Assembly (NCBI GenBank): GCA_017510605.1
Contig: JAFWMQ010000015.1
Coordinates: 62,001-126,000, forward strand
Source: Clostridiales bacterium
GTDB taxonomy: Bacteria; Bacillota; Clostridia; Saccharofermentanales; Saccharofermentanaceae
Direction: 5' to 3'
DNA: 64,000 nt
The first letter of the stretch is position 1, and each line of letters begins with the position of its first letter. A program made the position numbers and the translations under genes. Under the pieces are notes generated by a model, which worked only from the letters and a program-made list of their open reading frames with translations, searched no databases and had not been told where the DNA came from. This document shows positions 1 to 64,000 of the stretch, in pieces.

Positions 1-1641
1 GGGCTGTATGTTGCGCTGCTCTGCGTATGGGGCAAGATAACTGAATACTTCGGAAGTTTTCTTACTATCGGAGCATGCGTTTACGCTCCTTTGGCAGCTT
101 TGCTTTTCGTAGACTTTTTCGCTGTCAGAAAACAGAAAATAGATCTTAAGAGCGCTTTTGAATTAGAAGGGTATAACGCTTATCAATATACTAAGGGATT
201 TAATATCGTGGGCATTATCTGCCTTGCTTTGGGATTCGGGTTTACGCTTCTGGTTTACGATCCGATAAAAGGAATTATCCATAATAAGATTTTGTTTATG
301 CTGACGCCTACATTGGCATCGTTCCTTTTTACGGGAGTTTTGTATTATCTTCTTTGCAAGATCCCGGACATCAGAAGATATGTCAGAAGAGATACTTATG
401 CAGGTCCTGACAAAAGACCTTTCGACAGGGCAAAAGTGCCGCCCAGGCAGAACCTGTTAATGCTGCCTTTGATCTGGCTCTACTGCAAGATCACTGTCGT
501 TCCGTATAAGCTTAAGGTAGATAAATACAACATGGAAGGGATCAAGCCGCCGTTTCTGGTATATGGTTCACATAATTCGTTCATGGATTTCTATGTGACT
601 CCGTTGGCTCTAAAACCTTATCGTGCCAATTACATTTCGGAACTTGAAGGATTTGAGGCTTTCGGCGAGTGGATCTATCGTCAGATAGGGTGCCTCGGAA
701 CGCGTAAGTTCATTAATGACCAGCACCTTATAAAGAACATTATAAAAGTCATTAAGCGCGGCGACGTTATGGTCATATACCCTGAGGCCAGATATGCCAA
801 TGTCGGTACAAATTCGCACCTTACCCCGTCTGTTGCAAAGCTCGCAAAACTCCTGAAGGTTCCCGTTGTTACGATCAACATGCAGGGTAATTATCTCCAG
901 CAGCCGATATGGAATCTCAAAGAGCGCAAAGGAGCCCGTCTCCATGCTGATCTAAAGTGCGTGGTTACACAGGACGAGATTGAAAAACTCTCAGTGGATG
1001 AGATCCTTTCGCGTATCTCCAAAGAGCTCACTTATGATGAGTATAAGTATCAGTTGGACAATAAGATCGTGATCGATGACGCCTGGAGAGCAGAGGGCCT
1101 GCACTATCCGTTGTACAGATGCAGAAAATGCGGTAAGGATTTTGCAATGACTTCCTCAGGCAGCAAGATCACCTGCAAATACTGCGGTGATTCATATGAG
1201 ATGGATGAATTGGGGCAGCTGCATTCATCATCAGGTGAGATCATTCATATACCTGACTGGTATGAATGGCAGCGCGGATTTGTTCATGAAGAGGTCAGGG
1301 AAGGGAAATACAGGCTTGACATACCCGTAAGGGTCTGGGCTCTTCCCAATGCGGTTAACTTCGTTGACTGCGGTGAGGGCAGGCTCGTTCATGACAATAA
1401 CGGTTTTTCGCTGGAGTTCGATAATTACAGGACGGAGAAACACGAGACTTTGAAGTTTCCGGCAAAATCAATGGTTTCATTGCATACCGAATATGATTAC
1501 AGAGGTAAATACGGACCTTGCGTAACGCTGTCGACTTATGATGATACGTTCTTTATCTATCCGACAGATGAGAGCAGGGATGTATTCAATCCCACGAAAA
1601 TTCAGTTTGCGACAGAGTACTTGGGAGGTCTTTATACCTGA
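1..1641 (+). CDS. NCS1-type permease C-terminus fused to acyltransferase and zinc ribbon (5' partial)
   Basis: The reading frame is open from base 1, so the N-terminus lies outside the window. The first ~130 visible residues are hydrophobic and resemble the end of NCS1 cytosine/purine permeases (DFFAVRKQKIDL, then YTKGFNIVGI and further membrane segments). The same frame, without a stop, continues into an acyltransferase domain: HNSFMD (HX4D catalytic motif, about 559-600) and YPEARYANVGT (about 780-810), matching the FPEGTRS block of PlsC enzymes. A CxxC...CxxC zinc ribbon follows (CRKCG at ~1120, CKYCG at ~1180), then a C-terminal domain I do not recognise. A separate PlsC-type gene and an acyl-CoA ligase lie next door, which supports a lipid role. 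Acyl donor and acceptor are unknown. The acyltransferase assignment is firm; the permease assignment rests on motif resemblance. Confidence 0.75.
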   Translation, partial: GLYVALLCVWGKITEYFGSFLTIGACVYAPLAALLFVDFFAVRKQKIDLKSAFELEGYNAYQYTKGFNIVGIICLALGFGFTLLVYDPIKGIIHNKILFMLTPTLASFLFTGVLYYLLCKIPDIRRYVRRDTYAGPDKRPFDRAKVPPRQNLLMLPLIWLYCKITVVPYKLKVDKYNMEGIKPPFLVYGSHNSFMDFYVTPLALKPYRANYISELEGFEAFGEWIYRQIGCLGTRKFINDQHLIKNIIKVIKRGDVMVIYPEARYANVGTNSHLTPSVAKLAKLLKVPVVTINMQGNYLQQPIWNLKERKGARLHADLKCVVTQDEIEKLSVDEILSRISKELTYDEYKYQLDNKIVIDDAWRAEGLHYPLYRCRKCGKDFAMTSSGSKITCKYCGDSYEMDELGQLHSSSGEIIHIPDWYEWQRGFVHEEVREGKYRLDIPVRVWALPNAVNFVDCGEGRLVHDNNGFSLEFDNYRTEKHETLKFPAKSMVSLHTEYDYRGKYGPCVTLSTYDDTFFIYPTDESRDVFNPTKIQFATEYLGGLYT

Positions 1642-1675
1642 CAGAACCGAAGGACTGTCATTAGCCTTCTGATAA

Positions 1676-2455
1676 TCACTTAGCCTCGAAATTTGTTTCC
1701 GGATCCCAATGCAGATCTTCCTGCCTGTGCATCCATGCAGAAAGTGCTTCGGTCATCTTATGAGCATCGTTGTCGTAATCGGCGCCGTTCATAGGCTCAC
1801 CGACATAGATCCTGATCTTACGGCGGTGAAGACCGTTAAGAGGATGAGGCTTCTTTGAAGTTCTCGGCCAGATCTGATATGCTCCCGCGATATAGACCGG
1901 GACCATAGGAACGCCTGCCTTTATTGCAAGGTATGCGGCCCCGTCTTTAAATTCGGCAAGTTTACCTGTGTGGGATCTGGTTCCTTCAGGGAAGACAAAG
2001 CAGATATTGCCTTTCTCGACTTCTTTCTTTGCCTTGATGAGACCTCTGATCGGGTTGCCGTAGCGGTCTACTGCAATGCCCCTGCCGACCCTCATGATGA
2101 GGCGGCCCAATTTGCCGTGGTTGGTCTCGAGATCGGAGGCTGCAAGGCAGCACATCCATTTAAAGTGTCCCTTGGGGAGATAATCTATGATAAGGACGCC
2201 GTCGGGGTAACTCTGGTGGTTGGAAGCGACGACATAGGGGTTGTTCTTGGGGAAATTCTCTTTGCCGATACATTTCATATCGCAAAGGATGTGGGTGAGA
2301 AGAAGAAATCCGTTTTTTGCCATTACATCCCAAAAGCCGCGTTTGGTGGGATACTTCTCGTCAAGATGTTTATGGTGATCGGCGCGGGACATCTTGGATT
2401 CATCGGCTGAAGGTGTCTTCTCGCCGGGTTTTACTGTCTTTTCTTCTTCTGACAT
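1676..2455 (-). CDS. plsC: 1-acyl-sn-glycerol-3-phosphate acyltransferase (PlsC family)
   Basis: This 259-residue protein probably transfers an acyl chain to lysophosphatidic acid in phospholipid synthesis at the membrane. It has the family motifs in order: NHQSYPD (HX4D) near residue 79 and FPEGTRSHTGKLAEFKDGAA near residue 155, followed by a PMVPVYIAG segment. The N-terminus (MSEEEKTVKPGEK) is charged and hydrophilic with no signal peptide. CGGAG lies five bases before the start, which supports it. It converges on the acyltransferase fusion (34-base gap) and is divergent from the acyl-CoA synthetase, so three lipid genes sit together. Substrate specificity within the family cannot be read from sequence. 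Confidence 0.88.
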   Translation of the reverse strand: MSEEEKTVKPGEKTPSADESKMSRADHHKHLDEKYPTKRGFWDVMAKNGFLLLTHILCDMKCIGKENFPKNNPYVVASNHQSYPDGVLIIDYLPKGHFKWMCCLAASDLETNHGKLGRLIMRVGRGIAVDRYGNPIRGLIKAKKEVEKGNICFVFPEGTRSHTGKLAEFKDGAAYLAIKAGVPMVPVYIAGAYQIWPRTSKKPHPLNGLHRRKIRIYVGEPMNGADYDNDAHKMTEALSAWMHRQEDLHWDPETNFEAK

Positions 2456-2527
2456 ATATACTCCGTAACTGTGTCTTTATTAAAAATCCTAACTAATATA
2501 ACTCAAGAATGGCATTTTGGCGAATTA

Positions 2528-2557
2528 TTGTCAATTCATTCGTAAATATGATATATT
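2528..2557 (+). promoter_or_regulatory. Candidate promoter of the acyl-CoA synthetase gene
   Basis: TTGTCA (2528-2533) is followed after 17-18 bases by ATATAT/TATATT (2551-2557), in the AT-rich spacer between two divergent lipid genes. The -10 is imperfect, so this is a weak call. Confidence 0.35.
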
Positions 2558-2616
2558 TTTTTAGTTGCGCTTGCTTTTCGAAAATCGAAAAAACAAGGGC
2601 TGATGGAGGTAAAGGT

Positions 2617-4485
2617 ATGATTCCTGTACAGGGTACGCCTGTTTATACAGCTGAGAAGTTTTCGGACTTGAGAGATCTGATTGTCTCTACTTGTGCCAAA
2701 TACTCTGAACTGGATGCTTTTATCTTCAGACGTTCCCCGAAGCTTTCTGAGATCCACAGGAGTTATTATGAATTCGGGAATGATATCAAAGGTCTTGCAA
2801 CTTATATCCTTAACAGCAAATATGCGGATCAGAGGCTTGCGGTAGTAGGCGAGAATGCCTATGAGTGGTTTGTATCTTACTATGCTACCCTGTCATCCGG
2901 GTGTATTGGTGTTCCGCTGGACAGGGCGCTTCCTGAAGACGAGCTGATCCAGCTTCTTATCAGATCAAAGTCACGTCTTATCTTCTACCATCACAGACAT
3001 CACAAGATGATGCTTTCCATAGCAAAGAAGATCAAGTCCGGTGAGCTGGACATTCCGCTCGACAAGTTCGTAATTTTCTATAAGGACGGGCTTTCGGGAA
3101 AGACAAAAGATGATACCTGGCCTGAAGATGACGACCGTTTCGCGGACATTTATGATCTTATTAACGAAGGCAAAACGTATATCGAAGCCGGTGATAACAA
3201 ATTTATGGATACGCCTATCGATGTCGATGCTGCCAAGATCATTCTCTTTACATCAGGCACGACCTCGATGAGTAAGGGCGTTCTGCTCTCACATAACAAT
3301 ATCGTTTCCAATGTTTATTCAATATCCCAGACTCTTGACGTAAGAAGGGGTGACAGGGCTTTTTCCATCCTGCCTCTGCATCATACGTTTGAGAATACAT
3401 GTGATTTCTTTATCCTTTCCAGCGGCGGATGTATCTGTATGTGCGACGGCCTCAGATATATTGTCAAGAACATGGAAGAATGGAAGCCTGATGTCTGCAT
3501 TTCCGTGCCGCTGCTTTTCGAGAATATTTACGAGAAGATCGAGGACGGAATCAAGTCTTCAGGTAAAGAGAGAGTTATTGCAATCGCAAGACCGGTCACA
3601 CGTTTCCTGAAAAGGTGCGGAATCGACGTAAGACGCAATGTTTTCAAGGATATCCTTGATAAGCTGGGCGGCAATTTCCGCATGATCGTCATAGGCGGTG
3701 CCGGGATCGATAAGAAGTACATAGATGCTTTCACGGATTTCGGTCTTCAGTTCTATATGGGTTATGGCCTTACCGAGACATCACCCGTTATCTCAGTTAA
3801 TACGGAAGTATGTGACGTTCACGGTTCCGTAGGACGCCCGATGGCCGGCATTACAGTCGCCATTGATGCTGAGGGCAAGGGACCTAAGGCTATAGGTGAG
3901 ATCCTTACCAAATCGGAATCCGTTATGCTCGGCTATTACGAGAATGAGGAAGCTACCAAAGAAGCAATTGATGAAGAAGGCTGGTTCCATACAGGAGACA
4001 TGGGTTACATCGATAAGACCGGTTCGATTCATATCACGGGCCGTGTTAAGTCCATGATCGTTCTTACTAACGGTAAGAAGGCTTTCCCTGAAGAGATAGA
4101 GGCAGTCCTCACTGAGATCAAAGGTGTCACGGAGGCATTTGTTTGGGGTAATAAGAACGAACGTGAAGCCATCGATATCTGCGCTAAGCTCCTTATCAAC
4201 AGAAAAGTCATCGGTGCCGAGCTCGGTCTGGCCACAGAGGCTGACGACGGACAGATCGAGACATATCTCAACGATAAGATCCATGAGGCTAACCATACAA
4301 TGCCTCAGTATAAGATCGTCCGTAATTACGTCTTCTCGGAAGAAGACATGATCAAGACAACGACTCTTAAGATCAAGCGTCCCAAGGAGCAGGAGCATAT
4401 CGAATCCCGCCTTGCCGAATTAGGTCACACTATGTATGACGTTAACGGCAAGAACTTCGATAAGCTGATCAAGTCAAATAAATAA
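2617..4485 (+). CDS. Long-chain acyl-CoA/acyl-ACP synthetase (AMP-binding family)
   Basis: It activates a fatty acid through an acyl-adenylate. The ATP loop ILFTSGTTSMSKGVLLSHNN lies near residue 208, YGLTETSP near 386, and the GWFHTGDMGYID and ITGRVKSMIV hinge motifs towards the C-terminus. I chose ATG 2617 because GGAGG (2605-2609) precedes it at good spacing. The frame extends upstream to 2509, but those residues are translated from the promoter-like spacer. The resulting length of 622 residues fits FadD/LC-FACS proteins. It ends eight bases before the next gene. Neighbouring acyltransferases suggest it feeds acyl groups into phospholipids. CoA versus ACP as acceptor cannot be decided. Confidence 0.88.
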   Translation: MIPVQGTPVYTAEKFSDLRDLIVSTCAKYSELDAFIFRRSPKLSEIHRSYYEFGNDIKGLATYILNSKYADQRLAVVGENAYEWFVSYYATLSSGCIGVPLDRALPEDELIQLLIRSKSRLIFYHHRHHKMMLSIAKKIKSGELDIPLDKFVIFYKDGLSGKTKDDTWPEDDDRFADIYDLINEGKTYIEAGDNKFMDTPIDVDAAKIILFTSGTTSMSKGVLLSHNNIVSNVYSISQTLDVRRGDRAFSILPLHHTFENTCDFFILSSGGCICMCDGLRYIVKNMEEWKPDVCISVPLLFENIYEKIEDGIKSSGKERVIAIARPVTRFLKRCGIDVRRNVFKDILDKLGGNFRMIVIGGAGIDKKYIDAFTDFGLQFYMGYGLTETSPVISVNTEVCDVHGSVGRPMAGITVAIDAEGKGPKAIGEILTKSESVMLGYYENEEATKEAIDEEGWFHTGDMGYIDKTGSIHITGRVKSMIVLTNGKKAFPEEIEAVLTEIKGVTEAFVWGNKNEREAIDICAKLLINRKVIGAELGLATEADDGQIETYLNDKIHEANHTMPQYKIVRNYVFSEEDMIKTTTLKIKRPKEQEHIESRLAELGHTMYDVNGKNFDKLIKSNK

Positions 4486-4493
4486 GGAACTCT

Positions 4494-5207
4494 ATGTCCT
4501 CGTTCCGTAAAATCTTTCTCGGAGACCGGGAAGTCGTTATCGAATTCGAACGCAAAAGAATAAAGAACATCAACGTCCGCGTCAGGCGCGACGGCACATT
4601 GTACTGCTCGCTGCCATATTATGCGTCAGTCAAAGAAGCCGAATCGTTCATAGTTTCCAAAAAGGAATATCTTCTTAATGCCCTTGTTTCTGCAGTGAAT
4701 GACGAGAAAAGTAAGAGCCTGTCCAGATCCTTTACGGATGGCGAGACATTTGTGGTATTTGGCAAGTCATATACTCTGCAGGTTTTGCGCGCTCCCAAAA
4801 ATCTCTGCCGTGCCGAAAACGGGATAATCACTTTAGAAGTTACCGATCCTTCAAATTACCGCACAAAATACATGACCTACGAGAAGTGGAGAAGATCCTG
4901 TTTAAGAAGCATTGTAGTTAACTATTGTAATGAGATATTTCCTTTATTTGCCCGAAAAGGTGTCCAGCCTCCCCAAAAGATCACCCTGGGCGAGTACAGG
5001 TCCTTCTGGGGCGAATGCTTTGCCAAAAGAGGAGAACTCAAGTTCAGTTACCGTCTTTTCGAGAAAGAGCCTGAGCTTATAAGGTATGTCGTTGTCCACG
5101 AGTTTGCGCATTTCCTTGTGCCTGATCATTCGGCGCGTTTCTGGGCTGTTGTGGCAGAGATCGTGCCCGATTATAAGGAGCTGAGGAAAAGGCTGAACGC
5201 TAAGTAA
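4494..5207 (+). CDS. YgjP-like zinc metallopeptidase (DUF45/SprT-like)
   Basis: This 237-residue protein has a classic HEXXH zinc site in VVHEFAHFLVPDHSARFW near residue 200. The YgjP/DUF45 family places the third ligand in the DHS...FW segment. An upstream RSFWGECF stretch is typical of the family. The N-terminal half holds predicted beta strands. There is no signal peptide, so it should be cytosolic. It starts eight bases after the acyl-CoA synthetase and probably shares its transcript, ending at the terminator at 5211-5236. Biological substrates of this family are poorly known. Confidence 0.85.
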   Translation: MSSFRKIFLGDREVVIEFERKRIKNINVRVRRDGTLYCSLPYYASVKEAESFIVSKKEYLLNALVSAVNDEKSKSLSRSFTDGETFVVFGKSYTLQVLRAPKNLCRAENGIITLEVTDPSNYRTKYMTYEKWRRSCLRSIVVNYCNEIFPLFARKGVQPPQKITLGEYRSFWGECFAKRGELKFSYRLFEKEPELIRYVVVHEFAHFLVPDHSARFWAVVAEIVPDYKELRKRLNAK

Positions 5208-5210
5208 TAA

Positions 5211-5236
5211 AACCCGGTCGGGTTTGTCCTCTTTTT
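5211..5236 (+). terminator. Rho-independent terminator after the metallopeptidase gene
   Basis: AACCC-GGTC-GGGTT forms a short stem-loop (5211-5224), followed by a T-rich tract ending in TTTTT at 5236. Confidence 0.7.
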
Positions 5237-5263
5237 GCCCGGAAATCATATTTTTTCTGGTTG

Positions 5264-5451
5264 CGACGGACCAAAATGGATTTTTACTGGATTTGATCCG
5301 TCGGTTTTTCGAAAAAACAGCTTCAAAAATGCTGAGATGACGGACTGAATTGGGGTATTCCTTGATTTGGTCCGTCGAAAACAGCGGAAACAGCGTCTCT
5401 GAGCGTAAAATCGACGGACTAAAAACGGATAATAGTCAGATTGATCCGTCG
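5264..5451. repeat. Three 40-bp imperfect palindromes at an exact 74-bp period
   Basis: Units lie at 5264-5303, 5338-5377 and 5412-5451. Each starts with (C)GACGGAC and ends with TCCGTCG, giving 7-bp arms (6 in the second unit, where the outermost pair is lost) that partly extend inward through a Y-CAAA / TTTG-R segment. Interior bases differ between units; only the arms are kept. Unit starts are exactly 74 bases apart, about seven helical turns. The 34-bp spacers and right flank contain TTCGAAAA-type strings, including the perfect palindrome TTTTTCGAAAAA at 5305-5316. The array fills most of the 356-base gap before the helicase gene. It could be an operator array, a structured leader RNA or a small dispersed repeat. 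Confidence 0.85.
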
Positions 5452-5495
5452 CGCCTTCGAAAACGGTGTCATATCTGACCTTGCATCTCGCAATC

Positions 5496-5529
5496 CTTGC
5501 AAGCAAGTTGCTCAAATATTTGTTATTAT
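5496..5529 (+). promoter_or_regulatory. Promoter of helicase gene with conserved TTGCAAG box
   Basis: CTTGCAAGCAAGTTGC (5496-5511) is followed after nine bases by the extended -10 TGTTATTAT (5521-5529). The same 16-mer, the same nine-base gap and the extended -10 TGTTATACT recur at 42982-43015. The box holds TTGCAAG and TTGCTCA 11 bases apart, so a regulator would meet both on one helix face, overlapping the -35 region. Confidence 0.65.
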
Positions 5530-5563
5530 TATTTGATAAGAAGATTGTCAGGAGGCATCGGTT

Positions 5564-8500
5564 ATGGGTGAACTCAATCTTGATCGAAGCAAGGTCAAAT
5601 TCGACTTGTGGGAGCGGAAACTCCTTGACTTAAGTACCCGTAATTCACTTCTAAATCTGAGGATCAAGGGCTCTTGTGTTCCGGTTTTTGTTCCGGAATG
5701 CTCAAACATCGAAGACCTGATTGCCCAGGACAAAAATTTCACGATCAAATCCCGTGGCAAAGACGATGAGCCCGGGGAAGAACTTGAAGAAGAGCAACAG
5801 ATCCCCGATGCCGTAAAGCCTGTTGAAGGTGAACAAGTTTCTGACGGGGACGCAGCAGAAGAAAAACCTGCTGAAGAGGCTGTTGCTGAGAGCGCAGAAC
5901 AGGCAAAAGAAGAACCCGCAGAGCAGCCCAAGGAAGAGGCTGCTGATCAGGTAAATGAAGAGGCCGTTAAGCAGGCACAAGAAGAGTCCGCAGAGCCCGC
6001 AACTGAAGAACCTGCCGCTGCTGACAAAAAGGAAGAACCCAAAAAGATCAAGGGAGTTCCTGCAAAGGATTATACGATCGTGGATCTTCCGAATATCTCA
6101 GAATTCAAAGAATACATCGATAAGAACTATGAGAAGGGCGTTTTGATCTCATCTCTTACGGAAGCTGCTCTTGATAAGAATATCAAGACACTTTACAGGG
6201 GTGCCAAGACTTCTATGGAAGAGAACGGTGCCAATACTTTATTCCTCGCATGCGGGTTCCTGAAGTGGTTTGAGAAGGACAGAAAAGAACCATGCTATGC
6301 TCCGCTCATCCTGATCCCTGTTGAACTTGTTAAGAAGTTTGGCATCAAGTACACGATGAGAAGAAGAGATGAAGATGTTCAGTTTAATGTCACCGTTTCA
6401 GAGAAACTGAGACAGGATTTTAATATCGAATTTGATGAATTCAGCAAAGCACTGCCGACCGATGAAAATGGTGTTGATGTTAAGAAAGTTTTCGATCAGG
6501 TAAAAGAGGTAATCAGTGTTCTTAAGGGTTGGGAAGTTATCGAATCCTGTGTGCTGGGATTGTTCTCGTTCTCGCAATTCGTTATGTGGAATGACATGCA
6601 CAGACATAGGGATTCTATTGCACAGAATAAGATCGTTAAGAGTCTTATAAACGGCCGGCTAGAGTGGGATTACGAGGATCTCTCGGCCACGGGAAAAGTG
6701 CCGGAAGAAGATGTTTTTCTGCCGATCGTCGCAGATGCTTCACAGCTTGCTGCGATCAAGCGTGCCGGTGAAGGCGCAAGCTTCGTTCTTCACGGTCCTC
6801 CGGGAACTGGCAAATCACAGACCATTACTTCGATAATCGCCAACTGCCTTGCAAGCGGTAAGAAGGTTCTTTTCGCGGCAGAAAAAAAGGCTGCGCTTGA
6901 TGTTGTTTATAAGCGCTTGGAGAAGATCGGTATTGCGCCGTTCTGTCTTGAACTTCATTCAAATAAGGTCCGCAAGAGTTATGTTCTGGACCAGCTTAAG
7001 ATCGCCAGTGAAGTCAGCCTTAAGGCCAAGGGCGACGGCAATTACGACAAGGCACTTGAAGATATTGCGGCTAAGAGAAGAGAACTTGATAAATATGTTA
7101 ATGATCTTCACACCAGACGCGGATGCGGAATGTCGCTTTATGAGCTGATCAACGTCTATGCCTCAAATCAGTCGGCAATTGATTGCGGAGATTTCGATAA
7201 CGGTTTTATAAATGAACTCAATGCCCAGAGGATCAAAGAGATAGAGTCTTCTTTGGGAGAACTTGTTGCTTCTTCGGGCAACCTGAACGGAAAACTTCCG
7301 TTTGTAAGATCTTCTGCTTTTTCGCAGGATTCCAAGAATAAACTTCCTGCGCTGGTTGAAACGTTTATCAAAGCTTATGATGAGTTTGCATCAAGCGTGG
7401 AGGGCTTTGATAAACTTCTCACATCTTATAATTGCAGGATATCAGGGGAGCCCGGAACTATAGGGAGGATCGCGGGATTAAGCAACTGCGGTGCTGCGAT
7501 CGCAAAGATCAGGAGCCTTAATCTTCCAAAGGGACTCATCTGCTGTGATGATACTGAGAGCGCATATCTTTCGCTTAAAGACATGATCGCAAGCTGCAAA
7601 GAAGCAGTCTCCAAGCGCGAATCACTGCTTTCGGCCTGGCAGCCCGGATTCCTTGACCTTGACGGAACAGCACTTCTCAATGAGTTGATGACGGCAAGGG
7701 CGAAGAACGCATTAGTCCGCGGAGTGGCAGAGAACAATGTTTATAAAAAGGTCAGGGCATATGACCTTAAGGGCACGCGCAAAGAGACTCTGGAGCAGGA
7801 TTTCAAACTGCTGACCGAATACAGGAACTCTGTACAGACGATCATGAGTTATATGGCTTCTGTAAGAGGATATCTGGGTGATTACTATAACCCGGGCGCT
7901 GCATTCCCGGGATTCAATATCCTTCAGGTTGAAGCGCTTAATGAGAATTCTCACGCTGCGTTTGCCGAATTCTCAGCATTTGATCCTACCGGCGCATTGC
8001 GAAAACTTGTCGGCAATGGCGACGCTTACTTAACTGACGCGGTCAATTCATTTAATGCAAAGGCGGCAGGATATAAGAGCTCCTACGAATCTTTGGCTGG
8101 TACTTACGGCTTTGAGAATGGGGCATTCGCGCCGTCCTCTGAACTGCTTGAGAACAGGAAGCAGATGGCTCAGACACTGTTAAGTGACAGTGATTTCTTA
8201 AGAGACAGGATGCAGTTCAATCTTATGGCTTCACGCTGTGCCGATTATAAGATCTCTAATCTTGTCAAAGCATATGACAGCGGCATTGTTGACGGAAACG
8301 GTATCATAAGTTCATTCCGCAAGGGATACAGCAGGCTGCTCATCTCTCTGATAATTGATAATTCTGAGGCCTTAAGAACTTTCAGCGGACTTGTTTTCGA
8401 GAATAAGATAAATGAACTGTCCAGGGTCAACGATGAATTCGAGAAGATAACCAGACAGGAGATCTATTTAAGGATCGCAAGGAACCTGCCTGATATGAGC

Positions 8501-10762
8501 CGCGATGCGAACATTTCTTCCGCTTTGGGCATTCTCCAGCATGCTATTAAGGCCGGAGGAAGAGGCGTTTCCATCAGAACGCTGTTCACCCAGATCGGTG
8601 ATCTTATCCTGAAACTTTGTCCGTGCGTACTTATGAGTCCTCTCTCATGCGCGCAGTTCATAGATCCTGATAAGATCGGAATGTTTGATATAGTTGTTTT
8701 CGATGAGGCGAGCCAGCTGCCGACGTGTAAGGCAATCGGTGTAATTGCAAGGGGTAAGGAAGCCGTGATCGTCGGCGATCCGAAGCAGATGCCCCCTACA
8801 ACATTCTTTACCGAACAGGTGGACGACGGCGATGATAATTTCGAGACAGACGATCTTGAGAGTATTCTTGATGACTGCCTTGCGATCAGCATGCCGCAGA
8901 TGTTCCTGGCATGGCATTACAGAAGCCGTCATGAGAGCCTTATTACATTCTCGAATAAGTCGTTTTACGACGGACGGCTTTACACATTCCCATCACCTGA
9001 TGACAGACAGTCAAAGGTTACTCTTGTCGAGTGCGGCGGAACATTTGATTCAGGCAAGACAAGAACCAACAGGGCAGAGGCTCAGGCAGTCATTGATGAG
9101 CTTGTCGGAAGAGCGCACGACCCTGCTCTTTCCAAGTACAGTGTTGGTGTTGTTACATTCAATATCCAGCAGCAGTCGCTCATTGAGGACCTTCTGGATG
9201 TGACTGCGAGCAAAGACCCTGTTTTCGAGAAATGGGCATTCGGAGGTGAGGAGCCTGTATTTGTCAAGAATCTCGAAAATGTTCAGGGCGATGAGCGTGA
9301 CGTGATCCTGTTCTCTGTCGGGTACGGCAAAGATGAGACCGGAAAACTCATAATGAACTTCGGTCCACTTAACAGAGACGGAGGATGGCGGAGATTAAAC
9401 GTTGCTGTTACAAGATCGAGGATCGAGATGAAAGTGTTCTCTTCACTTTCTCCCGAGGAACTAAGAATCAGCGATACTTCTTCAGAAGGTGTTAAGGCAT
9501 TCAAGCGGTTCCTGCAATATGCGGCAGGAAGCACCGTCTGGGATCAGGACATTGTATCGACCGGAAGTTCATCAGACAGTTCCGGAACGCCTCTGATCGA
9601 CAGAAATGCAGCGTTTACAGGTATTGCAGACGATATCTGCGCAAGATTTGCAGCTATCGGATATGCCACAGACAAGGGTGTCGGAAAGTCCGGATTTAAG
9701 ATCGATATCGGTGTTGTATCGCCTGAGCAGGACGGGACATATTGTCTCGGAATCTTACTTGACGGTCCAGTATATGCTTCATCGGGAACTACTACCTCAA
9801 GAGAGGTTTCCCAGATGTCGATGCTCAAGGGCTTCGGCTGGAATGTTGTAAGGATATGGTCTCTTGAGTGGTGGGAGAATCCTGACAGTGTTTTCGCGAA
9901 ACTGGTTGAATTGATCAACTCCTCCAAGGAGCAGCCAGAAATACCCGAAGAAGATGTTCCGGCCGGTGATGCGCCTGCCGTTGAAGCAGAAGAATCCGGA
10001 ACAGCTGATGAAGAAGCCGGACCTGAGATAGTCATTTACGGTCAGGATTCAGGCGAAGGATCCGGAAGCGGAGAAGAGCCTTCTGCTGAAGAGACTGACG
10101 GTCAGGCTCAAAAAAAAACGAATGATGTAGAAGAATCTTCTTTTGGTACTCCCGAGAGGATATATAAAGCTTCATCAGTAAAGATGAAGCAGATGACAGC
10201 CGGCGAATTCTGCGACGCGCTCAATACAAAGAGCCTCCAGGCAAGTGTTATGGCGATCGTGGATCAGGAATCGCCTGTCAGCAGTGATGCCCTTGCCAGA
10301 GAACTTATCACCCTGGCGGGAATCAGCAAGATGACGCCTAAACTTCGCGACCGCTGTTCATATCTTATAAAGAGCATCGAGAAGAGCGTCAATCTCCACT
10401 ATACGACACAGAAACTTGATCTGGCTTCCGAAGAAGATGATGAAGTTATATTTCTCTGGAAAGACGGTTTCGAGATCGGCAGGGTTATGGATTATTACAG
10501 AGTTCCGTCAGATGGCACCAAGCCCAGAAAAGCAGCTGATATTCCCGTGCAGGAAGCTGCCTGTGCTGCCAATTATCTTGCAAGGTCACAATATGGAATG
10601 CCATATGACAGTCTGATAGTTGAGACTGCCAAGACTATGGGCCTTTCGAGAGCGCCTGTCGATTCCGATAACTATAAGCTCGGGAAAAGAGCCGTTGACT
10701 ACTGTATCCGCCAGCAGCTGCTTTTTTTGGATGATGACGGGTTTGTAAAAGGAGTGCTATAA
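5564..10762 (+). CDS. DUF4011-helicase-Vsr/DUF3320-type protein, probable anti-phage effector
   Basis: This is a 1732-residue multidomain protein. The N-terminus (WERKLLDLSTRNSLLNL, later NTLFLACGFLKWFE) matches DUF4011. A Glu/Ala/Pro-rich low-complexity insert covers about residues 68-165. An SF1 helicase follows: Walker A HGPPGTGKSQT (~408), Walker B VVFDEASQLP (~1044), QGDERDV (~1240) and RRLNVAVTRSR (~1275). Then comes a Vsr/MTES_1575-like endonuclease fold (KIDIGVV ... LGILLDGP ... WNVVRIWSLEWW, ~1380-1435), a second acidic linker and a DUF3320-like C-terminus. From memory, this architecture was reported as a stand-alone anti-phage gene (Hhe, Gao et al. 2020). In relatives I recall, the nuclease segment reads IE-DG; here it is ILLDG, so cleavage activity is uncertain. 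AGGAGG at 5550-5555 supports the start. Confidence 0.85.
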   Translation: MGELNLDRSKVKFDLWERKLLDLSTRNSLLNLRIKGSCVPVFVPECSNIEDLIAQDKNFTIKSRGKDDEPGEELEEEQQIPDAVKPVEGEQVSDGDAAEEKPAEEAVAESAEQAKEEPAEQPKEEAADQVNEEAVKQAQEESAEPATEEPAAADKKEEPKKIKGVPAKDYTIVDLPNISEFKEYIDKNYEKGVLISSLTEAALDKNIKTLYRGAKTSMEENGANTLFLACGFLKWFEKDRKEPCYAPLILIPVELVKKFGIKYTMRRRDEDVQFNVTVSEKLRQDFNIEFDEFSKALPTDENGVDVKKVFDQVKEVISVLKGWEVIESCVLGLFSFSQFVMWNDMHRHRDSIAQNKIVKSLINGRLEWDYEDLSATGKVPEEDVFLPIVADASQLAAIKRAGEGASFVLHGPPGTGKSQTITSIIANCLASGKKVLFAAEKKAALDVVYKRLEKIGIAPFCLELHSNKVRKSYVLDQLKIASEVSLKAKGDGNYDKALEDIAAKRRELDKYVNDLHTRRGCGMSLYELINVYASNQSAIDCGDFDNGFINELNAQRIKEIESSLGELVASSGNLNGKLPFVRSSAFSQDSKNKLPALVETFIKAYDEFASSVEGFDKLLTSYNCRISGEPGTIGRIAGLSNCGAAIAKIRSLNLPKGLICCDDTESAYLSLKDMIASCKEAVSKRESLLSAWQPGFLDLDGTALLNELMTARAKNALVRGVAENNVYKKVRAYDLKGTRKETLEQDFKLLTEYRNSVQTIMSYMASVRGYLGDYYNPGAAFPGFNILQVEALNENSHAAFAEFSAFDPTGALRKLVGNGDAYLTDAVNSFNAKAAGYKSSYESLAGTYGFENGAFAPSSELLENRKQMAQTLLSDSDFLRDRMQFNLMASRCADYKISNLVKAYDSGIVDGNGIISSFRKGYSRLLISLIIDNSEALRTFSGLVFENKINELSRVNDEFEKITRQEIYLRIARNLPDMSRDANISSALGILQHAIKAGGRGVSIRTLFTQIGDLILKLCPCVLMSPLSCAQFIDPDKIGMFDIVVFDEASQLPTCKAIGVIARGKEAVIVGDPKQMPPTTFFTEQVDDGDDNFETDDLESILDDCLAISMPQMFLAWHYRSRHESLITFSNKSFYDGRLYTFPSPDDRQSKVTLVECGGTFDSGKTRTNRAEAQAVIDELVGRAHDPALSKYSVGVVTFNIQQQSLIEDLLDVTASKDPVFEKWAFGGEEPVFVKNLENVQGDERDVILFSVGYGKDETGKLIMNFGPLNRDGGWRRLNVAVTRSRIEMKVFSSLSPEELRISDTSSEGVKAFKRFLQYAAGSTVWDQDIVSTGSSSDSSGTPLIDRNAAFTGIADDICARFAAIGYATDKGVGKSGFKIDIGVVSPEQDGTYCLGILLDGPVYASSGTTTSREVSQMSMLKGFGWNVVRIWSLEWWENPDSVFAKLVELINSSKEQPEIPEEDVPAGDAPAVEAEESGTADEEAGPEIVIYGQDSGEGSGSGEEPSAEETDGQAQKKTNDVEESSFGTPERIYKASSVKMKQMTAGEFCDALNTKSLQASVMAIVDQESPVSSDALARELITLAGISKMTPKLRDRCSYLIKSIEKSVNLHYTTQKLDLASEEDDEVIFLWKDGFEIGRVMDYYRVPSDGTKPRKAADIPVQEAACAANYLARSQYGMPYDSLIVETAKTMGLSRAPVDSDNYKLGKRAVDYCIRQQLLFLDDDGFVKGVL

Positions 10763-10763
10763 T
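10755..10763 (+). promoter_or_regulatory. Extended -10 seven bases before a start codon
   Basis: TGCTATAAT is a perfect extended -10 overlapping the helicase stop codon. It ends seven bases before ATG 10771, so transcription would begin at or next to the start codon. Confidence 0.5.
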
Positions 10764-10770
10764 TCACGGC

Positions 10771-11334
10771 ATGGATGAAGATAACAACAACTCTTTAAAT
10801 TTCAACGCTGAACAGATGCCGCTTTATGAACGTCCGGGAAGACTTGATCCTGAGCGCAATGTTCCTGTGACAAAGCGTGACAGGGTTGATGTCAATATCC
10901 ATTACGACGCTGTGAGGACTTTTATCAAGGACTCGGATTCAACTGAGTTTACCGGGCAGTCTGTAAATGCGCTGGATCCGTTCGAAGATACTGCGCTCCT
11001 GAACGGGGAGATCAAGCCTAAAACTGTTGGTGTCAGAACGGGTGTTCCAAGATATGAGAGCAAGATCTTTGTCCCCGAGACAGATAATTACGGAGCTAAG
11101 AAAGTAATTACTGCTGCAGAGCCGGAACAGCCTTTTTACATGACAGAAGAGGATGAGGCCGCTTCAACGGATTATATTGCTGACGCTTTCAGCGGTGTTG
11201 AGACTGATGAGCCCCAGGCTGTAAGGCCCGTACAGCCTTCAGACGATATAGCAAAACTGAAGATGTATACGCTTTTGCTTGGGGTGGTAATAGTATTGGA
11301 GATCACAGGAATAGCGCTGCTCGCTATTCTTTAA
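10771..11334 (+). CDS. Hypothetical tail-anchored membrane protein
   Basis: This is an unrecognised 187-residue protein. Residues 1-160 are hydrophilic, acidic and probably disordered. The C-terminus (about 165-187, MYTLLLGVVIVLEITGIALL) is a single membrane span with almost nothing after it, so the protein should be tail-anchored with its bulk in the cytosol. It starts eight bases after the helicase stop and could be co-transcribed, but it also has its own extended -10. The nearest purine-rich site (GGAG, 10751-10754) is 16 bases from the ATG, too far for normal initiation. A role with the helicase is possible from position only. Confidence 0.7.
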   Translation: MDEDNNNSLNFNAEQMPLYERPGRLDPERNVPVTKRDRVDVNIHYDAVRTFIKDSDSTEFTGQSVNALDPFEDTALLNGEIKPKTVGVRTGVPRYESKIFVPETDNYGAKKVITAAEPEQPFYMTEEDEAASTDYIADAFSGVETDEPQAVRPVQPSDDIAKLKMYTLLLGVVIVLEITGIALLAIL

Positions 11335-11342
11335 CCCTAATA

Positions 11343-11777
11343 TTACAGGTTGATCAGATCGATCTCGTCTTCAGTGTAAACAGGAATCCCGTTATTGATC
11401 AATAATTCTGCAGTAACCCCGTTGCCTGCGCATTTGCCGCCTGAGAAAGTTCCGTCGTAGATCGTGCCTTTGCCGCACGACGGACTGTTTGCTTTGAGGA
11501 TCGCAAGGTCGGCATTCAGGGTTTTCGCGAGATAAAGAGCCGTCCCGGCACCTTTTCTGTACTCTGAAGTAACATCGGTCCCGTCTCTCATTATTACTTT
11601 GTCACCGACACGCTCGGATGGAGTGCGCGGTGTGGGAAGACCGCCGGCCTGTTCCGGACAGACGGGAATAAGTGTATGGTCTTTGCCAAGGCCGATTATA
11701 TTCTGACAGGGGCATGAGTCTCCTTTGTATCTGCATTCAACTCCTAAAAGACATGCGCTGACAAGTATCCTGGCCAT
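11343..11777 (-). CDS. DUF523 / TudS-like 2-thiouracil desulfurase
   Basis: This 144-residue protein belongs to DUF523, whose studied member TudS is a [4Fe-4S] enzyme that converts 2-thiouracil to uracil. The expected residues are visible: Cys in the N-terminal SACLLGVECRYKG, Cys-Pro-Glu in PVCPEQAGGLPTPR, and Ser/Cys in NSPSCGKG. I start at MARILVSACL (11777): a GAGGAGA site lies just upstream in the gene sense, and the longer frame to 11864 begins with residues unlike the family. It stands next to uracil phosphoribosyltransferase and uracil permease genes, which fits delivery of uracil from thiouracil. DUF523 is broader than TudS, so substrate is an inference. Confidence 0.8.
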   Translation of the reverse strand: MARILVSACLLGVECRYKGDSCPCQNIIGLGKDHTLIPVCPEQAGGLPTPRTPSERVGDKVIMRDGTDVTSEYRKGAGTALYLAKTLNADLAILKANSPSCGKGTIYDGTFSGGKCAGNGVTAELLINNGIPVYTEDEIDLINL

Positions 11778-11843
11778 TTGGGTCTCCTCGAAAATTATTA
11801 CAAAAAAATTACACAAACTATTTATTAAACTTAGTTTTTTTAT

Positions 11844-11849
11844 TATAAT
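11844..11849 (+). promoter_or_regulatory. -10 element of the upp-uraA-upp operon
   Basis: TATAAT in an AT-rich spacer with no convincing -35. A short stem (CCAATG...CATTTGG, 11854-11868) follows directly and could be an operator or leader hairpin. Confidence 0.4.
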
Positions 11850-11896
11850 TTCTCCAATGTGCATTTGGCAAATAATTGATTTATTAAGGTGGAATT

Positions 11897-12556
11897 ATGG
11901 ACAGTAAGTACATGGAGAATGTAACTGTTTTTGATCACCCTTTGATTAGGCACAAAGTCACACATCTATGTGATGTTAATACCGGTTCAAAGGAATTCTG
12001 CGAGATCGTAAGTGAGATAACAATGCTTATGGGATATGAGGTGCTGAGGGATCTGCCGACTAAAATGGTAGAGATTCAGGCACCTCTTTCTAAGTTTGAA
12101 TCTCCGGTCCTTGCGGAGGATTTTACGATCGTTCCTATTCTGAGAGCAGGTCTTGGAATGGTTGACGGCTTAAGACGCCTTTCCCCGACCGCAAAAGTTG
12201 GTCACGTCGGCCTTTACAGGGACGAAGAGACACTGCAGCCGGTTCAGTATTATTTCAAACTGCCTGTTGATGCTGCAGAAGGTCAGGTGATCATTGTTGA
12301 TCCGGCTTTTGCAACAGGTGTCAGTGCTGATGCGACCATCAAGCTTCTTAAGGATGCAGGTTGTAAGAGGATAAAGTTTATGTGTATCTTCTCATGCGAC
12401 CAGGGAATCGAATTTGTCCATTCCCGCCATCCTGATGTGCCCATCTATGCTGCATATCATTCAACTTATCCTTTGAATGAAAAAGGCTACATTATCGATG
12501 CTGCCGGCGACGCAGGTGACAGGATCTGCGGAACCGTTAGTTATAAACCACAATAA
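11897..12556 (+). CDS. Uracil phosphoribosyltransferase paralogue with divergent PRPP loop
   Basis: The 219-residue protein clearly has the Upp fold ([58 protein letters not shown]). Compared with the canonical copy at 14086, the PRPP loop reads VDPAFATGVSADA instead of [13 protein letters not shown]. The uracil-contacting PGLGDAGDR becomes DAAGDAGDR, and the flap KLP-D is also changed. It is the first gene of an operon with the uracil permease and the second Upp. The changes suggest altered substrate use, a regulatory role or weakened catalysis. The TTAAGGTGG site before ATG 11897 supports the start. Confidence 0.85.
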   Translation: MDSKYMENVTVFDHPLIRHKVTHLCDVNTGSKEFCEIVSEITMLMGYEVLRDLPTKMVEIQAPLSKFESPVLAEDFTIVPILRAGLGMVDGLRRLSPTAKVGHVGLYRDEETLQPVQYYFKLPVDAAEGQVIIVDPAFATGVSADATIKLLKDAGCKRIKFMCIFSCDQGIEFVHSRHPDVPIYAAYHSTYPLNEKGYIIDAAGDAGDRICGTVSYKPQ

Positions 12557-12576
12557 GTTTTCAGGGAGGGTGAAAA

Positions 12577-14022
12577 ATGAAACTTGTTTATGATGTAAAC
12601 GAAAAGCCTGTGATGAGTAAGACTATCGTTTTCGCTCTGCAGCAGATGATCGCTATCATGGCTGCTACGCTTCTCGTTCCGATGCTTGTCACATCGTTCG
12701 GCCTTGAGGCAGATCCTGCCGCAGCTCTGTTCGGTGCCGGTATCGGTACTTTGGTGTATATCTTCTTTACAAAGAAGAAGAGCCCGGTATTTCTCGGAAG
12801 CTCATTCACTTTCCTTGGCGCTTATGCCGCTTCGATCGGACAGAACTTCGGATACCTTGGTATTATTCTCGGTGTCCTGTTCGCCGGCCTCGTTTATGTA
12901 GTTATAGGTCTCATTATCAAAGCAGTTGGTTCCGGATGGGTAAATAAGCTTATGCCTGCCGTTATCATCGGACCAATCGTTGCTCTCATCGGTCTTTCTT
13001 TGTCAGGTACAGCTACAGGCTGGATGGCAACCAATGGCGGCGACAATTACAGTCTTATCACCATTATCGTTGGTGCAATAACATTCTTTGCGATAGTTAT
13101 TGCCTCTGTTAAGGGTTCTGCTAATGTTAAGCTGATCCCGTTTATCGTCGGAATAGGTGCAGGATATGTCTGTGCTCTAGTTATTACTCTCATAGGTATG
13201 GCAGGGAATACTGAGAGCCTTCAGATACTGAGCTTTGATGCTTTCACATCCGCTTTTGTTCCGTTCTCTGTCTCATCGATCGTTAAGGTTCCTGATTTCT
13301 TCTTCATTAAGGCTATTCAGGAGAAGGGCTGGATGACCCTGTCTGCCGCAGATGTCGGTTCCATAGCATTGATCTATGTTCCTATCGGTGTAGTTGAACT
13401 TGCCCAGCACATTGCTGACCACAAGAACCTCGGAAACATCATCAATAAGGATCTCATTACAGATCCCGGTCTTGATAAAACACTCTTTGGTGACGGTGTT
13501 GGTTCTATTGTAGGATCATTTTTCGGCGGTGCCGCAAATACAACATATGGCGAGTCTATCGGCTGCGTTGCCATCACAGGTAATGCGTCCATCATTACGA
13601 TCATCTTTGCATCATTCGGTTGTATGATCCTGTCATTCTTTACACCTTTTGTTGCTCTGATCAACTCCATTCCTAAATGCGTTATGGGTGGTGCATGCGT
13701 TGCACTTTACGGCTTTATCGCTGTATCCGGACTTCAGATGCTGCGCAAGGTCGACCTTAATAACAGTAAGAACCTGTTCATTGTTTCAAGCATCCTCGTT
13801 ACGGGTATCGGCGGACTTACACTCGAGTTCGGCTTCAACGAGATGACACAGGGCCCTATCCTTACAGTTACCGCACTGGCAGTAGCACTCATCTTCGGTA
13901 TCTTAACAAACCTTATCGTCAACAATGGTAAGCTTGTTGCAGATTCTTCCGAGACGGGGGATAGTTCTCAGTCCAAACCGGCTCCGAGAAATAACAGCAA
14001 AAAGGGCAACCATCACAAGTAA
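12577..14022 (+). CDS. uraA: Uracil permease (NCS2 family)
   Basis: This 481-residue protein has about twelve to fourteen hydrophobic segments and the NCS2 signature GGAANTTYGESIGCVAITGN near residue 312. The segment GVVELAQHIADHKNLG near 270 holds the conserved Glu of substrate binding. It should import uracil with protons. The start follows GGGAGGGTG at ideal spacing. The C-terminal ~30 residues are charged and cytosolic. Its position between two Upp paralogues and beside a TudS-like gene makes uracil the likely substrate, although xanthine-type NCS2 members exist. Confidence 0.9.
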   Translation: MKLVYDVNEKPVMSKTIVFALQQMIAIMAATLLVPMLVTSFGLEADPAAALFGAGIGTLVYIFFTKKKSPVFLGSSFTFLGAYAASIGQNFGYLGIILGVLFAGLVYVVIGLIIKAVGSGWVNKLMPAVIIGPIVALIGLSLSGTATGWMATNGGDNYSLITIIVGAITFFAIVIASVKGSANVKLIPFIVGIGAGYVCALVITLIGMAGNTESLQILSFDAFTSAFVPFSVSSIVKVPDFFFIKAIQEKGWMTLSAADVGSIALIYVPIGVVELAQHIADHKNLGNIINKDLITDPGLDKTLFGDGVGSIVGSFFGGAANTTYGESIGCVAITGNASIITIIFASFGCMILSFFTPFVALINSIPKCVMGGACVALYGFIAVSGLQMLRKVDLNNSKNLFIVSSILVTGIGGLTLEFGFNEMTQGPILTVTALAVALIFGILTNLIVNNGKLVADSSETGDSSQSKPAPRNNSKKGNHHK

Positions 14023-14085
14023 ATGAAACATCAGGACTGATGTCTTCGTTTTATGCCTGATTTTCGATTCGAAAAGGAGACTAAC

Positions 14086-14730
14086 ATGCAATATAAGGAT
14101 TTTAAGAATGTTCAGGTTATGGATCATCCTCTTATCAAGCACAAAATCTCGCTTTTAAGAGATATAAGTACCGGAACTTATGAATTCAGAAAGCTGGTTG
14201 AGGAGATTGCTACTCTTGAGGGCTATGAAGCTTTGAGAGATCTTCCTCTTAAGGATGTTGAAGTCGAGACACCGCTCGAAAAGACCATGACTCCGAAGAT
14301 CGACGGCAAGAAGCTTGCCATCGTGCCTATTCTTCGTGCAGGCCTCGGAATGGTTCCCGGCGTTCAGGCTCTCGCACCTTTGGCAAAGGTCGGACATATC
14401 GGTCTTTACAGGGATCCTGAGACTCACGAGCCTCACGATTATTACTGTAAACTCCCGGATCCTATCGATCAGCGTCTCATCGTTGTAGTAGATCCTATGC
14501 TCGCTACAGGCGGTTCCGCTGTTGATGCTGTCAATTCCATTAAGGCTCACGGCGGTAAGCACATCAAGTTCATGTGCATAATCGCTGCACCTGTAGGTAT
14601 TGAGAAGCTCGCAAAGGCTCATCCCGATATCGAGATCTATGTCGGTAATGTAGACAGAGAGCTTAATGAAAATGCGTACATTCTCCCCGGATTGGGAGAT
14701 GCGGGTGACCGTATTTTCGGCACCAAATAA
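14086..14730 (+). CDS. upp: Uracil phosphoribosyltransferase
   Basis: It converts uracil and PRPP to UMP and pyrophosphate. All family motifs are intact: [44 protein letters not shown], the PRPP loop [14 protein letters not shown] and the uracil site [18 protein letters not shown] choose ATG 14086 because AAGGAGA lies at 14074-14080; an earlier in-frame ATG at 14053 lacks a site. The length of 214 residues is normal. It ends the uracil operon; a transporter gene follows 33 bases later. Confidence 0.95.
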
Positions 14731-14763
14731 AATCATAAAAACGAAATTGGAGGAAAGTGTTTT

Positions 14764-15540
14764 ATGGTTATGAAGAAGGTAGTTGCATCTGTTCTTGCAG
14801 TTGCAACAATGGCACTTGCATTCGCAGGATGCGGCAAGAAGGACAGCAAGAAATTTGTTGTAGGTTTTGACCAGGAATTCCCGCCTATGGGCTTCGTTGC
14901 TGACGACGGTTCTTATGTCGGTTTTGACTTGGACCTCGCGAAAGAAGCTGCTAAGCGTATGGGACGTGAATTCGTTGCTCAGCCGATCGCTTGGGATTCC
15001 AAGGATCAGGAGCTCGCTACAGGCAACATCGACTGCATCTGGAACGGCTTTACGATCAGCGGCAGAGAAGACGGATATACCTGGACAAAGGCATATATGT
15101 CCAACGATCAGGTAGTTGTTGTAAAGAATGATTCGGGCATTACGACACTTGCTGATCTGGCAGGTAAGAAGGTCGCAGTCCAGAAGGATTCTTCCGGTCT
15201 TGCAGCACTTAATGACAATCAGGCGCTTACAGGCACTTTCGGTGAGCTTATCGAGCTTGATACATACCTCAATGCCATGATGGAACTTGAGATGGGCAGC
15301 ATCGATGCTATCGTCATGGACGAGATCGTTGCACGTTATGAGATACAGACATCGGGCAAGCCTTTTGTGGTTCTTGATGAGGCTGTAGCTTCCGAAGAGT
15401 ACGGTGTCGGTTTCCTTAAGGGAAATACCGCGCTTCGAGACGAAGTCCAGAAGGTTATGGATGACATGGCTGCTGACGGAACGATGGCTCAGATCTCCAA
15501 CAAGTGGTTTGGCGCTGACGTTACGATCCTCGGCAAATAA
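14764..15540 (+). CDS. Amino-acid ABC transporter substrate-binding lipoprotein
   Basis: A 258-residue SBP family 3 protein. It starts with a lipoprotein signal (MKKVVASVLAVATMALAFAGC, lipid-modified Cys at about 23), so it is anchored on the outer face of the membrane. The mature part shows DQEFPPMGF, GFDLDLAKE, GNIDCIWNGFTIS and GKKVAVQKDSSG, typical of polar amino-acid binders. GGAGG before the start is strong, and ATG 14764 or 14770 would both work. A terminator at 15563-15613 ends this unit, so it may be expressed above the permease and ATPase that follow. The downstream C-S lyase hints at cystine or a related sulfur amino acid, which is inference. Confidence 0.9.
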   Translation: MVMKKVVASVLAVATMALAFAGCGKKDSKKFVVGFDQEFPPMGFVADDGSYVGFDLDLAKEAAKRMGREFVAQPIAWDSKDQELATGNIDCIWNGFTISGREDGYTWTKAYMSNDQVVVVKNDSGITTLADLAGKKVAVQKDSSGLAALNDNQALTGTFGELIELDTYLNAMMELEMGSIDAIVMDEIVARYEIQTSGKPFVVLDEAVASEEYGVGFLKGNTALRDEVQKVMDDMAADGTMAQISNKWFGADVTILGK

Positions 15541-15562
15541 AGCTGACTGAAACTATCAGAAG

Positions 15563-15613
15563 AGGCTGTCTTATATAGTGAAACGAATCACTTATAAGAC
15601 GGCCTTTTTATTT
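15563..15613 (+). terminator. Terminator after the substrate-binding protein gene
   Basis: A long stem (GGCTGTCTTATATAGTGA paired with TCACTTATAAGACGGCC) closes a six-base loop and is followed by TTTTTATTT. Confidence 0.85.
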
Positions 15614-15641
15614 GATTTTCTCTGAAGATTGCGGCAGTTTG

Positions 15642-15650
15642 TGCTAAAAT
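15642..15650 (+). promoter_or_regulatory. Extended -10 six bases before a start codon
   Basis: TGCTAAAAT ends six bases before ATG 15657, with no Shine-Dalgarno sequence between. This predicts a leaderless or nearly leaderless mRNA. Confidence 0.5.
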
Positions 15651-15656
15651 ACCTTT

Positions 15657-16076
15657 ATGTTTAAACGAGCAGTATCTGTTTTTCTGGTTACGGTTATTTC
15701 GCTGATCTTTTTTGTCGGCTGTTCTTCGGCATCAAATAAATCTAAGAAATTTGACGCCGGAGATTTTGTATATGAATGCAGGATACTTGTCCCGTCTTCC
15801 CAGTATGATGAGACCAAACTTAAGAATTTTGAGATCGATTTCATAAGAGCTGTTTTCCAAAAGTTCGGTGAGAGCGACTATTATAAGAATATGACTAACG
15901 AGGAAAGGGAGGCTGCTATAAACGACATAGCGAAAGTCCTTCAGACATTCAGTTACGGAAAGGCAGCCACCGGTTTTATCGACGGTTATACCATTGACAT
16001 GAAAAATCATAGGATCAATTGTCAACTGAAGAATTTCGAAGGTTCGGAAACAATGGTCAGGCTGCCGGAGAACTGA
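15657..16076 (+). CDS. Hypothetical lipoprotein in the ABC transporter cluster
   Basis: This 139-residue protein is not recognised. It has a signal peptide and lipobox (FFVGC, Cys at about 22) and a mature part of about 115 residues with no known motif. It lies between the substrate-binding protein gene and the permease gene; its stop is one base from the permease start, so it is translated in the same unit. That position suggests an accessory envelope role in the transporter, but the sequence gives no direct support. It lacks a ribosome-binding site and appears to be read from a leaderless transcript. Confidence 0.7.
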   Translation: MFKRAVSVFLVTVISLIFFVGCSSASNKSKKFDAGDFVYECRILVPSSQYDETKLKNFEIDFIRAVFQKFGESDYYKNMTNEEREAAINDIAKVLQTFSYGKAATGFIDGYTIDMKNHRINCQLKNFEGSETMVRLPEN

Positions 16077-16077
16077 T

Positions 16078-16749
16078 ATGCAAGCTTTACAGTCTACATT
16101 GATCCAGCTGGCCCAGGGCTTTAAGTTTACTTTCGGAATCTTCTTCTTTACCTTGATCTTTTCGATTCCGTTAGGCCTTCTTGTTTCCAGGGGAAGGATG
16201 TCCAAGATCAAGATAGTTTCCCTGATCTTCCAGTTGTACATTTCCGTCTTGAGAGGCACGCCTCTCATGTTGCAGTTATTACTGGTATATTTCGGACCTT
16301 ATTATATTTTCGGAGTCAATCTCGGAAGTATCCAGGTAGGACCGTTTAATTACAGGTTTATTGCTACGATTATTGCCTTTTCGCTTAATTACGCCGCATA
16401 TTTCGCGGAGATATTCAGAGGCGGCATACAATCAATGTCCAAAGGGCAGTATGAAGCTGCAACTGTTCTTGGTTTCTCGAAAATGCAGACTTACTTCAAG
16501 ATTATCCTGCCCCAGGTAGTTAAGAGAGTTCTGCCTTCAGTGTCCAATGAGATCATTACGCTCGTGAAGGATACTTCGCTTGCCCAGGTCCTGTCGGTTA
16601 CCGAGATGTTTACAAAGGCTTCCGCAGCTGCTTCGGCACAGGTATCGGTAGTACCTTTCATTGTCGCCGGTGCTTTCTACTATGCAATGAACCTTATCAT
16701 AGAAACGATCCTGAACCGCGTGGAAAAATCCATGTCGTACTATTCTTAA
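16078..16749 (+). CDS. Amino-acid ABC transporter permease (HisM/GlnP type)
   Basis: This 223-residue membrane protein has about five spans and the EAA loop EIFRGGIQSMSKGQYEAA...GFSKMQTYFKIILPQ that docks the ATPase. SVLRGTPLMLQLLLVYF is the usual N-terminal permease motif of polar amino-acid importers. It starts one base after the preceding lipoprotein stop and ends 13 bases before the ATPase gene, so translation is probably coupled. It should form a homodimer with two copies of the ATPase. Confidence 0.92.
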   Translation: MQALQSTLIQLAQGFKFTFGIFFFTLIFSIPLGLLVSRGRMSKIKIVSLIFQLYISVLRGTPLMLQLLLVYFGPYYIFGVNLGSIQVGPFNYRFIATIIAFSLNYAAYFAEIFRGGIQSMSKGQYEAATVLGFSKMQTYFKIILPQVVKRVLPSVSNEIITLVKDTSLAQVLSVTEMFTKASAAASAQVSVVPFIVAGAFYYAMNLIIETILNRVEKSMSYYS

Positions 16750-16762
16750 AGAGGTATCTTAA

Positions 16763-17521
16763 ATGCCGGACGCTAATAAAGACATCGTTCTTGAGATAAA
16801 TGACATACATAAGTCCTTCGGCGACCTGGAGGTCCTTAAGGGGATTACAATGCAGGTCGAGAGGGGAGAAGTCGTTGCTGTCATCGGTCCTTCCGGCGGC
16901 GGTAAATCCACGCTCTTAAGATGTGCAACGACATTGGAAAAGGTTGATTCCGGCAGGATCGTTATCGGCGGTGACGTGCTTTGCGAGAAAGGTTCTTATT
17001 GTGACAGGAAACTCGAGAAAGAGATCCGCTCCAAGTTCGGTCTGGTCTTCCAGAACTTCAATCTCTTTCCTCATTTTTCCGTAAAAAGAAATATCACCGA
17101 AGCCTTGATCCACGTACATAAGAAGAGTAAGGAAGAAGCTGATGAAATATGTTCACGCCTTCTCGCGAAAATGGACCTTAAGGAAAAGGCGGATGAATAT
17201 CCGTGCAATCTTTCAGGCGGCCAGCAACAGCGTGTATCGATCGCAAGAGCACTTGCTACTAATCCTGAGATCATATTTTTTGACGAACCTACTTCAGCGC
17301 TGGATCCTGAACTCACAAAAGGCGTATTGACAGTCATCAAAGAACTCGCAAAAGAGAAGATGACGATGGTCATCGTAACACACGAGATGAGCTTTGCCAG
17401 AGACGTTGCTGACCGTATAGTCTTCATGGACGGCGGCGTCATCGTCGAGGAAGGCCCCGCGTACGAACTCGTTACCAATCCTAAGCAGGAGAGAACGAAA
17501 TCATTCTTAGCGGGATACTAA
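16763..17521 (+). CDS. Amino-acid ABC transporter ATP-binding protein (GlnQ type)
   Basis: The 252-residue ATPase has Walker A GPSGGGKSTLLRC (near 40), the Q-loop FQNFNLFPHFSV, the signature LSGGQQQRVSIARAL (near 150), Walker B IIFFDEPTSALDPE and the switch His in VIVTHEMSFAR. These motifs and its length match GlnQ/TcyC-type proteins. GAGGTATCTTAA precedes the ATG. It powers the permease encoded directly upstream. Proximity of the PatB-like lyase makes a cystine transporter plausible. Confidence 0.92.
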   Translation: MPDANKDIVLEINDIHKSFGDLEVLKGITMQVERGEVVAVIGPSGGGKSTLLRCATTLEKVDSGRIVIGGDVLCEKGSYCDRKLEKEIRSKFGLVFQNFNLFPHFSVKRNITEALIHVHKKSKEEADEICSRLLAKMDLKEKADEYPCNLSGGQQQRVSIARALATNPEIIFFDEPTSALDPELTKGVLTVIKELAKEKMTMVIVTHEMSFARDVADRIVFMDGGVIVEEGPAYELVTNPKQERTKSFLAGY

Positions 17522-17555
17522 AGGCGCAGTTTATTCATTCACGGATTTCAAACAG

Positions 17556-17573
17556 TATTTGCCTTGGCAAATA
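17556..17573. promoter_or_regulatory. 18-bp perfect palindrome upstream of the C-S lyase gene
   Basis: TATTTGCC-TT-GGCAAATA is a perfect inverted repeat in the 108-base leader of the lyase gene. A second inverted repeat follows (CATTC-GTTT-GAATG, 17577-17590). A related palindrome, TATTTGC-GAA-GCAAATA, lies in the terminator loop after the same gene (18827-18843). It may be an operator. Confidence 0.45.
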
Positions 17574-17629
17574 ACTCATTCGTTTGAATGAATTATATGC
17601 TTTTCGTAAGGGGGAAATAAGGATACGTT

Positions 17630-18778
17630 ATGAGCATATTTGATGAGATAGTTAACAGAAATACGCCGGAAGATATTAAATACATGAAGATCGAAGGAAT
17701 CGATGATCTCATTCCGATGTGGGTTGCGGATATGGATTTCCGAAGTCCTGATGAAGTCGTTGATGCGCTTGCAGCGCAGTCAAAAAGAGGCGTGTTCGGT
17801 TATTCTGAAGCAGATGAAGCATACGATAAGGCTGTCACCGGCTGGTTTAGGAAGAGATACGGCTGGGAAGTGGATCCCGGGACTGTTCTTAAACTTCCGG
17901 GAGTCGTTTATGGGATCTCACTTGCCATAAGAGCGTTAACAGAAAAACATGACAGTATTCTTATCTTCGAGCCGCTTTACGGACCGATCGCAAAATCTGT
18001 AAAGGGAAATGACAGGCATCTTGTTATCTCAGATCTTGTCCGTAATGGTACCCGTTATGAGATCGATTTCGATGACATGGAAAGAAAGATCAAAGAGAAT
18101 AACGTGAAGATGCTCATACTGTGTAATCCGCATAATCCTGTCGGCAGGGTCTGGACCGGAGATGAGCTCATGAAGATCAGTGAAATATGTCTGAAGAATC
18201 ACATGATCATCGTCTCGGATGAGATCCATGCGGATTTTGTTTACAGCGGACATAAACATATTCCGATCGCATCACTGTCTGACGAGGTTAATAAGATCAC
18301 AATTACCTGCACTTCAGCTACCAAATCATTCAACATAGCAGGCATACAGGCTGCAAATATAGTTATTGCTGATGACAGTAAGAGAAGGGCAGTGGATAAG
18401 CTGTCGCTTACGACCGGCGCATACGGCTTGAACATTATGGGACTGGTTGCAACCAGAGCCGCTTATACATATGGTGAAAAATGGCTTGACGAACTTAAAG
18501 TCTATCTTGAGAAAAACATAGAACTTGTAAAGACAAGGCTTTCTGGTACGAAGCTTAAAGTAACTGATATTGAAGGTACTTACCTGATGTGGATAGATGC
18601 TTCAGAATTGCCTTGTGATGATCCGGCCGGGTTCTTCCTGGAGAAAGCCCATATCAAATTCTCTGAAGGTTCATTCTTCAGCAATAAAGCGTCCCGCTTC
18701 ATAAGGATGAATGTTGCCTGTCCGAGAAGTGTGGTAAACGAAGCATTGGACAGGATGCTTAAATTGCAGGAGATTTAG
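17630..18778 (+). CDS. patB: Cystathionine beta-lyase-like C-S lyase (PatB/MalY family aminotransferase)
   Basis: A 382-residue PLP-dependent fold-type I enzyme. The N-terminus (MSIFDEIVNR, IPMWVADMDFRSP) and FGYSEADEAY are typical of PatB/MalY. LCNPHNPVGRVW carries the conserved Asn and VSDEIHADFVY the PLP-binding Asp. The Schiff-base Lys is in TSATKSFNIAG near residue 230. It should cleave cystathionine or cysteine conjugates to pyruvate, ammonia and a thiol. It follows an amino-acid ABC transporter, which would fit cystine or S-conjugate uptake and use. GGGGGAAATAAGG precedes the start. It ends with TAG. Confidence 0.88.
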   Translation: MSIFDEIVNRNTPEDIKYMKIEGIDDLIPMWVADMDFRSPDEVVDALAAQSKRGVFGYSEADEAYDKAVTGWFRKRYGWEVDPGTVLKLPGVVYGISLAIRALTEKHDSILIFEPLYGPIAKSVKGNDRHLVISDLVRNGTRYEIDFDDMERKIKENNVKMLILCNPHNPVGRVWTGDELMKISEICLKNHMIIVSDEIHADFVYSGHKHIPIASLSDEVNKITITCTSATKSFNIAGIQAANIVIADDSKRRAVDKLSLTTGAYGLNIMGLVATRAAYTYGEKWLDELKVYLEKNIELVKTRLSGTKLKVTDIEGTYLMWIDASELPCDDPAGFFLEKAHIKFSEGSFFSNKASRFIRMNVACPRSVVNEALDRMLKLQEI

Positions 18779-18810
18779 AATCTTCTGAACTCTGCGCAAT
18801 AAGACAGAAA

Positions 18811-18880
18811 CAGCCCCTGTACCGGTTATTTGCGAAGCAAATATTGCTCGTAGTACAGGGGCTGTCTTTAGGTTATTTTT
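18811..18880. terminator. Bidirectional terminator with nested hairpin
   Basis: CAGCCCCTGTAC (18811-18822) pairs with GTACAGGGGCTG (18853-18864), followed by a T-rich tract up to 18880. The loop holds a second palindrome, TATTTGC-GAA-GCAAATA. It separates the convergent lyase and glnS genes. Confidence 0.8.
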
Positions 18881-20542
18881 TTATTCCGGTTTGTAGCTGT
18901 CCTTCAACGATACCGCTCTGTTGAATACCAGATGCTCCGGTGTTGAATCCTTGGAGTCAGCGCAGAAGTAACCTGTCCTTAAGAACTGGAATCTGTCAGC
19001 GGGCTTGGTATCTGCAAGGAATGCCTCGAGCTTTGCGCCCTTAATTATTTCGAGTGAATTAGGGTTGATGAAGTCCAGGTAATTGCAGTCTGCAAGGTCG
19101 GGCTGCTCTGTGGTAAAGAGTCTGTCGTAGAGCCTGATCTCGCCGTCTACTGCAGTCTTTGCATCAACCCAGTGGATAGTTGACTTGATCTTTCTGCCGT
19201 CAGCTGTGTTGCCGCCTCTTGAATCAGGATCGTATGTGCAGTGAACCGCAGTAACATTTCCGTCGGCATCATGATCGCATGATACGCACTTAACGACGTA
19301 AGCAGACTTCAGTCGTACTTCATTACCGGGGAACAGTCTGAAATACTTGGGTGCAGGTACTTCCATGAAGTCTTCGGATTCGATCCAGAGTTCTCTGGAG
19401 AAAGAGACCTTACGTGTACCGGCATTCTCGTCCTTGGGGTTGTTCTCGACATCAAACTCTTCGGAAGCATCTTCAGGGTAATTGTCGATGATGAGCTTGA
19501 CCGGCTTAAGAACAGCCATTGCTCTCTGGGCATGATCGTTAAGATCTTCGCGGAGACAATATTCAAGGAATGCGAAGTCAACAACGGAGTTTACCTTTGC
19601 AACACCGTTGCGGGCGCTGAAATTGTGGATTGAGGCAGGTGTGTATCCTCTTCTGCGGAGACCACAAAGAGTGGGCATTCTGGGATCATCCCAGCCGGAA
19701 ACGATTCCTGCTTCGATCATGGCGCGGAGCTTACGCTTGGAAAGAACCGTATGGGTGATACCGAGTCTGGCAAACTCGATCTGACGCGGCTTTGTCTCAA
19801 CGGAGATATTGTTAACTACCCAGTCGTACAAAGGCCTGTGTGATTCGAATTCGAGAGAACAGAGGGAGTGTGTGATTCCTTCTAGTGCGTCTTCAATAGG
19901 ATGGGCAAAATCGTACATCGGATAGATGCACCATTCTGTGCCTGTCCTGTGGTGGGGCAGGTGATTGATCCTGTAGATAACGGGATCTCTCATGTTGAAG
20001 TTGCCGGAAGCGAGATCGATCTTTGCGCGGAGCGTCATCTTGCCGTCCTCGAATTCACCGGCTCTCATTCTCTTGAAAAGATCAAGGCTTTCTTCGATAG
20101 GTCTGTCGCGGTAAGGAGAAGTGGCGGGAGTCTTCGTGTCGCCTCTCATGTCACGCATTTGATCTGGTGTGAGCTCACAGACATATGCAAGTCCCTTATT
20201 GATGAGTTCGATCGCAAATTCATACATCTTCTCGAAATATTCAGATGCATAGTAGAACCTGTCGTCCCAGTCATGTCCTAACCAATGTATATCTTCCTTG
20301 ATGGCTTCAACAAACTCTTCATCTTCTTTTGTGGGGTTTGTGTCATCCATTCTGAGATTGCAAAGACCGTTGTATTCCTCTGCGGTACCGAAGTCGATCT
20401 CCAGAGCTTTGGCGTGACCTATGTGAAGGTAGCCGTTGGGTTCGGGAGGAAATCTTGTATGGACCTTCTTACCATAGACTCTTCCGCCTTCTTTAAGCTC
20501 TTCGTCGATGATCTGTTCAATAAAATTCTTGCTTTCAGCCAT
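18881..20542 (-). CDS. glnS: Glutaminyl-tRNA synthetase
   Basis: It charges tRNA-Gln directly with glutamine. The class I motifs are PPEPNGYLHIGHAKA (HIGH) near residue 31 and LSKRKL (KMSKS-like) near residue 266. The C-terminal beta-barrel anticodon-binding domain is present (RLFPGNEVRLKSAYVVKC). I start at MAESKNF (20542), eight bases after AGGAG, giving 553 residues, normal for bacterial GlnRS. It lies 15 bases after the gltX stop and is probably read with it. Its presence suggests the cell does not need GatCAB for Gln-tRNA. Confidence 0.95.
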   Translation of the reverse strand: MAESKNFIEQIIDEELKEGGRVYGKKVHTRFPPEPNGYLHIGHAKALEIDFGTAEEYNGLCNLRMDDTNPTKEDEEFVEAIKEDIHWLGHDWDDRFYYASEYFEKMYEFAIELINKGLAYVCELTPDQMRDMRGDTKTPATSPYRDRPIEESLDLFKRMRAGEFEDGKMTLRAKIDLASGNFNMRDPVIYRINHLPHHRTGTEWCIYPMYDFAHPIEDALEGITHSLCSLEFESHRPLYDWVVNNISVETKPRQIEFARLGITHTVLSKRKLRAMIEAGIVSGWDDPRMPTLCGLRRRGYTPASIHNFSARNGVAKVNSVVDFAFLEYCLREDLNDHAQRAMAVLKPVKLIIDNYPEDASEEFDVENNPKDENAGTRKVSFSRELWIESEDFMEVPAPKYFRLFPGNEVRLKSAYVVKCVSCDHDADGNVTAVHCTYDPDSRGGNTADGRKIKSTIHWVDAKTAVDGEIRLYDRLFTTEQPDLADCNYLDFINPNSLEIIKGAKLEAFLADTKPADRFQFLRTGYFCADSKDSTPEHLVFNRAVSLKDSYKPE

Positions 20543-20557
20543 ATTCCACACTCCTGA

Positions 20558-22009
20558 TTAAAGTCTTGAATAAGCGTATTTGATTCTTCTGAGAGATTCT
20601 TCTTTGCCCAAAAGCAGCATTACTTCGGAGCATCCGCCGGGCGTTACTGCGACACCTGCAGCAGCGATTCTTACAGGCCACATTACAACTGAGTTCTTGA
20701 CTTCGAGATTCTCAGCCAGATTCTTCATTGCCTCTGTAATGGCTTCTCTGTCCCAGGTAAGATCCTCAAGGACGGGGATGGCCTTTTCGAGCATTGCCTT
20801 AGATGATTCGATAGTTGATTTGCTCTTCTTGTGCTCGAAAAGATCAAGTTCAAAATCTCCGTACTCTTTGATGAAGGAGAGTTTCTCAGTGATCTCGGTG
20901 AATTTAGCGATCCTTGGTTTTAGCAGTTCAGCCAGAAGCTCATAGCATGAGGGATCAACGCCTGCCTCGTCATAGAAAGGCTTTGCGTGTTCAAGGAAAG
21001 TTTCGTCGGACATAGCCTTGATGTGCTCCTGATTGACCCAGGAGAGTTTGTCATAATCGAAGACGGCTGGTGATTTGGAAATGCCGTTAATATCAAAAGC
21101 TTCGATAAGTTCATCTAAAGAGAAGATCTCTCTTGTATCCTTTGGAGCCCAGCCGAGAAGGGCGATGTAGTTGATGATTGCTTCCGGCAGATAACCTTCG
21201 TTAACAAGATCCATAAATCCTGTTGAACCGTGACGCTTTGAAAGCTTGGAGATAACCTCATTGCCTTCCTCATCAACTGATTTGCCCATGATGAGCGGCA
21301 GGTGGATGTATGTGGGGATCTCCCAGCCGAATGCATCATAAAGGAGGTTGTATTTCGGGGTTGAAGAGAGATACTCACTGCCTCTTACAACATGAGTGAT
21401 GCCCATAGTGTGGTCATCGATAACGTTGGCGAAATTATAAGTGGGGAATCCGTCTGTCTTGATCAGGACCTGGTCATCAAGATCCTCGTTAGGGAACGTG
21501 ATATCTCCGTATACAAGATCATGGTAGGAAGTAGAACCCGTAAGAGGCATCTTCTGTCTGATGACGTAGGGCATGCCTGCATCGAGATTCTTTTGTATCT
21601 CTTCGGGAGAGAGGTCTCTGCAGTGACGGTCGTAGCCTGTGCCTTCGGGAGCGTTCTCTTTAAGAGCTTCAAGGCGCTCCTTTGTGCAGAAACATCTGTA
21701 AGCTTTGCCTTCTTCAACGAGTTTCTCGGCGTAAGGCTTATACATGGACAGCCTTTCGCTCTGGACATAAGGACCGTAGTCACCGCCGATATCCGGACCT
21801 TCGTCATGAGAAAGCCCTGCAAGTTTCATTGTGTCGTATATGACCTGAGTTGCACCCTCAACATAGCGCTCGCGGTCAGTGTCTTCTATTCTCAAGACAA
21901 AAGTGCCGCCTTCATGTTTGGCCGTAAGATATTCGTAGAGTGCCGTGCGAAGATTACCGACATGCATAAAGCCCGTAGGACTGGGTGCGAATCTCGTTCT
22001 TATTTTCAT
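20558..22009 (-). CDS. gltX: Glutamyl-tRNA synthetase
   Basis: A 483-residue class I synthetase that charges tRNA-Glu. The N-terminus RFAPSPTGFMHVGNLRTALY holds the HIGH-like motif. RIEDTDRERYVEGA and the KMSKS-like KLSKRHGSTGF (near residue 255) follow. The C-terminal helical anticodon domain is complete. It is the first gene of a minus-strand pair with glnS. Its promoter overlaps that of the divergent AroB-like gene (22044-22067). No T-box leader is visible in the short upstream region. Confidence 0.95.
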   Translation of the reverse strand: MKIRTRFAPSPTGFMHVGNLRTALYEYLTAKHEGGTFVLRIEDTDRERYVEGATQVIYDTMKLAGLSHDEGPDIGGDYGPYVQSERLSMYKPYAEKLVEEGKAYRCFCTKERLEALKENAPEGTGYDRHCRDLSPEEIQKNLDAGMPYVIRQKMPLTGSTSYHDLVYGDITFPNEDLDDQVLIKTDGFPTYNFANVIDDHTMGITHVVRGSEYLSSTPKYNLLYDAFGWEIPTYIHLPLIMGKSVDEEGNEVISKLSKRHGSTGFMDLVNEGYLPEAIINYIALLGWAPKDTREIFSLDELIEAFDINGISKSPAVFDYDKLSWVNQEHIKAMSDETFLEHAKPFYDEAGVDPSCYELLAELLKPRIAKFTEITEKLSFIKEYGDFELDLFEHKKSKSTIESSKAMLEKAIPVLEDLTWDREAITEAMKNLAENLEVKNSVVMWPVRIAAAGVAVTPGGCSEVMLLLGKEESLRRIKYAYSRL

Positions 22010-22043
22010 ATGTACCTCTATTTAATGTTTTTCCTGAGCGTTC

Positions 22044-22067
22044 ATTTTAACACTTTTGTGATAATAT
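22044..22067. promoter_or_regulatory. Divergent promoter pair, gltX and AroB-like gene
   Basis: On the minus strand TGTTAAAAT (hexamer at 22044-22049) is an extended -10 for gltX. On the plus strand TGATAATAT (hexamer 22062-22067) is an extended -10 for the AroB-like gene. The two overlap within 25 bases. Confidence 0.5.
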
Positions 22068-22104
22068 ACAAATTGACTTTGCGAACGAAAGGAACCTTAA
22101 AGGC

Positions 22105-23196
22105 TTGGACAGACTTGACTGTAACAGAAGCTATGACTGCTTTACCGGCAGCGGGATTGCTGAAGAATATGTTGCCGGATATATTCTCGAGCAGTATGAC
22201 AATAAAGATCTCGGTGATGGGAATATCAAGGTTGCCATTATCTCTGACAGACAGGTCAGCGGGTATTATTACAATGCTTTTGAGAATCAGTTTGTTGTAA
22301 GGAATGTCAAGACCTCCCTCATAACGATCGAGGAAGGCGAGCAGAATAAGAATCTTTCGCAGGTTAACAACGTTATTAAGGAACTTACTGACTTCGGGCT
22401 TAACGCAAATGACTGGATTATTGCTCTGGGCGGCGGAGCGGTTCACGATATTGCTGCTTTTGCTGCTGCCGTCTATACGGGAAGATCCCGCTATATTGCG
22501 GTTCCGACGACGCTGTCGTCTATGTCTGAGACATGCTGCTCCGACAGGGCATTTTTAAACTCCGGAAGCCGTAAGAATACCGCTTCTGCATATGTTTCAC
22601 AAACCGCTGTGTTTATAGATCCGAAGTTTCTTTCCACGGTTCCGAAAAAATATATTCCCAACGGTTACGCGCAGATCATAAGATATGCTCTTTTATCGGA
22701 TTTCGGCCTTTTGACTGAGCTTATCGGGATATCTGATTCAACGCTTTCTGATATTAGGGTATTCCTTAACCGGGTCTATGCAGCAAGAGCTGCCATTGAC
22801 AGGAAGAATCCTACGCTGCTCACATTGGGAAACGAACTTTCCGAAGCTATTGAGGGATACTTCAGATTTATGAACTATTCGGAGGGCGAAGCCTTAGCTT
22901 TAAGCCTTTTCGCCACGGTTCCTGATGATGCAAGGGCTGCTTTATCGGCGCTCTATATCAAGTTAAACCTGCCGACTGAACTTAAGGGAGTTAGTTTTAA
23001 CGCGATAATGAATTCTCTTAAGGATTCGTATCTGAAAGGGTCATCTTCGGATAAGCCTCTGGTCTGTTACGAGAAGAAAGACGGCAAGGGAAGCTGGGCT
23101 ATCTTAAATCCGTCGATGGAGGAAGCTTTATCGATCCTTGAAGAAAGGCTGAAGAAGATCACGGCCAAATCCGCTCCGATTGCCTCAAATGATTAG
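22105..23196 (+). CDS. 3-dehydroquinate synthase-like protein lacking the canonical metal site
   Basis: This 363-residue protein has the AroB/glycerol-dehydrogenase Rossmann half: IALGGGAVHDIAAFAAAVYTG near residue 110 and IAVPTTLSSMSETC near 133. True AroB continues with a glycine-rich SVGGKTGVN motif and has the metal-binding GH-FGHA-E segment. Here those positions read SDRAFLNSGSRKN and LTLGNELSEAIEG, so the expected His ligands are absent. It may act on another substrate or be a non-catalytic relative. Start is TTG 22105 after GAAAGGAA. It is divergent from gltX. The adjacent M28-like lipoprotein gives no pathway clue. Confidence 0.75.
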   Translation: MDRLDCNRSYDCFTGSGIAEEYVAGYILEQYDNKDLGDGNIKVAIISDRQVSGYYYNAFENQFVVRNVKTSLITIEEGEQNKNLSQVNNVIKELTDFGLNANDWIIALGGGAVHDIAAFAAAVYTGRSRYIAVPTTLSSMSETCCSDRAFLNSGSRKNTASAYVSQTAVFIDPKFLSTVPKKYIPNGYAQIIRYALLSDFGLLTELIGISDSTLSDIRVFLNRVYAARAAIDRKNPTLLTLGNELSEAIEGYFRFMNYSEGEALALSLFATVPDDARAALSALYIKLNLPTELKGVSFNAIMNSLKDSYLKGSSSDKPLVCYEKKDGKGSWAILNPSMEEALSILEERLKKITAKSAPIASND

Positions 23197-23207
23197 AATG
23201 CTTAGTG

Positions 23208-23213
23208 TATAAT
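23208..23213 (+). promoter_or_regulatory. -10 element nine bases before a start codon
   Basis: TATAAT in GTGTATAATT ends nine bases before ATG 23223. No ribosome-binding site lies between, suggesting a nearly leaderless mRNA. Confidence 0.45.
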
Positions 23214-23222
23214 TACCGGGTT

Positions 23223-24518
23223 ATGAGAAAAAGTATTGTCAGGAAAATTATTGCAGCAGCGGTTTGTTCCATGTTTTTGGTGCAGCCTGTTCTTTTGACA
23301 TCATGTAAGGGAAAAGAAAAATCGACTGAGAAACCTGCTGATTACGGTTCTTACGGATCTGATATTGCCAGAGAGATCGCAGCAAAGTATCCGGACAGGG
23401 AAGCTTATTCAAACGGAGAAGCCCAGACCGGTGCTTATATTGAAGAGAAGATAAAAGAACTCGGATACCAGCCTGAAGCCCAGAGTTTTCAAGGTCCAGA
23501 CGGGCGCACTTCGAAAAATTACATTGTCAGGGTAGAGGGAACCGGTTTTTACTGTGCCAATGAGGACGGCTCATTTGAACTGGAACACAGGGTTGCAGTG
23601 ATTGGTACACACTACGATGCAGCACTTCTTTCTGATTATTACGAAGAAGAGACCGAAGATGAAGAAGATTATGAGGATGAAGAACCCTCAGAAATCAAAT
23701 ATAGATTTGACGGGATCTCAGATAATGCATCCGGCACGGCATGCATCCTGACAGCACTCAAGGCTTTTAAGGATTATAAGAATGTCGCATATGATGTCTG
23801 GTTTGTTTTTTTCGGCGCGGGTACTGATAACTTTTCAGGGGCTGAAGCATTCTATCAGTCTCTCAGCAGCGAAGAACAGAAACTGATCGATGTAATGTAC
23901 GATGTTGACAGTCTGTACGCAGGCGACAAAGTCTATGCATCTTCCGGATACAAATCACTTGTACCGGATAAAAAATACGAGATGAGAAGAAAGCTTTATC
24001 AGGCATATGATGTCTGCTTTTCGAATACTTTGTATACTAACTACGGATTTGACCTTTATTACAATGAATCCGGTATCAAGACGGATATTGATGATGACGG
24101 AGTCAGTGATATCTTCAAGGAAATGCCAAAGACAGCTTCTGACTTCAGCGTTTTTGATGAAAGAATGATACCGGTCGTTTATTTCGAGAGTTACGAATAT
24201 AACTTCACTTCCATGAGCCAGATGAAGGAGACAAAGAACCTGAGCCTTCAGGACTTTGACGGAAATGTCAGAAGAACTCCTTCTGACTGCTCATTTTTTT
24301 TAGATTCTGTTCTTCTCGATGATGATTATGACCGTAATGGTGACGGCGAGATCGACTGCAGCGGTGACAGGCTCCAGATCAGGATCAATTGTGTTGCGTT
24401 TATTATCATTGAGTCGCTTCTTAAAGGTTCTGATAAGGGCATGACACCTTCCCAGTATGAAGAATACCGGGTTGAACAGACAAAACAGACTTATTCGTCC
24501 GAACCGTCACTGGTCTGA
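23223..24518 (+). CDS. M28-family peptidase-like lipoprotein
   Basis: It has a signal peptide and lipobox (LLTSC, Cys near residue 24) from the preferred ATG 23223; the in-frame GTG at 23205 would spoil the signal. The mature part has M28 motifs: GTHYDAA and DGISDNASGTACIL near residue 165 supply two zinc ligands. The usual FFGAEE catalytic pair reads FFGAGTDNFSG, so the general-base Glu is missing. An acidic insert (EEETEDEEDYEDEE) interrupts the metal-site loop. Two calcium-loop-like strings occur (DIDDDGVSD, DRNGDGEID). It is surface-anchored and may be a pseudo-peptidase or use a shifted acid. Confidence 0.75.
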   Translation: MRKSIVRKIIAAAVCSMFLVQPVLLTSCKGKEKSTEKPADYGSYGSDIAREIAAKYPDREAYSNGEAQTGAYIEEKIKELGYQPEAQSFQGPDGRTSKNYIVRVEGTGFYCANEDGSFELEHRVAVIGTHYDAALLSDYYEEETEDEEDYEDEEPSEIKYRFDGISDNASGTACILTALKAFKDYKNVAYDVWFVFFGAGTDNFSGAEAFYQSLSSEEQKLIDVMYDVDSLYAGDKVYASSGYKSLVPDKKYEMRRKLYQAYDVCFSNTLYTNYGFDLYYNESGIKTDIDDDGVSDIFKEMPKTASDFSVFDERMIPVVYFESYEYNFTSMSQMKETKNLSLQDFDGNVRRTPSDCSFFLDSVLLDDDYDRNGDGEIDCSGDRLQIRINCVAFIIIESLLKGSDKGMTPSQYEEYRVEQTKQTYSSEPSLV

Positions 24519-24563
24519 CACGCGTGTTTCATTCAAAATAACGGCTTTGATTTTGTTTCCTTA

Positions 24564-24572
24564 TGCTATAAT
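24564..24572 (+). promoter_or_regulatory. Extended -10 promoter of the cdaA fusion gene
   Basis: TGCTATAAT is a perfect extended -10, 36 bases before ATG 24609. A GAAGGAC ribosome-binding site follows. Confidence 0.6.
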
Positions 24573-24608
24573 TAATAAGATAAGCGTTAGGGAAGAAGGA
24601 CATTGTCG

Positions 24609-26090
24609 ATGTCTACCACATCTTTCATCAGCCAAATATTCGAATTCTTAGGCGAGCTTTTTAACAGCCTTGATAAAGGCACGCTTTTCTTTGGCAGTGT
24701 CTGGGATTTTATCAGATATGCGATAGATATTGTCCTCGTAACTTTCCTCTTCTACACGCTCCTTATGTTTATCAGGCAGACAAGAGCCTGGCAGCTTATC
24801 AAGGGTATTGTCCTCATCCTTGTTTTTGTAGCGTTCTGTGGTGTTATCGGACTCGACATGGTAGGCTTCATTTTCAACAGACTCCTTTACGTTGTTGCAA
24901 TGCTGTTTGTTGTACTGTTCCAGCCGGAATTAAGAAGAGCTTTGGAGACAGTTGGTCTTCGTACTTCCAGTGCTACCAATCCGTTCAGGCACAGCGAGTC
25001 AATAATGACAAAAGAAGAGCTCAACACATTTATCAAGGAGATCAGTTCTGCCTGCAAGGAGATGTCCAGGACATATACCGGAGCTTTGATCCTCATTGAG
25101 AGACATACGAGATTAGATGAACTTTTAGCTCAGGAAAACGCTGTTTCATTTGATTCTGAGGTTACCAGTTCGGTCCTTCAGAGTATTTTCTATAAAGGTT
25201 CGCCGATGCATGACGGTGGTCTGCTTATCCGTGACGGAAGAATAATAGCAGCCAGATGCCATGTTCCTCTCTCTGTTACCATGCATTCGCTCGAGCGTTC
25301 GGGAACACGTCACAGAGCGGCAGTAGGTGCCAGCGAGATGGGAGATACCGTTGCGGTAGTCGTATCGGAGGAAAGAGGCAAGACTTCTATTGCGGTCAAC
25401 GGAAGACTTTTCGAGATGAGATCTACTAAAGAGCTGGAAGCAAATCTCTCGTATCTTTTGGGACTTAAAGAATACGGCGGCGAGCAGAAAACATTTATTG
25501 GCAGGTTCTTTGATAAGCTCCACGGTAAATCAGGTTCCGGTGATAAGGTCCTGAGCAAGGAGGACGTTGAGAAAGCTGCCAAGAGCAAGGTTCCTGCTTC
25601 TGAACCTGTCGTAGCTGAGACGCAGGTGGAGATTGCAGGTGAACCTTCTGTGCCGATTACCATAAAGAATGCGGATCAGACCTCTAATTCAAAGCAGGTC
25701 GGAACTGCTACAAAGATAATCTTTATGGTTTTCTCGTTATTGATGTCCCTTTCTCTCTGGATCTATATACAGATCAATACAAACCCTGTTGTTACCAGGA
25801 ATATCACTGTTCCGATCCAGTACGACCAGACAGAGAATCTTCCCGCAAATATGGATGTATCGTATCCTATCAAGACTGTTGATCTTGAGATCGTAGGACG
25901 TGCCGGAACTGTAAATTCAATGACGGCTGATGATATTATTGCTACGATCGATTATTCGAAGCTTGATTCCAGCGATTCAGGAGTAGTCGAACTTCCTGTT
26001 ACCATTACGGGTAAGGACGGAAATGTATATTTCCGTGTCGAACGCCAGCTCCCGGAGACCATATCTGTAACGGTATATTCAGTCAATTAA
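24609..26090 (+). CDS. cdaA: Diadenylate cyclase CdaA fused to a CdaR-like YbbR domain
   Basis: It makes the essential second messenger c-di-AMP from two ATP. Residues 1-100 hold the membrane segments of CdaA. The DAC domain follows with YKGSPMHDGGLLIRDGRI (the DGA motif as DGG, near 200) and SGTRHRAAVG (RHR motif, near 236). A linker of about 90 residues leads to a further membrane span (IIFMVFSLLMSLSLWIYIQI, ~370) and one YbbR domain (NPVVTRNITVPIQYDQTENLP). In most Firmicutes, cdaA and cdaR are separate adjacent genes; here one frame encodes both with a single YbbR unit. ATG 24609 is eight bases after GAAGGAC. No glmM follows. Confidence 0.9.
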   Translation: MSTTSFISQIFEFLGELFNSLDKGTLFFGSVWDFIRYAIDIVLVTFLFYTLLMFIRQTRAWQLIKGIVLILVFVAFCGVIGLDMVGFIFNRLLYVVAMLFVVLFQPELRRALETVGLRTSSATNPFRHSESIMTKEELNTFIKEISSACKEMSRTYTGALILIERHTRLDELLAQENAVSFDSEVTSSVLQSIFYKGSPMHDGGLLIRDGRIIAARCHVPLSVTMHSLERSGTRHRAAVGASEMGDTVAVVVSEERGKTSIAVNGRLFEMRSTKELEANLSYLLGLKEYGGEQKTFIGRFFDKLHGKSGSGDKVLSKEDVEKAAKSKVPASEPVVAETQVEIAGEPSVPITIKNADQTSNSKQVGTATKIIFMVFSLLMSLSLWIYIQINTNPVVTRNITVPIQYDQTENLPANMDVSYPIKTVDLEIVGRAGTVNSMTADDIIATIDYSKLDSSDSGVVELPVTITGKDGNVYFRVERQLPETISVTVYSVN

Positions 26091-26126
26091 TTGATTTTTA
26101 TTGCCTTCGGGCAGAAAGGAAAATTT

Positions 26127-26789
26127 ATGTTGGAAACAAAAGATCTTATCGATTTGACTCACACCCTCGCCGCTCCTATTTTGGAAGACAAGAAATATCC
26201 ATGGGAAGCTCTCCCGTTGATCAAAGAATTTATCCTTCAGCTGGGACCGACACTTGATCCTGAAGTCTATGAGAACAAGGGCGATGGAATCTGGATCGCA
26301 AAGAGCGCCAAGGTATTTGATTCCGCATATATTGCTGGTCCCTGCATCATCGGGCCTGAGACTGAAGTCCGTCAGTGCGCATTTATCAGAGGAAGCGCTC
26401 TTATCGGAAGCAAGTGCGTTATCGGAAACTCCACGGAACTAAAGAATGTAATCATCAGTGATAATGTTCAGGTTCCTCATTACAACTATGTAGGAGACTC
26501 GATCTTAGGTTATAAGTCACATCTCGGTGCAGGTGCCATTACATCCAATGTTAAGTCTGATAAGACTCTTGTATGTGTTAAGAATGGTGATGAGGTAATT
26601 GAGACCGGCCTTAAGAAGTTTGCTGCCATAGTAGGTGACAACGTAGAAGTCGGATGCCAGAGTGTGCTTAATCCCGGTACAGTCATCGGCAAAGGCTCAA
26701 GAGTTTATCCTCTCTCAAGAGTAAGAGGCGTTATCCCTGCAAGATCGATCTTCAAGGATGCCGACAATATCGTAAGCATCGAGGAATGA
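26127..26789 (+). CDS. GlmU-like left-handed beta-helix acyltransferase/nucleotidyltransferase relative
   Basis: This 220-residue protein contains hexapeptide repeats of the left-handed beta-helix (AKVFDSAYIAGPCIIGPETEVRQ and later VIGKGSRVYPLSRV). It resembles the C-terminal domain of GlmU (NSTELKNVIISDNVQVPHYNYVGDSILG; HLGAGAITSNVKSD), but has no N-terminal uridylyltransferase domain. The HYNYVGDS segment matches the catalytic His region of GlmU acetyltransferases. It could acetylate a sugar-phosphate or bind UDP-sugars. The start follows GAAAGGAAAA. The reading frame runs upstream to the cdaA stop, but those residues are not supported. Confidence 0.8.
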   Translation: MLETKDLIDLTHTLAAPILEDKKYPWEALPLIKEFILQLGPTLDPEVYENKGDGIWIAKSAKVFDSAYIAGPCIIGPETEVRQCAFIRGSALIGSKCVIGNSTELKNVIISDNVQVPHYNYVGDSILGYKSHLGAGAITSNVKSDKTLVCVKNGDEVIETGLKKFAAIVGDNVEVGCQSVLNPGTVIGKGSRVYPLSRVRGVIPARSIFKDADNIVSIEE

Positions 26790-26845
26790 TAATTCCTTTA
26801 GTAATTTATCCGTATCTGTCTCATTAAGGAAAAGGAGCGGCTGTT

Positions 26846-27988
26846 TTGGAACTGACCATACTTATGCCTTGTTTAAATGAAGCCAAAACACTGGCTATAT
26901 GTATTAACAAGGCTAAAACATTTCTTAATGAAAACAATATCGATGGTGAAATAGTAATTGCTGACAACGGCAGTACCGACGGTTCCCAGAAGATAGCTGA
27001 AGATCTGGGAGCCAGAGTCGTAAATGTACCGGAAAAGGGATACGGAGCGGCTCTTATCGGCGGCTGTAATGCTGCTTTAGGTGATTATGTCATCATGGGA
27101 GATTCTGATGATTCATATGATTTTCTGAATCTCATGCCCTTTGTCGAAAAACTGCGTGAAGGCTACGAACTGGTAATGGGAAACCGCTTTAAAGGCGGGA
27201 TCGAGAAAGGGGCGATGCCTCCGTTACACAAGTATCTTGGCAATCCGGTTCTGTCTTTTATAGGCAGAGTGTTATACAGAAGCAATATCAGAGATTTTCA
27301 TTGCGGACTCCGCGGTTATAACAGGGAAAGCATTTTGAAGCTGAATCTTCATACTACCGGTATGGAATATGCCAGTGAGATGGTAGTCCAGGCTACATTG
27401 CATAAGCTCAGGATCACGGAAGTTCCCACCACTCTGAAGAAGGACGGAAGAGACAGGCCGCCGCATCTCAGAAGCTGGTCGGACGGCTGGAGACATCTGA
27501 CCTTCCTGCTTATGCATTCACCCCAATGGCTTTTCTTATATCCGGGCCTTATCTTTTTCATTGTGGGATTCTGTCTGAGTACTGTTCTTGTATTCGGGCC
27601 TGTCAGGATCGGGGATACGACATTTGATATAAACACGTTGCTTTATTCAGCTATCTCGACCATCCTGGGATTCCAGTTTATTCTGTTTTTCGTATTAACA
27701 AAGAAATATGCTGCAAAAACAGGCTTTATACCGGTTAATAAGACAGACGAGAAGATCAACAGATTCACTATGAACCGCGGAATCTTCTGGGGCGCTGTTT
27801 TATTCTTTTTGGGTGTTATCGGAGCGATAGTTTCAGTTGTTATATGGTCGAAAAGCGGATTTGGTGATCTTACTCCGGAGAAAATGTTCAGACTTACAAT
27901 TCCGGTCCTTATTTTTATTGTCTGCGGAATACAATTGATGTTCAGCAGCTTTTTCCTTGGAATCCTGGAGATCAAGACAAAGAAGTAA
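26846..27988 (+). CDS. Family 2 glycosyltransferase with C-terminal membrane spans (DPM1-like)
   Basis: The N-terminal ~220 residues form a GT-A domain: LTILMPCLNEAKTL, ADNGSTDGS, GDSDDSYDF (metal-binding DxD region) and MGNRFKGGIEKGAMP. This matches dolichol/polyprenyl-phosphate mannosyltransferase-like enzymes. About four C-terminal hydrophobic segments follow, like the GtrB-type membrane domain. It should move a sugar from a nucleotide donor to a membrane polyprenyl phosphate. The start is TTG 26846 with AAAAGGAGCGG upstream. It shares a bidirectional terminator with the converging HEAT-repeat gene. Confidence 0.88.
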   Translation: MELTILMPCLNEAKTLAICINKAKTFLNENNIDGEIVIADNGSTDGSQKIAEDLGARVVNVPEKGYGAALIGGCNAALGDYVIMGDSDDSYDFLNLMPFVEKLREGYELVMGNRFKGGIEKGAMPPLHKYLGNPVLSFIGRVLYRSNIRDFHCGLRGYNRESILKLNLHTTGMEYASEMVVQATLHKLRITEVPTTLKKDGRDRPPHLRSWSDGWRHLTFLLMHSPQWLFLYPGLIFFIVGFCLSTVLVFGPVRIGDTTFDINTLLYSAISTILGFQFILFFVLTKKYAAKTGFIPVNKTDEKINRFTMNRGIFWGAVLFFLGVIGAIVSVVIWSKSGFGDLTPEKMFRLTIPVLIFIVCGIQLMFSSFFLGILEIKTKK

Positions 27989-28020
27989 GCATAAGGCATA
28001 TGTTATTTCGGGAAATAAAT

Positions 28021-28042
28021 AAGGGCGCTGTTTGCGCCCTTT
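28021..28042. terminator. Bidirectional terminator
   Basis: AAGGGCGC-TGTTT-GCGCCCTT forms a stem with A and T tracts on either side, between convergent genes. Confidence 0.8.
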
Positions 28043-28067
28043 CCTTATAATCTAATCTTTCTTTATC

Positions 28068-28409
28068 TCAGACTACGCTGTCCTTAAGCTTATCAAAAGC
28101 GGCCTTTGCAACCTGTCTTACGTTAGGATCGGAATCTGCAAATGCAAGTTTCTTAACGTACTCTTCGCAATGCTTGGCGTGAATATCAGCAGCGGCTGTA
28201 GCGGCAGCTGCTCTTACCATAGGAGAAGAATCACGCAAAAGGGGAATGAGAGCCATTCCGGACTCGTAATTGGGAATCATGCCCATGGCTATGGCAACAG
28301 TCATGCGAACGTCATCTTCAGGGTTGTCGGCATACTTAACTAATGCGCCAAGTTTCTGCTTCGAGCCGAGCTTCAGGATTTTATCTTTTAAAGCGTCCGT
28401 ACGTCCCAT
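28068..28409 (-). CDS. Small HEAT-repeat protein
   Basis: This 113-residue protein has two to three HEAT/PBS-lyase-like helical repeats (LVKYADNPEDDVRMTVAIAMG; LLRDSSPMVRAAAATAAADI; FADSDPNVRQVAKAAFDKL). Each shows the D-P/S-VR pattern. Such repeats form a curved protein-binding surface. No catalytic motif or signal peptide is present. The partner is unknown and neighbours give no clue. AGGAG precedes the start in the minus-strand sense. Confidence 0.85.
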   Translation of the reverse strand: MGRTDALKDKILKLGSKQKLGALVKYADNPEDDVRMTVAIAMGMIPNYESGMALIPLLRDSSPMVRAAAATAAADIHAKHCEEYVKKLAFADSDPNVRQVAKAAFDKLKDSVV

Positions 28410-28504
28410 AGTCTATAGACTCCTGATATCGTTAATGCTAAACAATATTATAGAATAAAACTGATAAAAAAACATCAATATCACCAAAATACCCATAAAG
28501 AATA

Positions 28505-28555
28505 TTAGTTTTTAATATATTTTGCTCTATAATACTTTTGATTATACAATCAAAA
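28505..28555 (+). promoter_or_regulatory. Promoter and palindromic operator candidate of the GH5-like gene
   Basis: TTAGTT (28505-28510), 17 bases, TATAAT (28528-28533). A perfect inverted repeat, TTTTGATT-ATAC-AATCAAAA (28536-28555), covers the expected transcription start, a good place for a repressor. Confidence 0.5.
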
Positions 28556-28612
28556 CTAAAAAAATTGAAAGGTTTTTTTATTATTTTTGATTGATTTTGT
28601 GAGGATATTTAA

Positions 28613-29893
28613 ATGAGTAAAAGAATACGCGGAGTTATAGTCTTAGGACTTGTCGGGGTTTTTATGCTCTGTTCCTGTTCAACTAATTTAGGACCTGAGA
28701 CGCTTCCGTCAACAACACCTGCTACTGAACCGACGGAGACTATTCCCGAAGTGACAGAACCGACTGAAGAACCTACCCCTACGGAGGCACCTGAGCCTAC
28801 GAGTACTGCTGTAATAACAGACAGGATTGTTGATAAAAACGGACTTCTTAAAGTTGATGGGACAAAGATCGTAAACAGTGAGGAAGAGACAGTCGTTCTT
28901 AAGGGGATGAGTTCGTTCGGACTTGAAGACTGTGAAGGTTTCTTTACCTCTGAGATCGTTAAGACACTGGCCGAAGACTGGGGCTGTGATGTACTAAGGA
29001 TCGTCATTTCCGGCGATGAGACCAGCGACGGATATCTTTATGATCCCGATAAGTATTTCGACATGGTATGTAAGATATGCGATATGTGTATCGATCAGGG
29101 AATCTATGTGATAGTTGACTGGGATGTTCTCTATACAAATGATTATGACGATAACCTGGAACAGGCTTTGTTTTTCTTCCAGAGACTGTCAACCATTTAT
29201 CCTGAATCAGTCAACGTTATATATGAGGTAAATAACTATACTCTTTCAGCCGCGGATACTTCAGAAACCGATGATGAAGAAGACGATGAAGAAATAAATG
29301 AGTGGGAAGATATCATAAAGCCTTTTGCTTCAGAAGTTATTGAAGCCATCAGGGATAATGCCCCTGATAGTATTATAATTATCGGTGCGCCTGGAAATGG
29401 TCTCGAAATAAATATTGACCCGGATTCCAAACTCGATTATGACAACATAGTTTACGGGTGCCGTGTTTTCTCAGGCACTCATAAACAGGAACAAAGAGAC
29501 ACGATCCTCGAGGCGATCGATAATGATCTCTGTGTTTTTATAACCGAGTGGAGTTTTTGTACTGATGATACTAAGGGCGGTATCTTCACGAACGAGAGCA
29601 GGACATGGTCTGGTTTTCTTGATGAAAATGAGATCTCATGGTGCAACTTCGCGATTGGAAGTGAGATCGATAATGACACGAATGCGCTCAATTTGCATTC
29701 CGACAAATATACTCTTGAACAAAAGTATTCAGGACACTGGCCTGACGGCCTGATCTCCAATTCCGGTCTTTATGCAAGGGATCTGCTTTTAGAGGTTAAC
29801 ACGGAAGATGCCGTTACAGATACTGACACGGACGCTGGCACAGATACAGATACGGATACAGACGAGCCGGAACAAACATCCGATGATGAATAA
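28613..29893 (+). CDS. GH5-like surface lipoprotein lacking the catalytic acid/base
   Basis: It has a lipoprotein signal (Cys at 20 or 22), a Thr/Pro/Glu-rich linker (24-66) and a GH5 cellulase-like domain (about 75-380). The nucleophile Glu is present in FITEWSFC (312). The acid/base motif usually written YEIANEP reads YEVNNYT (204-210), so the Glu is replaced by Tyr. The DWH motif reads DWD (169-171) and the HFYAGTH motif reads RVFSGTH. An acidic insert (TSETDDEEDDEE) follows the altered site. The C-terminus ends in a Thr-Asp repeat. It is probably a glycan-binding or otherwise non-hydrolytic relative. Confidence 0.8.
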   Translation: MSKRIRGVIVLGLVGVFMLCSCSTNLGPETLPSTTPATEPTETIPEVTEPTEEPTPTEAPEPTSTAVITDRIVDKNGLLKVDGTKIVNSEEETVVLKGMSSFGLEDCEGFFTSEIVKTLAEDWGCDVLRIVISGDETSDGYLYDPDKYFDMVCKICDMCIDQGIYVIVDWDVLYTNDYDDNLEQALFFFQRLSTIYPESVNVIYEVNNYTLSAADTSETDDEEDDEEINEWEDIIKPFASEVIEAIRDNAPDSIIIIGAPGNGLEINIDPDSKLDYDNIVYGCRVFSGTHKQEQRDTILEAIDNDLCVFITEWSFCTDDTKGGIFTNESRTWSGFLDENEISWCNFAIGSEIDNDTNALNLHSDKYTLEQKYSGHWPDGLISNSGLYARDLLLEVNTEDAVTDTDTDAGTDTDTDTDEPEQTSDDE

Positions 29894-29912
29894 CAGGAAG
29901 AGTTAACTGCTG

Positions 29913-30506
29913 ATGTCCAGAAACGGCTACAGTATTGCGGGAAAAAGAGCAAGATGTGAACTGCTCGCTTTGGAGACTGAGAATCTGAGACTTGCCGTCC
30001 TTAAGAAGAGCGAAGCTCCAAGGGCGGCCCGCTATCTGATCAAAAACAGGGAGTTTCACAGGCAGTTCTCGCAAACGCATACTGACGACTATTTTACCTT
30101 GTCGACCCAGAAGAAATACCTGATCTACGATTGCAGTTCTTATCTTGACGGTACTTTGGTGCCTTTGTGGATCACGTTAAAAGGACAAAACGAGTTGATC
30201 GGACGTGTATCTTTCTTCAATTTCGCTTTTGGCGGCATGATGTCATGCGCTTGTGGTTATCATCTGGACAAGGACTTTACCGGCAAAGGGTATATGACAG
30301 AGGCCTTAAGGGGAGCAATGGCGTTTGTTTTCGATGAATACAAGCTTCACAGGATCGAAGCATTTATTCTTCCTGAGAACAACCCGTCCATAAATCTGGT
30401 AAGAAGGCTGGGTTTTCATTACGAAGGCCAGCGGAAATCATATATGCACATTAATGGCGAATACAGGGATCATGAAGCGTTCTATATTCTCGAGGATGAC
30501 ATGTAA
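29913..30506 (+). CDS. GNAT family N-acetyltransferase (RimJ/RimL-like)
   Basis: The 197-residue protein has the Acetyltransf_3 pattern: LIGRVSFFNFAFGGMMSCACGYHLDKDFTGKGYMTEALRGAMAFVFDE with the acetyl-CoA loop (F-TGKGYMTEAL). HRIEAFILPENNPSINLVRRLGFHYEGQ follows, the typical C-terminal GNAT strand-helix. Members acetylate N-terminal residues of ribosomal proteins or small molecules; the target here is unknown. It starts 19 bases after the GH5-like gene and may share its transcript. Confidence 0.85.
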   Translation: MSRNGYSIAGKRARCELLALETENLRLAVLKKSEAPRAARYLIKNREFHRQFSQTHTDDYFTLSTQKKYLIYDCSSYLDGTLVPLWITLKGQNELIGRVSFFNFAFGGMMSCACGYHLDKDFTGKGYMTEALRGAMAFVFDEYKLHRIEAFILPENNPSINLVRRLGFHYEGQRKSYMHINGEYRDHEAFYILEDDM

Positions 30507-30631
30507 CTTCGTGATTTTTGAGGTGATTTGGGCCTAAATCGAAAAAAGAATTAACTTGTAACAAAAAATCCATTTTTTTATTTGCAAAGTGTGTAATAAT
30601 AAACTATACGATTGTGTGGAGGTGATTTATA

Positions 30632-31060
30632 GTGAACAGAAAGAGATTTACGACCGTGCTTATTGCATCAATGATGGTCAGCGTAATGGCCCTCAGTCTT
30701 GCTGCATGTAAGAAGACTAAGCCTACGGAAACAACTCTTGAGTCTACTGAACAGACCACCACCACAACAACTACTATACCTACGACAACGCTCACCGAGT
30801 ATGCCGGACCAAAAACCAATGATGAGACGGTTACCTGGACTGAGACCAATCTTGAGACGCCTGTAACATATTATGCACAGGTATCCAAGGGAGAATTCCT
30901 TAATGTAAGAAAGGGTCCGGGCACACAATATGAGAAGGTCGGAACCCTTACAAGAGGCCAGACTGTCGTTTGTGTAGCTAAGGCCAGCGGCGGATGGTAT
31001 AAGACAGAGGACGGTTTCTATGTATCTGAAACTTACCTCACGGGAACAATGCCTACCTGA
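30632..31060 (+). CDS. SH3-domain lipoprotein
   Basis: This 142-residue protein has a lipoprotein signal (ALSLAAC, Cys near 26), a Thr-rich linker (about 31-55) and one bacterial SH3 domain (EFLNVRKGPGTQYEKVGTLTRGQTVVCV). SH3b domains bind peptidoglycan stem peptides, so it is probably tethered between membrane and wall. The start codon is GTG 30632 after a near-perfect GGAGGTGA at 30618-30625. It is monocistronic, followed by the tRNA promoter. Confidence 0.85.
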   Translation: MNRKRFTTVLIASMMVSVMALSLAACKKTKPTETTLESTEQTTTTTTTIPTTTLTEYAGPKTNDETVTWTETNLETPVTYYAQVSKGEFLNVRKGPGTQYEKVGTLTRGQTVVCVAKASGGWYKTEDGFYVSETYLTGTMPT

Positions 31061-31070
31061 TATTTTTCAG

Positions 31071-31099
31071 TTGATTATTTTCAAACCTTAGTGTAATAT
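31071..31099 (+). promoter_or_regulatory. tRNA promoter
   Basis: TTGATT (31071-31076), 17 bases, TAATAT (31094-31099), 28 bases before tRNA-Gly. Confidence 0.7.
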
Positions 31100-31127
31100 A
31101 CATAGGCACTTAGATTAAGTGCCATAT

Positions 31128-31201
31128 GCGAGTGTAGTTCAATGGTAGAACTTCAGCCTTCCAAGCTGACCACGTGGGTTCGATTCCCATCACTCGCTCC
31201 A
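31128..31201 (+). tRNA. tRNA-Gly (anticodon TCC)
   Basis: The acceptor GCGAGTG pairs with CACTCGC. The anticodon loop is CTTCCAA (TCC), reading GGA/GGG. The T arm is intact and CCA is encoded. Confidence 0.95.
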
Positions 31202-31278
31202 GGGTCATTAGCTCAGCTGGATAGAGCAACAGCCTTCTAAGCTGTGGGCCGGAGGTTCGAGTCCCCCATGGCTCACCA
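31202..31278 (+). tRNA. tRNA-Arg (anticodon TCT)
   Basis: It begins at the base after the CCA of tRNA-Gly. The loop CTTCTAA gives anticodon TCT, reading AGA/AGG. CCA is encoded. Two weak pairs are seen: G-T at acceptor position 2:71, and an A-C mismatch in the middle of the T stem (GGAGG with CCCCC). Confidence 0.92.
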
Positions 31279-31316
31279 GAAAAGCGCTTCGTTAATTCGG
31301 AGCGCTTTTGGTTTTT
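31279..31316 (+). terminator. tRNA operon terminator
   Basis: AAAAGCGCT pairs with AGCGCTTTT around a loop, followed by GGTTTTTA. Confidence 0.8.
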
Positions 31317-31460
31317 ATCCGGGTAGAAAGTGAAATGCATATTTTGTGCAGATAAATTGTTTTCGTACCGTATCAGCATTTAATATTTCCTAAGAAAAGT
31401 CTGTTTTAGGGACAACTTTTCTTTTGCCGTGTCCCGGCTTGAAGGATATCGAAATCTTTG

Positions 31461-31469
31461 TGTTATAAT
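31461..31469 (+). promoter_or_regulatory. Extended -10 promoter of the topoisomerase operon
   Basis: TGTTATAAT is a perfect extended -10, 51 bases before the start of the B-subunit gene. Confidence 0.55.
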
Positions 31470-31520
31470 CGAAAAGTCATAGCTATATATTTTATTATTA
31501 TTAAGGAGTTGGTCAGGAAT

Positions 31521-33515
31521 ATGCCGGGTAAGAACGATTACGGCAATGAGAGTATTTCGATGCTCAAGGGAGCGGACAGAGTCAGACTCCGTCCTGCTGT
31601 TATTTTCGGTTCTGATAATCTGGAGGGATGTATCCATTCCTTTTTTGAGATCTTATCTAATTCCATCGATGAGGCCAGAGAAGGCCACGGTGATAAGATC
31701 ATAATCACAAGATTTGCCGACGGTACGATCGAAGTCGAGGACTTCGGCCGCGGAATCCCCATGGATTACAATGCCAAAGAGGGAAGATACAACTGGGAAC
31801 TTGTTTATTGTGAGCTTTATGCAGGCGGCAAATACAACAATAATGCTTCAGGAGACTATGAATTCTCTTTAGGCCTCAATGGTCTTGGTGCCTGCGCAAC
31901 ACAGTATGCTTCGGAGTTTTTTGAGGTAACAGTGTTTAGGGATCATACAAGATATGATATGTCCTTTAAGAAGGGTGTTCCTGTCACGGAACTAATCCAG
32001 GAGCCATACAGATTCAGGAGGACCGGTACTGTCCAGCGTTGGAAGCCGGATACCGAAGTTTTTACGGAGATAATCATTCCTCTTGAGACATTTAAAGAGA
32101 TCATCAAGCGTCAGTCCGTTATCAACAGCGGAATCGAGTTCATACTTAAGGATGCCGGATCGGGCGAAGAGTTCTCTTTCATTTACCCTGAGGGAATCAA
32201 GGGCTATGTTGAAGAACTTTCCGACATGAAGGGTTTTACGGAAGTACATACATTCTCAGGTGAAGGAAAGGGCAGAGATAAAGAAGACCGTGACGAGTAT
32301 AAGGTCAGGGCTGAAGTTGCTTTCTGCTTCAACAATGAAGTTAATGCTCTCGAATACTTCCATAACTCCAGTTTCCTTGAGCATGGCGGATCTCCTGATA
32401 AAGCTGTCAGAAATGCTTTTGTTGCCGAGATCGATAAGCAGATCAAGCAGCGTGACAAGTATAAAGCCAACGAGTCCAAAATCATCTTTCAGGATGTTGC
32501 TGATTCTTTGATCCTTGTAACAAATACATTCTCTACACAGACCTCTTATGAGAACCAGACCAAGAAGGCCATTAACAACAAGTTCATCCAGGACTTTATG
32601 ACACAGCTCATAAGGGATAATCTTGAAGTCTGGTTTATCGAGAATAAGGACGCAGCTGATAAGACGATAGAGCAGATCCTCATCAATAAGCGTGCCAGAG
32701 AGAATGCCGAGAAGACCAAGGTCAATATCAAGAAGACTCTCATGGGCAAAGTCGATATTAATAACAGGATCAAGAAGTTTGTCGACTGCAGATCCAAAGA
32801 TGTAGCAAAGCGTGAGCTTTATATCGTTGAGGGTGATTCGGCTTTAGGTTCGGTCAAGCTTGGCCGTGATGCCGAATTCCAGGCTGTAATGCCTGTAAGA
32901 GGTAAGATCCTCAACTGTCTCAAAGCCGATTATGCAACGATCTTTAAGAGTGAGATAATCACTGATCTTCTCAAGGTCTTAGGGTGCGGCGTGGAGATCA
33001 AGAATAAGCACACGAAGGACATGAGCGCATTTAATCTCGATGACTTGAGATGGAACAAGATCATAATATGTACCGATGCGGACGTCGACGGTTTCCAGAT
33101 CAGAACACTGATACTGGCTATGCTCTACAGACTTACGCCTACTCTTATCGAGAAGGGATATGTCTATGTTGCTGAGTCGCCTCTTTTCGAGATCACATAC
33201 AGACCGAAGGGGAAGAATGCCAAAGAAGAGACGTATTTTGCTTTCAACGAGAAGGAGAAGACGGATATCTTAGCTAAGGTCGATCCCAAGCTCTGTACGA
33301 TCCAGAGATCAAAAGGTCTTGGTGAGAATGAGCCTGAGATGATGTGGCAGACGACCATGAATCCGAAGTCCAGACGTCTTATCAAGGCCTGCCCCGAGGA
33401 TGCCCAGAGGACGGCTGAGGTCTTTGATCTCCTTCTCGGAGATAATCTTGCAGGAAGAAAACTCCATATCGAGAATGATGGCAGCAAGTATCTCGATATG
33501 CTTGATTTAGGGTGA
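31521..33515 (+). CDS. Type IIA topoisomerase B subunit, divergent (GyrB/ParE-like)
   Basis: The 664-residue protein has the GHKL ATPase site (NSIDEAREG; VEDFGRGIPMD; GLNGLGACATQ, where GyrB has GLHGVGAS), a transducer domain and the TOPRIM domain (YIVEGDSALGS near 435; TDADVDGFQIRTLIL near 516). The C-terminus RSKGLGENEPEMMWQTTMNP is the usual B-subunit tail. I start at MPGKNDYG (31521); the longer frame begins in the promoter leader. With the next gene it forms an A2B2 enzyme that passes DNA duplexes. Motif differences suggest a second topoisomerase rather than housekeeping gyrase. Confidence 0.88.
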   Translation: MPGKNDYGNESISMLKGADRVRLRPAVIFGSDNLEGCIHSFFEILSNSIDEAREGHGDKIIITRFADGTIEVEDFGRGIPMDYNAKEGRYNWELVYCELYAGGKYNNNASGDYEFSLGLNGLGACATQYASEFFEVTVFRDHTRYDMSFKKGVPVTELIQEPYRFRRTGTVQRWKPDTEVFTEIIIPLETFKEIIKRQSVINSGIEFILKDAGSGEEFSFIYPEGIKGYVEELSDMKGFTEVHTFSGEGKGRDKEDRDEYKVRAEVAFCFNNEVNALEYFHNSSFLEHGGSPDKAVRNAFVAEIDKQIKQRDKYKANESKIIFQDVADSLILVTNTFSTQTSYENQTKKAINNKFIQDFMTQLIRDNLEVWFIENKDAADKTIEQILINKRARENAEKTKVNIKKTLMGKVDINNRIKKFVDCRSKDVAKRELYIVEGDSALGSVKLGRDAEFQAVMPVRGKILNCLKADYATIFKSEIITDLLKVLGCGVEIKNKHTKDMSAFNLDDLRWNKIIICTDADVDGFQIRTLILAMLYRLTPTLIEKGYVYVAESPLFEITYRPKGKNAKEETYFAFNEKEKTDILAKVDPKLCTIQRSKGLGENEPEMMWQTTMNPKSRRLIKACPEDAQRTAEVFDLLLGDNLAGRKLHIENDGSKYLDMLDLG

Positions 33516-33520
33516 TACAG

Positions 33521-35782
33521 ATGGCACGTAAGAAAAAAGATGAGATCAATTCAGATTCACTGAAGGCAAAGCTTACTGACAGCAATGCAAAGGATATGCC
33601 GGCTATAGACCAGCCGATAACCGAGATGCTCGAGATAAACTACATGCCGTATGCGATGAGCGTCATCGTATCGCGTGCCATTCCCGAGATCGACGGCTTC
33701 AAACCTTCCCACCGTAAGCTCCTTTATACGATGTATAAGATGGGCCTTCTGGGCGGTAACAGGACTAAGTCCGCTAACGTTGTCGGACAGACAATGAAGC
33801 TCAATCCACACGGTGACCAGGCCATCTATGACACGATGGTAAGACTTACCAGAGGCAATGGTTCTCTGCTCCATCCGTTCGTGGATTCCAAGGGTAACTT
33901 CGGTAAGCAGTATTCGCGCGACATGCAGTGCGCAGCTCCTCGTTATACGGAAGTAAGGCTTGAGAAGATCTGTGAGGAAATATTCAAGGGTATTGATAAA
34001 GATGCCGTCGACATGATCGATAACTATGACGGCACTCTTAAGGAACCCTCTTTGCTGCCTACAACTTTCCCGGCTGTACTTGTAAATGCAAACCAGGGTA
34101 TCGCCGTAGGCATGGCATCTAATATCTGTTCATTTAATCTTGCCGAGGTATGTGCCGCAACAGAAGCATATATGAAAGACCCTGAGTGTGATCTTCTGGA
34201 GATCATGCCTGCGCCTGACTTTTCGGGAGGCGGTAAGATCCTTTACAGCAAGGATCAGATGAAGGCTATCTATGATACAGGTAAGGGTACATTCTCTGTT
34301 CGTGCAAAGTACAGAGTAGATAAGGCAAACAACCTTATCGAGATAACAGAGATCCCTTATTCAACAAGTGTTGAAGCCATCATTGATAACATCGCCGATC
34401 TGGTCAAGAGCGGTAAGGCAAAAGAAATCTCGGATATCAGGGATGAGACAGACCTGGATGGTCTTAAGATCACTATTGACTGCAAGAGGGGAACTGATCA
34501 TGAGCAGCTCATGACAAAGCTCTTCAGATTCACGAAGCTCGAAGATACATTCTCATGCAATTTCAATATCCTCATAGACGGCTCCCCGAGGGTGCTCGGC
34601 GTAGCAAGGATCCTTGACGAGTGGCTCAGGTGGAGACGTATATGCGTATCAAGGGAGCTTGCTTACAATCTGGACAAAATGAAGAAGAAGCTTCATTTGC
34701 TCGACGGTCTTGCGCAGATCCTTCTTGATATCGATAAGGCAATTAAGATCATCAGAGATACTGAACTTGAAGTGGATGTTATCCCTAACCTCATGAAGGG
34801 TTTCTCGATCGATGAGGAGCAGGCAGAATATGTTGCAGAGATCAAGCTCCGCAATATCAATAAGCAGTACATCATCAACAGGATCTCTGACAGGGATAAG
34901 CTCAAAGAAGATATTGCCGATACCGAGGATATGCTGAACAGCCCCAGAAGGATCAACGGCCTTATCGTAAAGACTTTGAGAGAGGTTGCCGATAAGTACG
35001 GACAGCCCAGAAGGACTGAGATCGCGCAGATGGAGGAGACGGAGACTTTTGTCGAGACAGCTGTTATTCCCGATTACAGGCTCCATCTCATGCTTACCCG
35101 TCACGGATATCTTAAGAAGCACACAATGAAGTCTCTTATGAATGCGGGCGAACTCAAGACTAAAGATGATGATGAGATCTTTATGGGATTTGAGTGCGAG
35201 AACAGATCTGATCTTTTGATCTTCACCGATAAGTGCAATCTTTATAAGACTCATGTTTATGATTTTGCGGATACCAAGCCAGGTGAGTTAGGCCATTTCC
35301 TTGCAAGTTCACTTGGAATGGAAGACGGCGAAAAGCCTATGTTCATGATATCGACAACAGATTATAAGGGAATTCTCTTTATCGCTTTCGAGAACGGTAA
35401 GGCTGCAAGATTCCCTATATCCGCATATGAGACTAAACAGAACAGAAAGAAACTCATAAACGCTTATTTTGACGGAAGCAGAGCGATAGGGTTCCTCCTT
35501 CTTAGTGAGGATGAGGATCCGGATCTCATCGTTACAAACAGTCTTGATAAGGCTGCGGTATTTAAGTCATCGCTGATTCCTCTTAAGACTACAAGAACGA
35601 CACAGGGTGTCCAGCTCCTGGTCTCAAAGAAGGGTTCGGTATTAAGAACACTTGCGAGACTTGCAGAAGTTGAAGTTCAGGATCCGGAATACTACAGGAT
35701 CCGCAAGGTCCCCGCGATCGGTTATTACATAAAAGAGAATTCATTGGAGGCAAAGCAGGTAAGCTTTGATGATTTGAAGTGA
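33521..35782 (+). CDS. Type IIA topoisomerase A subunit, divergent (GyrA/ParC-like)
   Basis: The 753-residue protein has the breakage-reunion core: SRAIPEIDGFKPSHRKLLYT near residue 43 and the catalytic Tyr in QCAAPRYTEVRL near 140 (AMRYTE in standard GyrA/ParC). The coiled-coil tower and part of the C-terminal beta-pinwheel follow. It is shorter than typical GyrA, with a reduced C-terminal domain, so it may not wrap DNA as gyrase does. ATG 33521 is five bases after AGGGTGA; the frame can also be read from GTG 33512. It lies five bases after the B subunit and overlaps the next gene by four. Confidence 0.88.
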   Translation: MARKKKDEINSDSLKAKLTDSNAKDMPAIDQPITEMLEINYMPYAMSVIVSRAIPEIDGFKPSHRKLLYTMYKMGLLGGNRTKSANVVGQTMKLNPHGDQAIYDTMVRLTRGNGSLLHPFVDSKGNFGKQYSRDMQCAAPRYTEVRLEKICEEIFKGIDKDAVDMIDNYDGTLKEPSLLPTTFPAVLVNANQGIAVGMASNICSFNLAEVCAATEAYMKDPECDLLEIMPAPDFSGGGKILYSKDQMKAIYDTGKGTFSVRAKYRVDKANNLIEITEIPYSTSVEAIIDNIADLVKSGKAKEISDIRDETDLDGLKITIDCKRGTDHEQLMTKLFRFTKLEDTFSCNFNILIDGSPRVLGVARILDEWLRWRRICVSRELAYNLDKMKKKLHLLDGLAQILLDIDKAIKIIRDTELEVDVIPNLMKGFSIDEEQAEYVAEIKLRNINKQYIINRISDRDKLKEDIADTEDMLNSPRRINGLIVKTLREVADKYGQPRRTEIAQMEETETFVETAVIPDYRLHLMLTRHGYLKKHTMKSLMNAGELKTKDDDEIFMGFECENRSDLLIFTDKCNLYKTHVYDFADTKPGELGHFLASSLGMEDGEKPMFMISTTDYKGILFIAFENGKAARFPISAYETKQNRKKLINAYFDGSRAIGFLLLSEDEDPDLIVTNSLDKAAVFKSSLIPLKTTRTTQGVQLLVSKKGSVLRTLARLAEVEVQDPEYYRIRKVPAIGYYIKENSLEAKQVSFDDLK

Positions 35783-37665
35783 CAGTATTTTCTTCCGAAT
35801 ATCACGTCGGAGAAGACGACCGTAAGAACAGCAAAAGCTTTCATATATCAGCGGTTATATGTGCTGTTGCTCTTATCGTGCTCGGTCTGACGACTGTGTT
35901 TGTCGGAAGAAAAAGTGCATATGAGATGGATACTGTCCCCAGTTTTGAGAAGGCGATCGATGAAGGCCGTTATTCGGATGCCCTCTCTATCTACAGGGAG
36001 GTCCAGGATGAGGTTCTTAAGGCTTCACCTGAAGATCAGGAATCTAATGAATACAGAGTCAAACTGCTGGATGATATGGAGAATATCGTCAGAACACGGG
36101 TTGATTCTATCTGCGAACGTATAATCGACAGCAGGTATGTCCTTACCGCAAGCGATATTAATTTCCTCGATTCTATGAGAGAACTCACGAGTTCGGTTGT
36201 ATCTGAAAGAATGTACAAGATATGTGAAGATTTACTTTTGGGTAAGATAGAGAAGCCTGTTGTTATGTTCTTTTTCGAGCAGTTACAGCCTATCGGTAAT
36301 TTCTCTGCTACTGCAAGCCCGTTGCTCAGAGAACTGGATTTTATCGAGACTGCCACGGGTGATGTCAGAACGGCTGAGGAAGCACTCAGCGGGGGAGACT
36401 ATATAACTGCGGTTAAGAAATATACCCAGGTAAATGATAATTATGACGGCTTCGTTGGCGATTATTGCGAGAAAAGAGTCACTACCATCAAGGCTGCAAT
36501 GTATGAACCGATGATGGATGAAGGCGAGCATATGCTTCAAACATATAAGTTCTATTCGGCAGAGAGGCTTTTTTCCGACCTTGCGGTAATCTTCCCTGAA
36601 GATGAGATGATCAAAGGCAATCTTCTTACTGCCACATCTCATACGAGTGAAGTCAGGGAATACAGGGGGCCCATTGAGGTCATATGTGTAAGGTCGCTCA
36701 TTGCCGATACTGATACGGCTTTTGCAGGCAGGTACCATTCCGGAAATACAGATCTTTATCTGACAACTTCTGAATTCGAGAAGATCCTTGAGAATCTTTA
36801 TGAGAGAGATTATGTCCTCGTAGATCCTGAGAATCTTATAGAATCGAGCGATCCGACATTCCTGCTCGAGCGCAATCTGAAGGTTCCCAAGGGCAAGAAG
36901 CCTTTGGTGGTCGTTATCGAGAACCTGCAATATAATGCGGCAGCATACAGCTGCGGAACCTGCAGGAGACTTGTCCTTAACGATGAGAACCAGGTCTGCG
37001 GAGAATATAAGAATTCAAGGGGAGATACGATCGTCAGTAGAACAGCTGAATCCATCGGAATCCTTGACACCTTCGTTGAGAATCATCCTGATTTTACTTA
37101 TGACGGCGCGAAAGGAATAATCTCGGTAAGCGGTTATGAGGCATGCTTCGGATATATCATCAGCGAGGATGAGGTCGATGACCGTAACAGCGCGCTTGTT
37201 GCAGCGAACCAGCCTCAGATCAATCCTACTGCGGAAGAGATCGCTTATAACAGAAACAGGGTAACAGAGATCGTCAATGTGCTTGCTGATAACGGATGGC
37301 AGTTTGCTTCCTGCACATATTCATATATCGAAGACTGCCGTAATACGGAAAAGCCGATCCTTGTTGAAGATACTGAGAAGTGGCTCGATCAGATAGGAAG
37401 CCTTTTTGGAGAAGTTCATATGCTGGTCTATCCGAACGGAAATTATATATACGGAACGGATGAGCGGGCGGTTTACTATAAGAACCTCGGATTCAGGATA
37501 TTCTTCGGCGGAGGCGCCACACCGTATTATACTTACGGAGATAATTATCTGTATCTTGACCGTGCCATGATGAGCTATAAGACATTGAACAGAAAAGCGT
37601 ATGAGGAGCTGTTTGATTATACCCAGATATTAGACCCGGCAAGGATTGTGGATACAGATACCTGA
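35779..37665 (+). CDS. Membrane-anchored protein with degenerate polysaccharide-deacetylase-like domain
   Basis: A 628-residue protein with one N-terminal membrane span (SAVICAVALIVLGLTTVFV, about 27-45) and an extracytoplasmic body. Residues 50-300 look helical and repeat-like. Residues 300-610 resemble NodB-type deacetylases of Clostridia (VDPENLI, GAKGIISVSGYEACFGY, RVTEIVNVLADNGWQFASCTYSY). The metal-binding Asp-Asp position reads VVIENLQYN, so activity is doubtful. It starts at GTG 35779, overlapping the topoisomerase stop by four bases (GTGA), which predicts coupled translation. Why it sits with a topoisomerase is unclear. Confidence 0.7.
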   Translation: MTVFSSEYHVGEDDRKNSKSFHISAVICAVALIVLGLTTVFVGRKSAYEMDTVPSFEKAIDEGRYSDALSIYREVQDEVLKASPEDQESNEYRVKLLDDMENIVRTRVDSICERIIDSRYVLTASDINFLDSMRELTSSVVSERMYKICEDLLLGKIEKPVVMFFFEQLQPIGNFSATASPLLRELDFIETATGDVRTAEEALSGGDYITAVKKYTQVNDNYDGFVGDYCEKRVTTIKAAMYEPMMDEGEHMLQTYKFYSAERLFSDLAVIFPEDEMIKGNLLTATSHTSEVREYRGPIEVICVRSLIADTDTAFAGRYHSGNTDLYLTTSEFEKILENLYERDYVLVDPENLIESSDPTFLLERNLKVPKGKKPLVVVIENLQYNAAAYSCGTCRRLVLNDENQVCGEYKNSRGDTIVSRTAESIGILDTFVENHPDFTYDGAKGIISVSGYEACFGYIISEDEVDDRNSALVAANQPQINPTAEEIAYNRNRVTEIVNVLADNGWQFASCTYSYIEDCRNTEKPILVEDTEKWLDQIGSLFGEVHMLVYPNGNYIYGTDERAVYYKNLGFRIFFGGGATPYYTYGDNYLYLDRAMMSYKTLNRKAYEELFDYTQILDPARIVDTDT

Positions 37666-37705
37666 GAAACATTAATATTAATATTACGTTTCATTTTCGA
37701 TTTGT

Positions 37706-37735
37706 TTGCACACACATAACCTTTTTTATTATAAT
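37706..37735 (+). promoter_or_regulatory. Promoter of the PH-domain gene
   Basis: TTGCAC (37706-37711), 18 bases, TATAAT (37730-37735), followed by GAAGGGAGC before ATG 37784. Confidence 0.6.
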
Positions 37736-37783
37736 GATAGATGTGAAGGGCTATTTGCCGACTTCCTGAAGGGAGCTTGATTT

Positions 37784-38239
37784 ATGGGCAGAATTGACAG
37801 ACTTACGAATCTTACAGAGAAGGAAGAACTTCTCTGGCAGGACAGGAAGAGATATCTCGGGTTGCCCATTTCCTTCACGGTTTATAGTTTCAGTGCAAAC
37901 AAATTCTATTATAAGAGGGGCATTTTTAACGTAACATCCGAAGAGATCCTTTTATACAGAGTGTTGGATCTTACGTTTAAGCAGTCTGTCTGGCAGAAGA
38001 TCTTCGGTGTCGGATCTGTTATCCTTACGACCGCAGATAAGTCCACTCCTGTAATGGAAATTAAGAATATCAAGACACCTGACAGAGTCAGGAAAGCACT
38101 GAGCACTTTGGTTGAGCAGAGACGTGACGAGAAGCGTGTTACAGGTAAAGAAATGTTCGGCGCAGCCGGCATGTTCCATGAGCATGGTGATCTTGAAGGC
38201 GTGGATCTTGACGGTGACGGAATAATTGATGTTCATTAA
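37784..38239 (+). CDS. Bacterial PH-domain protein
   Basis: This 151-residue protein fits the bacterial PH-like family (TVYSFSANKFYYKRGIFNVTSEEILLYRVLDLTFKQSVWQKIFGVG, where the strand-turn pattern YxRxGxFxxxxxEIxLYRVxDL is diagnostic). There is no membrane segment. The C-terminus ends in an EF-loop-like string, DLDGDGIIDVH. Function of such domains is mostly unknown; they often act in envelope or stress responses. It lies 14 bases before the sirtuin start and is probably co-transcribed with it. Confidence 0.8.
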   Translation: MGRIDRLTNLTEKEELLWQDRKRYLGLPISFTVYSFSANKFYYKRGIFNVTSEEILLYRVLDLTFKQSVWQKIFGVGSVILTTADKSTPVMEIKNIKTPDRVRKALSTLVEQRRDEKRVTGKEMFGAAGMFHEHGDLEGVDLDGDGIIDVH

Positions 38240-38253
38240 TTGAGGTTTTGGTA

Positions 38254-39216
38254 GTGGAAACGAGAATTGACAGATTCGGCAGTGTTCGTGAAGACAAGAT
38301 CAATCAACTTAAAGAGCTGATCGCAGAATCTAATAATATTGTATTTTTGGGCGGTGCAGGCGTATCAACAGAGAGCGGTATTCCTGATTTCAGAAGCGGT
38401 GCCGGCATCTATAATACCGAGAGCGGTACAAAATACAGACCTATCGACATCATTGCCCACGATTTCTTTATTGAGCATCCTGAAGATTTTTATGATTTTT
38501 ACAAGCGTAAGCTTATTTATCCTGACGCAAGACCCAACAAGGCTCATAAGGCTCTTGTAAGACTTGAGAGACAGGGAAAGCTTAAAGCGATCATTACCCA
38601 GAATATCGATAATCTTCATCAGGAAGCAGGCAGTAAATGCGTTATCGAACTTCACGGTTCCGTATTCAGAAACTACTGTATGGACTGCGGTAAGAAGTTC
38701 AACATTGAATATATTGCGGCTCAGGAAGGTGTTCCGCATTGCGACAGATGCGGAGGCATAGTAAGACCTGATATAGTCCTTTATGAAGAGAATCTTGAAC
38801 ATGAGAACGTTGATAATGCTATTAAAGCAGTTAAGAAATGCGACCTCATGATCATTGCGGGAACATCGCTTACCGTTTATCCGGCTGCGACATTTGCACA
38901 GTTCCTGAAGCACGACAGGATCGTAATTATTAATAAGAGTTCAACATACATGGATCTCAAGGCGCTTCTTACCATACACGATAATGTCGGCGATGTACTG
39001 GATAAGTGTGTTCCTAAGAGAATATCACGGAAAGCCGCTGCCACTAAGTCTCCTTCCAGGAAGACGACCACAACGAAGAAGACTACTGCAAAGAAATCTT
39101 CTGACGCTGTTGCGAAGAGCACAGCTTCTAAGAAAGCTCCTGCAAAGAAACCTTCTGCGGCTGCTTCAAAGAAGCCTGCATCTTCTAAGGCGAAAAAGGA
39201 TGAAAGCAAATCTTAA
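38254..39216 (+). CDS. Sir2-family NAD-dependent protein deacylase with histone-H1-like tail
   Basis: The N-terminal ~255 residues are a complete sirtuin: LGGAGVSTESGIPDFRS (NAD loop), ITQNIDNLHQ, catalytic His in IELHGS, zinc Cys pairs CMDCG and CDRCG, and IIAGTSLTVYPA. It should remove acyl groups from lysines. The last ~62 residues (39027-39213) are almost only Lys, Ala, Ser, Thr and Pro, like the tails of histone H1 and bacterial Hc1-type proteins, and probably bind DNA or RNA. Start GTG 38254 is eight bases after GAGG. The tail overlaps the MutS-like start by 17 bases. Confidence 0.9.
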   Translation: METRIDRFGSVREDKINQLKELIAESNNIVFLGGAGVSTESGIPDFRSGAGIYNTESGTKYRPIDIIAHDFFIEHPEDFYDFYKRKLIYPDARPNKAHKALVRLERQGKLKAIITQNIDNLHQEAGSKCVIELHGSVFRNYCMDCGKKFNIEYIAAQEGVPHCDRCGGIVRPDIVLYEENLEHENVDNAIKAVKKCDLMIIAGTSLTVYPAATFAQFLKHDRIVIINKSSTYMDLKALLTIHDNVGDVLDKCVPKRISRKAAATKSPSRKTTTTKKTTAKKSSDAVAKSTASKKAPAKKPSAAASKKPASSKAKKDESKS

Positions 39217-41062
39217 TTTTTTCAAAGAAAAAGAACAGGTGATAATTGCCGATCTTGCCAAATACGAAAGGCAGAGCGGCATTTTGTCATTTATGAGATT
39301 GCTTAGTTTTCTTTGTGCTGCTGCATTGATCATTTGGGGTTACGCATCCCATACAGCTGCACTGGCGTTTTTAGGCTGGGCCGTATTTATCTTGTTTATC
39401 ATTCTCTGCATTATTCATGGCAGCATTATCGAAAAGGTTAATTATCTTACCGAATTAAACAAAGTGAATTCTTCATATATCGCCAGGATAAACGGGGATT
39501 TTAACGAGCTGAGAAATATAGCCGTTAAAGGTCTTAAAAGGGCAGAAGACATCGGATCTGCAAAGAAAAGGCTTTACGGAAAGGATTTTGAAGAACCGGA
39601 TCATGATTATTGTGCTGACCTGGATCTTTTCGGTAAAAAATCACTGTTCTCTTTGTTGAATATTTCCGAGACGTCATTCGGAAGAAGGAGATTTGCGGAT
39701 TATCTTCTTAAACCGCATATTTCAGGCATTCCCGTTAAAGAACTTAAGAAAAAGCAGAAGGCGGTAGACGAACTGTATTCGAAGCCGGAAATCCTGATGG
39801 ATTATCAGGCTACGGCAAGAGTGGGGAAGATGACAAAAGATCCCAAGGTGCTTTTGGATTTTGCGGAATCCGGCTCGAAAACCAAGCCATTTGCAAATGC
39901 TCTTATTTTCGTAGGATTGCTCATCTGGATCTGTGTCCCGCTTGCATTTATTGTCCTGCCTGATTACGGGACTGCTTCTATACCGGCATGTCTTATAGTT
40001 AACCTGATCATATGGATGGCAGGACGTTCATTTAACGACGTTTATATAAAAGCGTGTGAAGGAATGCCTAACCAGGTTAGGGCAATGCTGAAACTTTATT
40101 CGATACTTGAGATAGGCGGGTTCGAGAATGATCTTATTAAGTCACTGATAAAAGGAAACGATAAGACGAAAGGCGCAAGTGAGACATTAAAAGAATTAAA
40201 CAACGTATTAAGACTTGCAGGGCTCAGAAGCCAGCCTTTATTTGCATTGATCCTTAATCTTATCTTCCCGTTGGATTTCATTATCTCGTATCTTATGGGC
40301 AACTGGGCAGTTAAATACGGTAAGGAACTGCCGGTATATGTTGACCGTCTTGCTGAATTGGAAGCTCTTATGTGTGTCTCGCAAACAGGTCTGGTATTCC
40401 CGGAGAGTTCTTTTCCTGATTTCGTTGATTCAGATGATCCTGCCGATAATGCTTTTTTTGAAGGTGAGAATATTACCCATCCTCTCCTGGAACACGATAC
40501 GGCTGTAAGTAATTCTGTGACGATCGATAAAGATATTGCGATAATCACCGGTTCTAACATGTCCGGAAAGACGACTCTGATCAGAACCGTAGGTGTTTGT
40601 ACGATCCTAGCAATGACAGGTGGTATGGTGCCTGCAGCTAAGCTTAAGCTCGGGCGGATGAGAGTTATGAGTTCTATGAGAATAGTTGACAGTCTTGAAG
40701 AGAATATGAGTACATTCAAGGCCGAATTGATGAGAATATCCGGAATAGTTAAAGCGGGTAGTGAAGCCATGCCGATGCTTTTCCTGATCGATGAGATCTT
40801 CAGGGGTACTAATTCGGCAGACAGGACCGAAGGAGCCCTGACGGTTCTTAAGAATCTGTCAAAACCTTATATCTGCGGTCTGATGACGACACATGACTAT
40901 GCAATGATCGATAAGACCGAGGAAGGATTCGATAATATCAGGTATTATCATTTTTCTGAAACTTATACTGACACAGGGATAGTTTTTGATTACAAATTGA
41001 CACAGGGAATAAGCAGAAGATCTAACGCAAAATACCTTATGAAGCTGGTCGGAATCAGCTAA
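39200..41062 (+). CDS. Membrane-associated MutS-like ATPase
   Basis: The C-terminal third is a MutS ATPase: Walker A ITGSNMSGKTTLIRT (near 450), SSMRIVDSLEENMSTFKAEL, Walker B MLFLIDEIFRGTNSADRTEGA and the switch His in MTTHDYAM. The middle holds MutS core helices (SLFSLLNISETSFGRRRFADYLL). Two hydrophobic hairpins (about residues 28-75 and 235-280) predict membrane insertion, which mismatch-repair MutS lacks; the mismatch-binding domain is also absent. It belongs to membrane MutS relatives of unknown role. I start at MKANLNFF (39200); the frame reads further upstream only inside the sirtuin tail. Confidence 0.85.
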   Translation: MKANLNFFKEKEQVIIADLAKYERQSGILSFMRLLSFLCAAALIIWGYASHTAALAFLGWAVFILFIILCIIHGSIIEKVNYLTELNKVNSSYIARINGDFNELRNIAVKGLKRAEDIGSAKKRLYGKDFEEPDHDYCADLDLFGKKSLFSLLNISETSFGRRRFADYLLKPHISGIPVKELKKKQKAVDELYSKPEILMDYQATARVGKMTKDPKVLLDFAESGSKTKPFANALIFVGLLIWICVPLAFIVLPDYGTASIPACLIVNLIIWMAGRSFNDVYIKACEGMPNQVRAMLKLYSILEIGGFENDLIKSLIKGNDKTKGASETLKELNNVLRLAGLRSQPLFALILNLIFPLDFIISYLMGNWAVKYGKELPVYVDRLAELEALMCVSQTGLVFPESSFPDFVDSDDPADNAFFEGENITHPLLEHDTAVSNSVTIDKDIAIITGSNMSGKTTLIRTVGVCTILAMTGGMVPAAKLKLGRMRVMSSMRIVDSLEENMSTFKAELMRISGIVKAGSEAMPMLFLIDEIFRGTNSADRTEGALTVLKNLSKPYICGLMTTHDYAMIDKTEEGFDNIRYYHFSETYTDTGIVFDYKLTQGISRRSNAKYLMKLVGIS

Positions 41063-41086
41063 ATCTAACAATATTTTGAAAATATC

Positions 41087-41109
41087 ATATAAAAATGTTA
41101 TATTTTTTG
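41087..41109 (+). terminator. Weak AT-rich terminator candidate
   Basis: ATATAA-AAATG-TTATAT is followed by TTTTTT in the gap after the MutS-like gene. The stem is AT only, so confidence is low. Confidence 0.35.
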
Positions 41110-41119
41110 CAATATTGTC

Positions 41120-41166
41120 AAATTTCTTGTTTTCCTTTATTGATTTATTTAAATTTCTTGTATAGT
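41120..41166 (+). promoter_or_regulatory. Putative promoter region of the kinase gene with direct repeats
   Basis: AAATTTCTTGT occurs twice (41120-41130 and 41151-41161), 31 bases apart or about three helical turns. It leads into the -10-like TATAGT (41161-41166). GGAGG at 41176-41180 is 20 bases from the ATG, an unusually long spacing. Confidence 0.4.
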
Positions 41167-41200
41167 ATTTTATTCGGAGGATGAGATTTAAAGTAAGAGT

Positions 41201-42937
41201 ATGTTTGAAGCATTAGGCAAGTATTTATCAATCGTTCTTGATTACTCCATTGTTTTGGAGTATTCCAATGGAGTTTGGTTTGATGAACTTACATATCTCT
41301 TCGAAGATAAGGGTATAGACTGTTATATTGATGATACCTTTAAGCTCCTCCACCGTTGTGTTGTACAGCAGCAGGATCCCAAGGATGTTCATGTCCAGAA
41401 CGCAATGCGTTCCCTTATGCAGAGTCTCATGTCAACGAATACTCTCCATGTGGTCCATACCTGTAATACCGAATATTTCATTGAGCAGGTCAAAGATCTT
41501 CCTGAATGCTGCATACTTACGACCAGAAAAGGAATCTTTACAAAGAGGCTCTATGAGAGGGCTCCAGAATTCAACGGCGATGTTGCCGTTCTTTCGAATA
41601 CCGGACTTAAGATATTCCATTCCATTGCTGAGATGATAGAGGATTATCCTCTTCCGTCTTTGAGCAGTCTTGCAAGCAATAATACTTATATTGACAGTGA
41701 CGGCAGAGCAAGTATCGATGATGTTGTTATTTCTACTGAGGGCGATAAGTTTACTCTCGTGAAGAGACTTAGCGGCGGCGCCGAGGGAATGGTATTTTTC
41801 ACAGATAATCCGAAGTATGTTGCAAAGATCTATCACAAGGGCGTTATTACCCCGTTAAGATGGGCAAAGCTTAAGAAACTCACAAGCCTCGGTATCACGT
41901 CCCGGGGTTTTTGCACACCGCAGCATCTTTTGTATTTCCGCGGCGTGCCTGTCGGTTATACCATGTTTATGGGTAAAGGTACGACATTAAGCAATGTTTT
42001 TGACGGTCCTGATGCAATAATAGATCAGTATCCTGACTGGACCAGACTCGATGTCTGTGAGACGCTCCTGTCGCTTATCGGAAAATATCTGTATCTTCAG
42101 ATGCATGATATTGTTGCCGGTGATATCCAGCTTAAGAATGCTCTTATCAATTCTTCTACCGAGCAGTACCTGATCGATATGGACAGTGTTCAGATCGGCA
42201 ATCTTCCTTGTCCTGTCGGAACAGAAGATTTTACTGATCCGAGACTTTGGGGAAGAGATTTCTCAAGTTTTGTACGCACGCTTGAAGATGAGGATTATTC
42301 AATTGCAATGCTGGTCTTCACTGTGCTTTTCTGCGGACTTCATCCTTATGCAACCAGAAACGGTGCTGAGACATTAAGAGAAGAGATATTAGACCGTAAC
42401 TTCCCTTATACTCTTGATAATTCAAATACTGAGCATATTCCTTTGGGCGGATATGAGCATATTTGGGAGTATCTTCCTGATAATCTCCGCGTTATGCTTT
42501 ATAACACTTTCCATGACGGAAAGATCTATGAGGCCGTATGCTGGCGCGCCGCTGTCCAGGAGTATATGAAAGAGCTTGAGAACTTCGTCTATGACGATGC
42601 TGAAGCCTATAAACTTTTCCCTTGCGAGAACATCAATCAGGCAACTGTTAATGTTGCTGAAGTAAGAGAACAGCTGAAGGCTAAGATGGAAGCTAAGAAC
42701 ACGATGGATGAACGAAGGGGCGAAGCAAAGACTTTCGAGAAGAAGACGTTTGCTAATGCGCCTACCGGCAGATTTGTTTCTTCGAGTGTCGGAACCAGTG
42801 ACAATTTCAGACCTGAAAAGACCGATAATGAGCAGTCTCCCTGGAAGAGTTCCTCTTCATCTAAACCCGCTTCGATCGCGGCAGTAAATTCTGCTCCTCC
42901 GCCTCCGCCGAGGAAGAAGTTTTTCGGTCTGTTCTGA
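41201..42937 (+). CDS. Protein kinase-like protein of a TerY-P-type module
   Basis: The 578-residue protein has a kinase domain from about 183 to 470: glycine loop RLSGGAEGMVF, Lys209 in VAKIYHK, catalytic loop HDIVAGDIQLKN (Asp308, Asn313) and DMD (326-328) in place of DFG. The later DYSIAMLVFTVLFCGLHPY is typical of YegI-type bacterial kinases. Residues 1-155 are a separate domain (LSIVLDYSIVLEY, CILTTRKGIF) with a faint PIN-like pattern that I cannot confirm. The C-terminus is disordered, ending PPPPPRKKFFGLF. It lies upstream of vWA and PP2C genes, matching the kinase-TerY-phosphatase set. The Shine-Dalgarno site is poorly placed. Confidence 0.82.
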   Translation: MFEALGKYLSIVLDYSIVLEYSNGVWFDELTYLFEDKGIDCYIDDTFKLLHRCVVQQQDPKDVHVQNAMRSLMQSLMSTNTLHVVHTCNTEYFIEQVKDLPECCILTTRKGIFTKRLYERAPEFNGDVAVLSNTGLKIFHSIAEMIEDYPLPSLSSLASNNTYIDSDGRASIDDVVISTEGDKFTLVKRLSGGAEGMVFFTDNPKYVAKIYHKGVITPLRWAKLKKLTSLGITSRGFCTPQHLLYFRGVPVGYTMFMGKGTTLSNVFDGPDAIIDQYPDWTRLDVCETLLSLIGKYLYLQMHDIVAGDIQLKNALINSSTEQYLIDMDSVQIGNLPCPVGTEDFTDPRLWGRDFSSFVRTLEDEDYSIAMLVFTVLFCGLHPYATRNGAETLREEILDRNFPYTLDNSNTEHIPLGGYEHIWEYLPDNLRVMLYNTFHDGKIYEAVCWRAAVQEYMKELENFVYDDAEAYKLFPCENINQATVNVAEVREQLKAKMEAKNTMDERRGEAKTFEKKTFANAPTGRFVSSSVGTSDNFRPEKTDNEQSPWKSSSSSKPASIAAVNSAPPPPPRKKFFGLF

Positions 42938-42981
42938 TAATAGTTCTGATATATCCTGAATATAATAAATTTATCTTTTTA

Positions 42982-43015
42982 CTTGCAAGCAAGTTGCAAG
43001 ATATTTTGTTATACT
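42982..43015 (+). promoter_or_regulatory. Promoter of the vWA-PP2C operon with conserved TTGCAAG box
   Basis: CTTGCAAGCAAGTTGC (42982-42997), nine bases, then the extended -10 TGTTATACT (43007-43015). It matches the helicase promoter at 5496-5529 with 26 of 34 bases identical and no gaps. TTGCAAG occurs twice, 11 bases apart. Confidence 0.65.
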
Positions 43016-43055
43016 CATATGAGATAATAAACTCACGATAATTCGGAGGATTCTT

Positions 43056-43787
43056 ATGTCGGATAATATTTCCAGTTCTGATTTCGGTACAAGTACAAAA
43101 AGAAGACTTCCCATTTGTTTTGCACTGGATACTTCGGGTTCCATGATGGGAAACCCGATCAAGCAGCTTAACATGGGTCTTAATAACTTCGTATCTTCGA
43201 TCAAAGCGAATGATGATACAAGAAATTCCACGGATATAGCGATCGTTACATTCGGCTCTAAGGTTGAGATCGCTATGCCTTTCGGTAAGATCTCAAAAGA
43301 TAAGGGTCTGCCTGAGATCACGGCATCAACCACACTTACTCCTATCGGTGAGGGCGTTCTTACCGCATTAGAGCTTCTTAATGCCCGTAAAGAAGGCTAT
43401 AAGGAAAGAGGCATAAAGTATTTCCAGCCCTGGCTTGTTGTAATCACAGACGGCGCTCCGCAGGGCCCTAATGCTATGCAGAATATGGAACGTGCCATAG
43501 AGGCCTGCAACGAGCTCGAGAGCAATGACAAGCTTGTTGTCTTCAATATCGGTGTAGGTTCCGGTGTTGATTTTGATCTCTTAAAGAGGCTTTCCATTAA
43601 GCGTGAAGAGCCGATTTCGGTTAACTCAGCAGATTTCGGAAAACTCTTCGAATTCCTCGGTTCTTCTTCTTCTTCGATCGTATCTTCCGGTATGAGCGAT
43701 GATGCACTTTATAACATAGACACAACGCCTCAGGGTAAAGCTGTCGAATTAGATGATTTCATGAAGTTCATTAATGAGGATGAATGA
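43056..43787 (+). CDS. TerY-like von Willebrand factor A protein
   Basis: This 243-residue cytosolic vWA protein has an intact MIDAS: Asp-x-Ser-x-Ser in CFALDTSGSMMG (25-29), the Thr in TTLTPIGEGV and the Asp in ITDGAPQG. TerY proteins act with a kinase and a PP2C phosphatase, probably as a phosphorylated metal-dependent scaffold. It has its own promoter, shared in sequence with the helicase gene, and GGAGG before the ATG. Its stop overlaps the phosphatase start (ATGA), so the two are coupled. Confidence 0.9.
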   Translation: MSDNISSSDFGTSTKRRLPICFALDTSGSMMGNPIKQLNMGLNNFVSSIKANDDTRNSTDIAIVTFGSKVEIAMPFGKISKDKGLPEITASTTLTPIGEGVLTALELLNARKEGYKERGIKYFQPWLVVITDGAPQGPNAMQNMERAIEACNELESNDKLVVFNIGVGSGVDFDLLKRLSIKREEPISVNSADFGKLFEFLGSSSSSIVSSGMSDDALYNIDTTPQGKAVELDDFMKFINEDE

Positions 43788-44875
43788 TGTATAAGGGTAT
43801 TACAGTCGGCGCGATCACGACTATCGGTAATAAGCATGTAAACCGCGGCACTCCTTGTGAGGACGCGTCTTATGCTGTTACAAAGAACGGCGTTTCAGTC
43901 GTTTGTATTGCTGATGGCGCCGGCGGTAAGCAGTATACGGATGCCAGGTTCGGTTCTGACTGTGCGGTGCATGTTATCACGGACACTTTGTGCGAACACT
44001 TTGATGCGTTATACAGCGAGAACAGAGAAGCGGCAGTCAGAGGTTATCTTATGGCCAAGCTTCGTGTTGCTTTTGCTGACATCATGGAAGAGCGCACGAT
44101 AGATGTTATCGACAGATTATCATGCACACTGCTTTTTGTTGCAGTCAAAGACAGAAGAATGATGATAGGCCATATCGGAGACGGACTTATCGTAAGGATC
44201 TCTCCTTCCGGAGTAAGCCCGATTTCGATGCCCCAGAATGATAAAGACGGCAAGACTTATTTTGTCACTGCCGCACATGCGGACAATTATATGCGCCTTC
44301 TTAAGACCACGGTCGATGATATTCATGCAATCGCATTAATGACTGATGGTGTCCAGGATAGTGTATATAATGAGGAAGCAGGCCTTGTTAAGCCTGTTGT
44401 TGCCAAGATGGCAGAGACGTTTGCTTCAGGAAGAGAAGAGGGCGAGAAGTCAGTGCTTGAGACAGTCCAGAAGTTTATCGTAGGTTCAAGCAATGTCAGT
44501 GATGATGCGAGTTTCGGAGTAATGCTTTTCGAGGGGACAAAGGCTCCTGATCCGGATACTCTTGACAGTGATGCTGCGAAATTTTCTTCTTCTGCAGAGA
44601 CCTTTAAGGATCTGTCACAGGCAATCAAGCCTGAGATCATAAAGGCTCATGAGATCATTTCCAAGTGTGCCGGTGAAGAAGTGCCACAAGTTGCTTCCGA
44701 ACCGGAAAAGACACCGCCCGCTGTAGCTGCAGATACTGCAGCAGAAACAAAGGCACAGGAAACGCCGGAGAAGGAACCTTCGAAGATCAGCAAGATATCG
44801 ATTATTTTGCTTGTTATCGGTTTGATTATGTTTATTATAGGAACAATAGAGTTGGTTTTAACTCTTAAAGGATGA
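43784..44875 (+). CDS. PP2C-type protein phosphatase with C-terminal membrane anchor
   Basis: The 363-residue protein has a PP2C domain (1-250): GNKHVNRGTPCEDA (Asp27), IADGAGG (Asp44), HIGDGLIVRI, LMTDGVQD and SDDASFGVML carry the metal-binding acids. It should dephosphorylate Ser/Thr, probably reversing the kinase encoded upstream. A disordered linker (~265-340) leads to a membrane span at the C-terminus (ISIILLVIGLIMFIIGTIEL), so the enzyme is tethered with its catalytic part in the cytosol. It overlaps the vWA gene by four bases. Confidence 0.9.
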   Translation: MMYKGITVGAITTIGNKHVNRGTPCEDASYAVTKNGVSVVCIADGAGGKQYTDARFGSDCAVHVITDTLCEHFDALYSENREAAVRGYLMAKLRVAFADIMEERTIDVIDRLSCTLLFVAVKDRRMMIGHIGDGLIVRISPSGVSPISMPQNDKDGKTYFVTAAHADNYMRLLKTTVDDIHAIALMTDGVQDSVYNEEAGLVKPVVAKMAETFASGREEGEKSVLETVQKFIVGSSNVSDDASFGVMLFEGTKAPDPDTLDSDAAKFSSSAETFKDLSQAIKPEIIKAHEIISKCAGEEVPQVASEPEKTPPAVAADTAAETKAQETPEKEPSKISKISIILLVIGLIMFIIGTIELVLTLKG

Positions 44876-44881
44876 TGTGTT

Positions 44882-45547
44882 ATGAGAGAAGAAAAGAAAT
44901 ATGAGATCCTGCCCGGGACCGAGATCCCCGATATGAAAAAGATACAGGAAGCTGCATCTGATTTCAGTGTTTCTGATGTGGGAGAAGTTGAGATCAGGAC
45001 AGTTACATTCCAGCCCGTTGCCCAGCCGGCAGCGCCCGGTGTATCTGTGGATGAACTTAACCAGTTACAGGAACTCGGTGCAAAGGTTGCAGCAGATGAA
45101 GCTAAAGCTCAGGCTGAAAGCCGTGCAAAGATGGACAAGATAATGCAGAACGTTAAGGCTCCCGAATCTATCCAGGGTCTTAAGGAATCCCATATTGCAC
45201 AGGTTAATGCCGAGAAGCGCAAAGAACTCGAAGAGAACATGAAAGAGTTTGAGCAGCAGCAGGCTGAGGATGAAGCAAAGGCCAAGGCACGTGAAGAGCG
45301 CCGTCAGCTTCAGCAGAGACTTCTCGAGGAAGCAAAACAGAAGGCTGCTAAGGAACGTGAAGAGAAAGAGCGTGCAAAACAGGAGCAGGCAGAAAAAGAG
45401 GCAGAAGCCAAACAGGCAGAAGCAGCTGCTTCCGAAGATAAGCCTGAAGAGAACTCGCCTGTTGTTAAGAAGACCGCTAAGGTGGTTTCTGACAATGAGG
45501 CATTTGAGGACTTCAAGGAATTCCTTGACGATTCTGATAACGAGTAA
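44882..45547 (+). CDS. Charged coiled-coil protein of the TerY-P-like operon
   Basis: This 221-residue protein is not in a family I recognise. Residues 1-60 may fold. Residues 60-190 form a long Ala/Glu/Lys/Gln-rich helix, probably a coiled coil. The C-terminus (EAFEDFKEFLDDSDNE) is acidic. It starts seven bases after the phosphatase gene and ends the operon before a palindrome and terminator. Position suggests a partner or substrate of the kinase-phosphatase pair. The ATG is preceded by GGATGATGTGTT, a moderate site. Confidence 0.75.
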   Translation: MREEKKYEILPGTEIPDMKKIQEAASDFSVSDVGEVEIRTVTFQPVAQPAAPGVSVDELNQLQELGAKVAADEAKAQAESRAKMDKIMQNVKAPESIQGLKESHIAQVNAEKRKELEENMKEFEQQQAEDEAKAKAREERRQLQQRLLEEAKQKAAKEREEKERAKQEQAEKEAEAKQAEAAASEDKPEENSPVVKKTAKVVSDNEAFEDFKEFLDDSDNE

Positions 45548-45557
45548 GATTGCATTA

Positions 45558-45602
45558 TAAATACTGACCAAAGGCGAAAATGTCCCCTTTCGGTCGGTAT
45601 TA
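45558..45602. repeat. Single palindrome related to the 59.5-kb array
   Basis: AATACTGACC (45560-45569) faces GGTCGGTATT (45592-45601), one mismatch in ten. The core ACTGAC...GTCGGT spans 36 bases (34 in the 59.5-kb array). It lies between an operon end and the main terminator. Confidence 0.55.
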
Positions 45603-45614
45603 AAGGAAAAGAAT

Positions 45615-45648
45615 AAAGGCTGTCCCTAAATCTTAGGAACAGCCTTTT
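45615..45648. terminator. Bidirectional terminator
   Basis: AAAGGCTGT-C-CCTAA pairs with TTAGG-A-ACAGCCTTTT. It serves the TerY-P-like operon on the plus strand and tRNA-Lys on the minus strand. Confidence 0.85.
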
Positions 45649-45654
45649 CCTTGT

Positions 45655-45730
45655 TGGTGCACCTCCAGGGACTCGAACCCTGGGCCCACTGATTAAGAGT
45701 CAGTTGCTCTACCATCTGAGCTAGAGGTGC
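45655..45730 (-). tRNA. tRNA-Lys (anticodon CTT)
   Basis: On the minus strand the acceptor GCACCTC pairs with GAGGTGC. The anticodon stem ACTGA/TCAGT closes the loop CTCTTAA (CTT), reading AAG. CCA is encoded. Length is 76 bases. Confidence 0.95.
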
Positions 45731-45747
45731 GTTAAGCAACGTCAGTA

Positions 45748-45776
45748 ATTATAGCTATTAGGTTTTTACAAGTCAA
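45748..45776 (-). promoter_or_regulatory. tRNA-Lys promoter
   Basis: On the minus strand TTGACT, 17 bases, TATAAT, ending 18 bases before the tRNA. It is nearly a consensus sigma-A promoter. Confidence 0.8.
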
Positions 45777-45820
45777 CAGTTATTTTTGTGTATTAACAAA
45801 AATGAGTTATCAGAATCACC

Positions 45821-46960
45821 TTAATCGAAGAAACCGGCCATGTCGACAGAGTTGAAATCTTCTTCAAGAGGCAGGGCGACGGGATGTCCTTCTTTGGCAG
45901 ACTTGTAGATGCCGAGAAGTGTATCGACTGAAGAGAAGCCTGAATATGCATCTGCTATCGGGTTCTTATCCTCAAGGATGGAATCGTGCAGATCTTTATA
46001 GATTCCGAGATGCGGATTGAGAGCGCACTTATATGAGAACATGCCGCCTTCTTTGAATTGTCTGCGGATATAATAGCCATTTAGTTTTTTCAGTTTGCCG
46101 TCCGGCCTGACCGTGAAGATATTAAGATGAGGTTTGCCTGAATCAAGTCCCATCGACAGCTGGCCGTTTTCACAGAAGACGGAAAACTCGGCTGTGTGTC
46201 TGGAAGGAACGGTTGCCGTTGTACCTTCAATCTGTGCCAGGGCGCCGTTCTCAAGCCTTAAGACTGCCATTCCGAGATCCTCTGCTTCGATGTTCCTTAA
46301 TCGCTGGGCGATCATGGCCTGTGCTTCTTCTGGCTCGGAACCCATAAGCCATACGAGCAGATCGATCGCATGGATAGTCTGGTTCATGAGGGCACCGCCG
46401 TCGCTTTTCCAGGTGCCGCGCCAGGCTGCGCTGGAATAATAATCTTCTCCGTGTCCCCAGCGGACATAGATAGTGCCGTGAGTGACTTTGCCGTATTTGC
46501 CCTCGGCGATATCTTCTCTTACGAGACCGACGATGGGGAGGTAACGGTAGATGTGTCCCATGGCGATCTTGAGGCCGGCCTTTTTAGAGAGTTCGAAAAT
46601 TTCCCTTGCTTCAGACACAGACATTGTCATGGGCTTCTCGAGAAGGAGATTTGAGCCGTGTTCCATTGCATATTTGGCTATCTGGAAATGAAGGCCTGAA
46701 GGAACGGTAACAGATACTATGGAAGGCTTGATCTCATCTATAGCGGTTTTGTAGTCGCTGTACTGCTTTACATTTGTAAAACCTTTAACCGATCCCAACA
46801 GCCTCTTGGCGGATTCCGGATTTACGTCAACAACAGCTTTCAGTTCTAAGCCTTTAAGCTTTGAAATAGCTTTTAAGTGCTTCTCAGAGACTCTGCCGCA
46901 GCCTATGAGAACCACAGAGAGCGGAGCCGGATTTGAAGATGCTGTTGTGTTTTCGGCCAT
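45821..46960 (-). CDS. Gfo/Idh/MocA-family NAD(P)-dependent oxidoreductase
   Basis: The 379-residue protein has an N-terminal Rossmann fold (VVLIGCGRVSEKHLKAISKL near 16) and the family EKP motif in LLLEKPMTMS near 112. The C-terminal alpha/beta dimer domain holds GGALMNQTIHAIDLLVWLMG. Members oxidise or reduce sugars and inositols; the substrate cannot be read. It lies alone between tRNA-Lys and the divergent nucleoside phosphorylase. GGAGGC before the start supports it. Confidence 0.9.
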   Translation of the reverse strand: MAENTTASSNPAPLSVVLIGCGRVSEKHLKAISKLKGLELKAVVDVNPESAKRLLGSVKGFTNVKQYSDYKTAIDEIKPSIVSVTVPSGLHFQIAKYAMEHGSNLLLEKPMTMSVSEAREIFELSKKAGLKIAMGHIYRYLPIVGLVREDIAEGKYGKVTHGTIYVRWGHGEDYYSSAAWRGTWKSDGGALMNQTIHAIDLLVWLMGSEPEEAQAMIAQRLRNIEAEDLGMAVLRLENGALAQIEGTTATVPSRHTAEFSVFCENGQLSMGLDSGKPHLNIFTVRPDGKLKKLNGYYIRRQFKEGGMFSYKCALNPHLGIYKDLHDSILEDKNPIADAYSGFSSVDTLLGIYKSAKEGHPVALPLEEDFNSVDMAGFFD

Positions 46961-47072
46961 TTAGAGCCTCCAGGAAGGTTTTGTGATTTGAAATAGTTTA
47001 GCACAAAAGGAAAATTTGGCACTATTAATGATTATAATATCTTTATCAGGATTTTAAGGGAGGTGATCTTCC

Positions 47073-48398
47073 ATGAACATGCGGGACATAATCATCGCCA
47101 AAAGAGATAAAAAGAGTTTAACGGATGAAGAAATAAAGTTTTTTGTTAAGGGCGTAACTGACGGCAGCATTCCCGATTATCAGACGTCTGCGCTTCTTAT
47201 GGCGATTGTCCTGAACGGAATGGATGACCGCGAGATGACCACGCTCACGCTGGAGATGGCTGCTTCCGGAACGCAGTTAGAGCTTCCTTTTATTGACGGG
47301 ATCGCAGTCGATAAGCACAGCACAGGCGGTGTCGGAGATAAGATAACGCCGATCCTTTTGCCTCTTATAGCTTCTTTCGGGGTCGAGGTAGTCAAGCTGA
47401 GCGGCAGGGGCCTGGGATTTACGGGCGGTACCGTGGATAAGTTCGAATCGATCGAAGGCTTTAACGTGGAAGTCGATACCAAAGATTTTAATAAGTATGT
47501 AGTCTTGACCGGCATGGTCATTTCGGGGCAGACTCCCGATCTGGCTCCGGCCGATAAGATCCTTTATTCATTGAGAGATGTAACGGGAACAGTCGATTCC
47601 ATTCCGCTTATTGCGTCTAGCATCATGAGCAAAAAGATCGCGGGCGGTGCCAAAGGAATTGTGCTTGATGTCACGTGCGGTTCCGGTGCTTTTATGAAGG
47701 ATTATGCTATGGCCAAAGAGCTTGCCGAAGCCATGATAAAGATCGGAAATCTTGCAGGACGCAAGACAGTAGCCGTTATCACCAATATGGACCAGCCGCT
47801 AGGAAGATTCTGCGGGAATATTCTTGAGATGCAGGAAGTGTTTGATACCGTAACCGGCAGGGGTGAAGAAGATGTTATAGAAGTAGTTACAGAGCTTGCT
47901 TATCATCTTATTACGATTGCCGGAAAAGATGCCGGAATGAGTCCTGAGGTCTTAAGGAATGAGATCAGGGCAAGGCTTTCTGACGGTACATGTTATGTGA
48001 AATATAAAGAACTCATCGAGTCACAGGGCGGGAAAATGACACCAGCGGGATATCCCGTATATGTTGATAAACCGTTTGACTGCATGCATGTGAACTCTCC
48101 CGATAGCGGCTACGTTCAAAGTATAAGGGCTGATTTGATCGGACAGGCATCAGTCCTTTTGGGCGCAGGACGGCTTAAGAAGACGGATTCCATAGATTAT
48201 GGCGCAGGTATCGGATTCTTTGTTAAAGTCGGAGACAAGGTAGAACGCGGTGATTCGCTTTGTGCCCTTTATCATGGCGAAAAGTGTGAGATTTCTGAAG
48301 AACGGCTTTTCGACGCCATGGAATTAATACTTGATGCATATGAAGTAGGTCCCAATCCTCCCGAAAAGACACCTTCGATATTAGGCGTTATCACTTGA
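47073..48398 (+). CDS. pdp: Pyrimidine-nucleoside phosphorylase
   Basis: It splits uridine, deoxyuridine or thymidine with phosphate into base and (deoxy)ribose-1-phosphate. The 441-residue protein has VDKHSTGGVGDKITPILLPL near 82, LSGRGLGFTGGTVDKFESI near 110 and the C-terminal domain of the DeoA/Pdp family. The length suits Gram-positive Pdp. Start ATG 47073 follows GGGAGGTGAT at ideal spacing. A -10 (TATAAT, 47033-47038) lies upstream without a clear -35. Its uracil product could feed the Upp route encoded at 12-14.7 kb. Confidence 0.92.
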   Translation: MNMRDIIIAKRDKKSLTDEEIKFFVKGVTDGSIPDYQTSALLMAIVLNGMDDREMTTLTLEMAASGTQLELPFIDGIAVDKHSTGGVGDKITPILLPLIASFGVEVVKLSGRGLGFTGGTVDKFESIEGFNVEVDTKDFNKYVVLTGMVISGQTPDLAPADKILYSLRDVTGTVDSIPLIASSIMSKKIAGGAKGIVLDVTCGSGAFMKDYAMAKELAEAMIKIGNLAGRKTVAVITNMDQPLGRFCGNILEMQEVFDTVTGRGEEDVIEVVTELAYHLITIAGKDAGMSPEVLRNEIRARLSDGTCYVKYKELIESQGGKMTPAGYPVYVDKPFDCMHVNSPDSGYVQSIRADLIGQASVLLGAGRLKKTDSIDYGAGIGFFVKVGDKVERGDSLCALYHGEKCEISEERLFDAMELILDAYEVGPNPPEKTPSILGVIT

Positions 48399-48422
48399 TT
48401 TGCATCATTGTTGCGGTATAAT
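48395..48422 (+). promoter_or_regulatory. Promoter of the ruvCAB-queH operon
   Basis: TTGATT (48395-48400), 16 bases, TATAAT (48417-48422). The -35 overlaps the pdp stop codon. Confidence 0.65.
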
Positions 48423-48455
48423 ACGAACAAATGTTTATATTGAACTAGGAGTTCT

Positions 48456-49022
48456 ATGGCTGTACAACCCGTCAGGAAAAAGATAATCGGCATCGATCCC
48501 GGTTATGCCATCACCGGTTACGGCATTATCGAGAAGATCGGTAATGCTTTTGAAGTAATCGATTATGGTGTGATAGAGACCAAGGCGGGCGTTGATTTTC
48601 CACTGAGACTGCTTGCTATCAACGAGAAGATAAGATTTCTTCTTGAGCAGTATAAGCCCGATCTGATGTCGATAGAAGAGCTGTTTATGGGTCATAACCA
48701 CACTACTGTGATCGGCACGGCCCAGGCGAGAGGAGCAGTGCTGGTTGAGGCTGCGAGAGCCGGCGTGGAGGTTTATGAATTTACTCCCGGGCAGGTAAAG
48801 CTTGCTATCACAGGTTACGGTAAAGCTGAGAAGAAGCAGGTGCAGATAATGACAAAGTCGATCCTGGGACTTAAGGAAGTTCCGAAGCCTGATGATGCTG
48901 CTGATGCTTTGGCTCTTGCGATCACTCTGGCAAATACCGGAACCGTATACGCAGGCAAGGCCGTATCGGGTTATCAGTATGGCCGTTACGGCTATTCGAA
49001 CCGTAATGAAGGATTTGTCTGA
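48456..49022 (+). CDS. ruvC: Holliday junction resolvase RuvC
   Basis: A 188-residue endonuclease that cuts Holliday junctions. The four acidic residues are visible: Asp in IGIDPGYAITGYG, Glu in SIEELFMGHNHT, and the Asp pair in KPDDAADALALAI. AGGAG precedes ATG 48456. It is first of ruvC-ruvA-ruvB, an order common in bacteria. The C-terminal ~30 residues (YQYGRYGYSNRNEGFV) are variable in the family. Confidence 0.95.
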   Translation: MAVQPVRKKIIGIDPGYAITGYGIIEKIGNAFEVIDYGVIETKAGVDFPLRLLAINEKIRFLLEQYKPDLMSIEELFMGHNHTTVIGTAQARGAVLVEAARAGVEVYEFTPGQVKLAITGYGKAEKKQVQIMTKSILGLKEVPKPDDAADALALAITLANTGTVYAGKAVSGYQYGRYGYSNRNEGFV

Positions 49023-49060
49023 TATATATTTGAGAACTATTAAGCAGAAGGAGATACCGG

Positions 49061-49687
49061 ATGTACGCATACATTAAAGGCATCATAACTGACCGTAATG
49101 ACCAGCAGATCGTTATAGAGAATAACGGGATAGGTTATCTTATCAATTGTCCTCTGGGGATCTCCGCAGAGCTCGGAGGATTAGGTGAAGAGATAACGGT
49201 CTATCTTTATCAGAGCGTAAAGGAGGATGACATCTCACTTTACGGATTTTCATCCAGAGACCAGAAAGAGATGTTCTTAAAGCTCATTACCGTAAGCGGT
49301 ATAGGTCCCAAGGTCGCTCATACGATATGTGCTTCGCTTTCTGCCGAGCAGATCGCGGCAGCTGTAATGAGCGGAAATGTTGCTCTTCTTACAGGTGTTA
49401 AAGGATTGGGCAGGAAGACTGCAGAGAGGATCATATTAGAGCTTAAGGATAAGCTTAAGTCGCAGCTTGGCGCAGCGGCAAGTGTAAGCGCTGCTCCCGT
49501 TGCCGTTGCGGTTTCTGCGAACGGGGATACAGGCATTATGCAGGATGCTGTCGGAGCGCTTGTTGTGTTAGGATATAAAGACCAGGAAGCAGCAGAAGCA
49601 GTTGCCTCGGCATATGAAGAAGGGATCGGTTTGGAAGACCTTATACGCAAGGCCTTGAAATTAGCTGCAGGTAAGAAGTTCTCATAA
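49061..49687 (+). CDS. ruvA: Holliday junction branch-migration protein RuvA
   Basis: This 208-residue protein binds the junction as a tetramer and loads RuvB. The N-terminal OB fold ([28 protein letters not shown]), helix-hairpin-helix motifs ([35 protein letters not shown]) and C-terminal RuvB-binding domain ([21 protein letters not shown]) are all present. An AAGGAG site precedes the start. Confidence 0.95.
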
Positions 49688-49700
49688 GGAATCAATATCG

Positions 49701-50837
49701 ATGATGAATTTTAATGAACAAGAGAATGAGGAAGAGCGCGTACTTGGCAGGCTCAGACAGCCAGGTGATACAGAAGAGAAGGCTTTAAGGCCTGTTACTT
49801 TTGATGAGTATTCCGGTCAGACTAAGGTAAAGACCAATCTTAAGATCTTTATCGATGCTGCCAGGAAACGCGGTGAAGCTCTTGATCACGTTCTGCTGTA
49901 CGGCCCTCCGGGATTAGGCAAGACAACGCTTGCAGGGATCATAGCGTCTGAGATGGGTGTTGCGATGCATATAACCACGGGTCCTTCTATCGAGAAGGCA
50001 GGTGATCTTGCTGCGCTTTTGACTAATCTCAATGAGAATGAAGTTTTATTTATCGATGAGATACACAGACTCAATAAGAGCGTTGAAGAAGTTCTTTATC
50101 CCGCGATGGAGGATTACTGCCTTGACCTCATGATCGGCAAGGGACCTGCCGCAAGATCAGTAAGACTGGATCTTCCTCATTTTACATTGGTAGGCGCTAC
50201 CACAAGAGCAGGAATGCTTTCTGCGCCTTTAAGAGACCGCTTTGGAATGATCCACCGCCTGGAGCTTTATGAGACCGAGGATCTTATGCAGATCCTAAAG
50301 CGGGATGCAGCGCTTCTCGGAATAGCAATCAATGAAGAAGGCCTTCGCAATATTGCATCCAGATCCCGCGGTACTCCGAGGATCGCCATAAGGCTTCTTA
50401 AGCGTATGAGAGATTTCGCTTCATATCTCGAAAAGGATACGATCGATAAGGAAGTATCTGATTTCGGACTTAAGGCATTGGATATAGATGAACTTGGTCT
50501 TGATAATGTTGACAGAAGAATGCTCATTTCCATTGCGGATATTTTCAAGGGCGGTCCGGTAGGACTTGAGACTTTGGCCGCATGTACGGGCGAAGATCCT
50601 GTGACCATTGAAGATGTATATGAGCCGTTCCTGTTGCAGAACGGATTCATTCATAAGACACCGAGAGGAAGAATGCTCACATTAAGAGCTTTTGAGCATT
50701 TGGGGATGACACCGCCGCCTTCTTTCATCGCAGGCATGAAGAATACTGAAGTGATGCCTGGTCAGAATGCTCCGAGATATGAGAATATATCCATAGAAGA
50801 TTGGCAGAACGCTAATCAGGACGGTGAGAACGGCTGA
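49701..50837 (+). CDS. ruvB: Holliday junction helicase RuvB
   Basis: A 378-residue AAA+ motor that drives branch migration. Walker A is [15 protein letters not shown] (near 65), Walker [16 protein letters not shown], sensor [19 protein letters not shown]; the winged-helix domain ([20 protein letters not shown]) binds DNA. The start is ATG 49701 or the next codon, 49704. The last ~40 residues are a variable tail. Its stop overlaps the queH start by one base (TGATG). Confidence 0.95.
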
Positions 50838-51427
50838 TGGGGAAGATGCTCCTTCATGCATGCTGCGGGCCATGCGCCATGTATCCTCTTGACCTTTTGA
50901 TGACAGAAGGCCGCGATCTTGACTGCTTTTGGTATAACCCGAATATCCAGCCGCAGTTTGAATTTGACCGCAGACACGGGAACCTCCAAAAAGCGTGTGA
51001 CCATTACAGTGTCAGGCTGATCTCCGAAGGGGAGAAGTGCATGGAAGAGTATTGGCTATCAGAAGAATACCTGAGCAAATTTCCTTCCAGATGTGATATG
51101 TGCTATGACATAAGGATGGAAGCCGCAGCAAAGTTCTGTGCTGATAACGGTTATGAATCTTTTTGCACGACACTGTTGGTGAGCCCTTATCAGCAGCACG
51201 ATAAGATCGCACGGATATGTGATATGAAAGCTTCCAAGTATGGTGTGAAGTTCGATTATATTGATTTCAGACCGGGTTTCCGTCAAGGCCAGGATATGGC
51301 AAGAGAGATCGGATTATACAGACAGAAGTATTGCGGCTGTATTTTCTCTTTGGAAGAATCCAAATTCAGGGATAAGATCTATAAATCTTTTGAAGAAGGT
51401 TCTTTAGCTTCGACAAGTACTGAATAA
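50837..51427 (+). CDS. queH: Epoxyqueuosine reductase QueH
   Basis: It performs the last step of queuosine synthesis in tRNA, reducing epoxyqueuosine. The 196-residue protein has the QueH (DUF208) cysteines: LLHACCGPCAMYP at the N-terminus, SRCDMCYDIR near 80 and KYCGCIFSLEES near 165, which hold a [4Fe-4S] cluster and a second iron. It replaces QueG, as in many anaerobes. It is translated from TGATG with ruvB. Its 3' end overlaps the convergent rqcH gene by 49 bases. Confidence 0.92.
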   Translation: MGKMLLHACCGPCAMYPLDLLMTEGRDLDCFWYNPNIQPQFEFDRRHGNLQKACDHYSVRLISEGEKCMEEYWLSEEYLSKFPSRCDMCYDIRMEAAAKFCADNGYESFCTTLLVSPYQQHDKIARICDMKASKYGVKFDYIDFRPGFRQGQDMAREIGLYRQKYCGCIFSLEESKFRDKIYKSFEEGSLASTSTE

Positions 51428-53310
51428 TACCCTTCATAGATTACCATTCCGGGTTTTGCTCCCGGAATCTTTTTTACGTGTGAGACAGGGCAGTAATCAA
51501 CCTCGGCCTTAAGAAGTCCGGGTCTTGAATCTTCTGAAGTCATATGTTCTTCAAGTATTATCGCTTTGGAGAAGAATGCCGCGAGGCTTGCGGCTTCGAG
51601 TACCGCATTATCGGAAGGCATCTCTTCATTGGGTTTGGTCTTAAGGATCACATGTGTTCCCGGAAGTCCCTTTACATGGAACCACCAGTCGCGTCTTGAA
51701 GCGGTGTGGAAGGTTAGCTGGTCGTTCTGGATGTTGTTTCTTCCGGCAAGGATCTCGTAACCGTCGGACGTCATATATCTGCGGCAGGGAAGTGCTCTTT
51801 CCTTGGATCTGTCTTTGCCGGCTTTACCTGCATTAGCTCTCTTGGCTGCCTCTCTTAAAGCTCTAGAAGAAGCTTTTCCTGATTTAGCTACGCCGACCAT
51901 CTTGTTAGGGTCTCCGGTGTTTGTCTTGTTCTTTGTTGAAGCACTGCCTTTTCGAAAACCCGAATCTCCGGATATTTCTGCGCGGATCTCTTCGTTGATC
52001 GCCAAAAGATCTTCAGGACTTGTTGCTGCATTGACTGCTGCCGATAAGGAACGGAGATACTGGGAAGCCATCTCATCTTCTTTGAGGTAGTTCTCGGCAA
52101 GTTCCATTTTCCTTTTTGCCTTATGGAAACGCTTGTAATATTCCTGGGCATTTCCCGAGGCGTCAAGAGTAGGATTTAAAGGTATCGTTATTTCCTTAGG
52201 CGGGTCAGTGGTGTAATCGGTAAGATTAACGTTTGAATCACCTTGTTTGATCATGTATTTGTAAGTGAGGATAAGGTCTCCGGAATGCTTCAGGGAATCA
52301 GCCTTTTTTCCTTCTTCAAGATCCTGTTCATGGATCTCGCGCTTTTTGATAACTCTGGCAAGTGCGCTTCCTATTATCTGGCTCAGTCTGTCTTTGCCCT
52401 TGTCTAATACAAGTCGTGAATCACGGGCCTGATAATAAATATAGATCGCTTCCGAAATGGATGATACCTGTATAGCTTTTGCATAACCTTTGAGCCTGAC
52501 GATAGAAGCATCTTCAGGTTCTCCGTTAGCGTTGCAGAACACAAAAGGCTTAAAGGTGTTATTGATGATTCCCGAGAGGAAATCTCTTAATGATTCAGTT
52601 AGACTTTTTTTCTCGCTGTCCGAAAGCATCGAAAGAGTCTTTCTGTCGTCAATATCCGCGCTGTCTGTAATGTAGGAAGTGAGGATGGGAGACAGTCCCA
52701 GAACTGATCCGACAAGCGCCTTGGAAACAGGACGGGAAAGTTCTGTTTCAATTATCGGAAGATCTCCGTTCTCAGTAATTTCCAGTGCTTTTCCCGGTGT
52801 CAGTTTATCCTGTGCCGGTGGGTAGATGTATACCCGTGCGGGCATTACCTCTCTTACACGCGATACGGAGAAATCAACGTGGATAGCTGAATCCAGGATC
52901 TTTCCTGTCTCATTTATCAGGATAAGATTGCTGAACCTTCCCATGAGTTCCGCTGTAAGTGTATAAGTCTTGCGGTCTTTGAGTTCATCGTATTTGCTTA
53001 CTGTAATCTCGATGATGCGTTCATACCCGGGATTAGTTACTTTCTCGATCCTCGAACCTGCCAGATATTTACGTAACAGCATGCAGAACGAGGGCGGCAT
53101 CGAAGGGTTTTCCAAAGTGTTTTCTGCAAAGCAGATTCTGGGGGCACCGGGATCAATTGAGATAAGGAGTTTTTTATATCCGCCTGTAAACCTTATGTGG
53201 AGAATGACTGTATGCTTGTCAGGCATGTAGATCTTGTCTACACGCTTTCCTTCAAGCTCTGAATTAAGCTCGTTTGCGAGAAGCTGACAGGTGATACCGT
53301 CTAATGTCAA
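51379..53310 (-). CDS. rqcH: NFACT-family ribosome quality-control protein RqcH
   Basis: The 643-residue protein has the full bacterial NFACT layout: NFACT-N (MTLDGITCQLLANELNSEL, LLRKYLAGSRIEKV), helix-hairpin-helix and coiled-coil regions (to ~430), then NFACT-R (DWWFHVKGLPGTHVILKTK). RqcH adds alanine tails to stalled nascent chains on 50S subunits. It was first annotated as a fibronectin-binding protein. It ends with TAG inside the queH gene. It lies four bases after the small membrane protein gene and is probably the last gene of the prs operon. Confidence 0.9.
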   Translation of the reverse strand: MTLDGITCQLLANELNSELEGKRVDKIYMPDKHTVILHIRFTGGYKKLLISIDPGAPRICFAENTLENPSMPPSFCMLLRKYLAGSRIEKVTNPGYERIIEITVSKYDELKDRKTYTLTAELMGRFSNLILINETGKILDSAIHVDFSVSRVREVMPARVYIYPPAQDKLTPGKALEITENGDLPIIETELSRPVSKALVGSVLGLSPILTSYITDSADIDDRKTLSMLSDSEKKSLTESLRDFLSGIINNTFKPFVFCNANGEPEDASIVRLKGYAKAIQVSSISEAIYIYYQARDSRLVLDKGKDRLSQIIGSALARVIKKREIHEQDLEEGKKADSLKHSGDLILTYKYMIKQGDSNVNLTDYTTDPPKEITIPLNPTLDASGNAQEYYKRFHKAKRKMELAENYLKEDEMASQYLRSLSAAVNAATSPEDLLAINEEIRAEISGDSGFRKGSASTKNKTNTGDPNKMVGVAKSGKASSRALREAAKRANAGKAGKDRSKERALPCRRYMTSDGYEILAGRNNIQNDQLTFHTASRRDWWFHVKGLPGTHVILKTKPNEEMPSDNAVLEAASLAAFFSKAIILEEHMTSEDSRPGLLKAEVDYCPVSHVKKIPGAKPGMVIYEGYYSVLVEAKEPSSKDL

Positions 53311-53314
53311 GGCT

Positions 53315-53701
53315 TTATTCCTCGTCCTCTATATATTCGCTGTCAGGTTCTTTTTGCTTTTTCCTCGAGAATACCAATGTCATGACAGTCCAGACAATAA
53401 CGGCGATGAGGATCTCAACTCCGAGTATCTTGAAGAATAACGAGTACTGGTTCCAGCTGATAAGAAGATCGATCCCTACGATCAGGATCACTGAAGCGAT
53501 GAAGATAAGAGGCATTGCCGCTTTGGAAGAAGCAAGCCTTTTAAATGCGGAATCAGGATTCTGAGGAGCCTGGACAGGAGCGGATGTTCTTCTTGACGTG
53601 CTGCGGGAAGAAGCAGAACGCGTATTCTTTCTGGAGGAGCCTGTTTTCGAGCTCCTGGAAGAAGAATTGCCTGAACGTGATCTCGACGTATTTGCCATCA
53701 T
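53315..53701 (-). CDS. Small membrane protein with Ser/Arg-rich N-terminus
   Basis: This 128-residue protein is unrecognised. Residues 1-45 are rich in Ser, Arg and Thr and probably disordered and positively charged. Two membrane spans follow (about 58-76 and 85-108), then a short acidic tail (EPDSEYIEDEE). Its start overlaps the stop of the PRPP synthetase gene by one base (TGATG), and rqcH follows four bases after its end, so it is part of that operon. The function cannot be inferred. Confidence 0.7.
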   Translation of the reverse strand: MMANTSRSRSGNSSSRSSKTGSSRKNTRSASSRSTSRRTSAPVQAPQNPDSAFKRLASSKAAMPLIFIASVILIVGIDLLISWNQYSLFFKILGVEILIAVIVWTVMTLVFSRKKQKEPDSEYIEDEE

Positions 53702-54906
53702 CAGCCGATGTTCTCTTTCTCTTTGAGGAGACGCTTGATCTTCTCGGTAGGATTGATGAGGCTTGAGAGCGAAGCATCGTGGTTGATGGCATCAATGAGG
53801 AGCGCTACGAATTTGCAGAGGTTAACGTCTGCATACCATGGAGCCTGCAGGAGCTCGGGTCTTCTGTAGATCAGGTTGGTAGCAAAGACTTTATCGATGA
53901 CGCCGTCTTCATATGCAGCATTGAAGTTGTCGATTCCTTCAGTGAACAGTGCAAATGTAACTGCGCAGAATACCTTACGTGCTCCGCGCTCTTTCATCTC
54001 GCGTGCGATGTCGATCATGGAATCACCTGAGGAGATCATGTCATCAACAATGAGGATGTCCATGCCTTCTACGGATTCGCCGAGGAATTCGTGCGCAACG
54101 ATCGGGTTTCTGCCGTCAACGACTCTTGTGTAGTCTCTTCTCTTATAGAATGTTCCGAGAGGGACACCGAGGATCGAAGCATAATACATAGCTCTGCCGA
54201 TACCGCCTTCATCAGGGGAGATGATCATGAACTTACCGCTTGAGAAGGAGAGGTCAGGTACCTGACGGTACATTTCCTTGATGATCTGGTATGTGGTAGG
54301 AAGGCTCTCGAAACCTGCGAGAGGGATGGCATTTGCAACTCTCTCGTCATGTGCATCGAAAGTGATGATGTTGGCAACACCAAGCTCATAAAGCTCTTCC
54401 AGAGCAAAGGCACAGTCGAGTGATTCTCTGGCGTTTCTCTTGTGCTGGCGGCTCTCGTAAAGGAAAGGCATTATGACATTGATCCTTCTCGATTTTCCGG
54501 AGCAGGCGAGGATAACACGCTTCAGGTCCTGATAGTGGTCGTCGGGGCTCATGCGGTTGTCCGTTCCGAACATCTTGTATGTGCAGGAACAGTTCATGAC
54601 ATCGCTTACGAGATAGAGGTCATGACCTCTTACCGTGTTCTTTACGACAGCCTTTCCTTCACCTGAAGAGAACCTGGCATTCTCAACGGGGATCCTGTAA
54701 TCCTCTCTGAAGAAACCCGGATAAGTATTTACGATCTGTTCCTTCTGGTATTCGGAACGTCTCTTGTTGAGGTAGAAGTTGACCTTCTCGGTGAAATCCT
54801 CACTTCCTCTCAGAGCGATAAGACCGATGGGTCCTACCGGCGCCATGGGGTTGTCGCCGTATTGATCGTAGCGGGAATAAGCTTTTTCGTCAGATGCTGA
54901 TGTCAT
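53701..54906 (-). CDS. prs: Ribose-phosphate pyrophosphokinase (PRPP synthetase)
   Basis: The 401-residue protein is longer than classical Prs (~315) but has its parts: RGHDLYLVSDV, MPFLYESRQHKR (ATP site), NIITFDAHDERV, the catalytic flexible loop YKRRDYTRVVDGRN and the ribose-5-phosphate/PRPP loop ILIVDDMISSGDSMID. The Lys-Arg pair of the loop is kept, so it should make PRPP from ATP and ribose-5-phosphate. A paralogue precedes it by 35 bases. PRPP would supply the Upp enzymes encoded elsewhere in the window. Confidence 0.85.
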   Translation of the reverse strand: MTSASDEKAYSRYDQYGDNPMAPVGPIGLIALRGSEDFTEKVNFYLNKRRSEYQKEQIVNTYPGFFREDYRIPVENARFSSGEGKAVVKNTVRGHDLYLVSDVMNCSCTYKMFGTDNRMSPDDHYQDLKRVILACSGKSRRINVIMPFLYESRQHKRNARESLDCAFALEELYELGVANIITFDAHDERVANAIPLAGFESLPTTYQIIKEMYRQVPDLSFSSGKFMIISPDEGGIGRAMYYASILGVPLGTFYKRRDYTRVVDGRNPIVAHEFLGESVEGMDILIVDDMISSGDSMIDIAREMKERGARKVFCAVTFALFTEGIDNFNAAYEDGVIDKVFATNLIYRRPELLQAPWYADVNLCKFVALLIDAINHDASLSSLINPTEKIKRLLKEKENIG

Positions 54907-54941
54907 AATTGCAGCCTGCCTTTCATGCTTTTTTTGATTTC

Positions 54942-56147
54942 TTATTCATTAAATCCATCGAAAACCTCTCCGATCCTTATCTGGCTTGCAAGATCCTGAA
55001 GTCTCGAAGTCGAATTGATAAGGTCGTAGACGGATTCGTCAGAATTAAGTGCGTCTATTATCCTTGCGACATAAGGTATCATGTCTGCTGCCAGATACCA
55101 GTCGCGTGATTTGAGTTCTTCCGGTGCATAGATGAGGTTAGTCGTGCAGATGCACTTGAAGATGCCGTCAGTATAAGCTTTGTCGAATAATTCAAGGCCG
55201 TTTGTGAAAAGCCCGAACGGTGCAAGGCAATAGATATCCTTGGCGCCTTTATTCTTGAGCTTGTTTGCTGTACGTATCATCGTCTCGCCGGAATTGATCA
55301 TATCATCGATGAGGAGGATGTCTTTACCGGTGACGTCATCACCAAGGTACTTGAAGCCTCTTACAACCTGACCGCCCTGGTTGTAGTAGTAGCGGTAGAA
55401 AAAGCTTAAAGGAAGATTCAGGTGCGAAGAGTAAAAAATCGCCCGCGAGATGCCTGTCTCATCAGGGCTTACCACGAGCGTTGAATTCTTATCCATCTTG
55501 ATCGAGCCAAAGCGGTTTAAGAGAGTCGAAGTCATCTTGAACTGGCAGCGCGGCATCTCTAAAGACATAAGCGGTACCGCATTAGCTATTCTTGCATCGT
55601 GAGGATCGAAAACTATGAGATTTGCAACGCCGAGTTTATAAAGTTTTTTGAGCATGTCTGCGCAGTCGTAGGATTCTCTGTGAGAATCGAGCTTCTCGCG
55701 TCTGCCTTCATATACAAAAGGCATAATGACATTGACTCTCTTTGCCTTGCCCTTAAGTACGGAAAGGATCCTCAGAAGGTCCATATACTGGTCGTCGGGG
55801 GAGATGACCTGTGTCCCTTCTATCAGATTGATGTCCATATTGTGTGAAAGAACGTCAGTAATGACGTAAATATCGTGGCCCCTGACGCTTTCACCGATCG
55901 AAAACTTGCCCTCGCCGGTCTGAAACCTGATAAGCTCAGAGTCCATCAGGTAATTCTCACGGGAATATCCGGGGTCATTTGCGTATTTATTGCCGGGTTT
56001 CTGCGAACGTATCTTTCTCTTGGCAGAGAGTACGTCTGAAACGTTCTTTACGAATTCTTTGTTGGAAGTGTGTGCAATTATGCCAATGGGGCCGAAGGGT
56101 GCCAAATATGTATCCTTATAGCCTGTATTGACATATAAGTCGCTCAT
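54942..56147 (-). CDS. PRPP synthetase paralogue without the catalytic KRR loop
   Basis: This 401-residue protein is a tandem paralogue of the next gene: RGHDIYVITDV, MPFVYEGRREKL, NLIVFDPHDARI and the PRPP loop ILLIDDMINSGETMI are kept. The flexible catalytic loop, YKRRDYTR in the partner, reads YRYYYNQGGQ, so the conserved Lys and Arg are missing. By analogy with mammalian PRPP-synthetase-associated proteins it may be a regulatory partner of the active copy; equal length and adjacency fit a heteromer. A promoter (56181-56208) and a GGGGG site precede the start. Confidence 0.8.
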   Translation of the reverse strand: MSDLYVNTGYKDTYLAPFGPIGIIAHTSNKEFVKNVSDVLSAKRKIRSQKPGNKYANDPGYSRENYLMDSELIRFQTGEGKFSIGESVRGHDIYVITDVLSHNMDINLIEGTQVISPDDQYMDLLRILSVLKGKAKRVNVIMPFVYEGRREKLDSHRESYDCADMLKKLYKLGVANLIVFDPHDARIANAVPLMSLEMPRCQFKMTSTLLNRFGSIKMDKNSTLVVSPDETGISRAIFYSSHLNLPLSFFYRYYYNQGGQVVRGFKYLGDDVTGKDILLIDDMINSGETMIRTANKLKNKGAKDIYCLAPFGLFTNGLELFDKAYTDGIFKCICTTNLIYAPEELKSRDWYLAADMIPYVARIIDALNSDESVYDLINSTSRLQDLASQIRIGEVFDGFNE

Positions 56148-56180
56148 GGCAACATAAAACCCCCTATAAAAGTTAATTAA

Positions 56181-56208
56181 ATAATATCTGAGTCACAAAA
56201 CAAATCAA
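56181..56208 (-). promoter_or_regulatory. Promoter of the prs-rqcH operon
   Basis: On the minus strand TTGATT, 16 bases, TATTAT, about 33 bases before the paralogue start. Confidence 0.6.
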
Positions 56209-56248
56209 AGTGAATATGTGTAGAAATTTGCACGAAAAGTTTTTGAAA

Positions 56249-56863
56249 TTATGTTAAATCTTTGCATACCTCATCAGAGATAGCCTGCTTAAGATCATTT
56301 ATTCCTGATTTTTGGGGATTTGTCTCACTTGAAGACACCGCGAAAACCCTCGCATCTTCAGTAAAATCAAGACAGTTTGACATCATCTGCAACTGTTTCC
56401 TGACCTGCTGGGCAGACAGTTTGTCGCACTTTGTGAATACAAGAAAATAGGGAAGATTCGCGCTGTTAAGGAAATTTAACATCGCGATATCGTCATTTGA
56501 GGGTTCGTGCCTGATGTCTATAAGCAAGAGAACCAGGTCAATGCCTTTTCTGACCTTAAAATAGTTGTCGCAGAGTTCTGAGAATCCCTGGGATTTTGCC
56601 TTTGAAGCCTTCGAAAAACCATAACCGGGCAGATCGGCAAGGATTGCCTTACTATCCATGTCAAAATAGATGATCTGCTGTGTCTTTCCGGGAGTCTGTG
56701 ATACTTTGGCAAGTTTTCTGTTGCTTCCCAGGGCATTTACGAGAGAAGACTTTCCCACATTAGATCTTCCGGCAAGCACTATCTCAGGCAGTCTGTCATC
56801 AGGCAGATCCTTAACAGATGCGCATGTTTTGAGATATCTGATCTTTCCGTAATTGATAGCCAT
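56249..56863 (-). CDS. engB: Ribosome-biogenesis GTPase EngB/YsxC
   Basis: A small GTPase needed for 50S subunit assembly. Motifs are G1 AGRSNVGKSSLVNAL, G2/G3 TPGKTQ...DLPGYGFSKAS, G4 VFTKCDKL and G5 VSSSE. I use ATG 56863 (MAINYGKIRYL); a TTG at 56881 is also in frame. There is no good ribosome-binding site before either. The length of 204 residues is normal. It is separated from the prs operon by 101 bases and is divergent from comEC. Confidence 0.92.
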   Translation of the reverse strand: MAINYGKIRYLKTCASVKDLPDDRLPEIVLAGRSNVGKSSLVNALGSNRKLAKVSQTPGKTQQIIYFDMDSKAILADLPGYGFSKASKAKSQGFSELCDNYFKVRKGIDLVLLLIDIRHEPSNDDIAMLNFLNSANLPYFLVFTKCDKLSAQQVRKQLQMMSNCLDFTEDARVFAVSSSETNPQKSGINDLKQAISDEVCKDLT

Positions 56864-56890
56864 GTATATAACTCTGTTCAAAGTGTTTAT

Positions 56891-56953
56891 CTTGTCGTTT
56901 TTTTCGGCTTATTTGTCGGATTTTGTACGAAAGTTGAGACTCAAACCGACAAG
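56891..56953. repeat. Palindromic element between engB and comEC
   Basis: CCGACAA (56946-56952) can pair with TTGTCGG (56913-56919), a 40-base element with 7-base arms and 26-base interior, the same geometry as the 5.3-kb units. A second left arm, CTTGTCG (56891-56897), pairs with CGACAAG (56947-56953). Arms resemble those of the 59.5-kb array. Confidence 0.55.
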
Positions 56954-56974
56954 CAGCCGCATTAGAATTTTATC

Positions 56975-59383
56975 ATGAAGGACTTATATGGCAAACAATA
57001 TGGAAAATACAGGTTTTTGAGCATCAGGCAGCGATTATCGCAAAGATTGGGACTGATGCATTCTGATCTGAGGAATCTCGGAAGTGTGCTTGCAAAGCGC
57101 CCTGTTGTTATTCCTGCCTTTTTGATCATTCTCTGCAGTTTTACCTGTTACTATTCCGCATCATTCCTGCCGTCTTTACTGATAAGCATTCTTGCAGCCG
57201 CGTCCGGCATTTACTATTCGCTGTATCCGGTGGACAGGAAGATCAGCGGCATCTCGGTCTTTCTTGTTGTAATAATGCTTTGCTCAGTGTTGACTTATAT
57301 AGGCTTTTTTATCAGCAGCAGGTTAAATGCAGTTATTGAAAACGGGCACCTGGACAGCGGAAAACAACAATGCGTTGTAATGTCGGTATCTTATGATCTT
57401 TCCGGTAATCTTGACATGACTGTAAGACTGGACAGCGGCGCTTTGGCAAAAGTCAGGTTTTATTGCGAACATGGAGTTTTTGATCCGGGTGATCAGCTTA
57501 TCCTGTTTGGCAATATCAGAGAGCCTGATAAAGCAGGCAATCCCGGAGAGACGGATTACAGGGAATACCTTAGAAAAAAGGGTATTATCTATACGATCTC
57601 ATGTGACCGTTATTCTGTTGTTTCCGAGGTTGATTTTCCTATTGCTGTTACAGGCTTTTTGCAAAGACTGTTTTTTGAATTTAGAAGTTCTGTTTTCGAA
57701 GCCGTAACAGCATCATTTGATGAAAGGTTCAAAGCTCTTACAGCCGCTGTTTGTATAGGTGACAGATCACTCATATCAAAAAGTGTTGAGCGCGATTTCA
57801 GATTGTCCTGCTGCTCGCATCTGCTGGCGGTTTCAGGGACACATTTCTCCGGTTTTCTTGTCTGTCTTCCGCTGATACTTAAAGCCCTTAATATCAGGCG
57901 TAAAAACGAACTGCTCACACATGTTGTTTTCTGTATTCTCATAGGGTGTCTGACAGGGTGGAGTGATTCAGTTACGAGAGCCGCAATAATGAGCATATGT
58001 GTTATTGCAGACAGGGAATGGCTTTCTGCATTAAGTCTGGCTTCGATGATCATGATCGTCGCCGATCCGTTCTGCGCTCTGTCTTCAGGATTTCAGATGA
58101 GCTTTTGCGCAGTCATAGCTATTAAAGTCTACAGCGTAAAGATATCATCTTTGCTGATCAGGTTTCATCTTAATGAAGGTATTGTCAACCTTATCAGTCC
58201 CGCTGTTTCAGCCTTTTTGGGCATGATTCCATTTTGGTCTGAAACATCCATGAGACCTGATCCTGAACACCTTCTCATTCAGATTGCCGGATCTTTCTTG
58301 GCGGGCTGTGCATGCACGTTCTTTGTTCCATGTGTAATCTTGTGTCATTTGCTGCCTTTCTGGGATCGATACCTGTCATCGCCGTTGCTCTTATGTCTCG
58401 ATGCGCTCTATAAGTTTGTTGCTGCGGGAGGCTCCTTAAGTGTTAAGAGCGGCATGCCGGTTCACTTAAGCAAATGCTTGTTGGTGATTCTCGGGCTTGT
58501 GGTTTTTCTTTACATGATCCCGCCTTGTATGTTCAGAAAAATCTTTATGAAACCAACAGCCGCAGTCCTTGCATTCGCTATCGGATTAGAAAGCTTTTCC
58601 GTTCTGAAAAGATCTGACTGCAGGGTTGTTTTTGCAGATGTAGGGCAGGGCGATTGCTGTCTTATAATCACACCTGACAAAACATGCCTCATTGATGCAG
58701 GAACATACAAAGAAGGCAGTTCTACAGTCTGTGATCTGCTTGATTACTATGGGATATATCAGGTCGATTATTGTGTCATGAGCCATTGGGATTCAGATCA
58801 TGCCGGCGGGTTTGCCGCACTGTCCGATCAGGGAAGGGTAAAAAGCATCCTGACTTCATATGTGCCTTCTTCTGATGATAAAGACAAGGACAAAGACGTT
58901 CAGGAATTCTTAATATCGAACTGCTCTGATCCGGAATCCGAATTATCTTTCCGTTTAAAGCTTTCTATGGTTTTGGCAGGAGACAGGATCGATCTGTCTG
59001 ATTCGGTTTATCTTGATGTTCTTTATCCGTCAGTCAGCAGCGGTGGTGGCAACGAATCGAGTCTTGTAGTGATGCTCCATATCATTGGCAAGGAGGAAAC
59101 TTCTATCCTTTTTACTGGAGATATCGGTACAACAACTGAAACATTACTTATTGAAAAAGGCATCGATCTTGACTGCGACATCCTCAAAGTCGCTCATCAC
59201 GGCTCAAAATATTCGTCCTCCGGGGAATTTATTGAGGTGTGTTCGCCCGATATCGCCGTAATCTCCGTCGGTGCGCACAATTTCTACGGCCATCCGTCTC
59301 CCCAGACGCTCTCGCGCTTTGATTCCTACGGCTGCGAGATCTTCCGGACAGATACAGAAGGGGCGGTGGTGCTGGAATATTGA
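56975..59383 (+). CDS. comEC: ComEC/Rec2 DNA-uptake channel
   Basis: The 802-residue protein has all three ComEC parts: an N-terminal membrane/OB region (1-230), the competence domain with many spans (LLAVSGTHFSGFLVCLPLI, CLTGWSDSVTRAAIMS; 250-520) and a C-terminal metallo-beta-lactamase domain (DVGQGDCCLIIT, HWDSDHAGG, LKVAHHGSKYSS, FYGHPSP). It forms the channel that carries single-stranded DNA during transformation. Full length and intact motifs suggest function. No ribosome-binding site is visible; TAGAAT (56963-56968) ends six bases before the ATG, so the mRNA may be leaderless. Confidence 0.92.
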   Translation: MKDLYGKQYGKYRFLSIRQRLSQRLGLMHSDLRNLGSVLAKRPVVIPAFLIILCSFTCYYSASFLPSLLISILAAASGIYYSLYPVDRKISGISVFLVVIMLCSVLTYIGFFISSRLNAVIENGHLDSGKQQCVVMSVSYDLSGNLDMTVRLDSGALAKVRFYCEHGVFDPGDQLILFGNIREPDKAGNPGETDYREYLRKKGIIYTISCDRYSVVSEVDFPIAVTGFLQRLFFEFRSSVFEAVTASFDERFKALTAAVCIGDRSLISKSVERDFRLSCCSHLLAVSGTHFSGFLVCLPLILKALNIRRKNELLTHVVFCILIGCLTGWSDSVTRAAIMSICVIADREWLSALSLASMIMIVADPFCALSSGFQMSFCAVIAIKVYSVKISSLLIRFHLNEGIVNLISPAVSAFLGMIPFWSETSMRPDPEHLLIQIAGSFLAGCACTFFVPCVILCHLLPFWDRYLSSPLLLCLDALYKFVAAGGSLSVKSGMPVHLSKCLLVILGLVVFLYMIPPCMFRKIFMKPTAAVLAFAIGLESFSVLKRSDCRVVFADVGQGDCCLIITPDKTCLIDAGTYKEGSSTVCDLLDYYGIYQVDYCVMSHWDSDHAGGFAALSDQGRVKSILTSYVPSSDDKDKDKDVQEFLISNCSDPESELSFRLKLSMVLAGDRIDLSDSVYLDVLYPSVSSGGGNESSLVVMLHIIGKEETSILFTGDIGTTTETLLIEKGIDLDCDILKVAHHGSKYSSSGEFIEVCSPDIAVISVGAHNFYGHPSPQTLSRFDSYGCEIFRTDTEGAVVLEY

Positions 59384-59499
59384 TATTACTGACAGATTAA
59401 AGGTTTGCCTGTTTAAACAGCAGAGCCAATACCTACTCTTTTGTTTATTTTCGATTATGACGGTATCCGAAAGGCCGTCTGATTAACGATTTGCAAAGA

Positions 59500-59688
59500 A
59501 AACACCGACTTTTTCGAGAAAACGAATTTTCGTCGGTGTTTCAGACCCGCATAAGTACCTCTAATGAACACTTATATACCGACGTATTTTCAATTTCTCA
59601 ATATAGTCGGTATTTGGAAGTCATCAATATAGAAAAATCGAAATAAATATACCGACTTTTTTGTGATTTTCGAAATATGTCGGTAATT
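59500..59688. repeat. Three palindromes with 74/73-bp period, second array
   Basis: Cores run ACCGAC...GTCGGT at 59504-59537, 59578-59611 and 59651-59684, each exactly 34 bases. Core starts are 74 and 73 bases apart. Arms extend outwards, to ten perfect pairs in the first unit (AAACACCGAC / GTCGGTGTTT). Interiors are AT-rich and differ, with TTTTCGA-type strings. The layout copies the array at 5264-5451 although arm sequence differs (GACGGA/TCCGTC there). The 325-base gap (59384-59708) also holds CTGTTTAAACAG (59409-59420), a possible GACGG...CCGTC stem (59459-59479), and an AAGGAGG site before the next gene. Confidence 0.85.
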
Positions 59689-59708
59689 AGAAAAAGGAGG
59701 GTTTTAGA

Positions 59709-60512
59709 ATGAATGATTTATTACCGAATTTGATTGCAAGAAGAGATGAATTAATACAGCTTAAGAAAAACGCTGAATTAAGACTGCAAAATCTGAATTA
59801 TAAGGGGGAGCCGGAATATCATATTCGTGTTGATTCAAGCAAAAATCAATTTTACATTATAGGATCAGACAATAATACGAAAAGGAAGTATTTGTCATCA
59901 AAGAAAACGGAATCAGCCCAACAAATTGCATCCTATGAATACTTGAAGAGTGTATTGAAGCGCATAGATACAGAATTGGCCCATATAGAAAAACTAATCA
60001 AGTTTTGTATAAATACCAGTCCCGAAGCGTATTACGAATCCCTAAGCAAAGGCCGTCAGAAGCTGATAAATCCGATAAGACTTACAGATGAGCAGTTCAT
60101 CGAAAAATGGATGTCTGAATCTTACGTTGGCTGTGAATTCGAAGAAGGAGATTCAGAATTCTATACTGATAGGAATGAGAGGGTCAGATCCAAATAGGAA
60201 ATCTTAATTGCGAATGCTTTAGCAAAATATAATGTCCCGTATAAATACGAATGCCCGATCGTCCTAAAAGGGCTGGGGAAGATATACCCGGACTTTAAGG
60301 CATTGAATGTTAAGCGTCGAAAATTCTATTACTGGGAGCATCTCGGCAGGATGGATGACGAAGACTACGCGAGAAAGAATGCCTTCAGGATAAATGTGTA
60401 TCAGAAAAACGGCATATATCTCGGTGATAATCTGATACTTACGATGGAAACAAGCACTCTGCCGATCGATGTAAAATTGGTTAATCAGATAATTAAGCAC
60501 TACCTGTTGTAA
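59709..60512 (+). pseudogene. PD-(D/E)XK nuclease-like gene interrupted by an in-frame amber codon
   Basis: One frame runs from ATG 59709 (after AAGGAGGG) to TAA 60510, broken only by TAG at 60195-60197. The first 162 residues hold a coiled coil and a wHTH-like or unknown part; the rest (EILIANALAKYNVPYKYE, IYPDFKALNV, YYWEHLGRMDD) resembles clostridial proteins with a nuclease-like E...PDF...WEH pattern. In relatives I recall, the motif at the break is RSKSE, so a Ser codon such as TCG has probably become TAG. TAG ends other genes here (C-S lyase, AroB-like, rqcH), so recoding is unlikely. It is either a recent pseudogene or a truncated protein. Confidence 0.75.
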
Positions 60513-60622
60513 TAAATAGAAACGGACCGTTGGGATAAACATAAGACTGGCTGTTGGAATAAAAGGAACACTGCCTTGCCTGATTTTGTCCCATAAAGTT
60601 GTGATGGAATTCGTTATTTGTT

Positions 60623-60631
60623 TGTTATAAT
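60623..60631 (+). promoter_or_regulatory. Extended -10 promoter of the GH25 gene
   Basis: TGTTATAAT is a perfect extended -10, about 70 bases before the chosen start. The leader holds a small stem (CCGGC-TCTTT-GCCGG, 60672-60686) just ahead of the ribosome-binding site. Confidence 0.55.
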
Positions 60632-60699
60632 CGGGAAGTATATTGGAGATATATGGGAAAATAGGAAAGGGCCGGCTCTTTGCCGGAGAAATGGAGATT

Positions 60700-61890
60700 A
60701 TGCTTAAGAGAATTAACAGGAAGATCAGTTCTTTGATCGTTGCGGCTTTAGTGACGTCTGTGTTGGCCGCATCTTTTACAGGATGTGATACCAGGCAGAC
60801 AACGACAACCACAGAAGGTATGCGGGACGGGAATGATATAAATACGTTCGAGACAACGGAAGAGACTGAACCTACAAACACGCCTGCGCCGACAAACAGT
60901 CCGACACCGACGCCGAGTCCGACGCCGTCCATACCGCACATGAACAAGCCGGATGTGGATATTACGGCTCCGTTCTTTTTGAGCCTTCCGGAGAGCGTAA
61001 GTGTTAAGGTCGGCAGCGAATTTGATATACAGCGTCATATCAGTTATATCGATAACTGTGACAGCGAAGTTGAGCTTCAGGTTGAAGGGGAAGTTGATAC
61101 TTCAGAATCCGGAAGCTATCCGTTAACGCTTACTCTGATTGATGATGCCGGCAATACAAAGACCGGAAGCATGACCGTTAAAGTATATGTCCCGAGCGAC
61201 AGCGGCGGTGGCGGAGGAGGCGGTTCTTCCGAGCATTCGACTCTTTCATACAGCGATTTTATGGAGAGATATCCGGATGAAGATATAGCTTATGGTATTG
61301 ATGTTTCCAGATATCAGGGAGATATCGATTTTGAGAAGGTCAAGGCTGCCGGATGCGAGTTCGTAATGCTTAGAGCCATGATCTATAACAACGGGGAACT
61401 GGGTGAAGATCGTAAGTTTGAAGAATACTACAGGGATGCAAAAGCTGCAGGCCTCCTGATCGGTGTATATTACTACTCCACAGACTGTAATCTTGAAGAA
61501 CTGCACGAGCACACCGATGAACTTCTGGCTGTGCTCGCGGATAAGGAACTGGATCTTCCGGTCGCTTTCGACTGGGAGAGTTTCTGGAATTTCCAGAAGT
61601 ATAATATGAGTATCGTTGATATAAACAATCTGTTCTATGAATTTGCCGGAATAATGGAAGATAACGGCTTAAGCGCGATCCTCTATTCGAGCAAATATTA
61701 TCTCGAGATCATCTGGGAACCGGCAGGATATGATGTCTGGCTGGCCCATTATGTAAAGCAGACTTCTTATGAGGGCGATTATACAATGTGGCAGACAGGT
61801 TCGGTCGGAAGGATCGATGGTATTGCCGATGACTGCGATACGGATATTCTGTTCAAGAGCAGGTATCCTCACTTGTTTGGAGGCGGATGA
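60700..61890 (+). CDS. GH25 lysozyme-like lipoprotein with Ig-like domain
   Basis: Signal peptide and lipobox (ASFTGC, Cys near 29) are followed by a Thr/Pro linker, an Ig-like domain (about 85-165: SLPESVSVKVGSEFDIQRHI, TLIDDAGNTKTGSMTVKV), a glycine hinge and a GH25 muramidase domain (YGIDVSRYQGDIDFEKVKAAG; catalytic FDWESFW). It should cleave peptidoglycan at the cell surface. Glu in DWES and the first Asp of GIDVS match the family active site. Start ATG 60700 is three bases after GGAG; an upstream ATG at 60691 also works. It ends three bases before holA. Confidence 0.88.
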   Translation: MLKRINRKISSLIVAALVTSVLAASFTGCDTRQTTTTTEGMRDGNDINTFETTEETEPTNTPAPTNSPTPTPSPTPSIPHMNKPDVDITAPFFLSLPESVSVKVGSEFDIQRHISYIDNCDSEVELQVEGEVDTSESGSYPLTLTLIDDAGNTKTGSMTVKVYVPSDSGGGGGGGSSEHSTLSYSDFMERYPDEDIAYGIDVSRYQGDIDFEKVKAAGCEFVMLRAMIYNNGELGEDRKFEEYYRDAKAAGLLIGVYYYSTDCNLEELHEHTDELLAVLADKELDLPVAFDWESFWNFQKYNMSIVDINNLFYEFAGIMEDNGLSAILYSSKYYLEIIWEPAGYDVWLAHYVKQTSYEGDYTMWQTGSVGRIDGIADDCDTDILFKSRYPHLFGGG

Positions 61891-61893
61891 CGG

Positions 61894-62934
61894 GTGGCTA
61901 AGGCAAAAGCACTTCCCAAAGGCGTCTTGAATGCCAGACAGATGCTTGCCAAGATCAAGAACGAGCCCGATTCATTAGGACTTGTGCTTTTGTACGGCTC
62001 AGAGAGCTATATGATTGACGGCGCTGTATCCATGCTTAAGAAATCATGCCTGGGTGAAGGTGCTGAAGATATGGATTTTGCCGTGATCGATACGAGGACA
62101 GGCGATAAGTTTGATATGGGAAGACTTGAAGAGCTGATCTCGATGCCGCCGTGGATGTCGCCCAAAAGACTGATCGTAGTTAAACAGTCAGGATTGCCCG
62201 GAAGAGAGCTGAATGATAAGGAACAGGAGACTCTGAAGAATATTCCGTCTTCTTCGGTTGTCGTTTTCTTTGAGGAAACTGCTGACAGCAGGAAAAAAGC
62301 TTTCAAGTTATTCCAGCAATACGGCACTGTTGCATCGATGAGCGGATTTGAAGAAGATGAGCTTACCGGATGGATCAGCAAACGGTTCGCAAAGGAGAAC
62401 CTGAGGATCGGGTTTGAGGCAGCAAATTCAATGTCTTCCAGATGTTCCAATAACATGATGGAACTTGTAAATGAGATCAATAAGGTCTCGCTTTATTGTC
62501 AGGGGAAAGGTTATTCCGAGGTCACGCCGGATATCGTGGAACTGTGCTGTCCGCCTGATCTGAGCGGCAAGATCTTTGATATTATGGATGCCTGCGGCAG
62601 CGGGAATGCGAAAATTGCACTTGGCACGCTCGATAAGCTTATTGCGACCAGGGAACCGCTTGCAAGGATAAGGGCTTCCATAGTAAATCACATAAAGGCC
62701 CTGATAATGGCCAAGGAAGCCGGAAATGCGAATGTTCTTGTTGAACGTACCGGGATGAATGACTTCAGGGCCAGAAAGCTTGTTGCACAGTCGGGCAACT
62801 TCAGTATGAAGGGTCTCATTAATCTGTATTTGTCGGCGGCTGACTCGGACAGTGAGTTTAAGCACGGTCTTATCGATGAACGCTATTCGCTGGAGATTAT
62901 TCTGGTCAAGGCCGGCGAGAGGACAAATGCCTGA
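61894..62934 (+). CDS. holA: DNA polymerase III subunit delta
   Basis: The 346-residue clamp-loader subunit opens the beta clamp. The N-terminal AAA-like fold (LVLLYGSESYMIDGAVSMLKK; MPPWMSPKRLIVVKQSGL) and the C-terminal collar domain (KIALGTLDKLIATREPLARIRASIVNHIKALIMAKEAG) fit HolA. It has no functional Walker A, as expected for delta. The start is GTG 61894, ten bases after GGAGG, overlapping the end of the GH25 gene region. A terminator follows at 62937. Confidence 0.9.
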   Translation: MAKAKALPKGVLNARQMLAKIKNEPDSLGLVLLYGSESYMIDGAVSMLKKSCLGEGAEDMDFAVIDTRTGDKFDMGRLEELISMPPWMSPKRLIVVKQSGLPGRELNDKEQETLKNIPSSSVVVFFEETADSRKKAFKLFQQYGTVASMSGFEEDELTGWISKRFAKENLRIGFEAANSMSSRCSNNMMELVNEINKVSLYCQGKGYSEVTPDIVELCCPPDLSGKIFDIMDACGSGNAKIALGTLDKLIATREPLARIRASIVNHIKALIMAKEAGNANVLVERTGMNDFRARKLVAQSGNFSMKGLINLYLSAADSDSEFKHGLIDERYSLEIILVKAGERTNA

Positions 62935-62936
62935 CG

Positions 62937-62975
62937 GAAAAACACAAGAATTCGGTGTGTTTTCATGAGTTTTTT
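62937..62975 (+). terminator. Terminator after holA
   Basis: An AAAACACA...TGTGTTTT stem is followed by a T-rich run (GTTTTTTCC). Confidence 0.65.
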
Positions 62976-62989
62976 CCTCATTATATGAT

Positions 62990-63018
62990 TTGACGTTATG
63001 GGGTTATTGTCATAAAAT
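62990..63018 (+). promoter_or_regulatory. icd promoter
   Basis: TTGACG (62990-62995), 17 bases, TAAAAT (63013-63018), 32 bases before ATG 63050. Confidence 0.75.
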
Positions 63019-63049
63019 CGTCTATATTATTTATAAGAATGGAGATCTT

Positions 63050-64000
63050 ATGGCTAAGATTCAGATGAAGACCCCGCTTGTTGAGATGGACGGGGATGAG
63101 ATGACCAGAATAATCTGGAAGCAGATCAAGGACATCGTAATTTTACCTTATGTTGATCTGAAGACGGAATATTTCGATCTGGGCCTCAAGCACAGAGACG
63201 AGACTGCTGACCAGGTTACGATCGATGCGGCTAACAGGACAAATGAGCTCGGCGTTGCCGTTAAATGCGCTACCATTACTCCTAATGCGCAGAGAATGAC
63301 TGAGTATAACCTGCATACGATGTGGAAGAGTCCTAACGGAACTATCAGAGCTATTCTTGATGGTACCGTATTCAGAGCTCCGATACTTGTTAAGGGTATA
63401 AAACCTTTCGTATCATGCTGGGAAAAGCCCATCACCATCGCAAGACATGCTTACGGTGATGTTTACAGAGATACGGAGTTCCGTGTTGAGGGACCTGCAA
63501 GAGCAAACCTCGTAATCACATATCCCGACGGAAGAACTGAGAGCCAGACGATCTTTGAGTTCAACGGTGACGGTATCGTAGAGGGCCTTTACAACACAGA
63601 TAAGTCCATCGAAGCTTTCGCTACTTCATGTTTCGAGTATGCGCTTGATACAAAGCAGGATCTCTGGTTTGCCACAAAGGATACTATCTCCAAGACATAT
63701 GACCACCGCTTCAAGGATATTTTCCAGGCTATCTATGACGAGCAGTACAAGGAAAAGTTCGAAGCAGCAGGAATCACATATTTCTACACGCTTATTGATG
63801 ATGCCGTCGCAAGAGTTATGCGCTCTTCAGGCGGATTCGTATGGGCACTTAAGAACTATGACGGCGATGTAATGAGTGACATGCTCGCTTCTGCTTGCGG
63901 ATCGCTTGCCATGATGACTTCTGTTCTCGTTTCACCCAAGGGTGTTTACGAGTATGAGGCAGCTCACGGCACGGTTACACGTCATTACTACAGACATCTT
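63050..64000 (+). CDS. icd: NADP-dependent isocitrate dehydrogenase, homodimeric type (3' partial)
   Basis: The first 317 residues are visible and the frame is open at the window end. The N-terminus ([21 protein letters not shown]) and [40 protein letters not shown] match type II IDH, the eukaryotic-like homodimeric group, and contain substrate-binding Ser/Asn/Arg. [28 protein letters not shown] carries the metal-binding Asp residues. [17 protein letters not shown] begins the NADP-binding part. It oxidises isocitrate to 2-oxoglutarate. GGAGA precedes the start. Confidence 0.95.

Follow-up and report, generated by a model that had tools for sequence, protein, structure and literature searches.

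In the passages of the literature cited here, CdaA is described as crossing the membrane three times and carrying the DGA and RHR motifs in a DAC domain on the cytoplasmic side (PMC10243994, PMC9259658, PMC11520302, PMC6368335). CdaR is described as one span followed by outer YbbR domains; it touches CdaA via the spans, and c-di-AMP rose after cdaR/ybbR was disrupted in P. gingivalis and S. aureus (PMC10243994, PMC9259658, PMC11520302). The effects of CdaR are reported to be opposite between species (PMC9259658). When the S. aureus proteins were co-expressed in E. coli, in which the empty-vector control gave no c-di-AMP signal, conclusive evidence that YbbR regulates was not obtained (PMC6368335), and the cited part of a 2023 review terms the function of CdaR unknown (PMC10243994). 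CdaA-CdaR fusions as such are already known. The same part of the review lists them in some streptococcal strains (A5LQF8, E1M7C3 and V8IIN0) and terms them large (PMC10243994).

The window, the whole stretch of DNA analysed here, is 64,000 nucleotides long and comes from a member of the order Saccharofermentanales. It carries a gene in which the CdaA and CdaR parts form one chain, whereas the parts are separate in the CdaA (DacA)-CdaR (YbbR)-GlmM system of Firmicutes (Table 1). The cyclase type, the CdaR helix and, most likely, the first YbbR domain are the same in the two. The streptococcal fusions share the covalent joining of CdaA to CdaR, a likeness that holds at the level of their description (PMC10243994). 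Compared in the same way, they are large and belong to some strains, whereas the fusion found here is order-wide and has one YbbR domain, against three or four in an ordinary CdaR (PMC10243994). As far as the portions of the literature searched show, the order-wide form with a single YbbR domain is new, and a published survey of DAC architectures may list it. We believe that the gene encodes a genuine fused c-di-AMP synthase, in which CdaA, a flexible cytoplasmic linker and the CdaR helix with its first YbbR domain replace separate cdaA and cdaR genes. The probability of this reading was put at roughly 70%.

Table 1. Features of the cdaA-ybbR fusion gene and its downstream neighbour in the window.
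Feature	Window positions	Strand	Details or basis
cdaA-ybbR fusion gene	24609..26090	+	493 codons plus TAA; same frame order-wide
Three N-terminal membrane helices, CdaA_N, residues 31-103	24699..24917	+	Pfam PF19293, model, hydropathy
DAC diadenylate cyclase domain, residues 147-266	25047..25406	+	Pfam PF02457; solved diadenylate cyclases match
HDGG, the DGA motif with Gly in third place, residues 201-204	25209..25220	+	sequence
RHR motif, residues 234-236	25308..25316	+	kept in 96/96 distinct proteins
Flexible, presumably cytoplasmic linker, about residues 288-361	25470..25691	+	low pLDDT
Fourth membrane helix, counterpart of the CdaR helix, residues 366-391	25704..25781	+	model, hydropathy, alignment with separate CdaRs
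Single YbbR domain, presumably outside the cell, residues 394-491	25788..26081	+	fold matches; hhalign
Lone GlmU-like left-handed beta-helix protein, start codon uncertain	26091..26789	+	Pfam Hexapep

The gene is a single open frame from ATG to TAA with one uninterrupted translation. Nine bases 5' of the ATG lies GAAGAAGG, which by eye resembles a ribosome-binding site. The sequence-only reading had described CdaA spans, a DAC domain, a linker, an extra span and one YbbR domain in a single frame, and this description agreed with the frame, the Pfam matches and the structure model. The AlphaFold2 model of the whole chain had a mean pLDDT of 72.4 (58 aligned sequences). It placed the N-terminal helices at residues 31-57, 60-80 and 83-103 with the DAC domain next, and the fourth helix, for which the hydropathy span was 363-390, was followed by strands.

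Both parts of the cyclase half scored above their Pfam cut-offs in the window protein, CdaA_N (PF19293) with 29.9 bits against 23.8 and DAC (PF02457) with 116 bits against 27. A phmmer search of the PDB matched 17 sequences, all within residues 38-290 (best E 9.5e-39). The named matches were diadenylate or c-di-AMP cyclases or DAC-domain proteins, with the exception of 2fb5, a hypothetical membrane-spanning protein. The RHR motif of CdaA-type cyclases was found within GTRHRAA at residues 232-238. For the NCBIfam equivalog TIGR00159, the window protein scored 186.8 and missed the cut-off of 188.8 by 2 bits; 9 of 10 other fused proteins passed it, and L018 (176.1) was below.

The exact DGA motif was absent from the window protein, and DGG was found instead, as had been read from the letters at the outset. 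The Asp and Gly preceding the variable third residue were kept in all 96 distinct proteins, a set that includes two proteins cut by contig ends (L027 and L055), and Gly stood for Ala in 71 of the 96. Counted by genome, the third residue was Gly in 51 and Ala in 62 of the 113 fused genomes, the window's included, and all 51 DGG genomes belong to the window's own family. None of 46 cyclases from outside the order had DGG. The DGG/DGA state changed six times on a quick tree of 112 rows, from which one fused row was omitted as too short in the compared region. Because the exact DGA motif was not found, we describe the window cyclase, judged by its sequence, as CdaA-derived or CdaA-type and not as a textbook member in the strict sense. 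We infer that the DAC domain makes c-di-AMP. One DAC was found in the window's own genome, that of the fusion, and because it is the sole one, a loss of cyclase activity despite the DGG seems unlikely.

The YbbR family PF07949 was not matched in the window protein, either by hmmscan or in a search of its own genome. We conclude that the C-terminal part is a YbbR domain despite the absent Pfam match, as judged by its modelled fold, by profile comparison and by its relatives. The AlphaFold2 model of residues 362-493 had a pLDDT of 86.3, and its best Foldseek match in the PDB was 5hqh (E 9.6e-5). The top four Foldseek rows in the PDB were the YbbR-named entries 5hqh, 3lyw and 2l3u and one entry not so named, 2kq1 (BH0266). 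In a second fold comparison, four rows exceeded a Z of 8, all of them YbbR-named: 5hqh (Listeria lmo2119) with 9.5, and 3lyw and 2kpu (both Dhaf_0833) and 4qdy (SP_1560) with 9.3, 8.9 and 8.8, respectively. The next rows (Z 7.2 to 5.5) were 2kq1, 2kxy and 2l3u, the last being the only one named as YbbR, and ribosomal chains followed with Z of 4.8 and below. The solved domains 5hqh, 3lyw, 2kpu and 4qdy share the fold over 86-93 residues, but the solved YbbR proteins are 13-21% identical to the fusion domain and are not described as fused to a cyclase.

A profile search of the PDB sequences had 2kxy, labelled uncharacterized, as its sole match (E 3.6e-5), and the profile of the fused C-terminal part matched the separate CdaR of another order with an hhalign E of 1.6e-9. 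In three of ten relatives scanned, CdaA_N, DAC and YbbR were all above the Pfam cut-offs in one protein; YbbR was below the cut-off in five of the others and absent in two. PF07949 was matched in 52 of the 113 order genomes, above the cut-off in 51. All 53 matches in the order shared a contig with the DAC match, except for one weak match (E 4.2e-4) in a 1264-residue frame on contig C7 of G080.

Each fused protein had one YbbR match (114/114 rows, that is, 113 genomes plus P0001), and the three or four domains of CdaR were not found in any of these rows. The residues beyond the match numbered 0 to 86; by length, such a tail is too short for a second domain in nearly all fused proteins. The fourth helix aligned with the helix of separate CdaRs. 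When the fused C-terminal profile was compared with 34 outside loci, 30 matched, and the best matched part of CdaR was the N-terminal helix and first domain; the profile includes the helix, a bias towards the first CdaR domain. Because the profile matches that part best, the fusion most likely kept the CdaR helix and the first YbbR domain, as far as alignment can tell. From the cytoplasmic DAC domain we infer an N-in C-out orientation for the predicted helix directly before the YbbR domain, which would place this domain outside the cell.

The YbbR half was less conserved than the DAC half among the 96 distinct proteins, with means of 0.47-0.71 per ten residues in the blocks past residue 391, below most DAC blocks. 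Together with the single domain in place of several, and with PF07949 unmatched in the window protein and in 61 of the 113 order genomes (two of them without a DAC match), this would fit a YbbR part that is no longer regulatory and is a mere fourth membrane anchor or a CdaR relic fused by chance. However, at least 95% of the 96 proteins retain W384, Q388, N392, P393, G430, R431, G458 and Y474, every order genome with a long enough contig has the domain (113 of 113), and the fold predicted for it is confident. We consider the loss of regulation unlikely.

The linker was modelled with low confidence, pLDDT being under 50 at residues 288-337, 344-347 and 349-361 of the fusion model. Between residues 285 and 376 lie 90 residues in the window protein and 35-121 among the 113 fused genomes, about ten of them belonging to helix 4. 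Because the linker is of low predicted confidence and variable length, a rigid lever is unlikely, and such a linker suggests a tether with contact between the membrane helices. A long linker of low predicted confidence would also suit a fused gene whose product acts as two proteins, by cleavage of the linker or by an internal start such as the one suspected in S. aureus ybbR in the cited part of PMC6368335. By eye, however, Met is absent between residues 286 and 366, which bears on Met starts, and the linker has no conserved processing site; a two-protein product is, in our opinion, quite improbable.

For a genuine fused synthase, a mechanism beyond the fusion itself is plausible. The fourth helix would pack against the CdaA helices, as reported for the separate CdaR helix, and the outer YbbR domain would adjust the activity or assembly of the cyclase through this membrane contact. 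The action of YbbR would now be in cis, at a fixed 1:1 ratio. Such a ratio had been put forward in the sequence-only reading; it follows from the fusion, because the CdaA and YbbR parts are joined, while a benefit from it is presumed. A signal may pass from outside to inside through the fusion, as the sequence-only reading had also proposed. More tentatively, the protein could be a one-piece transmembrane receptor cyclase, in which the outer YbbR domain senses a signal from the envelope, be it a wall precursor, a lipid or turgor, and uses helix 4 to set the only synthase; we regard this as possible, on the doubtful side. If true, the smallest unit of CdaR able to regulate would be one YbbR domain, and its remaining two or three repeats would be dispensable. 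An order with only the helix and one YbbR domain on its only cyclase would point to the working core of CdaR, a regulator with a debated role, of which the fusion would be a simple natural version. The fusion is also a natural single-chain construct with fixed ratio and partner, useful for structure work and suited to testing control of c-di-AMP synthesis by the outer domain.

A search of related genomes for DAC plus YbbR architectures, proposed with the sequence-only reading, was carried out in 118 genomes, namely 113 order genomes and five less complete relatives, and 115 had a DAC match. The match was present in 111 of the 113 order genomes, one apiece in all 111, and in four of the five relatives, G016 (64% complete) being without. 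G002 and G031 (93 and 96% complete) had no DAC match, which reflects either gaps in the drafts or a true loss. For each of the 115 genomes with a DAC match, the locus was read again from stop to stop. DAC and YbbR were in one frame in 113 of the 115; the other two, G037 and G103, reach the contig edge ahead of the YbbR part. Separate DAC and YbbR were found in none of the 115. G117 and G023 were scored as fused though a contig cuts one end, DAC and YbbR still being in one frame, and in G026 and G029 the fused frame lies on contigs of 1.8 Mb. Related loci, taken as the best 80 of 95 confirmed candidates (46-88% identity), overlap the order genomes and do not form an independent sample; 79 of these 80 run in one frame to residue 480 or beyond, and L055, the remaining locus, is cut off by the end of its contig. 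Named relatives among the matches listed were Saccharofermentans sp. and MAGs labelled 'Ruminococcaceae' or 'Clostridiales bacterium', many of them recovered from ruminants. A sequencing or assembly error that deleted a stop or frameshift, the refuter named at the outset and a natural worry in a draft genome of 18 contigs, is excluded for practical purposes, because the rest of the order has the same fused frame, the 1.8 Mb contigs and the uninterrupted related loci included.

Outside the order, 46 loci were compared: 30 best DAC matches, three odd cases and 13 mostly long-frame picks, eight of them from one genus, which makes this a non-random sample. A separate cdaR frame lay downstream on the same strand in 42 of the 46, beginning either within the last part of the cdaA frame or just past its stop, in keeping with the earlier statement that the c-di-AMP synthase and YbbR are normally separate neighbours. 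In four of the 46 there was no YbbR within the stretch examined. Fused cdaA-cdaR was found in none of the 46; the wider scans of the class and phylum covered best matches only, and a rare fusion elsewhere may escape them. In a tree of the cyclases from 31 fused and 45 outside proteins (76, after one duplicate outside row was removed from 77), with fused rows at or above 75% identity thinned to the 31, a single branch (SH-aLRT 100) set the fused proteins apart from all the others. This pattern is as expected from one origin of the fusion, on a tree that is unrooted.

Candidates for second fusions were rejected, the cdaA and cdaR frames proving separate in each case. They were frames of 704-706 aa in six genomes of genus g339 and frames of 734 (G227), 479 (G564), 378 (G699), 395 (G158) and 380 aa (G126). 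The apparent 706-aa frame of G614 is 292+1+413, two genes joined across a single stop. Nine of the 42 separate outside pairs share a reading frame with one stop between, and six of the nine come from one genus. In L189-L194 (G657, G841, G614, G713, G745 and G760), a single TAA or TAG separates cdaA and cdaR in the same frame, as is also observed in L169 (G227). Loss of the stop in such same-frame pairs is a possible route to a full-length CdaA-CdaR fusion.

In the window's own genome, searches with the fused-family profile and with Pfam found no other YbbR, and the separate cdaR whose absence had been proposed for confirmation was not found by the profile search. The c-di-AMP riboswitch RF00379 was not found in this genome, which, like the DGG motif and the missed TIGR00159 cut-off, speaks against the synthase reading. 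A 7TMR-HDED domain was found; this is the family of the extracellular domain of PgpH (PMC10243994).

In part of the order, glmM follows the fusion, as in the canonical cdaA-cdaR-glmM operon. GlmM was encoded directly after it, at 16-169 bp, in L064, L087, L089, L174, L175, L178, L179, L181 and L182, of which L064 and L181 are probably one genome, and TIGR01455 was above its cut-off in 8 of 8 tested. Among nine longer order loci (L175-L182 and L184), glmM adjoins in five, is 1.8 kb off in L180 and is not in the stretch in L176, L177 and L184. Unlike in the canonical operon, glmM was not found directly downstream of the window fusion, and the genome's own copy lies on another contig, C14. The GlmU-like neighbour in the window scored 149 bits for NCBIfam Arch_glmU, under the cut-off of 292. 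In 39 of the 80 related loci (best 80 of 95), a GlmU-like gene lay no more than 200 bp past the fusion, and four of the 39 had glmM behind it. In the same set (best 80 of 95), glmM lay between the fusion and a GlmU-like gene in 10 loci, neither gene was found despite at least 3.5 kb downstream in 22, six were too short, and three were other cases. The GlmU-like protein, a possible partner in the glucosamine-phosphate pathway, resembles the acetyltransferase half of GlmU. The fusion locus resembles what is left of a cdaA-cdaR-glmM operon after loss of glmM in the window's lineage.

The GlmM proteins encoded downstream of the fusion differ in their identity to that of the window genome. It was 79-84% in L070, L071, L077, L078, L080, L093 and L095, 64-66% in L081, L082, L084, L085 and L086, and 42-44% in L064, L087 and L089. 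Such differing sequences suggest that glmM may have been replaced or transferred. Upstream of the fusion on the same strand, the window carries genes for a dehydroquinate-synthase/iron-alcohol-dehydrogenase-like protein (22105-23196, +) and an M28 peptidase (23205-24518, +). Within the flanks examined, relatives of the former were found in 43, and relatives of the latter in 58, of the 80 related loci (best 80 of 95).
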